Assembly (NCBI GenBank): GCA_949751835.1 | Contig: CATKHK010000050.1 | Span: 248,001-312,000 of the forward strand | Length of the DNA: 64,000 nucleotides | Source of the DNA: Blepharisma japonicum | Lineage: Eukaryota > Ciliophora > Heterotrichea > Heterotrichida > Blepharismidae | Direction: 5' to 3' | In this document: in pieces, positions 1 to 64,000 of the stretch | Layout of the letters: the number at the start of each line of letters is the position of its first letter | Numbering within the stretch: position 1 is the first letter of the stretch | Program-made: the position numbers and the translations under genes | The notes under the pieces: generated by a model | Databases searched by the model: none | What the model was told of the DNA's origin: nothing | Seen by the model: only the letters and a program-made list of their open reading frames with translations

Positions 1-3000
1 CTACTATGAATATTTCATCAATTTTTATCGTAATTTTACATTGCGGTTTTAAATATTTTAATTACAATTTGCCTGGTATCTTACTTTTGATTGCTAAAGT
101 CCTCATACATTTCTTTAGCTCATTATTACTAATTCCATATTTAACCACTTTGCTCGTAGTCATCAAATACTCAACTTTTGATTACAGATATATGCAGGAG
201 TATGAAGATCATAGTACAATTAACTATAATTTTGGAATTTTGGGAACAATTTTAAGCCTTCTTATTTTAGTTATTTTTATACCTATCACTTTTATTATAG
301 AAATTCTGAAAGCAGACCTTAGACATTCAGTAGCACATAAAAATATAAAAGCAAGGTCTAATTCAGCGTGAGATTTACTCTGCATATTATTTTTTATTTT
401 TCAATGCTTTCTGTTTGTATTTATTAACAAAAATCGCTATGAATATCGTATAGTCATAAGCTTGGCACTAGCAGTATATTTATTAATACTTGAATTTAGA
501 TTTTTACACTATTTCAACCCAGTTGAAAATTCAATTCAAGCATGCAAAATGGGCTGCATTTCAGTATGTGCAGTTATTTTTTTATTTGGATACTCAACTG
601 ATAATCCTACAACTTTAACACTCTTATGTATATTTTTGCTGCCTTTATCTTGCCTTTTTATAACAATTAGCATACATAGAAAATATCTTATATTAAATTT
701 CAATAGGATCAATCCGAAAAATCAATACACTTTGGAGCACTCAATTAGGCATTTATTGGTAGACAAACAATGCAATACCAAAAGTGAAGTGATTGAAATG
801 CTTTCTAAGTATTTTAGCTCAAGAGTGAAGAAAAATGCACTTTATATTATATGAGAAGTGAATTTTTGTGTTTATATTGCAAAAGATGAAAGACTTGGAA
901 GGATTAAACTCACAAAGTATGGCATGCTTAAGCAGAATATAGAAGCATATGTGCAAAAGTTTCGAACTTTAGAGAAATTTAAAAAAGATGCAAATGAATT
1001 ATCAGAAATTAAAAACTTAGACCGTATACTAAGCCTTGATGAAGCTAAAAAATCTGATGGAGAAATTTGTTTGATATTGTTAGATTTATGATCTGAAATT
1101 TCAAGAAAAGATCCAGAAATAGACAAACTCAGGAATTTTATTAAAAAAGTTTTTGATCTTTCCATAAAAATTAAAGGACTTTACGAATCACTTTCACAGG
1201 AAATCAGGAATTCTGAAGTACTTGATTTATATGGACTCTTTTTGGCCAATATTTTGGGAGAAGTCGAAGAAGGAAATGCTATACTTAAAAAGAAATTAAA
1301 CATAAAGAATTCTGAGTCGTTATTGGACTTTAAAAAGCTTGAAAGCTACGATGAAACATTTGGAATTATTCTGTTATCGACAAAAATTCGTTCATTTGGA
1401 ACTATCGCATATATGAATGAAAAAGCTGCAGCTATACTTAAAGTTTCCCCAATTGAAATGGTCGGACAAGATTTTAATCAGTTTATTCCAAAACCTTATT
1501 CTTTATCTCACAATGATCACATGCTTAAGCATTATAAATTATGCACATTTACTGAATTAGAAACATCTCATGCATCATTTCTCCAGAATCAAGATGGATA
1601 TATTTTTGAATGCAAAGCACTAATAAAGCTTACTGCATTTAGAAATAAAGCCTACTATATAATTTCTTTTTCTCAAATAAAAGCAACGAGACACATAATT
1701 TCAATATCAGAAGAAGGGCAAATATACAACCATTCTCTACACTTGGCACCTATATTAGGCTTAGAAAAAAGCAATTACGCAGAGATGAATATTTCTGATA
1801 TGATTCGAGGAATAAATATATCGAAATTGCCATTATTTGATCCAGTTGAGATTTATTGTAATAATAAAAGAACAGAATTCGTCCATATTGCAAACAAAAC
1901 AAAAACAGAGATAATTCATATGGTATTGATACTTACTGATATCTCTGAAATCGAAAAATGAAAAAGCCAAGCTAATAGTGAGCAAGTTGAAGATTTTTGC
2001 GATTTACCAAGAATTGAAAAAGAAGTTCCAACCGAAATAAATGAAAACCAAACTATTGAACGCTCAAAGGGCAAAAAAATAGCTTTTAAATTGAATTTTA
2101 TTAAGCAAACATCATACATTTCAAATGCAAACCATCCGCTAAACACTGAAGATGTTGAGGAGGCAAAGGCCTTCTCACAAGCTCCTGCAAGCTCTGGCTA
2201 CTCATTATCCATATCTGCTGAGAGTAAATTTAATTTAGGATCTGCATCAAAGTATATTTTAAACACTAGCAAATCTATTAAAAAATTTCAATGGATTTTA
2301 TTCTTTGCAGTACTTTGTAAATAGATCATAGCAATGATTGGGACTAATATTGGGATATTGGCCTATATCATAGAGCAAGTTGCACATACAAACTCTTTAG
2401 ATATTTTTAATCACTTAGGCCAAATTATGTTTTATATTGGATCATCTGCAAATTTAGTAAGATCAATTAGTTCAGAAATCGAGCAAGGAGTTTTTAATCT
2501 TACAAGAGATTCAGAAATTTTTAATCAAACTATAATAAAGCTTTCAATTTTACAAGAAAACGTATTGAGTGACAAGTCACAATGAAGCTATTGTCCAAGC
2601 TCTAAAATTGTCACAGAAAACATTATTCCTGTATGGGAATTTGATATGGGAAAGCCTTATCTAAAAAAGCTCAACCTTTATGATATAATGACTAGTTTTA
2701 TTAAGCATGTAAAGAATATTTTAGAGCCTTTCCTTGTTAAATTATGCGAAGACAAAAGATAAGGGCTATTCGCCTGAAACAAGATGGCTAATGATAAATA
2801 GTATGAGCTATCCGTTTGACTATATAAAAGATGCCTTGTCTGGCTTAGTTGAATGCGAAAAATATAGAATATATGATTCAAGTCTTAACGTCACTCTTTT
2901 ATTATGAACTGGGATCATCATTCTTTGCCTTTGCTTAGTTGTGCTTATTTATTTCATAATTGAGCTGAAAACTGCTTATGAGAATTTTTGAAAATTTATT

Positions 3001-3909
3001 AAAAAATCTGTCGTTTCAAGCTATATTTCTCTCAGGCAGGTCCTTTTAGATAGGCTCACTTCAATTCATGGGCTTGAAATTAACAAGGAAAATGACTATA
3101 TCCAAAAAAACACTAAAAAAGACAACTATTATGTAAAAGCAAATATTACATGAAAATTCTGCTGAAGATTAAGCTTCTTCGGGATCATCTCAATAACTTT
3201 TTATTTATTGACACTTCTTTATCTATATAAAACTTGCGAAACCTATATGATAAATCGGCCCAAATTATTACAAAACTTTAACATAAGAAGAGCTTTATTA
3301 CAAAGAATTGGATATTTCACAAGAGATATAAACAAAGCTCCATTTTTAAATCTTTATCAAACATCTTATAGTCTCGCAGATCCATCTATTGAATTTCAAT
3401 ATTCAATTTTATGGTTCTGGGAAGAGTATCAAAAGCTTAAATCAAAAGACCTGCATGATTTGCTATCAAACTCTGTAATAGAACGTATTTTTGAAGAAAT
3501 AGATTCTCCATATAATAATATGAAATATGGGACTGCAGCTGGTGCAAATTTAGCTATTTTCGATTCGATTTATATGAGTGTTCATGAATATCGCTCATAT
3601 GAAGAAAAATACAGTTACTCCACAAAATTCAGTTTTATAATGGATTCCATGGATGTAGACTTTGAAATGGCAGATTCAAGCTCGAAGCATATAATTTCTA
3701 CGCAATTAAATATAATTATCAATATCACTATTTTATTCTCAGTTGGGCTTGCACTACTTTATTTGCTTTATTATCTCCCTTTTATCAAAGCCCAAACAAG
3801 GCATTTGCAAGAAGCAAGCATTTTGCCAAAAATGATCCCTGAGATAGGAACCGAAAAAATATCTCATGCGCAATCCAAAACAAATCTTTTTAATTTTAGC
3901 TCTTATTAA
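1..3909 (+). CDS. G1: PAS-domain multi-pass membrane protein, TmcB/TmcC-like (5' truncated by window edge)
   Basis: The reading frame is open from base 3 and about 1286 residues are visible. By alignment to G2 about 116 N-terminal residues lie off the left edge, so the first residues seen are inside the second membrane helix. In order follow the rest of the N-terminal membrane block, the helical TPR-like region (about 700-1250), a PAS domain (about 1350-1670, with GTIAYMNEKAA), a short second PAS-like stretch (ISEEGQIY), a linker, and four membrane helices. Introns are A 2224-2238, B 2310-2324 and C 2709-2724; C is 16 nt and moves the genomic frame by one. Many Trp codons are TGA. The stop is TAA at 3907-3909, after an ILPKMIP motif and a short tail. 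Family assignment is by recognition of the architecture; function is unproven. Confidence 0.9.
2709..2724 (+). other. 16-nt intron (intron C of G1)
   Basis: The sequence is GTAAAGAATATTTTAG, ending in a TAG in frame. The same intron in G2 is GTAAAGAATATTTAG, identical except for one T fewer. Removing 16 nt joins the upstream frame to the downstream frame, which stays open to the G1 stop and aligns with all paralogues. Removing 15 nt would not. Confidence 0.9.
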
Positions 3910-4898
3910 ACAAATTTTTATTGGAAATATTTTAATTATTAAATAATAAATTCTAGTGAGGTAAAACCTAAACAATAATTTTAAATTCGGGTAGTTAGTT
4001 TGCAGTGAATGCTACTTAGACTTCACTTAAAATTAAATTTTGGAATCATATAGTTTTTTGTAAAAATATTCATACTGGCAGCCGTTATCTATTTTATATG
4101 TGAAAATAAGTAGCATTTGTGCTTGATCATATACACTTTATTGCAAAGCTTTAGTTAGGTTTAACAGGCTTAATGGTAATCATGCATTAGTAATGATGAA
4201 AATGTTTTTAAAAAGATTGCATCACAAAATTCATTGTGTAATTGCAATATAAAGCATGCACCAATAAAGTTCTACTTCAATCAAAGATAGACAGATATTA
4301 GTAAAACACACAAAGCCATGAAAAAATCTAATGACATAAATTAAATCCCAACTCAAATTTCAAGCTATTTTTCCATATAAAAGTCGAAATTTGCTTGCCA
4401 GTAATCTAGCCTATTCAAGTTTAATTTTAGAAAACAAGATAGGATGTATCAGTATCTGAAAGTCATATTTGATATCCAAAAATACGATGCCAAAGATACT
4501 TTAATTTCACGAATAAAATTTTTTTCATTTTTCATCAGGTATACAATATACAAAATTGATGAGCTATAGAGCGAGGGATTATATCACAATTGATTATCGC
4601 AGCGGCACTCTTCACAGTTGAGCATATGTCCATTAGATAAATTCATGCAAAAGCATCAATCTTAATAAGTCTTATAGCCAAAGTCTTTACATCAGTATTA
4701 ATTCAGGCCCTCTCCTAATGCTACTTATTAACTTATCAGCTAGATCCATAATTGAATGCTGCAATTATATACATTTTGAAACTCACTATAAACAAAAAAA
4801 TTAGAATTCTAATATTTTTGTTTATGATGTTTTTTAAAATGCATAGCATTTTTTTCTCAATAAACTATAACCTAGCACATAGGCTGATGGGAAAAACA

Positions 4899-4947
4899 AC
4901 CATATGTTGCACATCATAGATCATAAAATTATCCTATGGCATATGGT
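4899..4947. repeat. Imperfect inverted repeat
   Basis: ACCATATG at the left end pairs with CATATGGT at the right end, and CATAG pairs with CTATG further in. A diverged version lies at 20497-20561 in the duplicated block. It could be a small foldback element or a regulatory palindrome. Confidence 0.45.
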
Positions 4948-5243
4948 ATGCGATAATGTAAATTCACTATCCCAATTTTTTATAAACAGGAAACCAGAAA
5001 TGATGAATTAAGCATGGTGCTCTCAACAACTCGAAGGGTAAACAAATTTGCCTGCACATTATAGAACAGCTAAGTCTCTAAAATATTAATTAATAAAATT
5101 GAAAAAATTAATCAAAGCTTTTGCTACTAAAGTAGACAAAAAATAGAATCATTTTAAATATTTAAAGCTAATAACTTGCTGATTACTGAAAGTATATAAA
5201 TTATTTTTTTTTATTCTAATTTATGGCAAAGTTAAGTATAATA

Positions 5244-5262
5244 CTCTAATATAAAAATCTTA
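5244..5262 (+). promoter_or_regulatory. Conserved start-proximal box of G2
   Basis: CTCTAATATAAAAATCTTA lies directly before the ATG. Near-identical sequence precedes the fragment at 20871, and related sequence precedes G3 and G5. It may mark the transcription start and short leader; the role is inferred from position and conservation only. Confidence 0.5.
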
Positions 5263-8200
5263 ATGACCGAAGGAGCTGGAAATTATGATATTGATGACTA
5301 TCAATCACTCTTACGCAAAGAACAGTTTTGTATATTTAAAAGGTTAAAGAAATTTTTATTAGATCGCATTATTGAAATCTTTGAGCCTGAGTTCAATACT
5401 CAAATCTCTTATAAGCAGCAAATAATTCGAGAGATGATTACAACTATAATTATTACTATCCAAATGATATCCCTTTTGTGATATCCTGGCATATCACTTC
5501 GTCATTGAAGCTCATACTCAGTTTTTTGAGATTTCCTTAGATTTTTCAATTATGACGATTTATGTGCAAAGCTAAATTTTTATTCCTTTTGCACGATTCT
5601 AAATATCACTATGATTAGTTCCTCGCTTTTGATTGCTTCTTCACATTTGATTCTTAAGAATTTTAATTTTAGTTTGCCTTATTTTTTGATTTACACTGCA
5701 AAAACTATTATTAGCTATTTTACCTCAATACTTCTCATACCATTTTTAACAAATATTCTTGTTGTATTTAAATATTCAACTTATGAGTTAAAATATGTAC
5801 AAGAATACGATAGCTATAAAACAAGTGACTATAATTTTGGAATTCTAGGAACAATTTTGAGCTTGCTTGTTTTAGTTATTTTTATACCAACAGCTTTTAT
5901 GATAGAAATTGTTAAAGGTGATTTGAGACATTCAGTTGCTCATAAAAACTTAAAAGCAAGGTCGAACTCATTATGAGATATTCTCTGTATATTTTTTTTT
6001 ATGGCTCAATGCTTTCTGTTTGTATTCGTTGACAAAAGCCATTATGAATATCATTTAGTAGTAAGTACGGCAATGGCAATATATTTACTAGTGCTTGAAT
6101 TTAAATTTTTGCATTATTTGAATCCTGCCGAAAATTCAATTCAAGCATGCAAAATGGGCTGTATTTCAGTATGCTCAGCTATTTTTTTATTTGCATACTC
6201 AATTAATGAAGCAGGAGCACTAATATTATTGTGTATTTTTTTGCCGCCTTTATCTTGCTTTTTTATAACAACTCATATTTATAAGAAATATTCTAAACTA
6301 GAATACAATAGAATCTGCCTTAAAAATCAATATACTTTAGAGCATTCAATTAGACATTTATTAACAGACAAAAATTGCGAAAATAAAAATGAAATAAATG
6401 AACTACTTTCCAGACATTTTAACTCAAAAATGAAGAAAAATGCACTTTATGTTATATGAGAAGTGAATTTTTGTATTTATATTTTAAAGAATGAAAGGCT
6501 GGGAAGAGTCATACTTACAAAGTATGGCTTTCTTAAAGAAAACTTTGATGCATATATACAAAGGTTAAGAATTTTAAAGAAATTTGAAGAAAGCACAAGC
6601 GGATTGCCAGAAATTGAATATTTAGACAGTTTGTTAAATTTAGATAAAGTTAAAAAATCTGATGCAGAAAGTTGTTTGCTTTTATTAGATTTATGAGCTG
6701 AAATTGCAAGAAATGCTCCAAATATAAACAAGGTAAGAATTTTTGTTACAAAAATTTATAAGCTCATTTATAAAATCAAAAAACTCTATGATTCGCTATC
6801 GCAAGAAATCAGGAATTCTGAGGTGTTTGACCTATGTGGTTCATTTTTGATTGATATTCTTGGAGAGTTCGAAGAAGGAAATAATATTCTTAAAAGGAAA
6901 CTAAACATAAAGAACCCTGAGTCTTTAATAGACCTTCAAAAATTTCAAAATTATGATGAAAGAATTGGAATTATCTTAATATCAACAGATTTCAGTGCAT
7001 TTGGGACTGTTGCTTATATGAATAAAACAGCTGCAATAATACTCAAAGTGTCTTCTACTGAAATCATTGGGCATGATTTTAATCTGTTTATCCCCAAACC
7101 GTTTTCTTTAAACCATAATGACTGCATGCTCAACTATTATAAATCTTGCACAAATACAGAGCTGGAAAATTCTCATGCATCATTTCTTCAAAACTATAAT
7201 GAATATATTTTTGAATGCAATACATCAATTAAGCTTACAGCATTTAAAAATAAAGCCTACTTCATGATTTCTTTTACTCAAAGCAAAACATCAAGACAAA
7301 TACTTTCCATATCAAAAGAAGGACAAATCTACAGTCATTCTTCTCAATTAGCAAGCATAATAGGTTTGGAAAGAAAGAATTATTCAGGTATGAATATATC
7401 CGATATAATCCCAGGGGTAAATCTATTTAATTTGCCATCATTTGAACCAGTAATTATTTATCATAATTTTCAGAAATTAGTTCTAATCCATACTATAAGA
7501 AAAGCAAAGTCTGAAGCAATTCATATGATTTTAGTTATAAAAGATTGATCAGAAATAGAAGAATGGAAAAGCCAAGTATCCTATGAAACAGGAGAACGCT
7601 TTTCTGATTTTTATAAAACTATAAAAGAGCTGCCAAATGTAGATAATGAAAATGAATTGATTGTAGACACCAAAATTAAAAAATTAACATTTCATCTAAG
7701 TCCTACGGAGAAAACCTCATATATTACAACTACTCATGATATTCGAAATTCTGAAATGATTGATGAAGAAATCCCATTGCCTCAAGCTTCTGCAAGCTCG
7801 GCGAGCTCATTCTCTATATCTGTGGACCGTAAATTTTACTCAGGATATTCTTCAAAATGCATTTCTAACATCAGTAAAGCTATAAAAAAATTCCAATGGA
7901 TATTATTTTTTTCGGTAACTGTTAAGTAGATTATAGCTATGATTGGAACTAATATTGGAATATTAGTTTATGTCATAGAAGAGGTTACACATACAAACTC
8001 TTTGGAGGTTTTTAATCACCTTGGTCAAATTATGTTTTATATTGGGTCAACAGCAAATATAGTGAGATCAATTAATATAGAAATTGAGCAAGGGATATAT
8101 AACCTCACAAGAGATTCTATGTATTACAGTCAGAATATAGCTTATCTTTCGATTTTGCAAGAAACTCTATTGAGTGAAAAATCGCAGTGGAAATATTGCC

Positions 8201-9471
8201 CGAGCTCTACAATTGTCATGGAAAATATCATTCCTTTATGGGAATTTGATATGGGAAAACCATATCTGAGAAAATATAATCTCTATGATACAGTTACCAA
8301 TTTTATTATGCATGTAAAGAATATTTAGGGTCAAATGCTATTGAAATACGCTAAAACAAAGGAAATTGGATATGTATATGAATCAGAATGGCTTATGATA
8401 AACAGTGTAGGCTATACTTTTAATTTAATAAGTGATTCATTATCTGGTTTAGTTGAATGCGAAATAAATAGAATATACGATTCAAGCTTAAGCATTACCC
8501 TTTTGCTTTGGACTGGGCTTATTATCATTGGTCTTTGCTTAGCCATACTCATATATTTCATAATTAAAGTGAGAATTGCATATGAAAATTTTTGAAAATT
8601 CATCAAAAAATCTGTCATGTCAAACTATGTTCCTCTTATGCTAGTTGTTTATGATAGGCTTACATCAGTCCATGGAATTGATAGAAATAAGAGAAAACAT
8701 TACAACCTAAACAATCCACCAAAAACGCAAAACTATTATATAAAAACGAATATTACTTGAAAGTTCTTTTGGAGATTATTGTTCTTATTACTAATTTCAA
8801 TAGCTTTTTATTTGCTTGTGATCCTTTATTTATATAAAACATGTGAAACATATATGATAAATAGACCTAAATTATTACAAAACTTTAATACGAGGAGAAC
8901 TTTATTAGCAAGAATTGGCTATTTTACAAGAGATATCAATAGGCCAGTAAATCAGGGTCTTTATACGGAATCTTATAGTCTTGCTGATCCAAGCACTGAG
9001 CTTGAAAAATCAATTTTTCGATACTGGGACAAGTACAAAAGTTTACGCTCTGAATTCATTTATAATTTATTGTCAACATCAATAAGAAAGCGTATTTTCG
9101 AAGAAATAGATTCCCCGCCTAATTTCATGAAATACGGTACTGGAGCTGCAACATATTCAGTTATTTTTGATGCGTTTTATATGGGAGTGCATGAGTCTCG
9201 CTCACTGACAGAAAAAGATAATTTCATCACTAATTTTACAGCTCTGCAAGAATCTATGTATAAGAGCTTTGCAATGACAGATTCAAGTTCAAAAGAAATC
9301 ATTTTTTCGCAATTAAACACAATTATTATAATCACTTTCGCATTTTCAATTGGGCTTGCCTTACTTTACATATTTTACTATTTGCCTTTTATCAAAGCTG
9401 AATCAAGATATTTAAAAAAAGCAAGTATCTTGCCAAAAATGATTTCTGAAATTGGAAATCAAAACTACTAG
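5263..9471 (+). CDS. G2: PAS-domain multi-pass membrane protein, TmcB/TmcC-like
   Basis: About 1387 residues once three introns are removed: A 7829-7843, B 7915-7929, C 8314-8328 (all 15 nt, frame kept). The ATG at 5263 follows the conserved leader box and gives an N-terminus (MTEGAGNYD...) that aligns with G3 and G5. Eight predicted membrane helices fill roughly residues 57-340, the helical TPR-like region about 355-560, the PAS domain about 568-670 (GTVAYMNKTAA), and four further helices lie in the C-terminal 520 residues. The C-terminus stops early after KMISEIGNQNY with TAG and lacks the roughly 20-residue tail of G3 and G5. In-frame TGA codons are Trp, including the conserved W of the WYP motif after the first helix. 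Confidence 0.92.
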
Positions 9472-9744
9472 AAGTCCAATCACCTAGGGTTCACTTAGTA
9501 GAAACAAAGAAATTAGACACATGAGATAATTTTCATAACAATTTCATAAGACTATATTTATTGGTTTGTAATTTGCAATAATAATTTCTCGATTGTTAAT
9601 AAAAGGCATTTAAATTGCATAGATTTATTGAAATAAATAATTTTAAGCAAGGATTCAAATTAAACTTAAAAGCTAATCTATTTTTTATATTTTATAGCTT
9701 TACCCCTTGGCCAAACCTGATATTAAATATTATGGTAAAATAAA

Positions 9745-10040
9745 AAAAATAACCAATTCTGATAAATTTCCGACAAACTCATTTCCCCAAGGATCGACGA
9801 GTTGTCCATAAATTCTGTAATTCTACTTTGGATCAGAGTCTTCATCAATCTCATTCACTTTTTACAATTGAATCCATGTTCCAAGAACACCATGCAGAAA
9901 TACATGCATATCATCTATGCTGGCTTCATGCTCTTCTCATTTTGATTCAGCTTCATGTTGTTATCCATAGGTTCAGGTTCTTCCGCACAATTCCAATGGG
10001 AAAAACCGCATACACATATTCAGTCATTTCGGCTAAATAT
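9745..10040 (-). pseudogene. Possible decayed gene trace unrelated to the array
   Basis: On the minus strand one frame gives IDEDSDPK, a stop, then NYRIYGQLVDPWGNEFVGNL. The DPWGN stretch recalls the C-terminal strand of glyoxalase/VOC-type domains. Further upstream another frame gives EEPEPMDNNMKLNQNEK. At least two stops and a frame change interrupt it. The reading is tentative and the parent gene is not identified. Confidence 0.3.
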
Positions 10041-10224
10041 GTCTATTAATAAGGCATTTAAATTATTGCTTTATATCTGCACTAAGTAAACTCAAATGGG
10101 TATCTGCTATCTCGATAATAATATATTGTTCAATTGCAGGATATTCTTTCAAAAACATTTGCAATTTTCGAAATAGTATATAAGCCCTTTCTATATATTT
10201 CATATTCAAAGTATAAAAAAAGAC

Positions 10225-10558
10225 CATAATATGCTAAAACATCCTGAAATTATGCAAATGCATAATAGAAAAAATCTATGCAGAAAAAAAAAAGGTTTTC
10301 ATAATTTTCTTGCAAATAGATCTTCAAAATTATCAATTACAATAAAATAGAAAATACAATATAATGAAGCCGCTATTCCCAAGGATTGCTTATTTTTTTG
10401 ATATTTTAAATAAAAATTTAGGTGAAATTATCTTTTAACTATATTTAGCATTTTACTGATGTAATTAAGATTGATGTTATATATTTATACATTTTTTAAT
10501 ATGTCAGATTCTTCACTAATTTTGGTCAAAAATATTTTTTAATGTAAAAATATCTTAA
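10225..10558 (+). repeat. Upstream block of G3, similar to about 21345-21651
   Basis: Shared features in the same order include ATATGCTA, a poly-A run after GCAGA/GATGAAG, ATCAATTACAATAAAA versus GCAATTACAAAAAAAA, and GCTATTCCCAAGGA versus GCTATTGCCCAAAGGA. Both blocks end at the start codon of a closely related paralogue. Confidence 0.6.
10540..10558 (+). promoter_or_regulatory. Start-proximal box of G3
   Basis: TAATGTAAAAATATCTTAA directly precedes the ATG and resembles the CTAATATAAAAATCTTA box of G2 and the 20871 fragment. Confidence 0.4.
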
Positions 10559-13500
10559 ATGATTGCAGATACAAAAGAATATCATCTAGGTGACCATCAT
10601 CTACTCTCTCACAAAGAGCCATTGGGTGAATTTAAAAAATTTCAAAGGTATTTATTGGAATGCCTAGGTGAAATTTTTGAGCCTGAGTTCAATACAAAAA
10701 TCTCTTATAATCGGCAACTAATCCGTGAAGTGATTTCAGCTATGATCATTATATTTCAGGCAGTATCACTTTTCTGGTACCCAGATATGTCACTTCGTCA
10801 TTGAAGTTCTTATTCCACATTTTGAAATTGTCTTAGATTTTTTGATTATGATTACCTGTGTGCAAGACTAAATGTTTACCCTTTTTGTATCATAGGAGAA
10901 TGCATTTTATTTATATACTCACTCATAATCTTAGCGCTATACTGTATTTTTAAGCATTTTAACTACAAATTGCCTAGCATTTTACTCTATATTGCAAAGA
11001 CCATTATCATTTTTTTTACCTCGATATTACTAATTCCATTTGTAACAACTCTTCTTGTTGTCCTCAAATATTCAATTGGTAAGTATGAGTATGCTCATGA
11101 GTATGATGATCATGATACTAGTAATTATAATTTTGGAGCTTTAGGGAGTATTTTTAGCATCCTGATTTTAGCTATTTTTTTGCCTATATCTTTTATGGTG
11201 GAAATTATAAAGGCAGATCTTAGGCATTCGGCGGCTTATAAAAACATAAAAGCTAGGTCTAACTCTGCATGGGATTTGCTCTGCATATTATGCTTTATTA
11301 TTCAATGTCTTCTGTTTGTATTTTTAAGCAAAAATCTTCATGAGTATCATTTAGTGATAAGCATGGGCATGGGGATATATTTGTTGGTACTTGAATTTAG
11401 ATTTTTGCATTATTTCAACCCAATTGAAAATTCAATTCAAGCTTGCAAGATGGGATGCATTTCTATGTGTTCGGCTGTATTTTTATTTTCATATTTAACT
11501 GATAGTGCAACAACACTGACATTGCTATGCATCTTTTTGCTACCATTATCCTGCTTTTTTATAGCATTTTATACACAAAAAAAATATTTGACATTAAAAT
11601 CCAATAGAGACGACCCAAAAAATCAATATACCTTGGAGCATTCAATTAGACACTTATTAATAGACAAAAATTGCAAAAATAAAAATGAAATAAACGAGCT
11701 ATTGTCTAAACATTTTAGCTCGACTATGAAGAAAAATGCTCTTTATGCTATTTGAGAAGTCAATTTTTGCATTAATATTGCAAAAGATGAGCGACTGGGG
11801 AGAGTAAAATTGACAAAATACCATTTTCTCAAGTCGAATGTTGAAGCGTATGTGCAAATGTTTAGAATTGTAAAGAAATTTGAAGAGAATGGGAGTGAAC
11901 TGTCAGAAATTGAATACCTAGATCACTTACTAAGCCTTGATGAGGCCAAAAAGTCAGATGAAGAAATATGTTCTCTTTTATTAGATTTGTGAGCAGAAAT
12001 TGTGAGAAAAGATCCAAATATTAGCAAGCTCAGAAATTTGATTACCAAAATTTATGAACTTTCCAATAGAATTAAGGAACTATATGGTTCAATATCACAG
12101 GAAATCAGGAATTCTGAGGTATTTGACCTATACGGACTATTTTTGATTAATATTCTAGGAGAAATTGAACAAGGAAATATAATACTAAAGAGAAAGCTAA
12201 ATATGAAGACCCCCGAGTCCTATATGGACTTTAAAAAGCTTGAAAATTACGATGAAAAATTTGGAATTATGCTAATCTCCACAGATATTGATGCATTTGG
12301 GACTATTTCATATATGAATGAAAAAGCTGCAATAATTCTCAAAGTTTCTCCAACTGAAATGATTGGACATGATTTTAATCAATTTATTCCCAAACCTTAT
12401 TCTCTAGAGCATAATGATCACATGCGCAACTATTATAAATCATGTGCAAGTACTGTTCTAGAAACATCCATGCTTCATTTCTTCAAAATCATAATGGATA
12501 CCTCTTTGAATGCAATGCCTTAATTAAGCTTACAGCATTCAAAAATAAAGCCTATTTCATGATTTCTTTTTCTCAAATTACCACAATAAGACAAATAATT
12601 TCCATATCAGAAGAAGGTCAAATATACAGTCATTCTTCGCAGCTAGTGTCAATAATTGGGTTAGATAAAACAAGCTATAGAAATATGAATATTTCTGATT
12701 TGATATCAGGAGTCAGCTTATCGAATTTGCCATTATTTGAGCCATTTATTGTTTATCATAATAATAGAAAAATGGCATTAGTCCATACACTAAGAAAAGC
12801 AAAATTAACTATAGCTCATCTTATTTTAATTTTAACTGACTACTCTGAAATAGAAAAATGAAAAAAGCAAGAGTCCGAAGAACAGCAGGAATATTTTACT
12901 AAATTACCAAAAAGTATTAAGGAAATTCCAGAGGATGAATATGAAAATGAAATGATCACGCGAACAAAAACTAAAAAATTAACATTTCACCTAAACTCTA
13001 TTGAGAGAACATCATACATTACAAGCACTCATGATTTACCGAACTCTGAAGCAGCTGATGAGGAAAAATCATACTCAGCTGCTCCTGTAAGTTCGGCATA
13101 CTCTCAATCAATATCTGTTGATCGTATTTTTCATTTAGGATCTGCATCAAAATATATAGTAAATACTGAGAATGCTATTAAAAAATTTCAGTGGATTTTA
13201 TTTATAACAGTACTTTTTAATTAGATCATAGCCATGATTGGGACCAATATTGGGATATTGGTTTATATTATAGAAGAGGTAACACATACAAATTCTTTAG
13301 AAATTTTTAACCATCTTGGCCAAATTATGTTTTATATCGGCTCAATGGCAAATATTGTTAGATCGATTAATATAGAAATCAGTCAAGGGGCATACAATTT
13401 TACAAGGGATTACGAATATTATCGCCAAAATATTGCTGGACTCTCAATTTTACAAAAAACAGTATTAGATGATAAATCACAGTGGAGTTACTGCCCAAGC

Positions 13501-14811
13501 TCGAAAATTATCAAAGAAAATATTATTCTAATCTGGGAATTCGATATGGAGTCACCATATCTCAAAAAATACAACCTTTATGATACTATTACACTTTTTA
13601 TTAAGCATGTAAATAATATTTAGGGCCAATTATTATTGAAGTACTCTAAAACAAAAGAAATTGGCTATATCGATGAGTCAGCATGGCTTATGATAAATAG
13701 TATCGGTTATACTTTTGACTTAACAAACGATGCATTGTCTGACCTTGTTGAATGTGAAAAAAATAGAATTTATGATTCAAGCCTAAGTATTACTCTTTTG
13801 CTATGAACTGGCATTATCATTCTCTCTCTTTGCTTAATAATACTTATATATTTCGTAGTTGAGCTAAAAATAACTTATGAAAATTTTTGGAGATTCATCA
13901 AAAAATCTGTTAATTTAAGTTATTTTACTCTCAGGCAGGTCGCTTATGATAGACTTATTTCAATTCATGGAGTAGATTTGAACCAAGAAAATGAGCTTCC
14001 TCTTAAGTATTTAAAATCAAACAGCGATAATATAAAAACAACACTTACATGAAAATTCAGCTGGAGACTGAGCTTTTTTAGAATTATCTCACTCTCATTT
14101 TATTTGCTAATAATGCTTTATCTTTATAAAGACTGCGAAACATATATGATAAATAGGCCTAAATTATTACAAAATTTCAATATAAGGAGGACATTGCTAG
14201 CAAGAATCGGGTATTTCACAAGGGACATCAACTTGCCAGCAAATAAAAATCTATATCAGCAATCTTATAGTCTTCCCGACCCTTCAATTGAGTTTGAAAA
14301 ATCAATCTTTTGGTATTTAGAAGAATATAATAGCCTGCGTTCCAAAGGATTGCTTGACTTATTATCAACTTCTATGAAGCAGCGAATTTTTGAAGAAACC
14401 GATTCTGTATTTGACTTTATGAAACATGGGACTGGGGCTTCTGCTTATTCAGTTGTTTTTGATGCCTTTTATTTTGGAGTAAGCGAATATCGTTCAATTA
14501 TGGAAAAAGATTATTTCATTTCTAACTTCACTACACTTCAAGATTCTATGTCTAAGAGTATTGATATGACAGATTCAAGCTCAAAAGAAGTGATTTTTTT
14601 GCAGTTGAGTATCATAATTGATATTACTGCTGTGTTTTCTATTGGACTTGCCTTGCTCTACTTGCTTTACTACTTACCTTTTATTAAAGCTCAAACAAGG
14701 TATTTGGAAAAGGTAAGCATTTTACCAAAAATGATTCCTGAAATAGGAAATGAAAAATTATCAGAAGTTCAGTCCTTGGCAAGCTTGATTAGCGTAAATG
14801 ATAGAAACTAA
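10559..14811 (+). CDS. G3: PAS-domain multi-pass membrane protein with a one-base frameshift
   Basis: The frame runs from ATG 10559 to the middle of the PAS domain, then the aligned protein continues one frame over and is open to TAA at 14811. In G5 the site reads ACTTCTCATGCA; here it reads ACATCCATGCT, one base short after about 12468. No 15- or 16-nt intron can restore the frame, because a removal of 3n+2 would be needed. If one base were present the product would be about 1403 residues. Introns: A 13124-13138, B 13210-13224, C 13609-13623. Everything outside this site, including all introns, is intact and very close to G5, so the change is recent, allelic or an assembly error. As written the protein would lose the second half of the PAS domain and the last four membrane helices. 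Confidence 0.85.
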
Positions 14812-15711
14812 TTGGCTTTAATTAATATTTTGATATCAATTTATGCATTTTGTGTAGCTTAATAAAATAATTTTTTATTTAGTCAGACTTAAATTTATTT
14901 ATTTTTGTAATAATTTAAAACTTTCATTAAGATGTGAAGTTTTAACTTGCTCCTTTGGTTAGAAAGCAAAGCCATCAAAAAAATGCCAATTTGGAAAATT
15001 AACAACTACTTATATTAAGATTTTTGCTCATTGATCAAAGGACGACTAGCTTAATAATAGAGTAATTTTTTTCATTCTCAGAAATTTTAAATATATATAA
15101 AAATGTAATTTATAATTTAAGCTAATGATAGCTTTATAATTATGCAACAATTCTCAAGGAGTCATATCTTAATCAGCTTCTAATGAGTCTTAAATGGTGA
15201 TTAAATATCAATGATGCGCCATAAAGATAAAATTTGATTGTAAAACTGAAATATTATAAGCTTATCTCCCCTCTGTGAGAGCAAAACTCATTGAAAAAAC
15301 CCTATTTTATCAGAAAAAGGCACTCTCTATGTACGAAAAAATAATTTTTTTAATATAAAAATTTTATTTCGAAAATTACTCCTCTTTAGGATGCGATGGC
15401 TCTGAGTTTTGCAAATTTGATCAGTGCTCTTAAGTTGTGATTTCGGCACATCTAGATTTGATTATTGATATAACTGTAGCTTTTTTAGTTGGATTACTTT
15501 TGCTTTATTTTTGTTATTATTTGCCATTTTTGAAGAAAAAAATAAATTCTTAGCAAAACTAAATTCTGCTGGAAAATGATACCAAGTTTGGCGACCGAAA
15601 AAAGATTTGAGGATTTTTCTCAGACGAACAGCCTGAGCAAGCCTGATTTATATTAATAGATTTAAATAACTTTTTTATTTATTTTATAGTTTGTTATTTG
15701 AAACTCGTCTC
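14812..15711. other. G3-G4 intergenic between convergent genes
   Basis: AT-rich and without a complete gene. It holds a C-terminal fragment of another array member at about 15440-15656 (separate entry). Confidence 0.6.
15440..15656 (+). pseudogene. C-terminal fragment of an array paralogue
   Basis: One frame gives LIIDITVAFLVGLLLLY then YYLPFLKK, matching the last membrane helix of the family. A neighbouring frame gives MIPSLATEKRFEDF and ends in TAA at 15654-15656, matching the family tail after ILPK. Stops and a frame change separate the two. No upstream part of this copy is recognisable, so only about 70 residues survive. Confidence 0.7.
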
Positions 15712-18700
15712 TTAAGAATGTTTTGGTGATTTTTCTGATTTAATATAAGATGGTATGATTGAAATTATGAGCTGAAGCTTCGACAGCATTGCCATTTCAT
15801 GCTTGATATATGGAATATAATATAAAAAATACAATATAGTTATTGCAATCACATAAGCAATAGCACCATAAAGGATAAAATTTGATTTTTCCAAAATCAT
15901 ATTTTGTGAGGTTTGATCAATAATTTTATAAATCCCAGTCATTAATTGTTGTAATTGGGTCAGGTGGTTTGCTAAATTTTGAGATGCTTCGAAAAAATTC
16001 TCTTTATTGTATTGAAGATCCCAGGCATCATAAAAAAGTAAATTTGTATATCAAAATGTGCCGTAGCTAAACCCTGGGATCAATATGGTTTTATGTTCAA
16101 ATAGATTTGACTTGACCAGAGAAGACATATATTCCATTCTATCGAGCAACAGCTTATTTTTATAATGGAAAGAGCTCAGAGTTTTATCGAGTTCATCGTT
16201 TGGATTTGAGAAAATATCGGGCATCAAAGCTCAAGACTCATTATCAAACTTTCGTAGGCCTGCTTCCCTCGCTCAGAAGCCAATAGCAGGAGCGAGAGCT
16301 TTTCTGGATATATAGGTTCCTAGGAGTTCAGGTCGCTCAATTAGGTATTTTTCACATATTGGGTATATATATACATGTACACATACATAATAAACAATAG
16401 TAATCGAAAAAAGAATCAATAGACGCAAGATATACCTCGAAGAAACAGTAAAATGAACTGTTTTGCCTTTATTAATAGTTTTTTGTAATGCCTCTTGGCG
16501 ATCCTGATTGAAATCGACACCGTGAACTGATGATAGTCTGTCAAGACACAAAGCAACTAAATCAAAATATGCTCCAGCTGCTGCTTGAATGATAAAATTT
16601 CACAATAAATTATATCGCTTGTTTATTGAATATACTATCATAATAAGAACAATTATGCAAATTCCAGAAAAAACAGATTGGATAATTACGAGAAGCTTGA
16701 CAGTAGAATTTAATTTATGAATTTGATTTATCTCGCAATCAATTAGCCCATAAAGGGATGAGTTTATCTGCTTAGAGTTTTCTCCAAAGCCATTAGAAAT
16801 TAAGAACTGCAAATTTTCCGTGTAATCCTCAGAATGATTTAATTTGTAAATAAAATTTTCAGACTAAATATAAATTACATGGTCAATAAATAGATCAATT
16901 TCATCATGTAAATTCTTATATAACACTTTTGGAGTATCCAAAAATTCTCAAGTCGACAACAAATTACTTTTAACAATTTTTGAGCTGTGGCAATAGCTTC
17001 ATGAGTCGTAATTGTCTAATATATGATTTTGATATGCAAGAAAATCGGATTTTGAGGTTTGCAATAATTCAATATAAGTATTAATTTCAGTTTTATCATA
17101 TTTTGTGCAGAAATCAATAGTTCTTGCATAATTTGCAGATGCTATCATACTGTACATAATAATTCCTAGATCATTGAAGGTTTCAGTGAGTTTTGTATGA
17201 TTTACAGATTTTGAAATATATATGGATATAGCAATATTAGAAACTGAAATTAATAAAATCTATATAAAGCATACTGATAAAAATAATACCAATTTGAATC
17301 ATTTTAAAGATTTTTGAGATTTTGATATAATACGAACTCCCTTATCTAAGTAATGGTTACGATTATCATGTGAGGAAACACTATGTGTAGCTGAGCTTAG
17401 AGTTTTTTCAAGAAAATTTGAGTTACCTTCATCACTTTTTACTATGTCCATAATTGTACTGTCAGCTTCTGATACATTTTCATCAAGAGTTGTTAAATGG
17501 TGATTCGTCTGCTTTAGTAGCTCATGCTTATCTGATTCTATCGATAAAAATTTAGAACGTCTTTTTATATCAAAATTATTTTCACTATTAGTTAATATCG
17601 GCGGATGTTCAGTATATTTTATTTGCTCATAAGCTTCACCTTTAGTCCATGCATTTATTTCATAAAAATCTTGTACCAGAACAATATATGGTATTTCAGT
17701 TGATTTAAAATCTTTTTTGCAATAAATAACTGCAATTATTTTTTCTTTTCTTTGAATTAGCTTTGGCTTAAACAAGACCATTTGACAAAAATCAATTTCA
17801 GGGATTATATCATCTATAGTTTTAAATATGAAGCATGATTTTTCTATATTTAATAGGTGGTGAAAATTCTGAGAATGGCTGTATATCATTCCTTCCTTTG
17901 AAATTAAAGCAACTTCTCTGTTTTTGGTGCATGCCATCATTGAGACCATATAGTATAGACTCTCATCAAGAGCTGTTAATCTGATTAAAAATTTGCATTC
18001 ACTTAAATTGCCATTATGATCTATAATAAATAGTGTATCTCTTTTGCCTAGCTGTGGATCTGCACATGTATCAACAAATTTTTTCATAGACTCTGCATGG
18101 AATTCATTATATGGTTTTGGTATATATTGATCTATTTTATTTCCTACTATATTATCAGAAGTTTCTTTTAGAATTTGAGCAGCAATCTCATTAACATACA
18201 CGATTGTTCCAAATTTTTTTTTTTGAGCAGAAATTAGCATATTCCCAGAATATTCATCAAATTTTGTAATAATATTTTCATGAATCGTAAATTCTTCTTC
18301 GCTTTTTAATTGGTACACTTTGTGTAACAAATTTCTTCCTTTAGTGAATTCCTGCAAAATATTTTGTAGAAGGCCTCCATATAGCTCATAAACATGTGCG
18401 TGATTTGTATGAAGCATTTTCTTATATAAATCTTCAACTTTGTTGATTTCATGATAAACTTCATTTGATAAATTTTCTAGTTTGTTTAAGTTTGATTTTT
18501 TAGAGAAGACTTCATATCATAGCTCTAGTAAATATCTGCATAAAACTTCATCTTCTTTCTTAGCAACTTGTAAATCAATTAAATAAAGTAAAAAATTATT
18601 GGCGATTTGATCTGTACCTGGATGCCTTTTCATCCATTCATCGATCCTTAAAGCTTGAATTTCTCCTTCAATGCTTGAAATTACACTTCCCATTCGAGCA

Positions 18701-19956
18701 TACCTTATTTTTGCAAGCCTAATATCATTCACTGTATGTAAGAAATAATATACTTCTCAGGCCACTAGTAATTTGTCACGTCTGAACATGGGAATATTGT
18801 AAATTTCTGCGAATTTGTTAATAATATTATCAATGTGGATAGGCGAGGTATCCATTAGAAGCTTACGAATTTGGAGCTCAAAGGCATGCTGGTCTAAGGC
18901 GATTTGACTTTCTTTTGCATTTTCAACTAAGATTAAGATTCTTCTGAAAATGAGGAGTCCAGCTGCAGGTATTACACAAATGCTAAGAATAAAGGTTACT
19001 CCTGCATTATCCATTGCAACCCCAATAAGAAAACTAAAAGCAAATCCAGATAAAATTAGGAGCTGAGTGATTTTTATTGCGTTAAGTATCGGATTGAAAT
19101 ATGAGTTAAATTTAAAGGTCAGATAAGAAAAAATTAGAGACAGCGAAAAAACGAATCAAATATGCCAAATAAAATGATCATACCCATAGAAGACATATAT
19201 AAATACGACTATAAATTTTGTGAATAATTGAGCTAAGTCCAAATTTGAATCTGATCTTGCTTTTATATTAAAATTTGAAAAAGAGTGGCGAACATCTGCT
19301 GTGAATAGTTCATAAATAATAGCTAGTAAAAAGAGTAATACTGCTGAAGAAATACCTAAAATCGATCCTAATACTCCTAAAGAAAATTTGTTCTTTGGTA
19401 GTGATGAGTATAATGTTCCATCAGGATCTGCTAAAAAGGAGTATTTAGCAGTTACCAGTAAAATCATGAGAGAAGGAATATAGCCAACAGAAAATAAAAA
19501 TCCAAAAAGAAAACTTGGAAGCTTGATAAAAGCTTTGGGTATTTTTCATGATCAAAATATAAGAGTACTGATTATACTAATATAAATTATGCTTGTTCAT
19601 AGAATTGTGACTATAAGCAAAAAAGCTGGAAAATAGAGACGAGAATCAGAAATCCATGAATCAAAGCTGAAATATCCAAAGAGTTGTCAGTAAATACCAA
19701 ATTTTTTTCAAAATTGGATACTCATCGTAGGATACCAAAGCAGTGTGACAATTTGTATAATATTTAGTGAATTTATAACAATTTCCATAATAATTTGGGT
19801 CACTCTTTTACTTTTTATGCTATATTTAGGTTTGAAAAAAATCTTGAGAGATTGAATTGTGACAATTTTTGCTCTTATTAGTCAATCTTCCTTTCTTGAA
19901 TTAAGGTATTTGAAGGAAAAGGAGTCCTTGTCGAAATTTTCACTATTTAAAACCAT
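15712..19956 (-). CDS. G4: inverted, divergent PAS-domain multi-pass membrane protein
   Basis: The only array member on the minus strand. ATG is at 19956-19954 and TAA at 15714-15712; removing three 15-nt introns (A 17346-17360, B 17260-17274, C 16864-16878) gives about 1399 residues. Intron positions match those of the + strand copies, so it is a true paralogue. The PAS domain again starts near residue 566 (GTIVYVNEIAAQILKE). It is the most diverged copy: the N-terminus begins MVLNSENFDK, the loop after the third helix reads KYSFLADPDGT, and ILPKMIP is replaced by IISIIPSYIKSE. Trp is encoded by both TGA and TGG. Confidence 0.9.
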
Positions 19957-20496
19957 TTATCGCTTAATTTTATTTTTGATTATAGAAAGAGATTATGACA
20001 ATAGTATTTCTTTTTAATAGATTTTTGAAGGACTTTTTGTTTATCGTTTAAAGCTATTCCTCATTCCAATGATTTATAAATATATTAATTATTCTTTTGG
20101 CAGCAATAATCAATAGCTCATAATCTGTTATTATACTTTAAAAATATATTGATTTACTTGTACATAAATTTATTATCACAAAGTTTTATAATAATTTACG
20201 AAAGATAAAAATATAAATTTTCGAGTTTCAATAAAAAAAAAATAAAAAATCCTTTAGGAATTTATATCATAATTAAGTATCACATTCACATTTTCAATTA
20301 TATGAAACTACTGAAAATAACTCCATTAGATAAATTTAACCCAAAAATCTTGCCCAGCCTTTCATTCAGTGCCTTTGCATCCTATGCTACTAATTCACTC
20401 ATAAGTCAAAACCATAATTAAAGTCCTACCATTATATCATTTCCTATATTTCCAAATCATAAATAGCATATAGGTTGCCGGAAAAATCAAAAATAT

Positions 20497-20561
20497 GTGA
20501 TATTATGCATTATGCATCATAAATCATAAGATTGTCCTATTAGCATATGGCATATGATCAC
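20497..20561. repeat. Imperfect inverted repeat, counterpart of 4899-4947
   Basis: GTGATATTATGC at the left faces GCATATGATCAC at the right, pairing with a few mismatches. It lies at the corresponding place of the duplicated upstream block. Confidence 0.4.
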
Positions 20562-20851
20562 AAAAAATTCTCGGCACAGGTTCTAATTGATTCTCTGTAA
20601 ATTTTCATTAGCAGGAGATTATATATGATGAATTACCATAATGTTTATTAACTCTATAGGCTAGAATTTTTACCAGTAAATTATAAACAGTTAAATCTAA
20701 AAAATAAACAAATTATATATATAGAAAACAAATTATCAAAGTTTTTGCTAATATAAATAGACAAATTTTATAGAAATTTAAGCTAATAGCTCATAGATTA
20801 ATGAAATTTAATATTTTTTATCCTAATTTTCTTGTAGGTTTAAATATAATG

Positions 20852-20870
20852 CTCTAATATAAAAATCTAA
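20852..20870 (+). promoter_or_regulatory. Start-proximal box of the fragment at 20871
   Basis: CTCTAATATAAAAATCTAA precedes the ATG; only the last two or three bases differ from the G2 box. It has been kept although the gene behind it is broken. Confidence 0.45.
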
Positions 20871-21149
20871 ATGGTCGAAGGAACTGAAAATTTTGATATT
20901 CATAATTCTCAATCAATCTTACATAAACAACAGTCTGAAATATTTAAAAGGTTGTAGAAGCTTGCATTAGAGCACATTGCTGAAGTCTTTGAGCATGAGT
21001 TCAATAATCAAAATTTCGTATGAGCAGCAAATAATTCGTGAGGTGATTCCAAATATAATAATTACTATTCAGGTGATATCGCTCTTTTGGCATCCTGGCA
21101 CGTCAATTCGTCATTGAAGCTCATACTTAATGCTTTGAAATTTCCTTAG
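20871..21149 (+). pseudogene. N-terminal fragment of a G2-like paralogue
   Basis: Reads MVEGTENFDIHNSQS and continues like the first 95 residues of G2. It is interrupted by an in-frame TAG (FKRL then stop) and by an extra base in the stretch corresponding to NTQISYKQQ. Similarity to G2 continues through the WHPGTSIRHW region and ends near 21149 at TTTCCTTAG. The remaining 1300 residues are absent, so this is a truncated relic. Confidence 0.85.
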
Positions 21150-21344
21150 CGCATGAATAAATTTATCTCTAAAATCTATTGCTATCTTTATTTTGCTATA
21201 ATTTCTAAGCCTTTATTGATAACAATAGTTTTTTTTTATTTTTACTCTCTTAGTAAAAAGTATATAGGAGCCTTTTCAAGACCTTTAATATTATTTCTAG
21301 ATAGTTTATCATTTTTATAATTTTTCATATTCTGAGCTAAAAAT

Positions 21345-21651
21345 AAAATCATGATATGCTAGTAAAAACTGATGAAGAAAAAAAAAATATTTCTCAAAAT
21401 TTTACCTCATCAGTTCCTCAAAAACAGCAATTACAAAAAAAATTGAAAGAAAAAAATATTATAATTTAGCTATTGCCCAAAGGACATCTTATCACCGGAC
21501 CCTCTCAAATAAAATTTAGAATAAATTTTTTGGTTTCTTTTTTTCAAGTTCTATTGATGCAATTAAGCTGATTTTAAGTATTTATATCTTTTCTAATATT
21601 TCTAGTTTTTTGCTAAGCTTAAAAAAATATACTAATATAAAAATAGCTTAA
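21345..21651 (+). repeat. Upstream block of G5, similar to about 10225-10558
   Basis: Counterpart of the G3 upstream block, described there. It ends at the ATG of G5. Confidence 0.6.
21631..21651 (+). promoter_or_regulatory. Start-proximal box of G5
   Basis: ACTAATATAAAAATAGCTTA plus one A directly before the ATG, sharing CTAATATAAAAAT with G2 and the 20871 fragment. Confidence 0.45.
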
Positions 21652-24600
21652 ATGATAACAGATATAAAAGAATCCCATCTAGATGAGCATCATCTACTTT
21701 CTCATAAAGAGCAACTAGCGGCACTTAAAAAATTCCAAAGGCATCTATTAGGCTGCTTTACTGAAATTTTTGAGCCTGAGTTCAATACAAAAATTCCTTA
21801 TAATCAGCAAGTAATTCGTGAGGTGATTTCAGCTACAATCATCATAATTCAAGCAGTATCAATTTTCTGGTATCCAGATATGCCACTCCGCCACTGAAAT
21901 TTTTACTCTACCTTTTGAAGCTGCCTTAGATTTTTCAATTATGATTATCTATGTGCAAGATTAAATGTTTACCCCTATTGCATCATTGGAGAATTTATAG
22001 CGATCTCTTACTCGTTTGTAACACTATCACTATACTGCATTTTTAAAAACTTCAGCTACAAAATGCCTTACCTTTGACTTTACCTTGCTAAAAGTATCAT
22101 CTATTTTTTTACCTCGACATTACTAATTCCATTTTTAACAACTTTGCTTGTTGTCCTCAAATATTCAACTAATAAGTATAATTATGTTCAAGAATATGAT
22201 GATTATGATATAAGCAAATATAATTTTGGAGCTCTAGGATTTGTTTTCAGCTTTCTGATTTTAGCTGTTTTTGTGCCTTTAGCTTTTGTGGTAGAAATTA
22301 TGAAAGCTGATCTTAGACACTCAGCTGCATATAAAAACATAAAAGCAAGGTCTAATTCTTCATGGGATCTACTTTGTATATTTTATTTCGCTATTCAATG
22401 TCTTCTGTTTGTATTTATTGATAAAACTCAGCATGAGTATCATTTAGTGATAAATATATTTATGGGGATATATATACTGATGCTTGAGTTTAGATTTTTA
22501 CATTATTTCAATTCAGTTGAAAATTCAATTCAAACTTGCAAAATGGGATGCATTTCAATATACTCATTTATTTTTTTAATTGCATATTTAGATGATAGTG
22601 CAACAACGCTAACATTGCTATGCGTTTTTTTACCACCTTTATTTTGCTTTTTTATAACATTTTATACGCTTAGAAAATATTCTGCATTAAAATTCAATAG
22701 AGATTGTCCAAAAAATCAATATACTCTAGAGCATTCGATTAGACATTTATTAACAGACAAAAATTGTAAAAATAAAAACGAAGTAAATGATTTATTGTCT
22801 GATCATTTTAACTCAACAATGAAGAAAAACGCTCTCTTTGCTATATGAGAAGTCAATTTTAGTATTTATATTGCAAAAGATGAAAGGTTGGGGAGAGTTA
22901 AACTCTCAAAATGCCATTTTCTCAAACCAAATATTGAAGCTTATGTTCAAAAGCTCAGAATCTTAAAAATATTTGAAGAAAATTCAAGCAAATTATCAGA
23001 AATCAATTATTTAGACCATTTATTGAGCCTCGATGAAGCAAAAAAATCAGACGAAGAAATTTGTATACTTTTATTGGATTTATGGGCTGAAATTGCTCGA
23101 AAGACTCCAGAAATAAACAAACTCAGAAATTTCGTTACACAAATTTTCGATCTTTCTCATAAAATTAAGAAACTTTATGGTTCTCTTTCACATGAAATCA
23201 GGAATTCTGAGGTTTTTGATTTATATGGGCTATTTTTGATTAATATCCTAGGAGAAGTTGAAGAAGGCAATACGATACTTAAAAGGAAATTAAATATAAA
23301 GAATCCTGAGTCTTTAATGGACTTTAAAAAGCTTGAAAATTACGATGAAAAATTTGGAATTATGCTAATATCAACAGATATCAATGCATTTGGGACTATT
23401 GCATATATGAATGAAAAAGCTGCAATAATCCTTAAAGTTTCTCCATCTGAAATGATAGGACACGATTTTAACCAATTCATTCCTAAACCTTATTCTCTGT
23501 ATCATAATGATCACATGCTCGAGTACTATAAATCATGCAAGAATACAATTCTAGAAACTTCTCATGCATCTTTTCTTCAAAATCGCAACGGGTACATCTT
23601 TGAATGCAGTGCTTTAATTAAGCTTACAGCATTTAAAAATAAAGCTTTCTTTATGATTTCTTTTAATCAATTGTCTACAACAAGGCAAATAATTTCTATA
23701 TCAGAAGAAGGGGAAATTTATAGTCATTCTTCACAACTAATGTCGATAATTGGGCAGGATAAAACATGCTACAGGAATATGTATATTTCGGATTTGATAC
23801 CAGGGGCAAGCTTATCAAATTTACCATTATTTGAGCCCACTTTTTTTTATCACAACAATAGAAAGCTTGCAGTAGTCCATGCTATAAGAAAAGCAAAATT
23901 GGTTATGGTTCATCTCATTTTAATTCTTACTGATTACTCTGAAATTGAAAAATGAAGAAATCAAGAGGCTGAAGAGCAGCTACAGTATTTTTCAAAGCTA
24001 CCAAAAGCTATTAAAGAATTGTCAAACGATGAATATAATGATAATAATGAAATGATCGAGGGTAAAAACAATAAAAAATTAACATTTCACTTAAATTCTA
24101 TTGAGCAAACATCATACATATCAAGCACTCATGACGTTCCAGTCTCTGAAGCAGTTGATGATGAAAAATCATACTCAGCTGCTCCATTAAGCTCAGTGAA
24201 TTCACAATCTGTATCTCTTGATCGTATTTACTATATAGGGTCTGCATCAAAATATATAGAAAACACTGGAAATGCTATAAAAAAGTTTCAATGAATTTTA
24301 TTTATTACAGTATTTTTTAAACAGATCATAGCTATGATTGGAACAAATATTGGAATATTAGTTTATATTATAGAAGAGGTAACTCATACAAATTCTTTAG
24401 AAATCTTTAATCATCTTGGCCAAATCATGTTTTATATCGGCTCAACAGGAAATGTTGTTAGATCGATTTATCTTGAAATCGGCCAAGGAGTATATAATCT
24501 TACCAGAGATACCGAATATTACAGTCAGAATGTAGCTGGACTCTCTGCTTTACAAGAAACTGTATTAAATGATAAATCACAATGAAGATACTGCTCAAGT

Positions 24601-25911
24601 TCACAAATTGTTTCAGAGAATATTATTCCAATATGGGAGTTTGATATGAGAATACCTTATCTAAAAAAATATAATCTTTATGATACTATTACCCAATTTA
24701 TTAAACATGTAAATCTTACTTAGGGTCAAGCTTTGCTGAAATATTCTAAAACAAAAGAAATTGGCTACATTTATGAGTCAACATGACTAATGATAAACAG
24801 TGCCAGTTTTTCATTCGTATTAACAGATAATGCTTTGTCTGGCCTTGTGGAATGCGAAAAAAACCGAATATACGACTCAAGTCTTACTATTCATCTTTTA
24901 TTATGAATAGGGATTATCATTCTTGGGCTTTGCTTAGCTGTACTTGTTTATTTCATAGTTGAGCTAAAGATTGCTTATGAAAATTTTTGGCGATTCATTA
25001 AAAAGTCTGTCAATTTGAGCTATTTTTCTCTCAGGCAGGTTGCTTTTGATAGACTTATATCAATCCATGGAGCAGAATTAAATCAGGAAAATGAAGCTCC
25101 TCCAAAGTATTTAAAATCAAACAGTAATTATATAAAAACGACACTTACATGAAAATTCAGCTGAAGACTGAGCTTCTTTGGAATTATCTCAATATCCTTT
25201 TATCTATTAATAATGTTATACCTTTATAATGACTGTGAAACATATATGATCAATCGGCCTAAATTATTGCAAAATTTTAATACAAGAAGGACTTTGCTTG
25301 CAAGAATTGGATATTTCACAAGGGACATCAATTTGCCAACAAATAAAAATATATATCAAAATTCTTATAGTCTTCCTGATCCTACGATTGAATTTGAAAA
25401 ATCAATTTTGTGGTATTGGAAAGAATACAAAAGCCTACGTTCCAAAGGACTATCTGAATTATTATCAGTTTCAATAAAGCGACGGCTTTTTGAAGAAACA
25501 GACTCTTCATATGACTTTATGAAATATGGGACTGGGGCTGCTGCTAATTCAGTCATTTTTGATGCATTTTATTTTGGGGTAAATGAGTATCGTTCATTTA
25601 CAGAAAAAGATTATTTCATCACCAATTTCACTGCGCTACAAGACTATATGGCTAAGAGTTTCGATTTGATAAATTCAAACTCAAAAGAAGTGATTTCATT
25701 ACAGTTAAGTATTATTATTGACATTACTATTGCGTTTTCTATTGGGCTTACTTTGCTTTACTTGTTTTATTACTTGCCTTTTGTCAATGCACAAACAAAG
25801 TATTTAGCAAAAGCAAGTATTTTGCCAAAAATGATTCCTGAGTCAGGAAGTGAAAAAGTGTCAGAGGTTCAATCGTTTGCAAGCTTAATTAGTATAAATG
25901 ATAGACATTAA
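21652..25911 (+). CDS. G5: PAS-domain multi-pass membrane protein, best intact reference copy
   Basis: About 1404 residues after removing introns A 24224-24238, B 24310-24324 and C 24709-24723. Layout by residue: soluble N-terminus 1-56; membrane helices near 57-73, 112-134, 143-172, 191-212, 236-255, 263-283, 298-315, 318-342; helical TPR-like region about 356-560 (LEHSIRHLLTDK, then DLYGLFLINILGE); PAS about 567-665 (GTIAYMNEKAAIILKVS); second PAS-like piece about 682-730 (ISEEGEIYSHSSQL); variable linker about 765-870; membrane helix spanning the intron B site (IIAMIGTNIGILVY); loop with paired Cys; helices near 1065-1090, 1158-1180 and 1335-1358; tail after ILPKMIP. Transport or kinase motifs are not seen. 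A receptor-like sensory protein is the most natural inference; ligand and cofactor are unknown. Confidence 0.93.
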
Positions 25912-26969
25912 TTACTTTAAATTTAAAATACAGCAAGGTAAATAAAGTGTAGTTGCAATGATGAAACTCTTGGTTTCAGACTCATTATAATTATTAATTT
26001 ACATAAAGAAATGTCCAAGCTTATTAAGGCTAAAATTCCTAATCACTTTATAAATAAATTTCAATATTTGAAATTTATAATGCTAAATAGGCATAATGCT
26101 TCAATAAATTTCTGCTATATCTGATGTTTAGTGATTCATGATTTAAATCATGCAAGCAAAATTTGTTTAAATTAAAGTGATATTTTATATATCCTATTTT
26201 CATTCATCATTTCTTCTAGCTTCAACAATCTCAAAGATTTATCTTGATTAAATTTTTTCTTTATGAGATAATAAAGAATCAATTTAGATTTTACCAAAAT
26301 TTTATCTATTAAGAGAATAATTTTTTAGGTTAATTTATTAATTAATTAGACATAATTTGTTTCTCCAAAGGATAAAGAGAAGCAGTACAAAATTTTTATT
26401 TTAAACTATTTTAACGAATACAACTTATTCTAAAGGGCATTATATTTCTCATTTGCAGGGGCTAATTTTTTCCTTTAAATTATAACTTTATAATTTTAGA
26501 TCACATATAAGTATCAAAATAATTTTATTAAATTTCAGACTAATAATTATGAATTTTATTACTGAACAATTTTTTTATAATTTTTATCATCCCAGGCGCA
26601 CTTAGACAGCTTACTATAGTTTTTGTCGTTTAATTAATGGCCTGATAGCTGTTAATTATTTTATTACTTTTGATCTTATAATGCAGGATTGGTACAGTGC
26701 TGAACTACTTTAAACAGAGTGTCAAATAATAAATTAATAGGCTTGAAAATTAAAATTATTTTTTCAGAGGTTTAAATCATTAATTTGAAAATTTTTTACT
26801 GATGTTTAAAAATGAAAAATAAAGCTAGTTATGTTTTTAATTATTACTTAAGCGAATTAACAACTTCACCTAATTGTTTTAAGCAGAAAAGAATTCTCAG
26901 GCTTATTTACTGAAGTTGTATAATTTTTGTATATGATTAATCATTTAATAATCAAATAAAATTATCCAG
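25912..26969. other. G5-G6 intergenic
   Basis: Very AT-rich. I see no gene, no family fragment and no clear repeat apart from short palindromes. Confidence 0.55.
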
Positions 26970-29900
26970 ATGAACATCAATGAAGTGGAATCAAATTCTC
27001 ACCATCTCATTTCTAGCAAAGAATTATCCAGCAAATTAAAATACCTGTTAAAATTTGTTCTAGATTGCTTATTAGAACTCGTTGAGCCAGAATTTTTAAC
27101 TAAAACTCAAGCAAGGTATCAGATGATAATTGAAGTTATTACAAACTTAATTGCTATGGTTCAAATTGTTTCAATTTGTTGATATCCTAATATGCCAATC
27201 AGCAACTGAAATTCATACTCATGGCTTTGGAATTCCTTATGAATTTTTAATTACGATAATCTGTGTGAAGAATTCAGCATATTTATTTTCTGTTATGTTA
27301 TCGAATTTTCTTTGATTCTATATACTTTTTTTATTGTGATTTTATGCATTTTACTTAAATATTTTGGTTATAGGCTTCCATTAATATTTATTTATATTGT
27401 GAAAAAACTGTTATCTTATTTTACATCATTGCTATTTGTTCCATTTTTGATTATTTTATTCGTAGTTTTCAAATATTCAACATTTAAAAATACGAAAGTT
27501 CAAGAGTATTATGATAATGATATTTCTAAATTTGATTATGGAAATTTTGGTACAGTCTTAAGCCCATTTATTTTTTTGATTTTTATATCAATGATATTTA
27601 TCAATGAGCTCTTGACTGCTGATTTAAGACATTCAGCAGCTTATAAAAATATAAGAGCAAGGTCTAATTCTTTGTGAGATTTACTATTAATATCATTTAC
27701 TATCATTCAATGTGCTCTGTATGTTTTTATGGATCAAAGTTTCCTGATATATTACTTAATTATAGTCTTAAGTATGGGCTTATACTTATTTTGATGCGGA
27801 ATGAGATTTTTGCATTATTATAGCCCAATAGAGATGTCTATTAAAATGAGTAGAATCGGCTCAGCTTGTACAATTCAATTAATTTTTATACTTGGATATG
27901 CAATTGATAATGCCGGAACTCTAACAATCCTTAGTATATTTTTGCCACCTATATTTTCTGCATATATTACTTATTTTATTCACAAAAAATATATGGTTCT
28001 CAAAAATAAAGTATGCAATAAATTAAATCAATTTTCATTAGAGCATTCACTTAGGCATTTATTATTTGATAAAAATTATGAAAATAAAGAGGAAGTCATT
28101 AGGATATTTTGCAAGTATTCTAATAAGAAATGCTTTAATGGTGATTCTCTTTTAACCGTATGAGAAGTAAATTTCATCAATTACATAGTCAAAGATGAAA
28201 GACTAGCAAGAGTAAAATTAGCAAAAATAGCAGGCTTTCCATCAAGTATTGAAGGAATTATTCAGAAGCAAAGAATTTTAAAATCTTTTGAAGACAAAAA
28301 ATCTCAAAAATTGCCAGAAATCGATTATTTAGAATATTTAACTGGACTTGATGAAGCTAAAAGACTTGATGAAGAATTATGCATTATTTTGATGGATTTA
28401 TGAACTGAAATTGCTGGGAAAAACCCAAAAATTGTGAAAATACGCAATTTGTCTGAGAGAGTTGCTGATCTCGCAGCTAAAATAAAGCCTCTATACAGCA
28501 GTCTTGCAGATAAAAACAAATACCCTGAGGTATTTGATTTATATGGAATGCTTTTAATAAATATTCTTGGGGAATCTCAGGAAGGAAATATCATAATAAA
28601 AAGGAAATATAGCATAAAAAAAATTAGCTCGATTCTAAGGGATCATAGTAAGCAGGTGGATTATGGTGAAAATATTGGTGCTATACTGATATCAACCCAG
28701 CCTGACTCTTTTGGAGCTATTGCTTATATGAATGAAAAAGCTGCTGCTATATTGAAAGTTTCATCTATTGAGATAATTGGATCAAATATTAATATTTTTG
28801 TCCCAAAACCTTTTTCACTTACTCATAATGAAAAAATGAGAGAATATTATTATAATTGTGATAAAGCTGTAATTGACAAATCCCGATTTTTGCCACTTCT
28901 AGATCATGATGGATTTATAATTGAGTGCAATCTTTCAATTAAGCTTACAGCTTTTAGCAATAAGGCTTACTATATGGTATCTTTCTCTAAGCATAAAACG
29001 TCCCGGCAGCAAATCCTTATATCAGAAGTTGGATATATTTATAGCCACACTTCGCAACTGACAACCTTAATTGGATTAAAAAGAATGCACTTGCAGAATA
29101 TGATGATATCTGAGCTATTCTTAGGAGTTGATTTTACTAAATTGCAGCTATTTGAGCCAGTAATAATTCAGATGAAAAGTCAAAAGCTTGCTTTAGTTCA
29201 TGTCATAAAAGTGCTAAAGGAAACCGAAATCCATACAATTTTAGTAATAAGCGATCATAATGAGATAGAAAAGTGGTTAAAACGAGAATCCGAAGAGCAA
29301 ATTGAATACTACAACAAAGTTAAGTTAACTACTGATATAATTTTGGATTATGAAAGAGAGATGCATGAGATTGATCTCAGTGGCCAAATAGACTCAATTT
29401 TGCATTCTGTTGAAAAAGCTGTTATGATAAATGCTTACAATAAAAATAGCATTAATGAAAATCTTGTTTCTCAAGTCCCTGCAAGCAGCACTTCTCAAAA
29501 TTCTACCTTAGATCGTAAATTTTATATAGAAATAGCATTTAGATTAATAAATAGCACCAATGCTGCTATAGTAAAATTCAAATGGGTTTTGCTGTTTGCT
29601 GTAATTCTAATATAGGTTATTGCTATGATAGGAACAAATATTGGAATTTTGATATATATCATAGATGATGTTACTCACACGGACTCGTTAGAAACATTCA
29701 ATCATCTTGGACAAATCATGTTTTATATTGGCTCCGTTGCTGATCTTTCTAGATCAATTGATATTGAATTATCAAGAGGAAAATATAATCTTACACGAGA
29801 TTTAGAGTATTTAGAAAATGATATAAAAGCTCTTAATGCATTGCAAAATACTATATTGGATGACAAGTCAATGTGGAATTACTGCCCAAGCTCGGAAATT

Positions 29901-31169
29901 GTAATAAAAGATGTTATCCCTATATGAGAATTTAATAAAAATGTCCCAACACTAAAAAAATATAATCTTTATGACACTATTTCTAAATTTGTAGAAAATG
30001 TAATTTTTATTTAGGAGGAAGGCTTATTAAAAGATGCAAGAAGCAAAGATATGGAATATATTGATCATATAAGATGACTTATGATTAATAGCTTAAGCTT
30101 TTCGTATCACTACATAGAAACAGCTTTATTAGATTTAGTGAATTGCGAAAAAAATAGAGTTGAAGAAACTGGAATTAGGATAAATACTTTTTTTCTTCTT
30201 GGGATAATTATTCTTGGAGCTTGTTTAGGAGTGCTAATATATTTTATCATTTCATTTAGAGTTGTATATGAAAAGTTTTGGAGTTTTATTAAGAAATCTG
30301 TGGTTTCCAATTATATTTTAATAAAACAGAATGCTTTAGACCGCCTCTTATCAATCCATGGAGTCGACCTGGGCCAAGACAATAATTTTTTACAAAAACC
30401 TACAGATTGCAAGAATTTCCATATAAAAACAACACTTACTTGAAAATTCAGCTGGAGGTTAAGCTTTTTTGCTATTGTTTCATTATCTTTCTATTTACTG
30501 ACTATGTTTTACTTTTATAAAAAATGTGAACTTTATATGATAAATCGTCCAAAGCTTCTCCAAAATATTAATACTCGCAGATCACTATTATCAAGAATTG
30601 GACTGTATGCAAGAGATATCAATTTTCCAGTTAATAAAAGATATTATCCAAACTCCTATAGCTTTTCTAACTCAAGCTCAGAATTTTTTAATTTAATTAG
30701 TCGATACATTGCTGAAAGTAATGATTTACTTTCGCATGATTTATCAATACTGCTTTCCCATGAATTAAAAGTAAATTTATATGAGTCAGCGAACTATTCA
30801 GCAGCATTTTTGGCCTTCGGAACAAGAACAGCGATAAATACTTTCATGTTTGATGCTTATAATATTGGTGGGCCAGGTGGGATTCGCCCTGATAAAGAGA
30901 TTTCAGACTTTATTGCTAATTTTACAGTTTTGCAAGATGCTTTGGCTGACGTATTTATTATGGCAGATTCAAGCTCAAAACAAGTTATTTCTGCACAGTT
31001 AAATTTGATGATATGAATTACTATTATTTTCTCTGCTGGTTTGGCTCTATTATATTTGTTCTATTATTTACCGTTTATCAAAACTCAAACTGACTTTTTG
31101 AGAAAAATAAAAATTTTGCCAAAAATGATACCGTCTGCAGTAAATGAAAAACGAAGTGATCGATTTTAG
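26970..31169 (+). CDS. G6: PAS-domain multi-pass membrane protein (GGPGGIR subgroup)
   Basis: About 1384 residues; introns A 29515-29529, B 29601-29615, C 30000-30014. The ATG at 26970 gives MNINEVESNSHHLISS, which shares SNSHHLIS or LNSHHLIS with G7 and G8 and so fixes the start. PAS starts near residue 566 (GAIAYMNEKAAAILKV). The last extracytoplasmic loop carries NIGGPGGIRPDKEISD, a glycine-rich insert shared only with G7 and G8. The final helix (SAGLALLYLFYYLPF) follows an in-frame TGA at 31014-31016 read as Trp; the true stop is TAG at 31167-31169. The tail after KILPKMIP is short. Confidence 0.92.
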
Positions 31170-32821
31170 ATTTAACTTATTTTTTTTCTTATAGATTAGG
31201 CCTTATTGACTGCTAATAATGCACATTTATGTAAGCTTCTAATTTATTTAAGTCTCAGCAAACAAGTATGAAAATAGAATTTTATAATAATGACTCTTTC
31301 GATTTATCAAGATCAAACTTAGCAAAGCTCCATTAATTTGTTGTTAAGGATTAAGAGAATGAGCTATGCATTCTGCAGGCCTTAAGCAGAGCTGATTATT
31401 ATGCTCGAAATTTGTTGGTTTGAAGTATTCAATAACATTAATTTGGTTCTATTGTAAAGATGAGAGGAAAAATCTTAATACAAGTTCTTCTTATTTCTCG
31501 AAGTCAAATCCAGAGTTAATTTTACTGATTATAGAATGAGAAATCTTATATAAAATTATATATTAATATTGGCTATATTTGTTTATTGTAAAATAATTTA
31601 GCATATTGAATTTGAGTTTTACTTTGCTAATAAGCTTAAAAATTTCTTATAATATTTTTTTGTTGTGTTAATTTCTTACCGTATTAAAATAATTTTTTGG
31701 GCAATGAAGACTTAATATAATCCAAACGGATATTAATGAAAAGGTTTTTTAATAATGAGCTCAGCTAGCGTTTTGATGATAATGATCATGATGGCGTATG
31801 AAATGTGCATGAGATGTGTAGATAAGCGCCTTGTATCTTTAGCAGTGAGTAATTAAGGCTTAGATCTAGCACAGTAAGATTTGGCTCTGTCTTCCAATCT
31901 TTAAATAAATTTATTTGTTAGCACCATTTACTAATTATGCTCTATCTTTATAAAAATTGCGGATTTTTTTAAGTAAGAAAGTTTGAGCTTTTGATTTTTC
32001 CTGAAGTTTTGAATATAAACCATTAAAATATTTGAGAATTTTATTGAACATTATAGTTTTATATACTGCTTTGATATATTTTAAAAAAGAGTCTGTGCAC
32101 ATTATAAATAAATTGCTAAAATGATCAGACTACTTATCAATTTCATGGTCTCATATGCAATAATTCTAAATTATAATCTATGCATCAGATGTGACAATTT
32201 TAAAATATTACCTCTAGCAAAAATTTTTTTTGCATTATATAAATTTTCATGCTCAAATTACTTTATGTTTGGCCTAATATTCAAAGATGAAACTTGCTTT
32301 TTGATTTGGAAATCGTCCAATTTTTTAATTGTTAAATATGCAATAATTAGGTTTCTGACATAATAAATGAAGAAAGTATAAAACAGAAAAGGTGAAAATT
32401 GAAGAATAAATGTTTAATATTTTCGATTAAATCATAAAGAATGCCTATTTATCATCTCTCTTGATTAGTTAAAATATAATTTTTATATTAAATTTTTTGG
32501 TACGAACTTAATTTGTTATATTAGCATATTTAAAATTTGAGAAACGTCTAAGAAATAGATCGAACATATAAATATAATAATTATATTAATTCTTACTTGT
32601 TTAGGTAACTATTAAATCTCTTCTTTTCTAAGATATTTTGTAATCTTGGTATTAAAATTATTATACTTCATAAAGATGCAAGAATTTTGGCTTCCTTCTT
32701 CTCATAGAATAGGCTTAGCCGCTCTATAAATTATGATATGCTCATGTCGATTAGTTTTTTAGTTTGTTTTGTTGTTCATTTTTGCAAGTAAATTTCGTCT
32801 ATTTATAAAAAATAAATTCAG
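31170..32821. other. G6-G7 intergenic with a possible tiny family relic
   Basis: No intact gene. At about 31930-31970 the sequence TTACTAATTATGCTCTATC and the bases after it read LLIMLYLYKNCG, nearly the LLIMLYLYKDCE of G3, suggesting a shred of a lost copy. A conserved leader box shared with G8 ends the stretch. Confidence 0.4.
32779..32821 (+). promoter_or_regulatory. Leader box of G7, shared with G8
   Basis: AAGTAAATTTCGTCTATTTA followed by TAAAAAATAA lies directly upstream of the ATG. The same order, AAGTAAATTCTGTCTATTTA then TAAAAAATAA, lies upstream of G8. It differs from the box of the G2/G3/G5 group. Confidence 0.5.
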
Positions 32822-35800
32822 ATGATACCAACTATTAAGGAAGCTGATTTAAATTCTCATCACTTAATCTCAAGCCAAAGCTCTTTCAAGAATTTTAAGA
32901 TATCATGAGAGTTTATTTTAAACTGCATGGTAGAAATTTTTGAGCCTCGATTCAGTACCAAAACTCCTTATAAAAATCAACTATTTATTGAGGCAGCTAA
33001 AAATGTTATCATCTTTATCCAAACTGTGTCGCTATTCTGATATCGTGATATTTCGATCAGTAATTGAAGCTCTTATTCGACATTTTGGAATTTTTTATGA
33101 TATTTCAATTATGATAGCATATGCATGAAATTGAACATTTACTCTTATTGTTTTTTTGGTGAAGTAGTATTGATTTTTTATTCACTTTTTATTCTAATTT
33201 TATACTGTGCATTCAAGTTTTGGAATTACAAATTGCCACAAATTATCATTTACACTGCTAAAGAATTAATATCATTTCTCTCATCGATATCATTTATCCC
33301 TTCCCTAACAATTCTGCTAATAGTATTCAAGTACTCAGTTTTTAAATACAGCGATGTTCAAGAATATCATGATAATATACGCCAATTGGATTATGGCTTA
33401 TTAGGATCAATTATTTGTCCAATCCTCATAGGCTTGCTAGTATTATTGGGCTTCATGAATGAACTTATGACTGTTGATATGAGACATTCATCATATATGA
33501 AAAACTTAAAATCTCGGTCAAATTCAGCTTGGGACATGCTATGCATATTATATTGCATTATTCAATGTTTTTTATATGTGTTCATGGATAAGACTGCAGT
33601 ACTGTTCTATTTATCAATATTGCTAATACTTGGCTTATATGTATTTTGGTGTGGATTTAGGTATCTAAATTATTATAATCCTGTTGAGAGTTCTATACAA
33701 AACAGCAAAATCGGCTCAATATGTGCTGTTCTTATCATTTTTCTACTTGGGTATACTTTTGATAATGCTGCTACAATGACTTTATTATGCTTCTTTTTGC
33801 CGCCTTTTTTAGTAGCTTTTATTGCTTATTGAACCCATAAAAAACACTTAAAACTTCAAAGGCATAAAAACAATAGATTAAATCAATTTTCCTTTGAGCA
33901 TTATATGAGATATATGCTAGTTGACAAAAATTGTAAAAATATTGAGGAAATAATACGCATATTTTCCCTTTGCTTTCATAATAGTGACTTTAAAAAAAAT
34001 TCACTTTTTGTTATATGAGAAACGAACTTTATCTCTCATGTTGCTAAGGATGAAAGACTGGCAAGAGTCCGATTAACACAGTTTGCTAAATCAGTCTTTA
34101 GTATTGAAGGCACTATCCAGAAATATAGACTTTTGAAGAAATTTAACAATATAAAGTCCAAAAAGCTATTAGAAATTGATTATTTAGAGTATTTAACTGG
34201 GCTTGATGAAGCCAAAAGATGCGATGAGGAAATGTGCCATTTATTGATGGAATTATGAGGTGAAATAGCCTGCAAAAGTCCAGAAATAATAAAACTAAGG
34301 AAACTGACTGATAGAGTTTCAGATCTTTCCCGTAATTTAAAAGCACTCTACGGAAATCTTGCAGACAAAAATAAATTTTCTGAGGTTTTAGATTTATATG
34401 GTACCCTTTTGACTAACATTTTTGGAGAGAAATATGAGGGGAATTTAATGCTTAAAAGAAAGCATAATGTTAAAGAATCTATGTGCATGCAAGGGAGTCA
34501 AAAAATGCTTGGTACCTACAGTGAAAACCATGGAGTTATGCTGATTTCTCTTGCTCGGGCAACTTTTGGGACTGTTTCTTATATAAATGAAAAAGCTGCT
34601 ATGATTTTAAAAGTTTCTCAAACTGAAGCAGTGGGTGTAGATCTCACTAATTTTATTCCTTGACCATTTAGTGAGAGGCACAATGATAAATTGTTAAGAT
34701 TTTATAACAACTGCACAGAAACTGTGGTAAATAAGCTTTCCTCGCTATATCTATTTGATCATAACCACTTTATTATTGAAATATATATTCTGGTAAGAGT
34801 TACAGCGTTTAATGATAAAGCTTATTTTATGGCTTCCTTTACGCCAATTGCGACAACCAGGCAGGCAATTCTTATATCAGAATTTGGGCGTATTTATGCT
34901 CACACTGCTCAATTATCATCAATTATATGCTCTGAAAAAATTAATCTCTCAGATATGAATATCTCAGAATTGCCTTTTGGAGTCTCAATGAAAACTTTAA
35001 GAGCATTTGAGCCCTACATCCTCAATTTACACAATAGAGAAGTTGTGTTAGCTTATATTACAAAAAATCAGAGAGGGGTAATAATGCATGTGATCTTTTT
35101 AATAACAGACCATTATGAAAAAGAAAAATGGAAAAATAGAGAATCTGACGAGCAAATTGAGTATTATACTAATGTTTCACCGATACGTGAAGTGGCTAGT
35201 GGAGTTTATGAAAGAGAAAGCTTCGATAATGATAAAAGCACTCAATTAGAAACATTGATGCCTCCTAAAAATGAAAAAGCTGTCACTATTTATACCACAA
35301 AGCATACTAGTGAAAGCCACGAGGATGATGATGAAGAGGAGGATGCCGATAACGAATCTTTTCAAGGTCCAGTTAGCGCAGGCTCACAAACTTCATCAAT
35401 AAATCGTAAGCTTTATATAGAAATTGCGTTTAAACTCGCAGAAGGAACCAGTTCTGCTATAACCAGATTTCAATGGGTTTTACTGTTTGCTGTAAGCTTT
35501 ATTTAGATTATTTCTATGATTGGAACTAATATTGGAATTTTGATATATATAATCGATGACGTAACTCACACTGATGCATTAGAAACTTTTAATCATCTTG
35601 GCCAAATAATGTTTCAAATAGGATCAATAGCTGATCTTGTGAGGTCGATTGATTTAGAATTAAGACAAGGCAAATACAATCTTACAAGAGATTTAGGATA
35701 CTTAAGCCAAGATATTGATACTTTATCCAGCTTGCAAAGCAGCATATTAAATGATAAATCAACGTGAAAATATTGCAAAGGCTCAGAAATTGTTACTGAA

Positions 35801-37105
35801 AATGTGATTCCTTTGTGGAGCTTTGAAGAAAGTGAGCCTAAGCTGAAGAAATATAACCTTTATGATACTGTTAGCTTATTTATTCAATGGGTACGCTTTA
35901 CATAGGAACAAGATTTATTAGAAGATGCTTTGAAAAGAAATAATTATTATCATAATAATATTGAGTGGCTTATGATTAACAGCTTGAGCTTTGCATTTTC
36001 GTTTATAGAAGATGCTTTATCAGACCTCGTTAGTTGCGAACAAAATAGAATCAAGGATACTGGAACTATCATAAATGGTTTACTAATGGTTGGAATTATT
36101 ATTTTAGCTGTTTGCCTAGGAGTGCTTATATATTTTGTAGTTTCACTAAGGATTGTATATGAAAAATTTTGGAGCTTTATAAAAAAATCAGTTGCTATTA
36201 ATTATGCATATCTTAAGCAAGCTACCTTGGATCGACTCATATCAATTCATGGAGTTGACTTAGAATTAGACCAGGATAATATCGGCTTACAAAAACCACT
36301 TGATCTTCACAACTTCCATATAAAAACCACTCTTACTTGAAAATTTAGCGCAAGGTTGAGCTTTTTTGGAGTCATTTCATTATCCTATTATTTATTAACA
36401 ATGTTTTATCTCTACAAAGACTGCGAAGATTACATGTTTTATCGTCCAAAGCTGCTGGAAAATATTAATATACAGAGATCATATCTATCAAGAATAGGCT
36501 TATATGCGAGGGACATTAATAATGATATCAATAAAAAATATTACCCTAACTCCTATAGTTTTGCAAACTCCACAAAAGAGTTTACTTATTTGGTTTCAGA
36601 ATATGAAAGTCAATGTGAGATTCTACGCTCAAAGGGAATCTCAAACCTTCTTTCTAAAGAGCTAAAATCCGCACTTTATATCTCATTTGATTCTTCAGCA
36701 AAACTCTTGAAGCAAGGAACGTTTACTGCAGCACATTCAATTATTTTTGATGCCCTTAACATTGGTGGACCTGGGGGAATCCGTTCAGACCAAGAAATTT
36801 CCAATTTTATATCAAATTTCACGATTTTTCAGGATGCTCTAGCTGGGATATTTCATATGGCTGATAAAAGCTCTAAAGATGTGATTTCTTCACAGCTAAA
36901 CTTGATTACTTACACTACTATCCTTTTTTCTGCAGGTCTTGCCTTTCTTTTTTTATTTTATTATTTGCCGTTTATAAAGGCTCAAACCAAATTTTTAAAG
37001 AAAACCCGAATTTTACCCAAAATGATTCCAGCTTCAGCCAACGAGAGAAAGAGTGAAGCCATTTCTTATCAAACAAATGCGCTTAGTTTTGGAGATATAA
37101 AATAA
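32822..37105 (+). CDS. G7: PAS-domain multi-pass membrane protein (GGPGGIR subgroup)
   Basis: About 1412 residues; introns A 35406-35420, B 35492-35506, C 35891-35905. The ATG at 32822 (MIPTIKEADLNSHHLIS) aligns with G8 and follows the shared leader box. PAS starts near residue 568 (GTVSYINEKAAMILKV). The linker between PAS and the ninth helix is long and strongly acidic (EDDDEEEDADNES), the most charged of any copy. The loop insert reads GGPGGIRSDQEIS. The C-terminus is NALSFGDIK, nearly the NAFSVGDIK of G8. Closest relative in the window is G8, its immediate neighbour. Confidence 0.92.
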
Positions 37106-38598
37106 AGTAGATGTTAATTTTTGGATTATTATTGGATTATTTGCTATAAATAAAAATTATATAATTTCTTAATCATGATGCGTCTGTTTCATTTCAAGAT
37201 AGTCATTAATTGCAAGCATGAAGTATAATTTAACAATTTGATAAAATCTGTTTTTTAAGGAAATTTTATTTTAAAAATACATGATTAAGGATTATTTTTA
37301 TAAAATAAATATCAATTTAATTAATTTTCTTACTTAGGTGGCGGTGCAAGAAAATTGAGAGCTTGCTTCAAATTTGAAAAATGTTTAACTGGAAAACCTG
37401 TGACTCTATAAGGGTTTTTTTCAAATAGATAATTTGTGGATCAGATATATAATAGATAATTTAAGGATGTATTTGGTAATAATTGGATGGAAATTTCTGG
37501 AGCAATCCCAAAAGTAAAGAGTAGATCACCTTAAACAAATAAAAAGGGAAATGGAACTTAGTTAGTTTCGTTGGGATACAATCTATCAAAATTTTAAATT
37601 TTTGAAAATCTTTAGTACAATGGTTGGCTGAGTTAAGCTAATATCTAAAACGTACACTAAATTTTGGTAGGCATCATTTATTGATAATATATTAATAATA
37701 GTTTCTGAGAGACAATCATTATAATTGGCAATATACTAAAATAAATTCATATTTAGTAATCAAATTAGAAAATAAAAAATTATCTATTTTATTGTCTAGC
37801 CTCCCTTAGTAGAATTAATGACTTTTACTAAAATATTGAATTTAGAGTTAAAAAGCAAAAATAATTGCCCATTCTATTTTAATTCCAATATATAAAATGG
37901 TGCTCTAATTCCTGTCCAACAATGTCGGCTTTCTATGTATATTCAGGCTCAAAATGATGGATTCCAACACAAAGCTGTGGCCAAATCTAATAGGAAACGA
38001 TTTAGTAACTATTCTTGCCCGCAATACCCAAGAAATGGTTGCCCGAAATTATTTGCTCAAGCATCTGTGATTGTCTTCACAAATACGCAGAAGAGGTAGA
38101 TATATTTTCTACAACCTTAAAGGGGAAGCAGATTAGACAAATAAAAAGTTAGTCCCTCCTTCTTACTAATTACATGGCAAGAGGTTAAGTTAGAAATGGT
38201 GGTGCCCGATAAAGGTCGTCAACTCAATAGGTAATAACGCTGCTTAGAAATCAGATGCTTGTTCTGGCTCAGATTTACAAGAGGTGAAACCTCCAGTTCA
38301 TTTTGCAACTAGATTGGTTTTATAAATTTGCACGAAATGATACTTAGAAGTAGAAACCTTAGAGACCCATCTAACCTCAATATTAAAATTATTTTAATTC
38401 CAAGATTTACATTACTGATAAACAATTTAAAAAAATTGTTGCTGCCACCCAATTTGTAATCATATATTTTTGTATAGTGATAAGAATTTATTTATTAAAT
38501 TTAGGAGCAAGGATATAACTTAAAATGAAATATGTTTCAATTACTTTCTCGGGCATTTTTGTAAGTAAATTCTGTCTATTTATAAAAAATAACTTTTG
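37106..38598. other. G7-G8 intergenic with non-family coding-like traces
   Basis: Mostly AT-rich. The part 37907-38330 is less AT-rich and contains a 60-codon frame from ATG 37954 to TAG 38136 (with one TGA), including LIGNDLVTILARNTQEMVAR. A separate trace at about 38185-38324 reads KSDACSGSDLQEVK. The latter recalls the SGSDL/SGADL motif of AAA ATPases of the Msp1/katanin type. No intact gene is claimed. Confidence 0.35.
38557..38598 (+). promoter_or_regulatory. Leader box of G8, shared with G7
   Basis: TTTTGTAAGTAAATTCTGTC followed by TATTTATAAAAAATAA, matching the G7 leader in order and spacing to the ATG. Confidence 0.5.
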
Positions 38599-41500
38599 AT
38601 GAATACAAACGCCAAGGAGAATGATCTAAACTCCCATCACCTTATTTCAAGGAAAAGCACCTCTAGCAGTATCGAGGAATTATGGCAATTTTTCTTGAAC
38701 TGTATGATAGAAATATTTGAGACTCAATTTAGAACAGGAACTCCTTACAGAAATCAATTATTTATTGAAGTCGTTAAAAGCATGATAATATTTATTCAGA
38801 TATTATCATTATTTTGGTACCCCAGTATCTCTGTAAGTAATTGGAGTTCTTATTCGACATTTTGGAATTTTTTGTGGTACTTTAATTATGATAGCTTATG
38901 TATGGAATTAGATATTTTTTCTTATTGCTATATAGGTGAAATTTTTATCATTTGTTATTCAATTTTTATGATAATCCTATACAGCATTTTAAAATTCTCT
39001 GGGTATAAGCTGCCCCAAATATTTCTTTACATAGCTATAGAATTGATATCATTTTTATCTTCAATATCATTCATTCCTTTTTTAACAATTCTACTAGTAA
39101 TTTTTAAATACTCAGCATTTGAATACTCAGAAGCTCAAGAATATTACGATCATGATTTAAGTAAATTAAATTATGGCTGATTAGGGTCAATTTTTTGCCC
39201 AATACTTATAGTATTGCTGATTATACTGGCTTTCATGGATGAGCTTGTAAGAGCTGATATAAGGCACTCCTCATGTCAAAAAAACTTAAGAGCACGATCT
39301 GATTCGACATGGGACTTGCTGTGGATAACTTTTTGTGTTATTCAATGTTTTTTGTATGTTTTTCTGGATAAGTCTGCAGTGCTATTTTATTTAACAATAC
39401 TGTTAATACTAAGCTTATATGTCTTTTGGTGTGGTTTTAGGTATTTGCATTATTACAATCCTGTAGAAAACTCCATACAAAACAGTAAAATCGGCTCTAT
39501 TTCTGTTACTCTTACTATTTTTATACTTGGCTATACAATTGATAATGCTGCTACAATGACATTATTAAGCTTCATTTTGTTACCTTTAGTAGTCGCTTTT
39601 ATATTTTATTGGACCAATAAGAAATACTTGAAACTTCAAAGCTATAAAAAGAATTCATTGAATCAATTTTCATTCGAGCATTCTATGAGGCATTTTCTAA
39701 CAAATAAAAACTGCGATAATATTGAAGAAATCATTCGGCTATTCTCAAGTTGCTTTAATCATGATAAATTTAAAAATACATCTCTTTTTGTCATATGAGA
39801 AGTAAACTTTATTCAAAATATCGCTAAAGATGAAAGACTAGCTAGAGTAAGGCTTGTAAGGATAAATAGAGCAGAATTTAGTATTGAGGGAACCCTTCAA
39901 AAATACAGAATTTTAGCAAAATTGAACAGCACGAAATCCAAAAAACTACCAGAAGTTGATTATTTGGAGTATTTAACTGGGCTTGATGAAGCGAAAAGAT
40001 GTGATGAAGAAATTTGCCAAACTCTATTAGATTTATGGACTGAGATTGTATGTAAATCCCCAGAAATTATAAAACTCAGAAATTTGACTGAAAGAGTTGC
40101 TGATCTTTCTTTTAAAATCAAAGAATTATATAGAGATCTTGCAGATAAAAACAAATTTTCAGAAGTTTTTGAATTATATGGATTTTTTTTAATAAATATC
40201 CTTGGGGAGTCCCAAGAAGGAAACTTAATACTAAAAAGAAAGCATGGATTTAAAGAATTTAGCTCAGCATCAGGAAGCCAAAAAACGCTTGGATCTTATA
40301 GTGAAACTCAAGGTGTTATGCTGATCTCTACAGATCCTGAATCATTTGGCTCTATTTCATATATTAACGAAAAGGCTGAAATGATTTTGAAAGTTTCACA
40401 AATCGAAGTGGCAAGTTCTGATTTCAATATATTTGTTCCAAGGCCTTTTAACATCAACCACAACCAAAAATTGAAGCGATTTTATGAGCACTGTACTGAA
40501 ACTGTGGTAAATAAACTTTCTTCGTTATATTTATTAGACCATAACGGATTTATTGTAGAATGCTATATACTAGTAAGGATCACAGCATTTAATAACAAAG
40601 CTTATTTTATGGTCTCTTTCTCCCCTGTTATTACTACCAGACAAGCTATTCTTATTTCACAAGATGGACTAATTTACGCTCATTCCATACAATTGCCATC
40701 TTCAATTGGAATGGAAAGACTGGATTTATCAAATATGAATATTTCAGAACTCCCACTTGGGATTTCTATAAAAAATTTAATTCCATTCGAGCCTTATATA
40801 GCCAAATTCTATCACAAAGAAGTCGTAATTGTGTATATTACCAAAAATCAGCGAGGGGTAATAATTCATATAATTTTGGTGATAATTGACCATTATGAAA
40901 AAGAAAAATGAAAAAATAGACAATCCGATGAGCAAATTGAATATTACACAAAGGTTTCTCCAATCCGGGAAATAGCTAGTGGAGTATATGAAAGAGAAAG
41001 CTTAGAAATGGATAAAAATACAAATCTTGACTCTCTGATGCCTTCTATCACCGAAAAAACCGTCTTAATAAATACTACTTATGGTGCAACAAGCGAAATC
41101 CGTGAAGAAGACGATATAGAAAGAACGCCGATCCTAGAAAATAGTAATTCACAAGCCTCCTCAATAGACAGTAAGTTTTAAACAGAAATTGCTTTCAAGT
41201 ATGTTGGGGAAACAAGTAATGCTATTATCAGATTTCAATGGGTATTGCTACTAGCTGTATTATTTATGCAGATTATTGCGATGATTGGAACAAATATTGG
41301 GATTTTGATATATATCATAGATGATGTTACTCATACAATTTCTTTAGAAACCTTTAATCATCTCGGACAAATCATGTTTCAAATTGGATCAGTCGCTGAC
41401 CTTGCTAGGTCAATTGATCTTGAAGTCAGTGAGGGAAAATATGACTTGAATAGAGACTTAGGATATCTAAGCCAAGGAATTGACACTTTATCTAAGTTAC

Positions 41501-42870
41501 AAAGTACAATTCTAAGTGATAAATCAATGTGGAGCTACTGCAAAAGTTCAGAAATTGTGACTGAAAAAATGATTCCTTTGTGGGATTTTGGTGGGGGAGA
41601 TCCTAAGCTAGAAAAATTTAACCTTTATGATACTGTTACTTTGTTTATTCAATGGGTATGCCTTACATAGGAACAAAATTTATTAAAAGAAGCTTTAAAG
41701 AAAAATAATTCTTATAAAGACAGTATCAACTGACTAATGATTAATAGTCTGAGTTTTGCGTTTTCCATTATAGAAAATGCTTTGGCAGATTTGGTCAGCT
41801 GTGAGCATAATAGGATTTCAGATACTGGAACTATTATAAATAGTCTTTTAATGCTTGGTGTAATTATTTTGGCTATTTGTTTAGGAGTCCTTGTATATTT
41901 TATAGTTTCGCTTAGAATTGTATATGAGAAATTTTGGAGCTTTATTAAGAAATCAGTAGCTATTAATTATGTATATCTTAAGCAAGCTGCCTGGGATAGA
42001 CTGATATCAGTTCATGGTGTCGAATTGAATCAAGAAAGCAATGGCTTACAGAAACCTGTTGATCTGCACAGTTTTCATATAAAAACTACCCTCACTTGGA
42101 AATTCAGTGCAAGGTTAATATTTTTTGGCGCAATCTCCTTATCATTTTATTTGCTTATCATGCTTTTCCTTTTTAAAAATTGTGAAGATTTAATGAAAAA
42201 TCGGCCTAAGCTACTAGAAACTATTAATTTGCAACGATCTTTGCTGTCAAGAATAGGGTTATATGCAAGAGATATCAATAATGAAGTCAACAAAAAATTT
42301 TATGCAAATTCTTATAGCTTTGCTAACTCCACAAAAGAATTTACGAATTTGATTTCTCTTTATGATTATCAATGCGAATTAATGCGCTCAAGTGGCATTG
42401 CAAACCTTCTTTCTAGCAAACTAAAAGTTGCTCTTTATGAGTCATTTAATTCTTCAGATGATCTTCTCAAATATGGGGCACTTGCTGCAGCAAAGTCAAT
42501 TGTTTTTGATGCTTATAACATTGGTGGTCCTGGAGGGATTCGTTCAGATGAAGAAATTTCTGATTTTGTATCACATTTTACCATTTTTCAGGATGCTTTA
42601 GCTGGGATATTTGATATGGCTGATGCAAGCTCCAAAGATGTAATTTCGTTGCAGCTGGCTTTAATTACCTACACTACTGCTCTTTTTTCAGTTGGCCAAG
42701 CCTTGCTATATTTATTTTATTATTTGCCATTTATAAAGACACAAACCAAATTTTTAAGGAAAACAAAAATTTTGCCAAAAATGATTCCAGTTGCAGCTGG
42801 AGAGAAAAAGGGTGAAGGATTAGCATTTTCTTCTCAAACAAATGCTTTTAGTGTAGGAGATATAAAATAA
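38599..42870 (+). CDS. G8: PAS-domain multi-pass membrane protein; exposes the cryptic intron A
   Basis: About 1408 residues; introns A 41171-41185, B 41257-41271, C 41656-41670. The ATG at 38599 gives MNTNAKENDLNSHHLIS. Intron A contains an in-frame TAA, so the gene would be broken if this segment were coding; removing the 15 nt joins SIDK to IAFKYVGE in frame. Intron B has no in-frame stop here. PAS starts near residue 570 (GSISYINEKAEMILKV). The loop insert is GGPGGIRSDEEIS. Compared with the first copies in the array this gene uses more TGG and fewer TGA for Trp. Confidence 0.92.
41171..41185 (+). other. 15-nt intron A of G8, the only copy with an in-frame stop
   Basis: GTAAGTTTTAAACAG, phase 1. 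All ten other copies have a 15-nt GT...AG segment at exactly this place. Here the frame read through would hit TAA, which shows that the segment is removed. Confidence 0.85.
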
Positions 42871-44452
42871 AGTAATAATAATTGAGTGTTTATCTGAAAG
42901 AGAGAGAAAGGATTTAATTTTAATAAAATAAAACCACAGCATGTATGTGAAAGTATATAAGATAAAATATTGCCTATTAATAGTCATTATAAATGTAAAT
43001 GATTGACGCTCCGTTTCGATTATTTTAAATAAAATTTTATAGAATATTTTAATATTAATATTTAAAAAGATCGTTATAAGCAAAAATTATTCCCATCCTA
43101 GATAAAGCATTTTATTTAAAATTCCTAAAATAAGTTAAAATTAACCTCTATGCTAATCAAAGATTCATATGCCAAAACAAGATTTTAAACTCACGCCCAC
43201 ATCAATTCTAGCTATTTTTGATAATTGTGAATATTGGATATTTTTCAATATATTCGTTTCTATGGCTTCAAATGCAATTTATAAGATTATATATACTCAT
43301 TCTCTTTTTATATGAGAATAAATTAAATATAGATAATTAAAACGAGTTGATAAAGAAAACCAGAAACACTTATTATCTGACTTTAAACATGAGTAAATCT
43401 GCCAAACTGATCAACTCAGCAAACTTATGAAATATAAACTCCCTTTCTAGCTATAATTTTGGGCTAATTAGAGCAAGCTAATATTTGAATTGTTTAAAAC
43501 GCTCATAAAAAATTTTTTAAAAAATTTTGAAATATGGAAGTTTTGATCACATATTTATTTAAGACAATCTCTCATCAAAAATATCTACATTTCAGAAGAA
43601 GAACACTATTTTAAATGATAAAATCATTTAGCTAGTAATTAAGAAACTAATAAACATCCCAAATTAAGAAAAATCATTTTTCTATTATTGCAACTGAGAA
43701 TATTGTACCAATATGAAAATTAATTTGGGTGAGTGCTAAAGATACACAATTCAAATGATATTTTTATGCCTATTGTCTTTATAAATTTTATTTGGGATCA
43801 AAAACTTATTAATGATGCAAAAAGCCAAATAGGATACGAGAATGATACTAAATGACCTATGATAAATAGGGTCAGCTTTGCCCTTATATGCATAATAGAA
43901 ATAAATAGATATTATGAATTGCTTATTAGCATTACATACTTAATGTAATAATTTGAGAAATTTAGATTAAATTTAATACCTAAAATTCCATTTTTCTTTT
44001 ATATAAACACAAATATTCATAGATTAGATATTAAATTTTTATTTATTTTTCAATATTTTTAATTATATATATTTTTAGCGCTCCATTAAATAATTAAGGT
44101 TAAAGATGAGAAATTTTTCTAAAAAATTAGAATAGTGTAAAAATGTGTCCATTAGTAAAATTTTGTATAACATGTATATGATTTAATTTATTCTAAAAAT
44201 TTAAGGATGTAATTTTTATTCTTATTAATTAGATTACCTAATTAATTACGTTATATATATAGCTTATGCCATTTTTAGGATCGGTTTTAGAAGGTAAAAA
44301 TAATTTCAATTTGAACATGATTTTGCCATTTGGTATTGAACAGTTCGGCTAAAAGGCTAAGAGTTCAATTATGCTTTTAAATTTTCATTTACTAATTGGA
44401 TCATCATAAAATAAATAGATAGATGCCATAAGCAGGCGCATCATTAGTAAAT
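42871..44452. other. G8-G9 intergenic with a family fragment
   Basis: Very AT-rich. No intact gene. It holds the middle fragment of a lost copy at about 43585-43946 (separate entry). Confidence 0.6.
43585..43946 (+). pseudogene. Internal fragment of an array paralogue (loop after helix nine to helix ten)
   Basis: ATENIVPIW (about 43690-43715) matches the TENIVPIWEF of G9. Further on QKLINDAKSQIGYENDTKW followed by PMINRVSFALI matches the TQKLMSD...WLMINGFSFSL stretch of G9. Upstream CACTATTTTAAATGATAAA matches the sequence coding for ILNDKS. Frames change and stops intervene, and nothing is left of the N-terminal half. It is closest to the G9/G10/G11 group. Confidence 0.75.
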
Positions 44453-47400
44453 ATGAAATTCTTATCAAAAAATGAGGCTGAGAATTTCAGCCAGCGTATT
44501 TTTAGCCAAAAAACTGGGAATTGGTATCAGATAGGATGAAACTCATTAGTGAGCTACTTAGTTGAAGGTTTTAAGCCTCAATATAGCTGCAAAATGCCAT
44601 ATAAAATTCAACTTTTAATAGAGCTAATCAGCAATATCACAGTCGTTTTTCAAATTGTATCTCTTTTCTGATATCCAGTGAAAACACCCAAAAACTGGAA
44701 TGCTCATTCGCTACTTTGAAATGATTTACGTGTATTCAACTACGATTATATATGCAAAGTAAATGGCATTTATAGCTTTTGCTATTATGGACAAATTTTT
44801 GTTATTTTTAGTTCAATCTTTGCCATAATAAGCGCGTGAGCAATTAAAAATACATTAAAAAAGGCTTCGAAAATTTTAATTTACTATGCAAAGATAGTTA
44901 TAGGTATTTTTACTAGGGTTTCATTAATCCCAAGCTTAAAGCTTCTACTTTTGATTTTTAAATATTCAGCATTTGATTTTTCAGAAGTTCAAGAATATGC
45001 AGGCATGAGCCCTGATTATTATGATTATGGATTAATAGGTTCAATATTTTCTATTATTGGGTTCGGATTGCTGCTTATAATAAATTTGGTTTATGAATTA
45101 ATCACTGCAGATTTAAGACACTTTAATGCAAAACGAAATATAAGAGCAAGATCTCATTCTTCAATAAATTTATGATGAATTTTTTTTTGTGTAATCGAAG
45201 TGATTTTTTACTTATATCTCGACCATGATAAAATAATTGGTTTTATGATTTTTACATTGATTTCGTCTGCTATTCTATTAGTAAAATTTTTGTATTTTTT
45301 GCCATATTATAATTCAATAGAAAATTCAATCTGAACTAGTAAAATAGTTTCAGTAGCTGCAGGCTCTCTCGCATTTCTGCTTGGCTACCTATATGATGAT
45401 GCTTATATTATTATTTTTATTTTTGTTTTTTTTACTCCCTTTGCTAATATTTTACTTATTATTTATATAATCAAAAACTATTCCAAACTTCAGCTTACAA
45501 AAAATCCTTACTCAAGCCAATATAATTATGAGAAATCTATTAGGCATTTATTGTCTGACAAGCACTGCAAAAATAAAGAAGAAGTTATTGAAATGCTTTC
45601 ACATTTTTCTAATAATCAGACCTGCACAATTGATGGACTTTTTGCTATATGGGAATCAAATTTTTATATTGATGTTGCAAAAGATGAAAGATTAGCAATG
45701 GTAAAACTTGCTCAAATTAATAATATCAAGACTAATTTTGAAGGGTGAATCCAAAAATACAGAATTTCCAAGAAATTTCACCAGAGAGGATTTACAATTT
45801 TAAAAGAAATTGAATACTTACAATATTTAAAAAAGCTTCATTCTGCTAAAAATAAAGACAAAGAGCTTTGCTATAACCTGCTAGATCTTTATGTTGAAAT
45901 TTTATACAAAAATACACGTATTATAAAGCTTCGATATTTAATCTCAAAATTATATTGCCTTGCTAAAGAAACAAAACATTTATATAAATTCCTTGTAGAA
46001 AATTATAAATATCCAGAGTCATTTGAATTTTATGCATATTTTTTAATAAGATTATTAGGACAAACAGATGAAGGAAACATTTTACTAAAAAGAAAACAGA
46101 GTATAAAAGAAGATGTAATTATAGATCAAGGTCAACTAGAGGAATATGGAGAAAGTGTTGGAGTTATTTTTTTATCAACAGAGTGCGATTTATTTGGAAC
46201 AATTGCTTTTATAAATTCAAAAGCCTCAACATTACTTAAAGTGTCATTATTAGATGCTATAGGTAAAAATTTTGATAATTTTATTCCATCACCCTACGCT
46301 TTAAATCATAATGAATATATGAAACAATTTCTAAGATTTGGCACTAAAACAGCAGTTGAAAAACCTTTTACTTTAATTTTACAGGATAATTGTGGATATA
46401 TTTTTGAGTGCAATATTATGGTTAAGTTGACTGCTTTTAAAGACAAAGCATATTTCTTAATATCTTTTTCCCCTATTTCTTCAAATAGGCAAGTACTTTT
46501 AATATCAGAAGAAGGAGAAATCTACAATCATTCATATCAGCTATCAACTTTACTAGGATACCCAAAAGAAAATATAAAAAGCATGCATTTGCGCAACCTC
46601 GTCAATGGGCTTGAGCTGTCGAATATGGAGCTATACAATCCAACGCTAATTAAGTGCAATAATCGCGATTTAGAATTTATTCATATAACTAAAAAGGTAA
46701 AATCAACTGATATACACTTACTTTTAATCCTTTCAGATAATTATGAAAAAGAATTGTGAAAAAACAAAAAAACGGAAGAGCAGTTGAAATTCAATACAAA
46801 AGATCTATCAACTTGCTCAATGCCTTCAAAAATTAGCAATAAAAGTTTATTTAAAAAAGAAAATGAAACATTTAGCGAAATTAATGAATCCCATAAAGCA
46901 TATTCTAAAATAAAAAATGCATATAAATCAATAGAAGAAAATTTTGAAATCCCAATATCTTTTAATCAAGCAAACAAAAATATTTTGTCTGAGCGTAATT
47001 TTTATAAAGAAATTGCATATAAAAACAATAAAAGGACAGCGTTTTTACTTCAAAAATTTCAATGAATTTTGTTTTTAACTGTATTTAATATATAGGTTTT
47101 ATTATTGATTGCTATAAATATTGGAATTTTAGTCTATATTGTTGATAATGTGGGCAATTCTGATTTATCAACAGTTTTTTCGACTTTAGGCAACATTGAA
47201 TTAAGTATTGGAATACTTTCCATCTTAGGTGAAAATATCAATGATGAAATTTCTCTAGGTAAATTCAATCTTACTCGTGATTTAGGAATTTTATATTGAA
47301 CATATAATCAGCTGAATTTAGCAAAAAGCGAATTAATCGATGATTTTCCAAAATGAAGTAATTGCCCTTGCTCTGATATTGTGACAGAAAATATTGTACC

Positions 47401-48652
47401 AATATGGGAATTTAATTCAGGAAAAATGCTAAGAAAATATAATCTATATGATACTTTGTCAATGTTTATTGATTATGTATTTGATATTTAGACTCAAAAA
47501 TTAATGAGCGACTCTAAAAGCCGAAAAGGATATGAAGAAGATATTAAATGGCTCATGATAAATGGGTTTAGTTTTTCACTGAGATATGTTCATAAAGCAT
47601 CAAAAGATTTGTTAGAATGTGAAAAAAATACCAAAAGTGATAAAAGCATTGTTATTAATGGTTTATTTATTATTGGAATTTTAATTTGCGCCATTTTTAT
47701 AGCATTACTGATGGGTTTTGCTTATTTTTTAAAAGTCGTTTATGATAAATTTTGGTCAAATTTAAAAAAATCAGTTACTATGAGTTCTGATTTTTTGAAA
47801 GGCACTATTTTTGAAAGGCTTTCGTCAGTCCATAGCCAAGAATCAATTTATTATGATACCTATTATAAAAATTCCAAAAAAATATCGAACTATCATATAA
47901 AAACTACCCTTGCTAAAAGACTATTTTATAGATTAAGCTTGATTATTATTATTTCTCTTTGCTTTTATTTGGTCATGATATTTTATTTGTACAAAAGCTG
48001 TCAAGAATCAATGATAGATAGATCGAGATTATTACAAAATTTCAAATTTAGAAGCATTTTGATATCAAGGCTATCCTTGTATATTAAAGAAATAAATGAT
48101 AATTTATTCTTAAAATATTATCCAGAATCTTATGATTTTGCAAATCCTTATACAGAGTTTTATAAGGTTATTGATGAATATGGCTTGGAATATAAAAAAT
48201 TGCTATCAAGTAAATGAGATTATTTATTATCAAAAGATATCAAAGAAAGTCTTTTTGAGTCTACAAATTATCCTTTGAGCTATATGAAATTTGGGCTTAT
48301 TTCTGCTTCAAATTTGGTTATAGATGATTCATTATTTTTAAGTCAAGTTTACTCAGATAGTCAATATTCGGATTATTATGTAAGCACTATGACATTGCAA
48401 AGTGGCTTATCCAGCAGCTTTAAATTAGCAGATGCAAGCTCAAAAGATTATATTAAAAATCAGCTAAATTCGATGGTATCTCTTACAATCCTTTTTTCAG
48501 CTATTCTTGGGACTTTAAGTTTGTTTTATTATTTACCGTATTTAAGGCAGGAAAAGAAATTTGTTGATAAAGCTTGCTTTTTGCTGGAAATTATTGCTAG
48601 TTCTAAAGAAAATCAAGCAAAACTTCTTTTAAAAAAAAATAATAACTTATAA
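44453..48652 (+). CDS. G9: PAS-domain multi-pass membrane protein
   Basis: About 1384 residues; introns A 46995-47009 (ending AAG), B 47081-47095, C 47477-47491. ATG 44453 is chosen because the earlier in-frame ATG at 44423 is followed at once by TAA. N-terminus MKFLSKNEAENFSQ. PAS starts near residue 566 (GTIAFINSKASTLLKV), with the following FIPSPYALNHNEYM. The segment before helix nine (YKNNKRTAFLLQKFQW) is the alignment guide for the insertion in G10. The C-terminal motif is altered (CFLLEIIAS instead of ILPKMIP). Only 24 bp separate its TAA from the ATG of G10. Confidence 0.92.
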
Positions 48653-48676
48653 TTTAAGGAAATTTTAAATAAATAA

Positions 48677-51600
48677 ATGATTACATTACTAAAGGAAGCA
48701 TCATCAAATAGCAGTCGCCAATTTTTAAATAAAAAAGGCTCAAAAGTGCTTGAAAAGACAAAGCAATTTATATTTGACTGTTTGATTAGGATATTTCAGC
48801 CTCAATTTACTCATAGTAAAAATTACCAGACTCAAGTAATTATTGAAATTATTACAAATTTTATAATGTGTCTGCAGGCTGCATCCATATTCTGATACCC
48901 AGGAATGACACTTGATGGCTGAGATAATTATTTTGTTTTCTGAAAATATATATGAATTTTTAATTATGATTGTGTATGTGTTAATTACAATATTTATATT
49001 TATTGCTTTGCTGGACAAATCTTAGCAATTTTTTATTCCATTTTTACATTTCTATTGTATTTTGCAATAAAGGCATTAAATTGAAAATTCCCAAAAATAT
49101 TTATAGCAATAGCTAAAGAAATAATCAGCTTTTTTGCAACGGTTGGATTAATTCCTTTATTATCATTTTTATTTATCATTTTTAAGTACTCTACGTTTAA
49201 AGTCAGTAGGGTTCAGGAATATTATGAATCTAGCCCTGAATCCTTCGATTATGGGCCTATTGGATCAATAATCTGCATAATCACATTTGGACTTATAATT
49301 ACGATAGCTGCTATTTATGAGCTATTTACTGCTGATCTCAAACATACAAATTCTGATAGAAATTTGAGGGCAAGATCAAATTCAACATTAAGCTTATTAT
49401 GAATTTTATTTTGTGTTATACAAGTGGCACTTTTTATATCTCTTAACGCAAATTTAATTGTGACTTATTTGATTATAATATTGATTATGGCTATATTTTT
49501 ATTCATAAAATATATATTTCTTTTACCTTATTACAGCACTTTAGGAAACTCAATTCATGCTGGGAAAATGGCCATCATAGCAACCTATTCTATAGCATTT
49601 ATTTTTAGTTACATAAATAACAATGCCCTTGTGCTCACTTTATTGTGTATATTTTTGCCGCCATTTTCAGTAGCTTTAGAGTGAATTGTGGTATCCAAAA
49701 ATTATTCCAAGCTTTCAAATACAGAAAATCCTTTATCAAGCCAGTACAGATTCGAGCATTCTATGCGAAATTTTCTTATTAACAAAAATTGCGATAATAG
49801 AGAAGAAGTTATAGAAATAATTTCTCACTACTCAAATAATAAACTTTTCACAAAAAATGGCCTCTTCGTCATATGAGAGGTTAACTTTTTTATCCATGTT
49901 GTTAAAGATGAGAGGATCGGAAGGATAAAACTAACTAAATTCCATTTATACAGGCCAAGTTTAGAAGGGAGTGTGCAAAAACTCAGAATGTCTAAGAAAT
50001 TCGATGAAAAAGAGTTTACACAATTGAATGAAATTGAATATCTGCGCTACTTGACAGATCTTCATAAAGCGAAAAGAAAAGATAGAAAAATCTGTTATGT
50101 AATATTAAATCTTTGGGCTGAAATAGCACGAAAAGCTCCAAAAATTCAAAAACTTAGATTTCTAACAGAAAAATTTTCAGACCTTGCAACACAAACTAAG
50201 CAATTATATAGAATTTTGGCAGAGAAAAACGAATATCCAGAAATCTTTGATTTATATGGAAATTTTTTAATTAATATCCTTGGTGATGTCGATGAAGGAA
50301 ATTTAATTCTCAAAAGAAAGTTTAGATTAAAAGAAGATTCAGTCGTTATTGGAGGGCATCATAAGCGGCTAGAAGAATATGGTGAAAAATTTGGGATTAT
50401 TTTATTATCAACGGAGCCCAAAACTATCGGATCAATTTCATTTATAAACGAAAAGGCTGCAATGATGCTAAAAGTTTCTTCTACAGAAATAATTGGAACA
50501 AGTTTAAATAATTTTATTCCATGGCCCTATTCTATAAATCATAATGAGAAATTAAAGAAGTTTTACAGTGCAGATACCAAAACAACTATAGATAGTATTC
50601 ATACATTGATTCTTCAAGACAACTATGGCTATATTTTTGAATGCAATATTTTGATTAAGCTTACAGCGTTCAAGGATAAAGCTTATTTTATGGTTTCTTT
50701 TTCTCCAATTTTTTCTAATAGACAAGTGATTTTGGTGTCAAAAGAAGGAGAAATATATAACCATTCCAGTCATCTCTCTACATTACTAGGATGCTCAAAG
50801 CAAAATATGTCGAAAGAATATGTTTTTGACATTGCGCGTGGACTTGAATGGTTTGATATGAAATTATATGAACCATTCGCAATAAAATGCAATGGTATTG
50901 AATTGTTATTTGTCCATATAATTAGGGCAATAAAATCATCAGAAATTCATTTAGTTTTAGTGGTTAGCAATACAAATGAGATAGAAAAATGAAGGCACAA
51001 AGCATCTGATGAGCAATTAGAATTTTATAATAACAAAACTATGAGTTTCATAGAAATTCCTAAACTAAGCAGCGAAAAAATAGTCTTTGAGGAAAAAAAC
51101 TCTAAAATGAACTCTGGGCTTTATAGCACAATTGATGATCTTATTAAAATAAATTCCCAAATGGAAAGTAATGCTGAAATCCCAGAAAAAAATAGAAGGC
51201 TTTCAGTGTCAATAAATGAAAGCACTGTAAAGCCAACTTGTGATGGTATTTTATATATAGAAACTGCATATAAATCCATTAATTCCCCATTGATTTAGCT
51301 ATCAATGCATTTTTTATACTAAGGGAAAAGCTTTTTATTGAAAAATGTTTTATATTAAAATCATTAATAAAGCATTTTTTTAGTATTTTAAATATTTTAA
51401 AGTTTAAATGTTTGAAAGGTTAAACCTAATTTAATTTATGTTTAGGATGTAAACTGTCTAAGCAAACAGAAATGTCAATAATAAGATTTCACTGAATTTT
51501 ATTTTTAACTGTAATCTTAATATAGGCTGCTTCAATGATAGGGACGAATATTGGAATTTTAGTTTATATTGTTGAAAGCATTGAAAAGACAAGCTCATCT

Positions 51601-53067
51601 ACAATTTTTACAAATTTGGGAGAAATTGAATATTTTTTAGGGACTTTTCCTTTATTGGTTCAAATGATTAATACAGAATTTTCTACAAATAACTCTCATT
51701 TGTCTAATGATTTAGCAGATTTATATGACATAACTATGCAGCTTAATCTTCTACAAGATAAACTAATGAGTGAATTATCTCAATGAAGCTATTGTGAAAG
51801 TTCTAAAATAGTTTATGAACCTATCATACCTATATGAGAATTTAACACAGATTCTGAACTATTAAAATACAATTTATATGACGTTTTATCTCAGTTCATT
51901 TATCATGTAGCTTTTATTTAGTCTCAAAAACTGCAAGCCAATATAATCAGTAGAAATGAATACAAAGAGGATGCTAAATGGTTGATGCGAAATGGAATTA
52001 GCTTTGTTTCTCATTTTATTGATAAAACATATAAAAGTCTTTCAGAATGTGAAAAAAATAGAATAAGTGATATCAGCTTTGTAGTTAACACTTTATTAGC
52101 AATTGGGATTATTATTTCTGCATTATGCTTAGCCACCCTTATTTATTTCACATTTTCTCTTAAATTTATATATGAAGAATTTTGACTTAATTTGAAAAAA
52201 TCTGCTATTTCTCATCATACTATGATAAAAAGTATTTCTATTGACCGACTTTTAACAATCCATGGCCATGATTTAACACACGATGGTACTGATTATTTAA
52301 AAGCTCCAAAACCAAGTAATTATTCTATTAAAACGACCCTTGCTAAAGATTTTGTTTTAAGATTAAGCTTACTTATAATATTTTCAGCAAGTTTTTATTT
52401 GCTTATGATTTTTTATTTTTATAGAAATTGCGAAATTTCAATGATAAATCGCCCAAAATTCTTACAAGATTTTAATAAATTTAGAATTTTGCTTTTACAA
52501 AATGAATTTTATATAAAAGAGCACAATGATCAGGGAATACGAAAATATTACCCAGAATCATACTCTATTTGCAATCCTTTGAAAGAATTATCTAACATTC
52601 TAATCGCCTATAAAAATACTCATAATAGCATGCAGTCTCCAGAGCTATCCAATTTAATATCAAAAGATCTAAAAATAGAATTTTATGAGAAAACAACTTT
52701 TCCTAATAATATTATGAGATATGGGCTCATGAATGCATATGAAATGATACTTTTAGATGCATTTTATATTAAAGAAGATTATTCTGAGGATAAATATTTA
52801 GATCATTTGATTAATGTTATTGAATTAGAAAAAATATTATTTTCTAGTGTTAATCTTGTAGATTCTAGTGCTAAAGAAGTTATTGAAGGGCAGCTGAGCT
52901 TAATGATATATCTTACTATTGCATTTTCAGCTATTTTGGGGAGTTTAAATTTATTTTATTATTTGCCATATGTAAGGAGTCAATTAAATTTCATTCGAAA
53001 GGCTTGCTTATTACCTAAAACTCTTATGAATTGAGAAGAAAATAGCAAAGGGGAATTTATTTACTAA
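48677..53067 (+). CDS. G10: PAS-domain multi-pass membrane protein interrupted by a 179-bp IES-like insertion
   Basis: ATG 48677 (MITLLKEASSN), stop TAA at 53065-53067. Introns A 51246-51260, B 51511-51525, C 51907-51921. Between A and B a 179-bp AT-rich segment with several stops breaks the frame (first stop TAG at 51296-51298). Taking out one TA plus the interior (51280-51458) gives YKSIKQTEMSIIRFHW, which aligns without a gap to YKNNKRTAFLLQKFQW of G9; the product is then about 1388 residues. PAS starts near residue 568 (GSISFINEKAAMMLKV). With the insertion kept, the protein would end after about 860 residues and lose helices nine to twelve. Confidence 0.9.
51280..51460. mobile_element. 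Retained IES-like insertion bounded by TA
   Basis: A TA at 51280-51281 and a TA at 51459-51460 flank the insert; removing 179 bp leaves one TA and restores the frame exactly. The interior is very AT-rich, carries no coding sequence and no clear terminal inverted repeats. A small perfect hairpin (CATTGAT, six bases, ATCAATG) lies near the left end. TA-bounded, precisely excised germline segments are known in Blepharisma, and partly retained ones occur in somatic DNA. It is far longer than the 15-16 nt introns here. Confidence 0.75.
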
Positions 53068-53828
53068 CCAAATTTTAGAAGTAGCCTTAAAAAGTTTTAA
53101 CAAGTCTCTCCTTTTATTAATTAGCATTTGTGATTATTATATTTATATATTTGTTTGCTTTAATTTTTAAATTAAATGAAACAGAAATATTTTATCCCTA
53201 TAGCTAGATGAAAAATATATTTAATATTTACTGAATTTTGAATTAATTTAAATGATTTGAAAATAAAGTTGACCTTGGCCTTGAAATTAAAATTTAAATG
53301 ACGAAAAATTTTAAGCATCATAGATGAAACTAATTATTAATATTTTAATAAAAGATTTTCTAATGCAATAATTATTTGTAATGAGTGATTTAAATGATAG
53401 AAAGTATATAAAAATTAATTTTATAAACTAGCAAAAAGTATTTATTCAGCTTAAAGAAATAAGTGAGCCATTATTTTGCAATTCAATCTCCACTAAATAG
53501 AATATAAATATAAAAAACTCAAAATCAAATGCAAATTGAATTATTCAAATTCACTAATTTAATTTAAGAATCTAATCTTACTTGAGGCAAAAAGGTTAAT
53601 ATTTTTATAAAATTAAAATAAAACGTTTCAGCTAATTTTTTTATAATTATAAAGAAATTATTTATTTGATAAGCAATAGTATTTCATTTTAGAACTTATT
53701 ATTTCTGTTTCAGTTCTTATTTTTACTATTTAAAGCTTTAATATTTATGAGGTAAATGTCGCCTATTGGGTAAATTCTTTGTTATTTATGCAGAGATAAA
53801 TATTTCAAATAAATATTAATATTTTATA
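53068..53828. other. G10-G11 intergenic
   Basis: Very AT-rich; no gene, fragment or repeat recognised. Confidence 0.55.
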
Positions 53829-56800
53829 ATGATTGATAATTTAGTGGAAGAATTTGAGGGCATAAACTACAATTTTGCAAGAAAAGAAACACCAAAAGAC
53901 TGAGAAAGACTAAAAGAATGTTTATGTGATTTTTTATCATGTTTCTTTAAACCTCAATTCAACAAAAAAATACAATATAAAAGCCAGTTGTTTATAGAAA
54001 CCATCAAACATGTCATATTATGCACACAAGTAGTATCAATTCTCTGATACCCAAGTATGGAGATCAGAGGCTGAAGCTCATGCTCAATTATATGGAAATT
54101 TATCTGATTTGTAAATTATGACAGTTTATTTACGCATTTAAGAATTTATCGTATTGGCTTCATAATACAGATTTCAATTATGGGCTATTTATTCATAACT
54201 TGATTGGTATTTTTCATACTGAAATTTTTCAATCGTAGAATTTCACAGGGATTTGTTTACATGTCAAAAATTATTGTAAGCTTTTTAGGTACAATATCAT
54301 TTATTCCTTCTATTACGATTTTATTGGTAACATTTAAATACTCAACATTTGATTTTAGTGAAGTTCAAGAATATTATGAAAATGATATATCAAGCTTTGA
54401 TTGTAGTATTTATGGAACTATATTGTCTCCTATATTTTTAATATTCTTAATTTTAGTAGCTTTTTTGAATGAATTTTTTACAGCTGATCTTAAACATTCA
54501 AATTCAACAAAAAATATTAGAGCAAGATCGCATTCTACGCTGGATTTATTATGGCTTGCATTTTGCATAATTCAGGTAAATATTTTTATTTTTTTGGATC
54601 AAAAACAGATGGCTTGATATTGAACTGCTTTATTGACCATTTCGATATATCTGCTTATACAGTTTTGAATAGACTTGCCCTATTACAGCTATATTATGAA
54701 CTCAATACATATAAGTAAATTTAGCGTAATAGCTGTATGCTCAATAGCATTTTTATGTGGATACTGGAATGACGATGCAAGAACTTTAACTGTTTTATGC
54801 ATTTTTTTCCCTCCTTCAGTTATATTTCTTTCATTTGCTTTGACATTCAAAAGATATTCGAGATTGAAAACTTATTCAAACTCTCCAAAAAATCAATTTC
54901 ATTTTGAAAGATGCCTTCGGCATTATTTAATAGATAAATATTGTGGAGATATAGAAGAAATAATAAAAATATTTTCAGATTGCTTTAATAAGAAAAAAAT
55001 AGATATGGATGGACTATTTGTTATATGAGAAGCAAATTTTTGTATTAATATAGCTAAAAATGAAAGGTTAGGAAGACTAAAATTGACCAAAATTGATTTA
55101 ATAAGGAAAAATATAGAAGCAGATCATCAAAGATTTAGAATTTTAAATAAATTGGGGATGAAAAGTTTATCTAAATTATCGGAAATTAAATATATGGAGT
55201 ATTTGACAAAGCTTGATGAAGCAAAAAAATATGACAAAAAAATCTGTTACGAGCTATTTAAATTTTGGACAGAAATTTCTTCTAGAAAACCAAAAATTAG
55301 GAAGTTAAAGCCATTGATGGAAAAAATTTCAAATCTTTCTATAAGGGTTAAATTATTATATAAGTCAATTTTGACTAACAATAATTACTCAGAAGCTTGG
55401 GAATTATATGGGCTGTTTCTAAAAAATATACTTGGAGAACATGAGAAAGGGAATTTAATGCTAAAAAGACAGCATGAAAATAAAGAAATGAGCTCAACTC
55501 GAATTCCCAGTTCAAAAATTGAGTATAATGAAAATTTATGTGTTATATTAATATCTTTGGATGCAGACTCATTTGGCAGTATATCATACATAAATAGAAA
55601 AGCTTCGCAAGTCTTGAAAGTTTCTCTTGATGAAGCAATAGGGAGAGATATCAATGACTTTATTCCAAAACCATACTCCTTATTTCACAGTGAAAAAATG
55701 AAGCAATTTTATAAAAATGGCACAAAAACTAGACTGGAAAGGTTAAATTTTTTAGTGCTACAAGATGGCTATGGGCATATTTTTGAATGTAATTTAATAA
55801 TTGAACTTACTGCATTTAACAATAAGGCATATTTTATGGTTAGATTTATGGAAATCTTGCGCAAAAGACAAGTAATTTTATTATCTAAAGAAGGAGAAAT
55901 CTATAATCATTCAGAAAATTTAGGACCGATTATTGGATATCAGCAAAAAGACTTTAAAAATATAAACATTTCAGATGTCTTTCCAGGAGTCAAGCTAAAT
56001 AAACTGTATTTATTTTTGCCAAAAATAATAATGTCAAATGAAAATAAGCTTGCTTTGGTTCACCTTCAAATAGCTATAAATCTATTCACAATCCATTTAA
56101 TTTTTGTGATAAGTGATAGTTTTGACATCGAAAAATGGCAAAATGAAGAAGCTCCTGAACAAATAGAATTTTTCGGACAAGCTGAATGCCAGATTAATGA
56201 AAACTATGAAGAAATTAGTCACAAAAAGCCTAAAAATACTTTGATATCAATGAATTCTGCCGATCAAATTTCAAAAGCATTTTTAAATGAGGAGCACCTA
56301 TGAGAAACAGCTGCAGATCACAAGGGGAATCAAAATCAAGAAAAGAGCATATCAGCAGACCGTATTTTCTATTTAGAGTTATCCGCTCGATATATAAGAA
56401 GAACCGAATATTCGATCAGAAAATTTTGATGGATTTTACTTTATGCAGTATTTTTCATATAGATTTTAGCAATGATAGGGACAAATATAGGCATTTTGAT
56501 ATATATTATCAGCAATGTTAATCATACAACTTCTATGGAAGTGTTTTCAAACCTTGGAAACATTGTTTATCTCATCGGAACATCACCAATTTTAATTAGA
56601 GTCATTGAGCAAGGAGTGTTTAACTTGAATCAAGAAATGCAATATATAAAAGACATTAGAGCATCATTAATTGAGCTTCAAAATTCTCTTAAAAGTGATT
56701 ATTCTGAATGGAGCTATTGCCCTAGCTCTGATATAATAGTTAAAAACATTGTTCCCGTATGGGAGTTTAGTCAAGAGCCTAAACTAAAGTACTATAACTT

Positions 56801-58019
56801 TTACGATTTCGTATCATTGTACATTGATTATGTATTTTTTATGTAGTTGGGAAAATTAATGCAAGGTTTCTCTACAAATATCCCAAACAAAGATGATATA
56901 AAATGGCTAGAAATAAATTCGATAAGCTATCCTTTCCAGTATTCAAATAAAGCTCTAGAAGATCTTGTGGAGTGCGAAAAGAATAGAATTTATGATAAAA
57001 GCCAAGTCATAATTACTTTGATAACTGTTGGAACAATAATCTGTGGTGCATGCTTGGCATTGCTTATGTATTTCAGCTTTATACTGAAATTTATATATGA
57101 CAAAGCATGAACATATTTAAGAAAATCTGCTATTTTTAACCATATTTTGCTAAAACAAGCTTGCTTAGACAGGCTTTTATCAGTTCATGGTGTTGAAATG
57201 ATGAATGAGCACATATCAAATGAAATAATCCCAAAAAATATGAACTTTAATATGAAAACAACTCTCACAAAAAATTTCTTCATAAGACTCTGCATTTTTG
57301 TTATAATTTCACTATGTTTCTATTTGCTTACTATTTTTTATTCTTATGATATCTGTGAAAATTACATGATAAATAGGCCAAAACTACTACAACTCTTTAA
57401 TAAACAAAGAATATTACTTGGGAGACTTTTGTATTATGCTAAAGAAATAGATGATCAGTCAAGCTTAGATGATTTTCTAAATTCCTATTCTTTTCAAGAT
57501 CCAAGAACTGAATTTGATAAATTAATTGAAGAATATGAAAATTTAGACTCCAGAAAATTGCTTTGAAATAGAATGAGTGAATTTCAATCTGATGAAATTA
57601 AAAGCTATCTTTATGAAGGAACAGATTATTCCGGTGACTATTTGAAGTATGGATTAATCCCTGCAGCGCATTCTTTAATTTTTGATTCTGTTTATATAAG
57701 AGAGACATACAATGAACCAGAGTTCCTTAATCTATTTGCAGAATCCATATATTTGCAATCAGCTATGACAGAGTTTTTACCATTATCGGAAAAACGAACA
57801 AAAGATGCAATTTTTTATCAGCTAAATATAATTGTATATACAACTGTTATTTTTTCAATAGCTTTGGGAGTTTTGTATCTCTGCTACTATTTGCCTTATT
57901 TAAAAAGAGAAATTTCTTTTCTCAAAAAGTCAAGAATTTTGCCCAAAATCATTTCAAACTTGACTTCTCATAAGAGTAAGATAGATTATCAGCAAGCTAT
58001 TAATAATTCAGAATTTTAA
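53829..58019 (+). CDS. G11: PAS-domain multi-pass membrane protein, last copy of the array
   Basis: About 1381 residues; introns A 56362-56376, B 56448-56462, C 56832-56846. ATG 53829 gives MIDNLVEEFEGINYN. PAS starts near residue 568 (GSISYINRKASQVLKV, then FIPKPYSLFHSEKM); the second PAS-like piece is LLSKEGEIYNHSENLG. Helix nine follows RKFWWILLYA and continues after intron B as ILAMIGTNIGILIY. The motif ILPKIIS replaces ILPKMIP. The stop is TAA at 58017-58019. It converges with the RING gene at 58271, which marks the right end of the array. Confidence 0.92.
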
Positions 58020-58270
58020 ATATGAGGATGACTCATATAAAATTTTAAGAAAATTACTAAATTCTATATATTTTTTATCTAACTTAAGAGGTTTTTGCAA
58101 GATTATTGAATTTTCCTTAAGCCAATTTGCAGGATTCAAGAAATAATTTCGAAAGATCTCATCAATTTTATAAGTAAGTTAAGCATAATTCTCAAATCAT
58201 TTCTTGGGTATTTATATAAAAAATTCACAAATTATTAATTTTTTTATTCACTGATAATTATTATATTAAT

Positions 58271-59353
58271 CTAATATTTACTGAGAATGTTCAATATTTC
58301 TTTTGTTAGGAACTCTTGTATTTTTTCTGGATCACTAATTACCTTGCAAATGTCTTTTATATCATCAATGGAAGTAGGTATCGTGTCCAGTCCAAAGTCA
58401 TAATCTAGGTTCAATACAAGCTTTTCTTTATTATCCATCAATTCAAAATTTTGTTTTAATTTCTTGACAATTTTTAAATTATGTTGCAGATTTCCTACTA
58501 CTTGATCAATCGAATCTTTAAATTCTGAATTCGTAACATTTTTGAACTCTTCGAATTTCCCCCTTAAGTCTTCAGATATTCGTTGGATCATCTCGATTAT
58601 TTTTTTTTCTGCATTTTCAATGTTATTTTTCATAATTGACTCTCCAAGTCGAGAAACATATTGGGTGATTTCATCATATGATTTTGTCCACACATTTATT
58701 TGAGCTTCAAGTTTTGATTCTAATTCGCTAAGAAGCTCTTCTTTTTTGCAAATTAGTTCTGAAACCTTCTCAGATTCTAGGTCTATGCAATTATGAAATT
58801 TATGGCTGAAAAGACATTTTCCACAGCAAAGGGAGGAATGATCTTGGCAAAAGCCTATTAAATATAAGCCATGTTCTGGGCATCTTTTTCGCGAATTATC
58901 AGCTTCTTGTAGCAGTGCATAATTTATGGGCAAAAATTCTATAAATGAGTTAAATGGTTTTCTGTCATAGGGGCATTGTGCCATACCTATTGTAATTTTT
59001 ATTTTTCCTAAGCAAACCCGGCAAAAAGTATGCCCACAAGGTAGACATATGGGTTCTCTTTCAACAGAATTATAAGTATTTAAACATATAGGGCATCTTT
59101 GATAAGAACCCCAGAGATACTTGCCTATCGAGCTATCTCAGCTATATTGGTTTAATTTATCCATCAGCGTTTTTCCACTTTGCATATCCCAAGCAATTTT
59201 ATCGAAGGCTGAATCTATCAAGTTGTAGGAAGAAGATGGGAAATGGATGGCACTTGAATATTTCGATTTTCTAGGGTAGGTTTGGTTGCGAGTTGACTCC
59301 TTTTTTGGACTGTAAAGGCTATTTCTGGCCTTTCTTATTCTAAGCTTTACCAT
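58271..59353 (-). CDS. RING finger / B-box / coiled-coil protein (TRIM-like)
   Basis: A 360-residue protein read from ATG 59353 to TAG 58273-58271; one in-frame TGA near residue 72 is Trp (NQYSWDSS). The RING domain occupies residues 87-130: CPIC (87-90), C106-G-H108-TF-C111-RV-C114, and CPYD (127-130), so the eighth zinc ligand is probably Asp130. A B-box-like zinc finger follows at about 158-190 (CPEHG, FCQDHSSLCCGKC, HKFH). Residues 196-330 are charged helix typical of a coiled coil. There is no SPRY or other C-terminal domain. Proteins of this build are usually E3 ubiquitin ligases; substrate unknown. The ATG at 58984 would cut off most of the RING and is not used as start. Confidence 0.87.
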
Positions 59354-60261
59354 TATAAATATAAGTTGAAATTAATGATAATAAACAAATAATTTTATTA
59401 ATTTAATTGATAAGCAATTGAAGACAGGCACCTATTTGATCATACTTTTTCTGGAAAGTTTATTTTTCATATATTCTCAATTTGACTGCTTCGGGAATAT
59501 TCCATCAGTACCATAATTATTGTCATCTAACTAAAACCAACAATTATGACTTGTTAAATGGAACCACTTAAAGTTTAATTTAAGCAATTTTTAGCAGTAA
59601 TTTCATCAAAAAATTCAACTTTAAAAATACAGGCTTTTTGCTGCAAATTTTTCTATTCGTATATTGAAGATTTTAAAGTAATTAAAAAGCAACTAAAATT
59701 TTGCAAAATAATTTTTAGAATAGAAACTCTTAAGCCGCAAGCTGGTAAGAGAAATAAAAGACAAATTTAAGGTCATTTTTAATTTTCGTTTAATTATTGA
59801 TTAATAGGGACTAAGATTAGAAGAAAATGTGTGAGGATAATGAAGTAAGATTTATATTTTTGAAATTAAATTTAAAACAATTGTAAAGACAAAAAAGAGT
59901 TGATATAGCTCCAGAAATAATTAGAGGACAAAAATTAGAAATGGAGAGCATTTTTTACAATTCTTTAAATTCATGAAATATTAGATTTTTAGGAACTCTA
60001 ATTCATAAAAGTAATTTTCATGAATTCTTTAAGCAAATCTAAGATAAAGAATGAGTATAAATCATAATATAAGTTTATTTATTCTAAAAGCTACTTAAAA
60101 TGCAAAAATTTTTGGCTGTTACATTCTAAGTTGAATTGCTTTAAATTTCTTTTAATTAAATATTGAACCATAGAAAAATTTTCTTATTATAATTATTTAC
60201 ACAAATTCATCTGCCATTTCTTGGAGAGATTTTTATTTCTAACTAAATTTAAGTTTTAAAT
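59354..60261. other. Intergenic, no gene seen
   Basis: AT-rich spacer between two minus-strand genes. No coding frame or repeat recognised. Confidence 0.55.
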
Positions 60262-60627
60262 TTAATTTTTACGTTTTTTCTCAACAAGCTTCAAAACTTG
60301 AGGCACTTCTTTTGTCTTCACCAAATAATTAATCCCGAGTGACGACAATAAGCATACAACAATTGCAAAATTCTTATATTTTGAAAACACCTTGCAGAGC
60401 GCTGAGAGACTTTCTATTTTACTAGTATATTTTAGCAGGAGTCTGAACAAGATATAGGCATAAATCCCAAGTCTTGTAGACTGTGATATCAGCTTTTTTA
60501 AATCAAAAGCAGCTGAAACTAGTCTTTTGGCTTCCTTTTCTTGATGCTGTTTAAGCATAAACTTCTCATATCCTCCATCGTCACATTCGTAGCACTCGTC
60601 TATTTCAGGTATTTTATCAAGAGCCAT
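60262..60627 (-). CDS. Small putative membrane protein, unrecognised
   Basis: 121 residues from ATG to TAA without any TGA. The N-terminus is acidic (PEIDECYECDDGG). Two hydrophobic stretches follow at about 53-66 (LGIYAYILFRLLLKY) and 86-104 (NFAIVVCLLSSLGINYLV), and the C-terminus is basic (VEKKRKN). Coding-like composition against a very AT-rich surround, and its place between two other minus-strand frames, support a real gene. A peroxin-11-like or other small membrane protein is possible but not supported by a motif I can name. Confidence 0.6.
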   Translation of the reverse strand: MALDKIPEIDECYECDDGGYEKFMLKQHQEKEAKRLVSAAFDLKKLISQSTRLGIYAYILFRLLLKYTSKIESLSALCKVFSKYKNFAIVVCLLSSLGINYLVKTKEVPQVLKLVEKKRKN

Positions 60628-60684
60628 TTATAATTATAGCGAATTATCTGGTTTAAAATATAGCAATATGAAGCTAGCGTTCTA

Positions 60685-61428
60685 TTATACTAAATAATCG
60701 TGAAGAATTTTATATCGGTCTGATTGATCGCCAGGGTCGTTTCTTCTATAAATTCTTAGCCTTTTTACTGAGGGGATAACATCTGACTGCTGCTGAGGAA
60801 TAATTACTTGTAAATGCTTGACAGGTTTAAATTTCATATCAAGACTTATTTGTGGAATATTTTCAAAGTCAGCTGAGTCAGTTTGTTGGCTTTCATCGAC
60901 AAGCTTTTTGACCTTATTTTTATTTTTAGCAAAAAAGTCCTTTAAAGATTCAGCACCAATTTCATGAACTAGCATTGGAGATCGTAGTTTATATCGGAAC
61001 TCAGGAGATGGCGACCTTGATCCTGGAGTGGGGACTTCACTATATGCAAGAGGTAAATTTCTAAATGATTCTAAGTTGCTTCGATTCATTATAAGTGAAG
61101 CATCAATTTCTCTTCTGTCTGTAGTAGGGATCAAAGGTGGGAGAATTTTTGCTGATTTTTCAGACTTATCAAGCTTTTGACTCAATTTTTCGGAATTTTG
61201 CTTAATCCTAACATAACTTACTGAAATCTTACTTTTAAACATTCCGTTCGGGGATTTTGATATTCTGAATGCAGGTAATTCAGGTCTTTTAATTTTCGGC
61301 ACGCTTTCTTGTTTTGCCTTCTCTAAAAAGCTTTTTTCAATTATCCTTCGTTTAGGTGACACGTAAAAGTGGCTATTTTTTTCGATTTTTAGAGGAGTTA
61401 GTGGAGTGAATTTATTTGAAGTTTTCAT
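60685..61428 (-). CDS. Basic, low-complexity protein, unrecognised
   Basis: 247 residues, ATG 61428 to TAA-type stop at 60685, with no TGA codon. The protein is rich in Lys, Ser and Pro, with SPKRR, SKSPNGMFKSK and PTPGSRSPSPEF, and lacks hydrophobic segments. It is probably disordered, perhaps a cytoskeletal or basal-body associated protein, but no domain is visible. Only 57 bp separate it from the 121-residue gene downstream. Confidence 0.65.
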   Translation of the reverse strand: MKTSNKFTPLTPLKIEKNSHFYVSPKRRIIEKSFLEKAKQESVPKIKRPELPAFRISKSPNGMFKSKISVSYVRIKQNSEKLSQKLDKSEKSAKILPPLIPTTDRREIDASLIMNRSNLESFRNLPLAYSEVPTPGSRSPSPEFRYKLRSPMLVHEIGAESLKDFFAKNKNKVKKLVDESQQTDSADFENIPQISLDMKFKPVKHLQVIIPQQQSDVIPSVKRLRIYRRNDPGDQSDRYKILHDYLV

Positions 61429-61752
61429 TAATGTCGGACATTTAATTTTAATTATTTGGAAATTTAGCTATTATTAATATAAGAATAATTCAAGGCACCT
61501 TATATGGACTTATTATATATGGCTTCAACCAAATTATAATTAGCAATGCTGCTAATATATATTTTAATTTTAATTAACCCTGAGAACTGAATAGACTATT
61601 TTATTAATACAAATGCATGGTTTTTATCATTAAAAGAAACTAATATATACCAAGGAATAATTTTAATTTGGCATAGGAATTTTAAATCAGTATACCAAAA
61701 TGAGTTTTGATCAGAGCTTTTATTTATTAATAGACTTAGTTGTGAAGAAGAT
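61429..61752. other. Intergenic between eIF3b and the basic protein gene
   Basis: AT-rich; nothing recognised. It holds the 3' end of eIF3b transcription and the leader of the 60685-61428 gene. Confidence 0.55.
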
Positions 61753-63828
61753 TTATCTAGTCATTTCTTTCTTAACAGACAAAATTTCTTCAACGGGCTC
61801 AACCTTTTCAAACCATCTATTTATTTCTTCCTCATCAGTTCTCTTCAATATCTGTGCTCTTTCATCACGAGTATTAATCCATTTTTCTCTATAAATATGT
61901 ATTTGAGCAAAGAACTCGTCTTTCATTTTCATTTCTTTTGCTTTTTGTTCCTCTCTAGCAGCTCGTTTCACCTGCCTATCTTCTTCCTCATACTTCGCCG
62001 CAAGTTCATCTAATTGGTTGACAATTTTATCATAAATTGTTGGGTCGAGGATTGATTTTGGTCTTGGCCTCCAAGAAAACTGATAAAACTTTTCTAGTGC
62101 AGCTTGAGTTACGTCTGTACCTTGGCAAGTGAAAATGACATAGCCAGAGCCTTGCTGTTGTGTAGCTCTCTGTTGAATTCCTTGCAAGCTTCCTACGGAA
62201 ATATATCGGCCACTTGGATCCCATTCTAAATAATTCATGTTCATATGAACCCTTTCTTCAATTTGATACAAAGTCTGATTTTTCACGCAGAAAAATTCAA
62301 TCCTGCCTTCGGTGTTATTTTTCGCAGCAAAACTATAAGTCACTAAGTGTCCACCTTGTGGTGCCCAGGCAATAGTTGAGCACTTTGTGTCGCATTGGTC
62401 AATTTTTTTAGTTTCCATCTTTTCCTTCCCTACTTCATAAACAACTAGAGTTTTTGCTGAATGGGCTCCAGAATAAATTAAAGCAAAGCGATTACTGTTA
62501 GGTTCCCAAGAGAAATTACTGACCACGAAATCCAAATTTAAAGACTCAACTGGTATTCCTCTCTTTTTCATATAGAAAATTTCAATGATACTGTTTTTAG
62601 GCTTAGGGTTATTCCTATGCTTTGTAGTGACCATCGAAACCAAGAATTCCCCATTATTCTGCCAAAATGAATAAAACCCAAGGGCTTCATAAACCATCCT
62701 AGTAGCAATCAATTCCCTGCTTGGAATTGCTAATAGTCTAACTTGTGCTGGCTTAGCTTCACTTTCTCTTATATGAAGAGAAATTACATTATCCCCTGTG
62801 CTCCACGAAAATTCAGCAAGCTGTGGCACTGCAATTGGTGCCTTTTTCCCTTCACTGTCTTCAATCATAGCCATAGTTTCTGAGTTATAAACACTTATCA
62901 TCTCATTTCCTTTTTTCGCAACAAATTCTCCATTATAGCTATACAGATAAGTGCCCCAAGGCTCATCGTTTGCTTGGAAAGTTCTGATTTCTTCTCCTTT
63001 TTCTAAGCTCCAATGAATAAATTGTCCTGAAGGCCCTGATGAGTAGGTCATTAAATATCGCTCACAAGGGGAAAACTCGATCTGGCTGACTCCGTAATGG
63101 GAAAGTCTCATAATTTCTTCAAAATTTGGCCCACCCCAAAGGACAATACCACGCTGATGTAAAGTGGCGAGGTATGTGCCTTGGCTTGACCATTTTACAT
63201 ATTTGTCAGTCCATACTTTATCTGAAGGGCCAGCTGTAATGAGATCTGGAGTTAATGAAATGGAATCGTTCCAAAATACCTTTGTAAATTCATCATAGCG
63301 GATTACAAATTGGTCTCTTGATCTGCGGTCTGTGAGCCAGCTTTTTAGTTCTTTTTGTGAGAAAACTCTAGGCTCCACATATTCTGAAGGCGTATCCATA
63401 AGTCTATCGAACTCATCAAATGGCACCACAGTCAGTGAGTGTTTTTTGTCAAAAGCCAGTCCATTACACTTGGCAACTGCTGTTTTCGCTAGTTCTTCGT
63501 CAGGAAAAGTGATGAATGCAAAGCATTGGCTTTTCCCATCAACCATAGGCATATAAACTGCGCTTGGTTCAATTGGAACGACAGCTTTACTGATCACTTT
63601 TGCAAGAACTTTTATTAAAAGATCTTCTTTTTCAGCTGAGACTTCTGGTAAATTATCCACAATAACTCGATTCGTCCAGCGAAGTTCAAATAATGGCTTA
63701 GGCTCCAATAGAGGATCATTTCGCTCTTTTGCTTCACGTTTTTGGTCTTCAATATAAGCTTCATATTCTGGGTGATTTTGTAAAACATCTGAAAAATCGA
63801 TGAGCTCAAGAGGATGCAGATCTTCCAT
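61753..63828 (-). CDS. EIF3B: Eukaryotic translation initiation factor 3 subunit B (eIF3b/Prt1)
   Basis: 691 residues, ATG 63828-63826, TAA 61755-61753, uninterrupted. An RRM spans about residues 53-138, with RNP2 near 54-61 (RVIVDNLP) and RNP1 near 100-108 (SQCFAFITF). It is followed by the eIF3b beta-propeller with its typical blades (VKWSSQGTYLATLHQRGIVLWGG, cited in part; FSPCERYLMTYS; FSWEPNSNRFALIYSG; LEWDPSGRYISVGS) and a charged C-terminal helix (RWFEKVEPVEEIL). eIF3b is a core scaffold of eIF3 that binds the 40S subunit and other eIF3 subunits. Length matches other eIF3b proteins. All of its roughly 17 Trp codons are TGG, none TGA. Confidence 0.96.
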   Translation of the reverse strand: MEDLHPLELIDFSDVLQNHPEYEAYIEDQKREAKERNDPLLEPKPLFELRWTNRVIVDNLPEVSAEKEDLLIKVLAKVISKAVVPIEPSAVYMPMVDGKSQCFAFITFPDEELAKTAVAKCNGLAFDKKHSLTVVPFDEFDRLMDTPSEYVEPRVFSQKELKSWLTDRRSRDQFVIRYDEFTKVFWNDSISLTPDLITAGPSDKVWTDKYVKWSSQGTYLATLHQRGIVLWGGPNFEEIMRLSHYGVSQIEFSPCERYLMTYSSGPSGQFIHWSLEKGEEIRTFQANDEPWGTYLYSYNGEFVAKKGNEMISVYNSETMAMIEDSEGKKAPIAVPQLAEFSWSTGDNVISLHIRESEAKPAQVRLLAIPSRELIATRMVYEALGFYSFWQNNGEFLVSMVTTKHRNNPKPKNSIIEIFYMKKRGIPVESLNLDFVVSNFSWEPNSNRFALIYSGAHSAKTLVVYEVGKEKMETKKIDQCDTKCSTIAWAPQGGHLVTYSFAAKNNTEGRIEFFCVKNQTLYQIEERVHMNMNYLEWDPSGRYISVGSLQGIQQRATQQQGSGYVIFTCQGTDVTQAALEKFYQFSWRPRPKSILDPTIYDKIVNQLDELAAKYEEEDRQVKRAAREEQKAKEMKMKDEFFAQIHIYREKWINTRDERAQILKRTDEEEINRWFEKVEPVEEILSVKKEMTR

Positions 63829-64000
63829 ATTTATAAGCTCTTAATATACTTAGCCTATTGCTTAATAATCTCTTTAAATGCATAACTTCTGACTAATTTA
63901 CAATTAATAAAATATTATAATAAATAAATTGATAAGGCGAAAAATATAATCAATGCTAAAACATTAGAACTAATAATCCACTGATCATAAGTGAGCTTGA
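63829..64000. other. Upstream region of eIF3b to window end
   Basis: Very AT-rich, no feature recognised; no telomeric repeat. Confidence 0.5.

Follow-up and report, generated by a model that had tools for sequence, protein, structure and literature searches.

What interrupts the tenth gene of a tandem array in the ciliate Blepharisma japonicum? The window, a stretch of 64,000 nucleotides, carries 11 tandem paralogues (G1 to G11, G1 being cut by the window edge) of a gene for a TmcB/PAS-type protein, the intact copies of which encode about 1346-1418 amino acids. G10 is the copy with an insertion, which the first-pass annotation regarded as a likely internal eliminated sequence (IES) retained in somatic DNA.

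48677-53067, + strand: gene G10, a paralogue for a multi-pass membrane protein of the TmcB-TPR/PAS type, interrupted by the insert (gene models, family alignment, Pfam)

Pfam recognizes the TPR_TmcB domain in G10 (2.6e-11), while the PAS domain falls under the cut-off in G10 and over it in G9; the membrane passes of G10 were judged from sequence. A literature search on TmcB in ciliates found no paper.

The interrupting DNA is non-coding, contains stops, and measures exactly 179 bp. The two TA dinucleotides proposed as its bounds are present at 51280-51281 and 51459-51460, 179 bp apart, and the ungapped alignment with G9 that was said to follow excision is recovered as well, G10 minus the 179 bp reading AYKSIKQTEMSIIRFHW and G9 reading AYKNNKRTAFLLQKFQW, with 7 of 17 residues identical. 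We made every trial deletion with its start in 51240-51299 and its end in 51399-51498 (6000 in total, 1328 of them stop-free) and scored them with a family profile built from 29 intact relatives. The 11 top junction classes, those at most 2 bits below the best score, every one remove 179 bp, and two of these 11 have a TA-containing direct repeat.

51280-51458, + strand: 179-bp insert, option A, with TAA repeats at 51280-51282 and 51459-51461; the best of the 1328 stop-free deletions, 290.6 bits
51271-51449, + strand: 179-bp insert, option B, with TAAA repeats at 51271-51274 and 51450-51453 and imperfect inverted ends TAnATCC (6/7); 290.4 bits
51296-51298, + strand: first in-frame stop within the insert (TAG), where the upstream open frame ends

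The boundary of option B lies 9 bp upstream of that of option A and fits equally well, and judging by protein similarity the two options cannot be told apart. The bounds originally described are those of option A: the TA is there and the fit is good, yet the exact direct repeat is TAA, which is more than TA, and this boundary is one of two equals, the other being TAAA at 51271/51450. The insert length is 3n+2, and TAA or TAG stops occur 3, 8, and 4 times across its three frames, in agreement with its description as non-coding and frame-breaking. Precise removal of the 179 bp restores the G10 coding frame, both in the ungapped family alignment and in a 71-nt exon considered below. Somatic copies that carry the insert would end at the TAG and give no full protein.

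The exon in question is a micro-exon between two tiny introns, and it serves as a second ruler for the insert. It was searched for in 90 relatives with introns of the GTA...AG type and with no preferred length.

51246-51260, + strand: inferred 15-nt intron 5' of the micro-exon, GTATTTTATATATAG, at the same relative place in 36 of 38 relatives with the intron triple
51261-51279, + strand: 5' part of the micro-exon, 19 nt (option A)
51459-51510, + strand: 3' part of the micro-exon, 52 nt (option A)
51511-51525, + strand: 15-nt intron 3' of the micro-exon, GTAATCTTAATATAG

The intron triple could be placed in 38 of the 90 relatives, the other 52 being uninformative. The exon between the first two introns can be 71 nt long in 36 of these 38; lengths of 56 and 78 nt come next, with two occurrences each. 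Under a looser rule that accepts any GT start, which adds chance triples, 71 nt is included in 37 of the 50 relatives with a triple. The corresponding exon of G10 (51261-51510) spans 250 nt against 71 nt in relatives, and 250-179=71; the insert therefore measures 179 bp, with no exon base lost or gained. Thus, of the two words used earlier for the elimination of this sequence, "imprecisely" is not borne out, whereas an incompletely eliminated IES is possible. The intron at 51246-51260 is in frame and stop-free, and hence not required for the open frame; since the same is often true of its counterparts in relatives, it is easily missed, and automatic models keep it as coding.

The host genome has features of the Blepharisma type. 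The window covers positions 248001-312000 of contig C50 in an assembly of 45.2 Mb and 224 contigs. Reading TGA as Trp (table 4) yields long open frames, and the gene models, which permitted introns of 15 or 16 nt and no other length, need these alone. A search for three consecutive CCCTAACA units gave overlapping matches in both orientations, 77 of them forward and 91 reverse, against 0 for the reversed control. Among the matches listed, those on contigs C11, C36, C47, C69, C78, C80, and C89 lie at most 421 bases from the contig start, and those on C38 extend to its last base; further listed matches fall on C4-C7 and C17. The same telomere repeat, code, and tiny introns are reported for B. stoltei (PMC9942806), so that all three are those of a Blepharisma-type IES host, and from the telomeres and the code we infer that the assembly belongs to a Blepharisma-type heterotrich and is largely somatic. 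For B. stoltei, a size of 41 Mb and a GC content of 33.5% are reported (PMC9942856, PMC9942806), while the 20 paralogue loci fetched from the present assembly have 28.8% GC. The 41 Mb of B. stoltei carry 39,799 IESs, or about one per kb (PMC9942856). At this density, assuming that it carries over to the present species, a 64-kb germline contig would hold dozens of interruptions; the array has one, and the contig is therefore somatic in character.

The G10 insert stands alone among the relatives examined. With the last exon of G10 as a query, at least 108 matches were found in the genome, itself included, and for 90 of the 107 others the sequence around the junction was inspected: 10 in the window, 20 as whole genes, and 60 as pieces of 661 bases. 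A frame-breaking insert at the G10 site occurs in none of the 90. All 20 whole fetched relatives gave single gene models, and in each of the 60 pieces a path stays open once introns of 15 nt (94) or 16 nt (4) are removed; the same test found no path through G10 and a good path for G9 and G6. When the first exon of G9 was used as a query, 51 of the 52 matches had an open frame of at least 802 amino acids, the exception being G3 (654).

The family itself is very large and partly tandem, occupying positions 6-58019 of the window and, among others, contigs C20, C40, C56, and C58. Protein identity ranges from 37 to 76% across the ten family pairs listed, and synonymous sites between paralogues are judged to be saturated. 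Compared with its close paralogue G5, the G3 gene lacks 1 nt near 12468 and is thereby broken; the deletion does not lie in a homopolymer, and the frame is otherwise open.

Apart from the insert, G10 is well preserved on both sides of the junction.

51526-53067, + strand: downstream coding part of G10, intact, with an intron at 51907-51921 (gene models, family alignment)
51472-51474, + strand: first in-frame ATG 3' of the insert, a possible start if the gene is split

Without the insert there is no stop or frameshift over 867 + 525 codons. The invariant positions of the family are kept in 15 of 15 cases downstream and 16 of 17 upstream, and the strongly conserved positions in 53 of 59 and 78 of 86 cases, respectively. 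Dividing the downstream by the upstream branch length gives a ratio of 1.58 for G10, the second highest of 30 and above 28 of the 29 other relatives. This elevated ratio counts against a retained IES, because a decaying or split gene would show the same. In favour of a retained IES, the downstream region appears from its kept positions to be still under constraint. Both halves being intact, G10 must have been coding for most of its history, so that the insertion is recent, or the insert is removed, or the halves work apart.

Composition and ends of the insert are less telling. Its GC content is 20.1%, compared with 29.6% in genic and 24.7% in intergenic DNA. The first-pass annotation called it extremely AT-rich, which stands against coding windows, of which 0.2% are equally AT-rich, and does not stand against intergenic windows, where it is ordinary (20%). 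Chance alone would give TA-bounded repeats in 27-29% of comparable cases, and TA bounds taken alone are weak evidence for an IES; the chance of two TA-bounded repeats is about 3%, and of two of at least 3 nt 0.8-0.9%, both being post hoc counts. No inverted ends were found at the boundaries of option A, whereas those of option B (TAAATCC and TACATCC) match in 6 of 7 positions, with p of about 0.035 for the first 5 bases after the TA and 0.15 for the first 10, before allowing for two options. Long inverted ends are absent from the insert. Folding of the strand at 51271-51460 gave a z-score of -1.79, with 7 of 200 shuffles equally stable. A search of the 45.2-Mb assembly, which skips simple repeats and very common words, found the insert itself and no second copy, and local blastn against the window gave, besides the self match, short matches with a best E of 0.009 among those listed. 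Scans of the window against Rfam (at the gathering threshold) and for tRNAs gave no matches.

We consider a retained or incompletely excised IES the best explanation of the 179 bp, and a somewhat probable one. Germline DNA would once have inserted at a TA within the micro-exon of G10. Such an IES would normally be removed when a new macronucleus forms, and in the nuclei sequenced it may have been left in place on most copies, thereby entering the assembly. In at least some nuclei excision would still proceed, and the enzyme would probably be the excisase of PiggyMac type that has been proposed for Blepharisma, for which the PiggyBac homologue BPgm is the reported candidate (PMC9942856, PMC9942806); it would leave one TA and give back the 71-nt exon. 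The initial suggestion of a retained IES thus finds partial support: the code and introns, the telomeres, the clean insertion with TAA or TAAA, and the single copy in the assembly, expected of germline-limited DNA, all fit it. What the sequence shows is the inserted DNA with its repeats and the ruler given by the exon; excision, which defines an IES, and its failure here are inferred. B. stoltei is reported to have about 40,000 IESs with a median length of 255 bp, of which three quarters are TA-bound and about 70% intragenic (PMC9942856). Terminal inverted repeats are common in Blepharisma-type IESs and not universal. For Paramecium exonic IESs, a deficit of stop-free multiples of three is reported (PMC3464196), and a length of 3n+2 with stops in all frames would fit an IES and is no proof of one.

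Several features count against a retained IES. The length of 179 bp falls outside the peaks published for B. stoltei IESs above 115 bp (153, 174, 228, and 389; PMC9942856), and the GC content of the insert is lower than the 33.3% given for IESs of that species (PMC9942856), although local GC is lower too (28.8% over 20 fetched paralogue loci). Residual IES retention in B. stoltei macronuclear DNA is at most 0.02 (PMC9942856), and majority retention should therefore be rare. Somatic variation is known to arise in this way, when a polyploid macronucleus keeps an IES on some of its copies (PMC11334263); retention levels in Paramecium are reported to be fixed mainly at development, with mild drift in amitosis (PMC8467633). 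Seah et al. describe excision as a continuum and partly retained IESs as being oversimplified in assemblies (PMC9942856).

The main rival is a fixed insertion: a transposon-like or MITE-like piece would have entered germline DNA at a TA and never been excised, leaving G10 a young pseudogene in both nuclei. Tc1/mariner-type insertion also leaves TA target-site duplications (PMC9942856), the 1-nt deletion in G3 suggests that gene decay may occur in the array, and the slight excess of change downstream in G10 points the same way. However, neither a second copy of the insert nor long inverted ends were found, and since G10 is otherwise free of stops and frameshifts in its 867 + 525 codons the event would need to be recent; we regard such an insertion as a real but distinctly less probable explanation. 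It is also conceivable, though unlikely, that G10 has split into two working genes, one ending at the TAG of the insert and the other starting at the ATG at 51472; the insert would then serve as their spacer and as a promoter. Each half forms an intact open frame, the in-frame ATG is found 12 nt beyond the junction, the composition of the insert is ordinary for local intergenic DNA, and with a gap of just 24 bp between G9 and G10 a 173-nt spacer is not too short. On the other hand, the exon bases on the two sides of the insert sum to exactly 71, KQTE just 5' of the ATG still resembles KRTA of G9 and RRTE of G11, and none of the 90 examined relatives is split at this place.

RNA splicing, which had been named in advance among the findings that would overturn a retained IES, is disfavoured. 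G10 has other introns and removal of the 179 bp restores the frame, but the insert lacks GT-AG ends that would restore the exon: no GT occurs at 51261-51331, so that no GT-AG intron can leave a 71-nt exon, and there is no 179-nt GT-AG pair inside the interrupted exon. The best of eight stop-free GT-AG choices is 206 nt long and scores 514.7 bits against 525.8, or 11 lower. In the relatives no intron has to exceed 16 nt, which expresses sufficiency and no measured length, the models having allowed 15 and 16 nt only. Taken together, this makes an RNA intron extremely improbable. Hardly better placed is an assembly or sequencing artefact, either a chimera or a collapsed minor form. Where forms are mixed, assemblers pick one (PMC9942856), but the insert ends leave the length of the exon and its frame exactly preserved, and the assembly search, which skips simple repeats and very common words, found the sequence of the insert nowhere else; we consider an artefact very improbable.

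A retained IES in G10 would be an uncommon event of a known kind, in a new place. Like the TA-bound intragenic IESs of B. stoltei (PMC9942856), the insert has TA-containing repeats, lies in a coding exon, is non-coding, falls within the length range, and restores the frame on removal; unlike those described there, it sits in a somatic-type assembly, its excision is putative, it has no strong terminal inverted repeat, and its length is off-peak. In Paramecium somatic reads, retained IESs are seen as TA-indels (PMC3464196). The insert resembles these residual TA-indels of the P. tetraurelia macronucleus as IES-like, TA-bounded DNA in somatic sequence, although the retained form is described in that report as minor in reads and absent from the assembly, whereas in G10 it is the assembled form. 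Differential retention and excision at Paramecium mtA and mtB (PMC11334263) offers a further parallel, in that presence or absence of an IES would switch the gene on or off; G10 differs from them in belonging to another gene family and in having no known regulation, inheritance, or phenotype. Some macronuclei might keep the insert and silence G10, and others lose it and express the full-length receptor-like protein, a somatic switch comparable to mtA/mtB, but such a facultative IES is very unlikely.

If confirmed, G10 would offer a heterotrich example of a defined IES at a single locus that persists in a somatic genome as the form assembled. The rigid 71-nt ruler would let excision precision be scored base by base, and the gene would be a candidate for asking whether incomplete excision is noise, inherited, or a gene switch in a large receptor-like family.

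The insert shares a TAA direct repeat with the Bogo/BogoMITE elements of B. stoltei (PMC9942856). Identity with BogoMITE was considered and rejected: the inverted end published there does not occur at the insert ends, and a search of the assembly with 18 nt of it gave 0 exact matches.

Two further observations concern the array. The G9 stop and the G10 start are separated by 24 bp (48653-48676, 8% GC), while other spacers of the array measure about 0.76 to 1.7 kb. G4 (15712-19956) is the sole minus-strand copy in the window and has the longest branch among the window copies.
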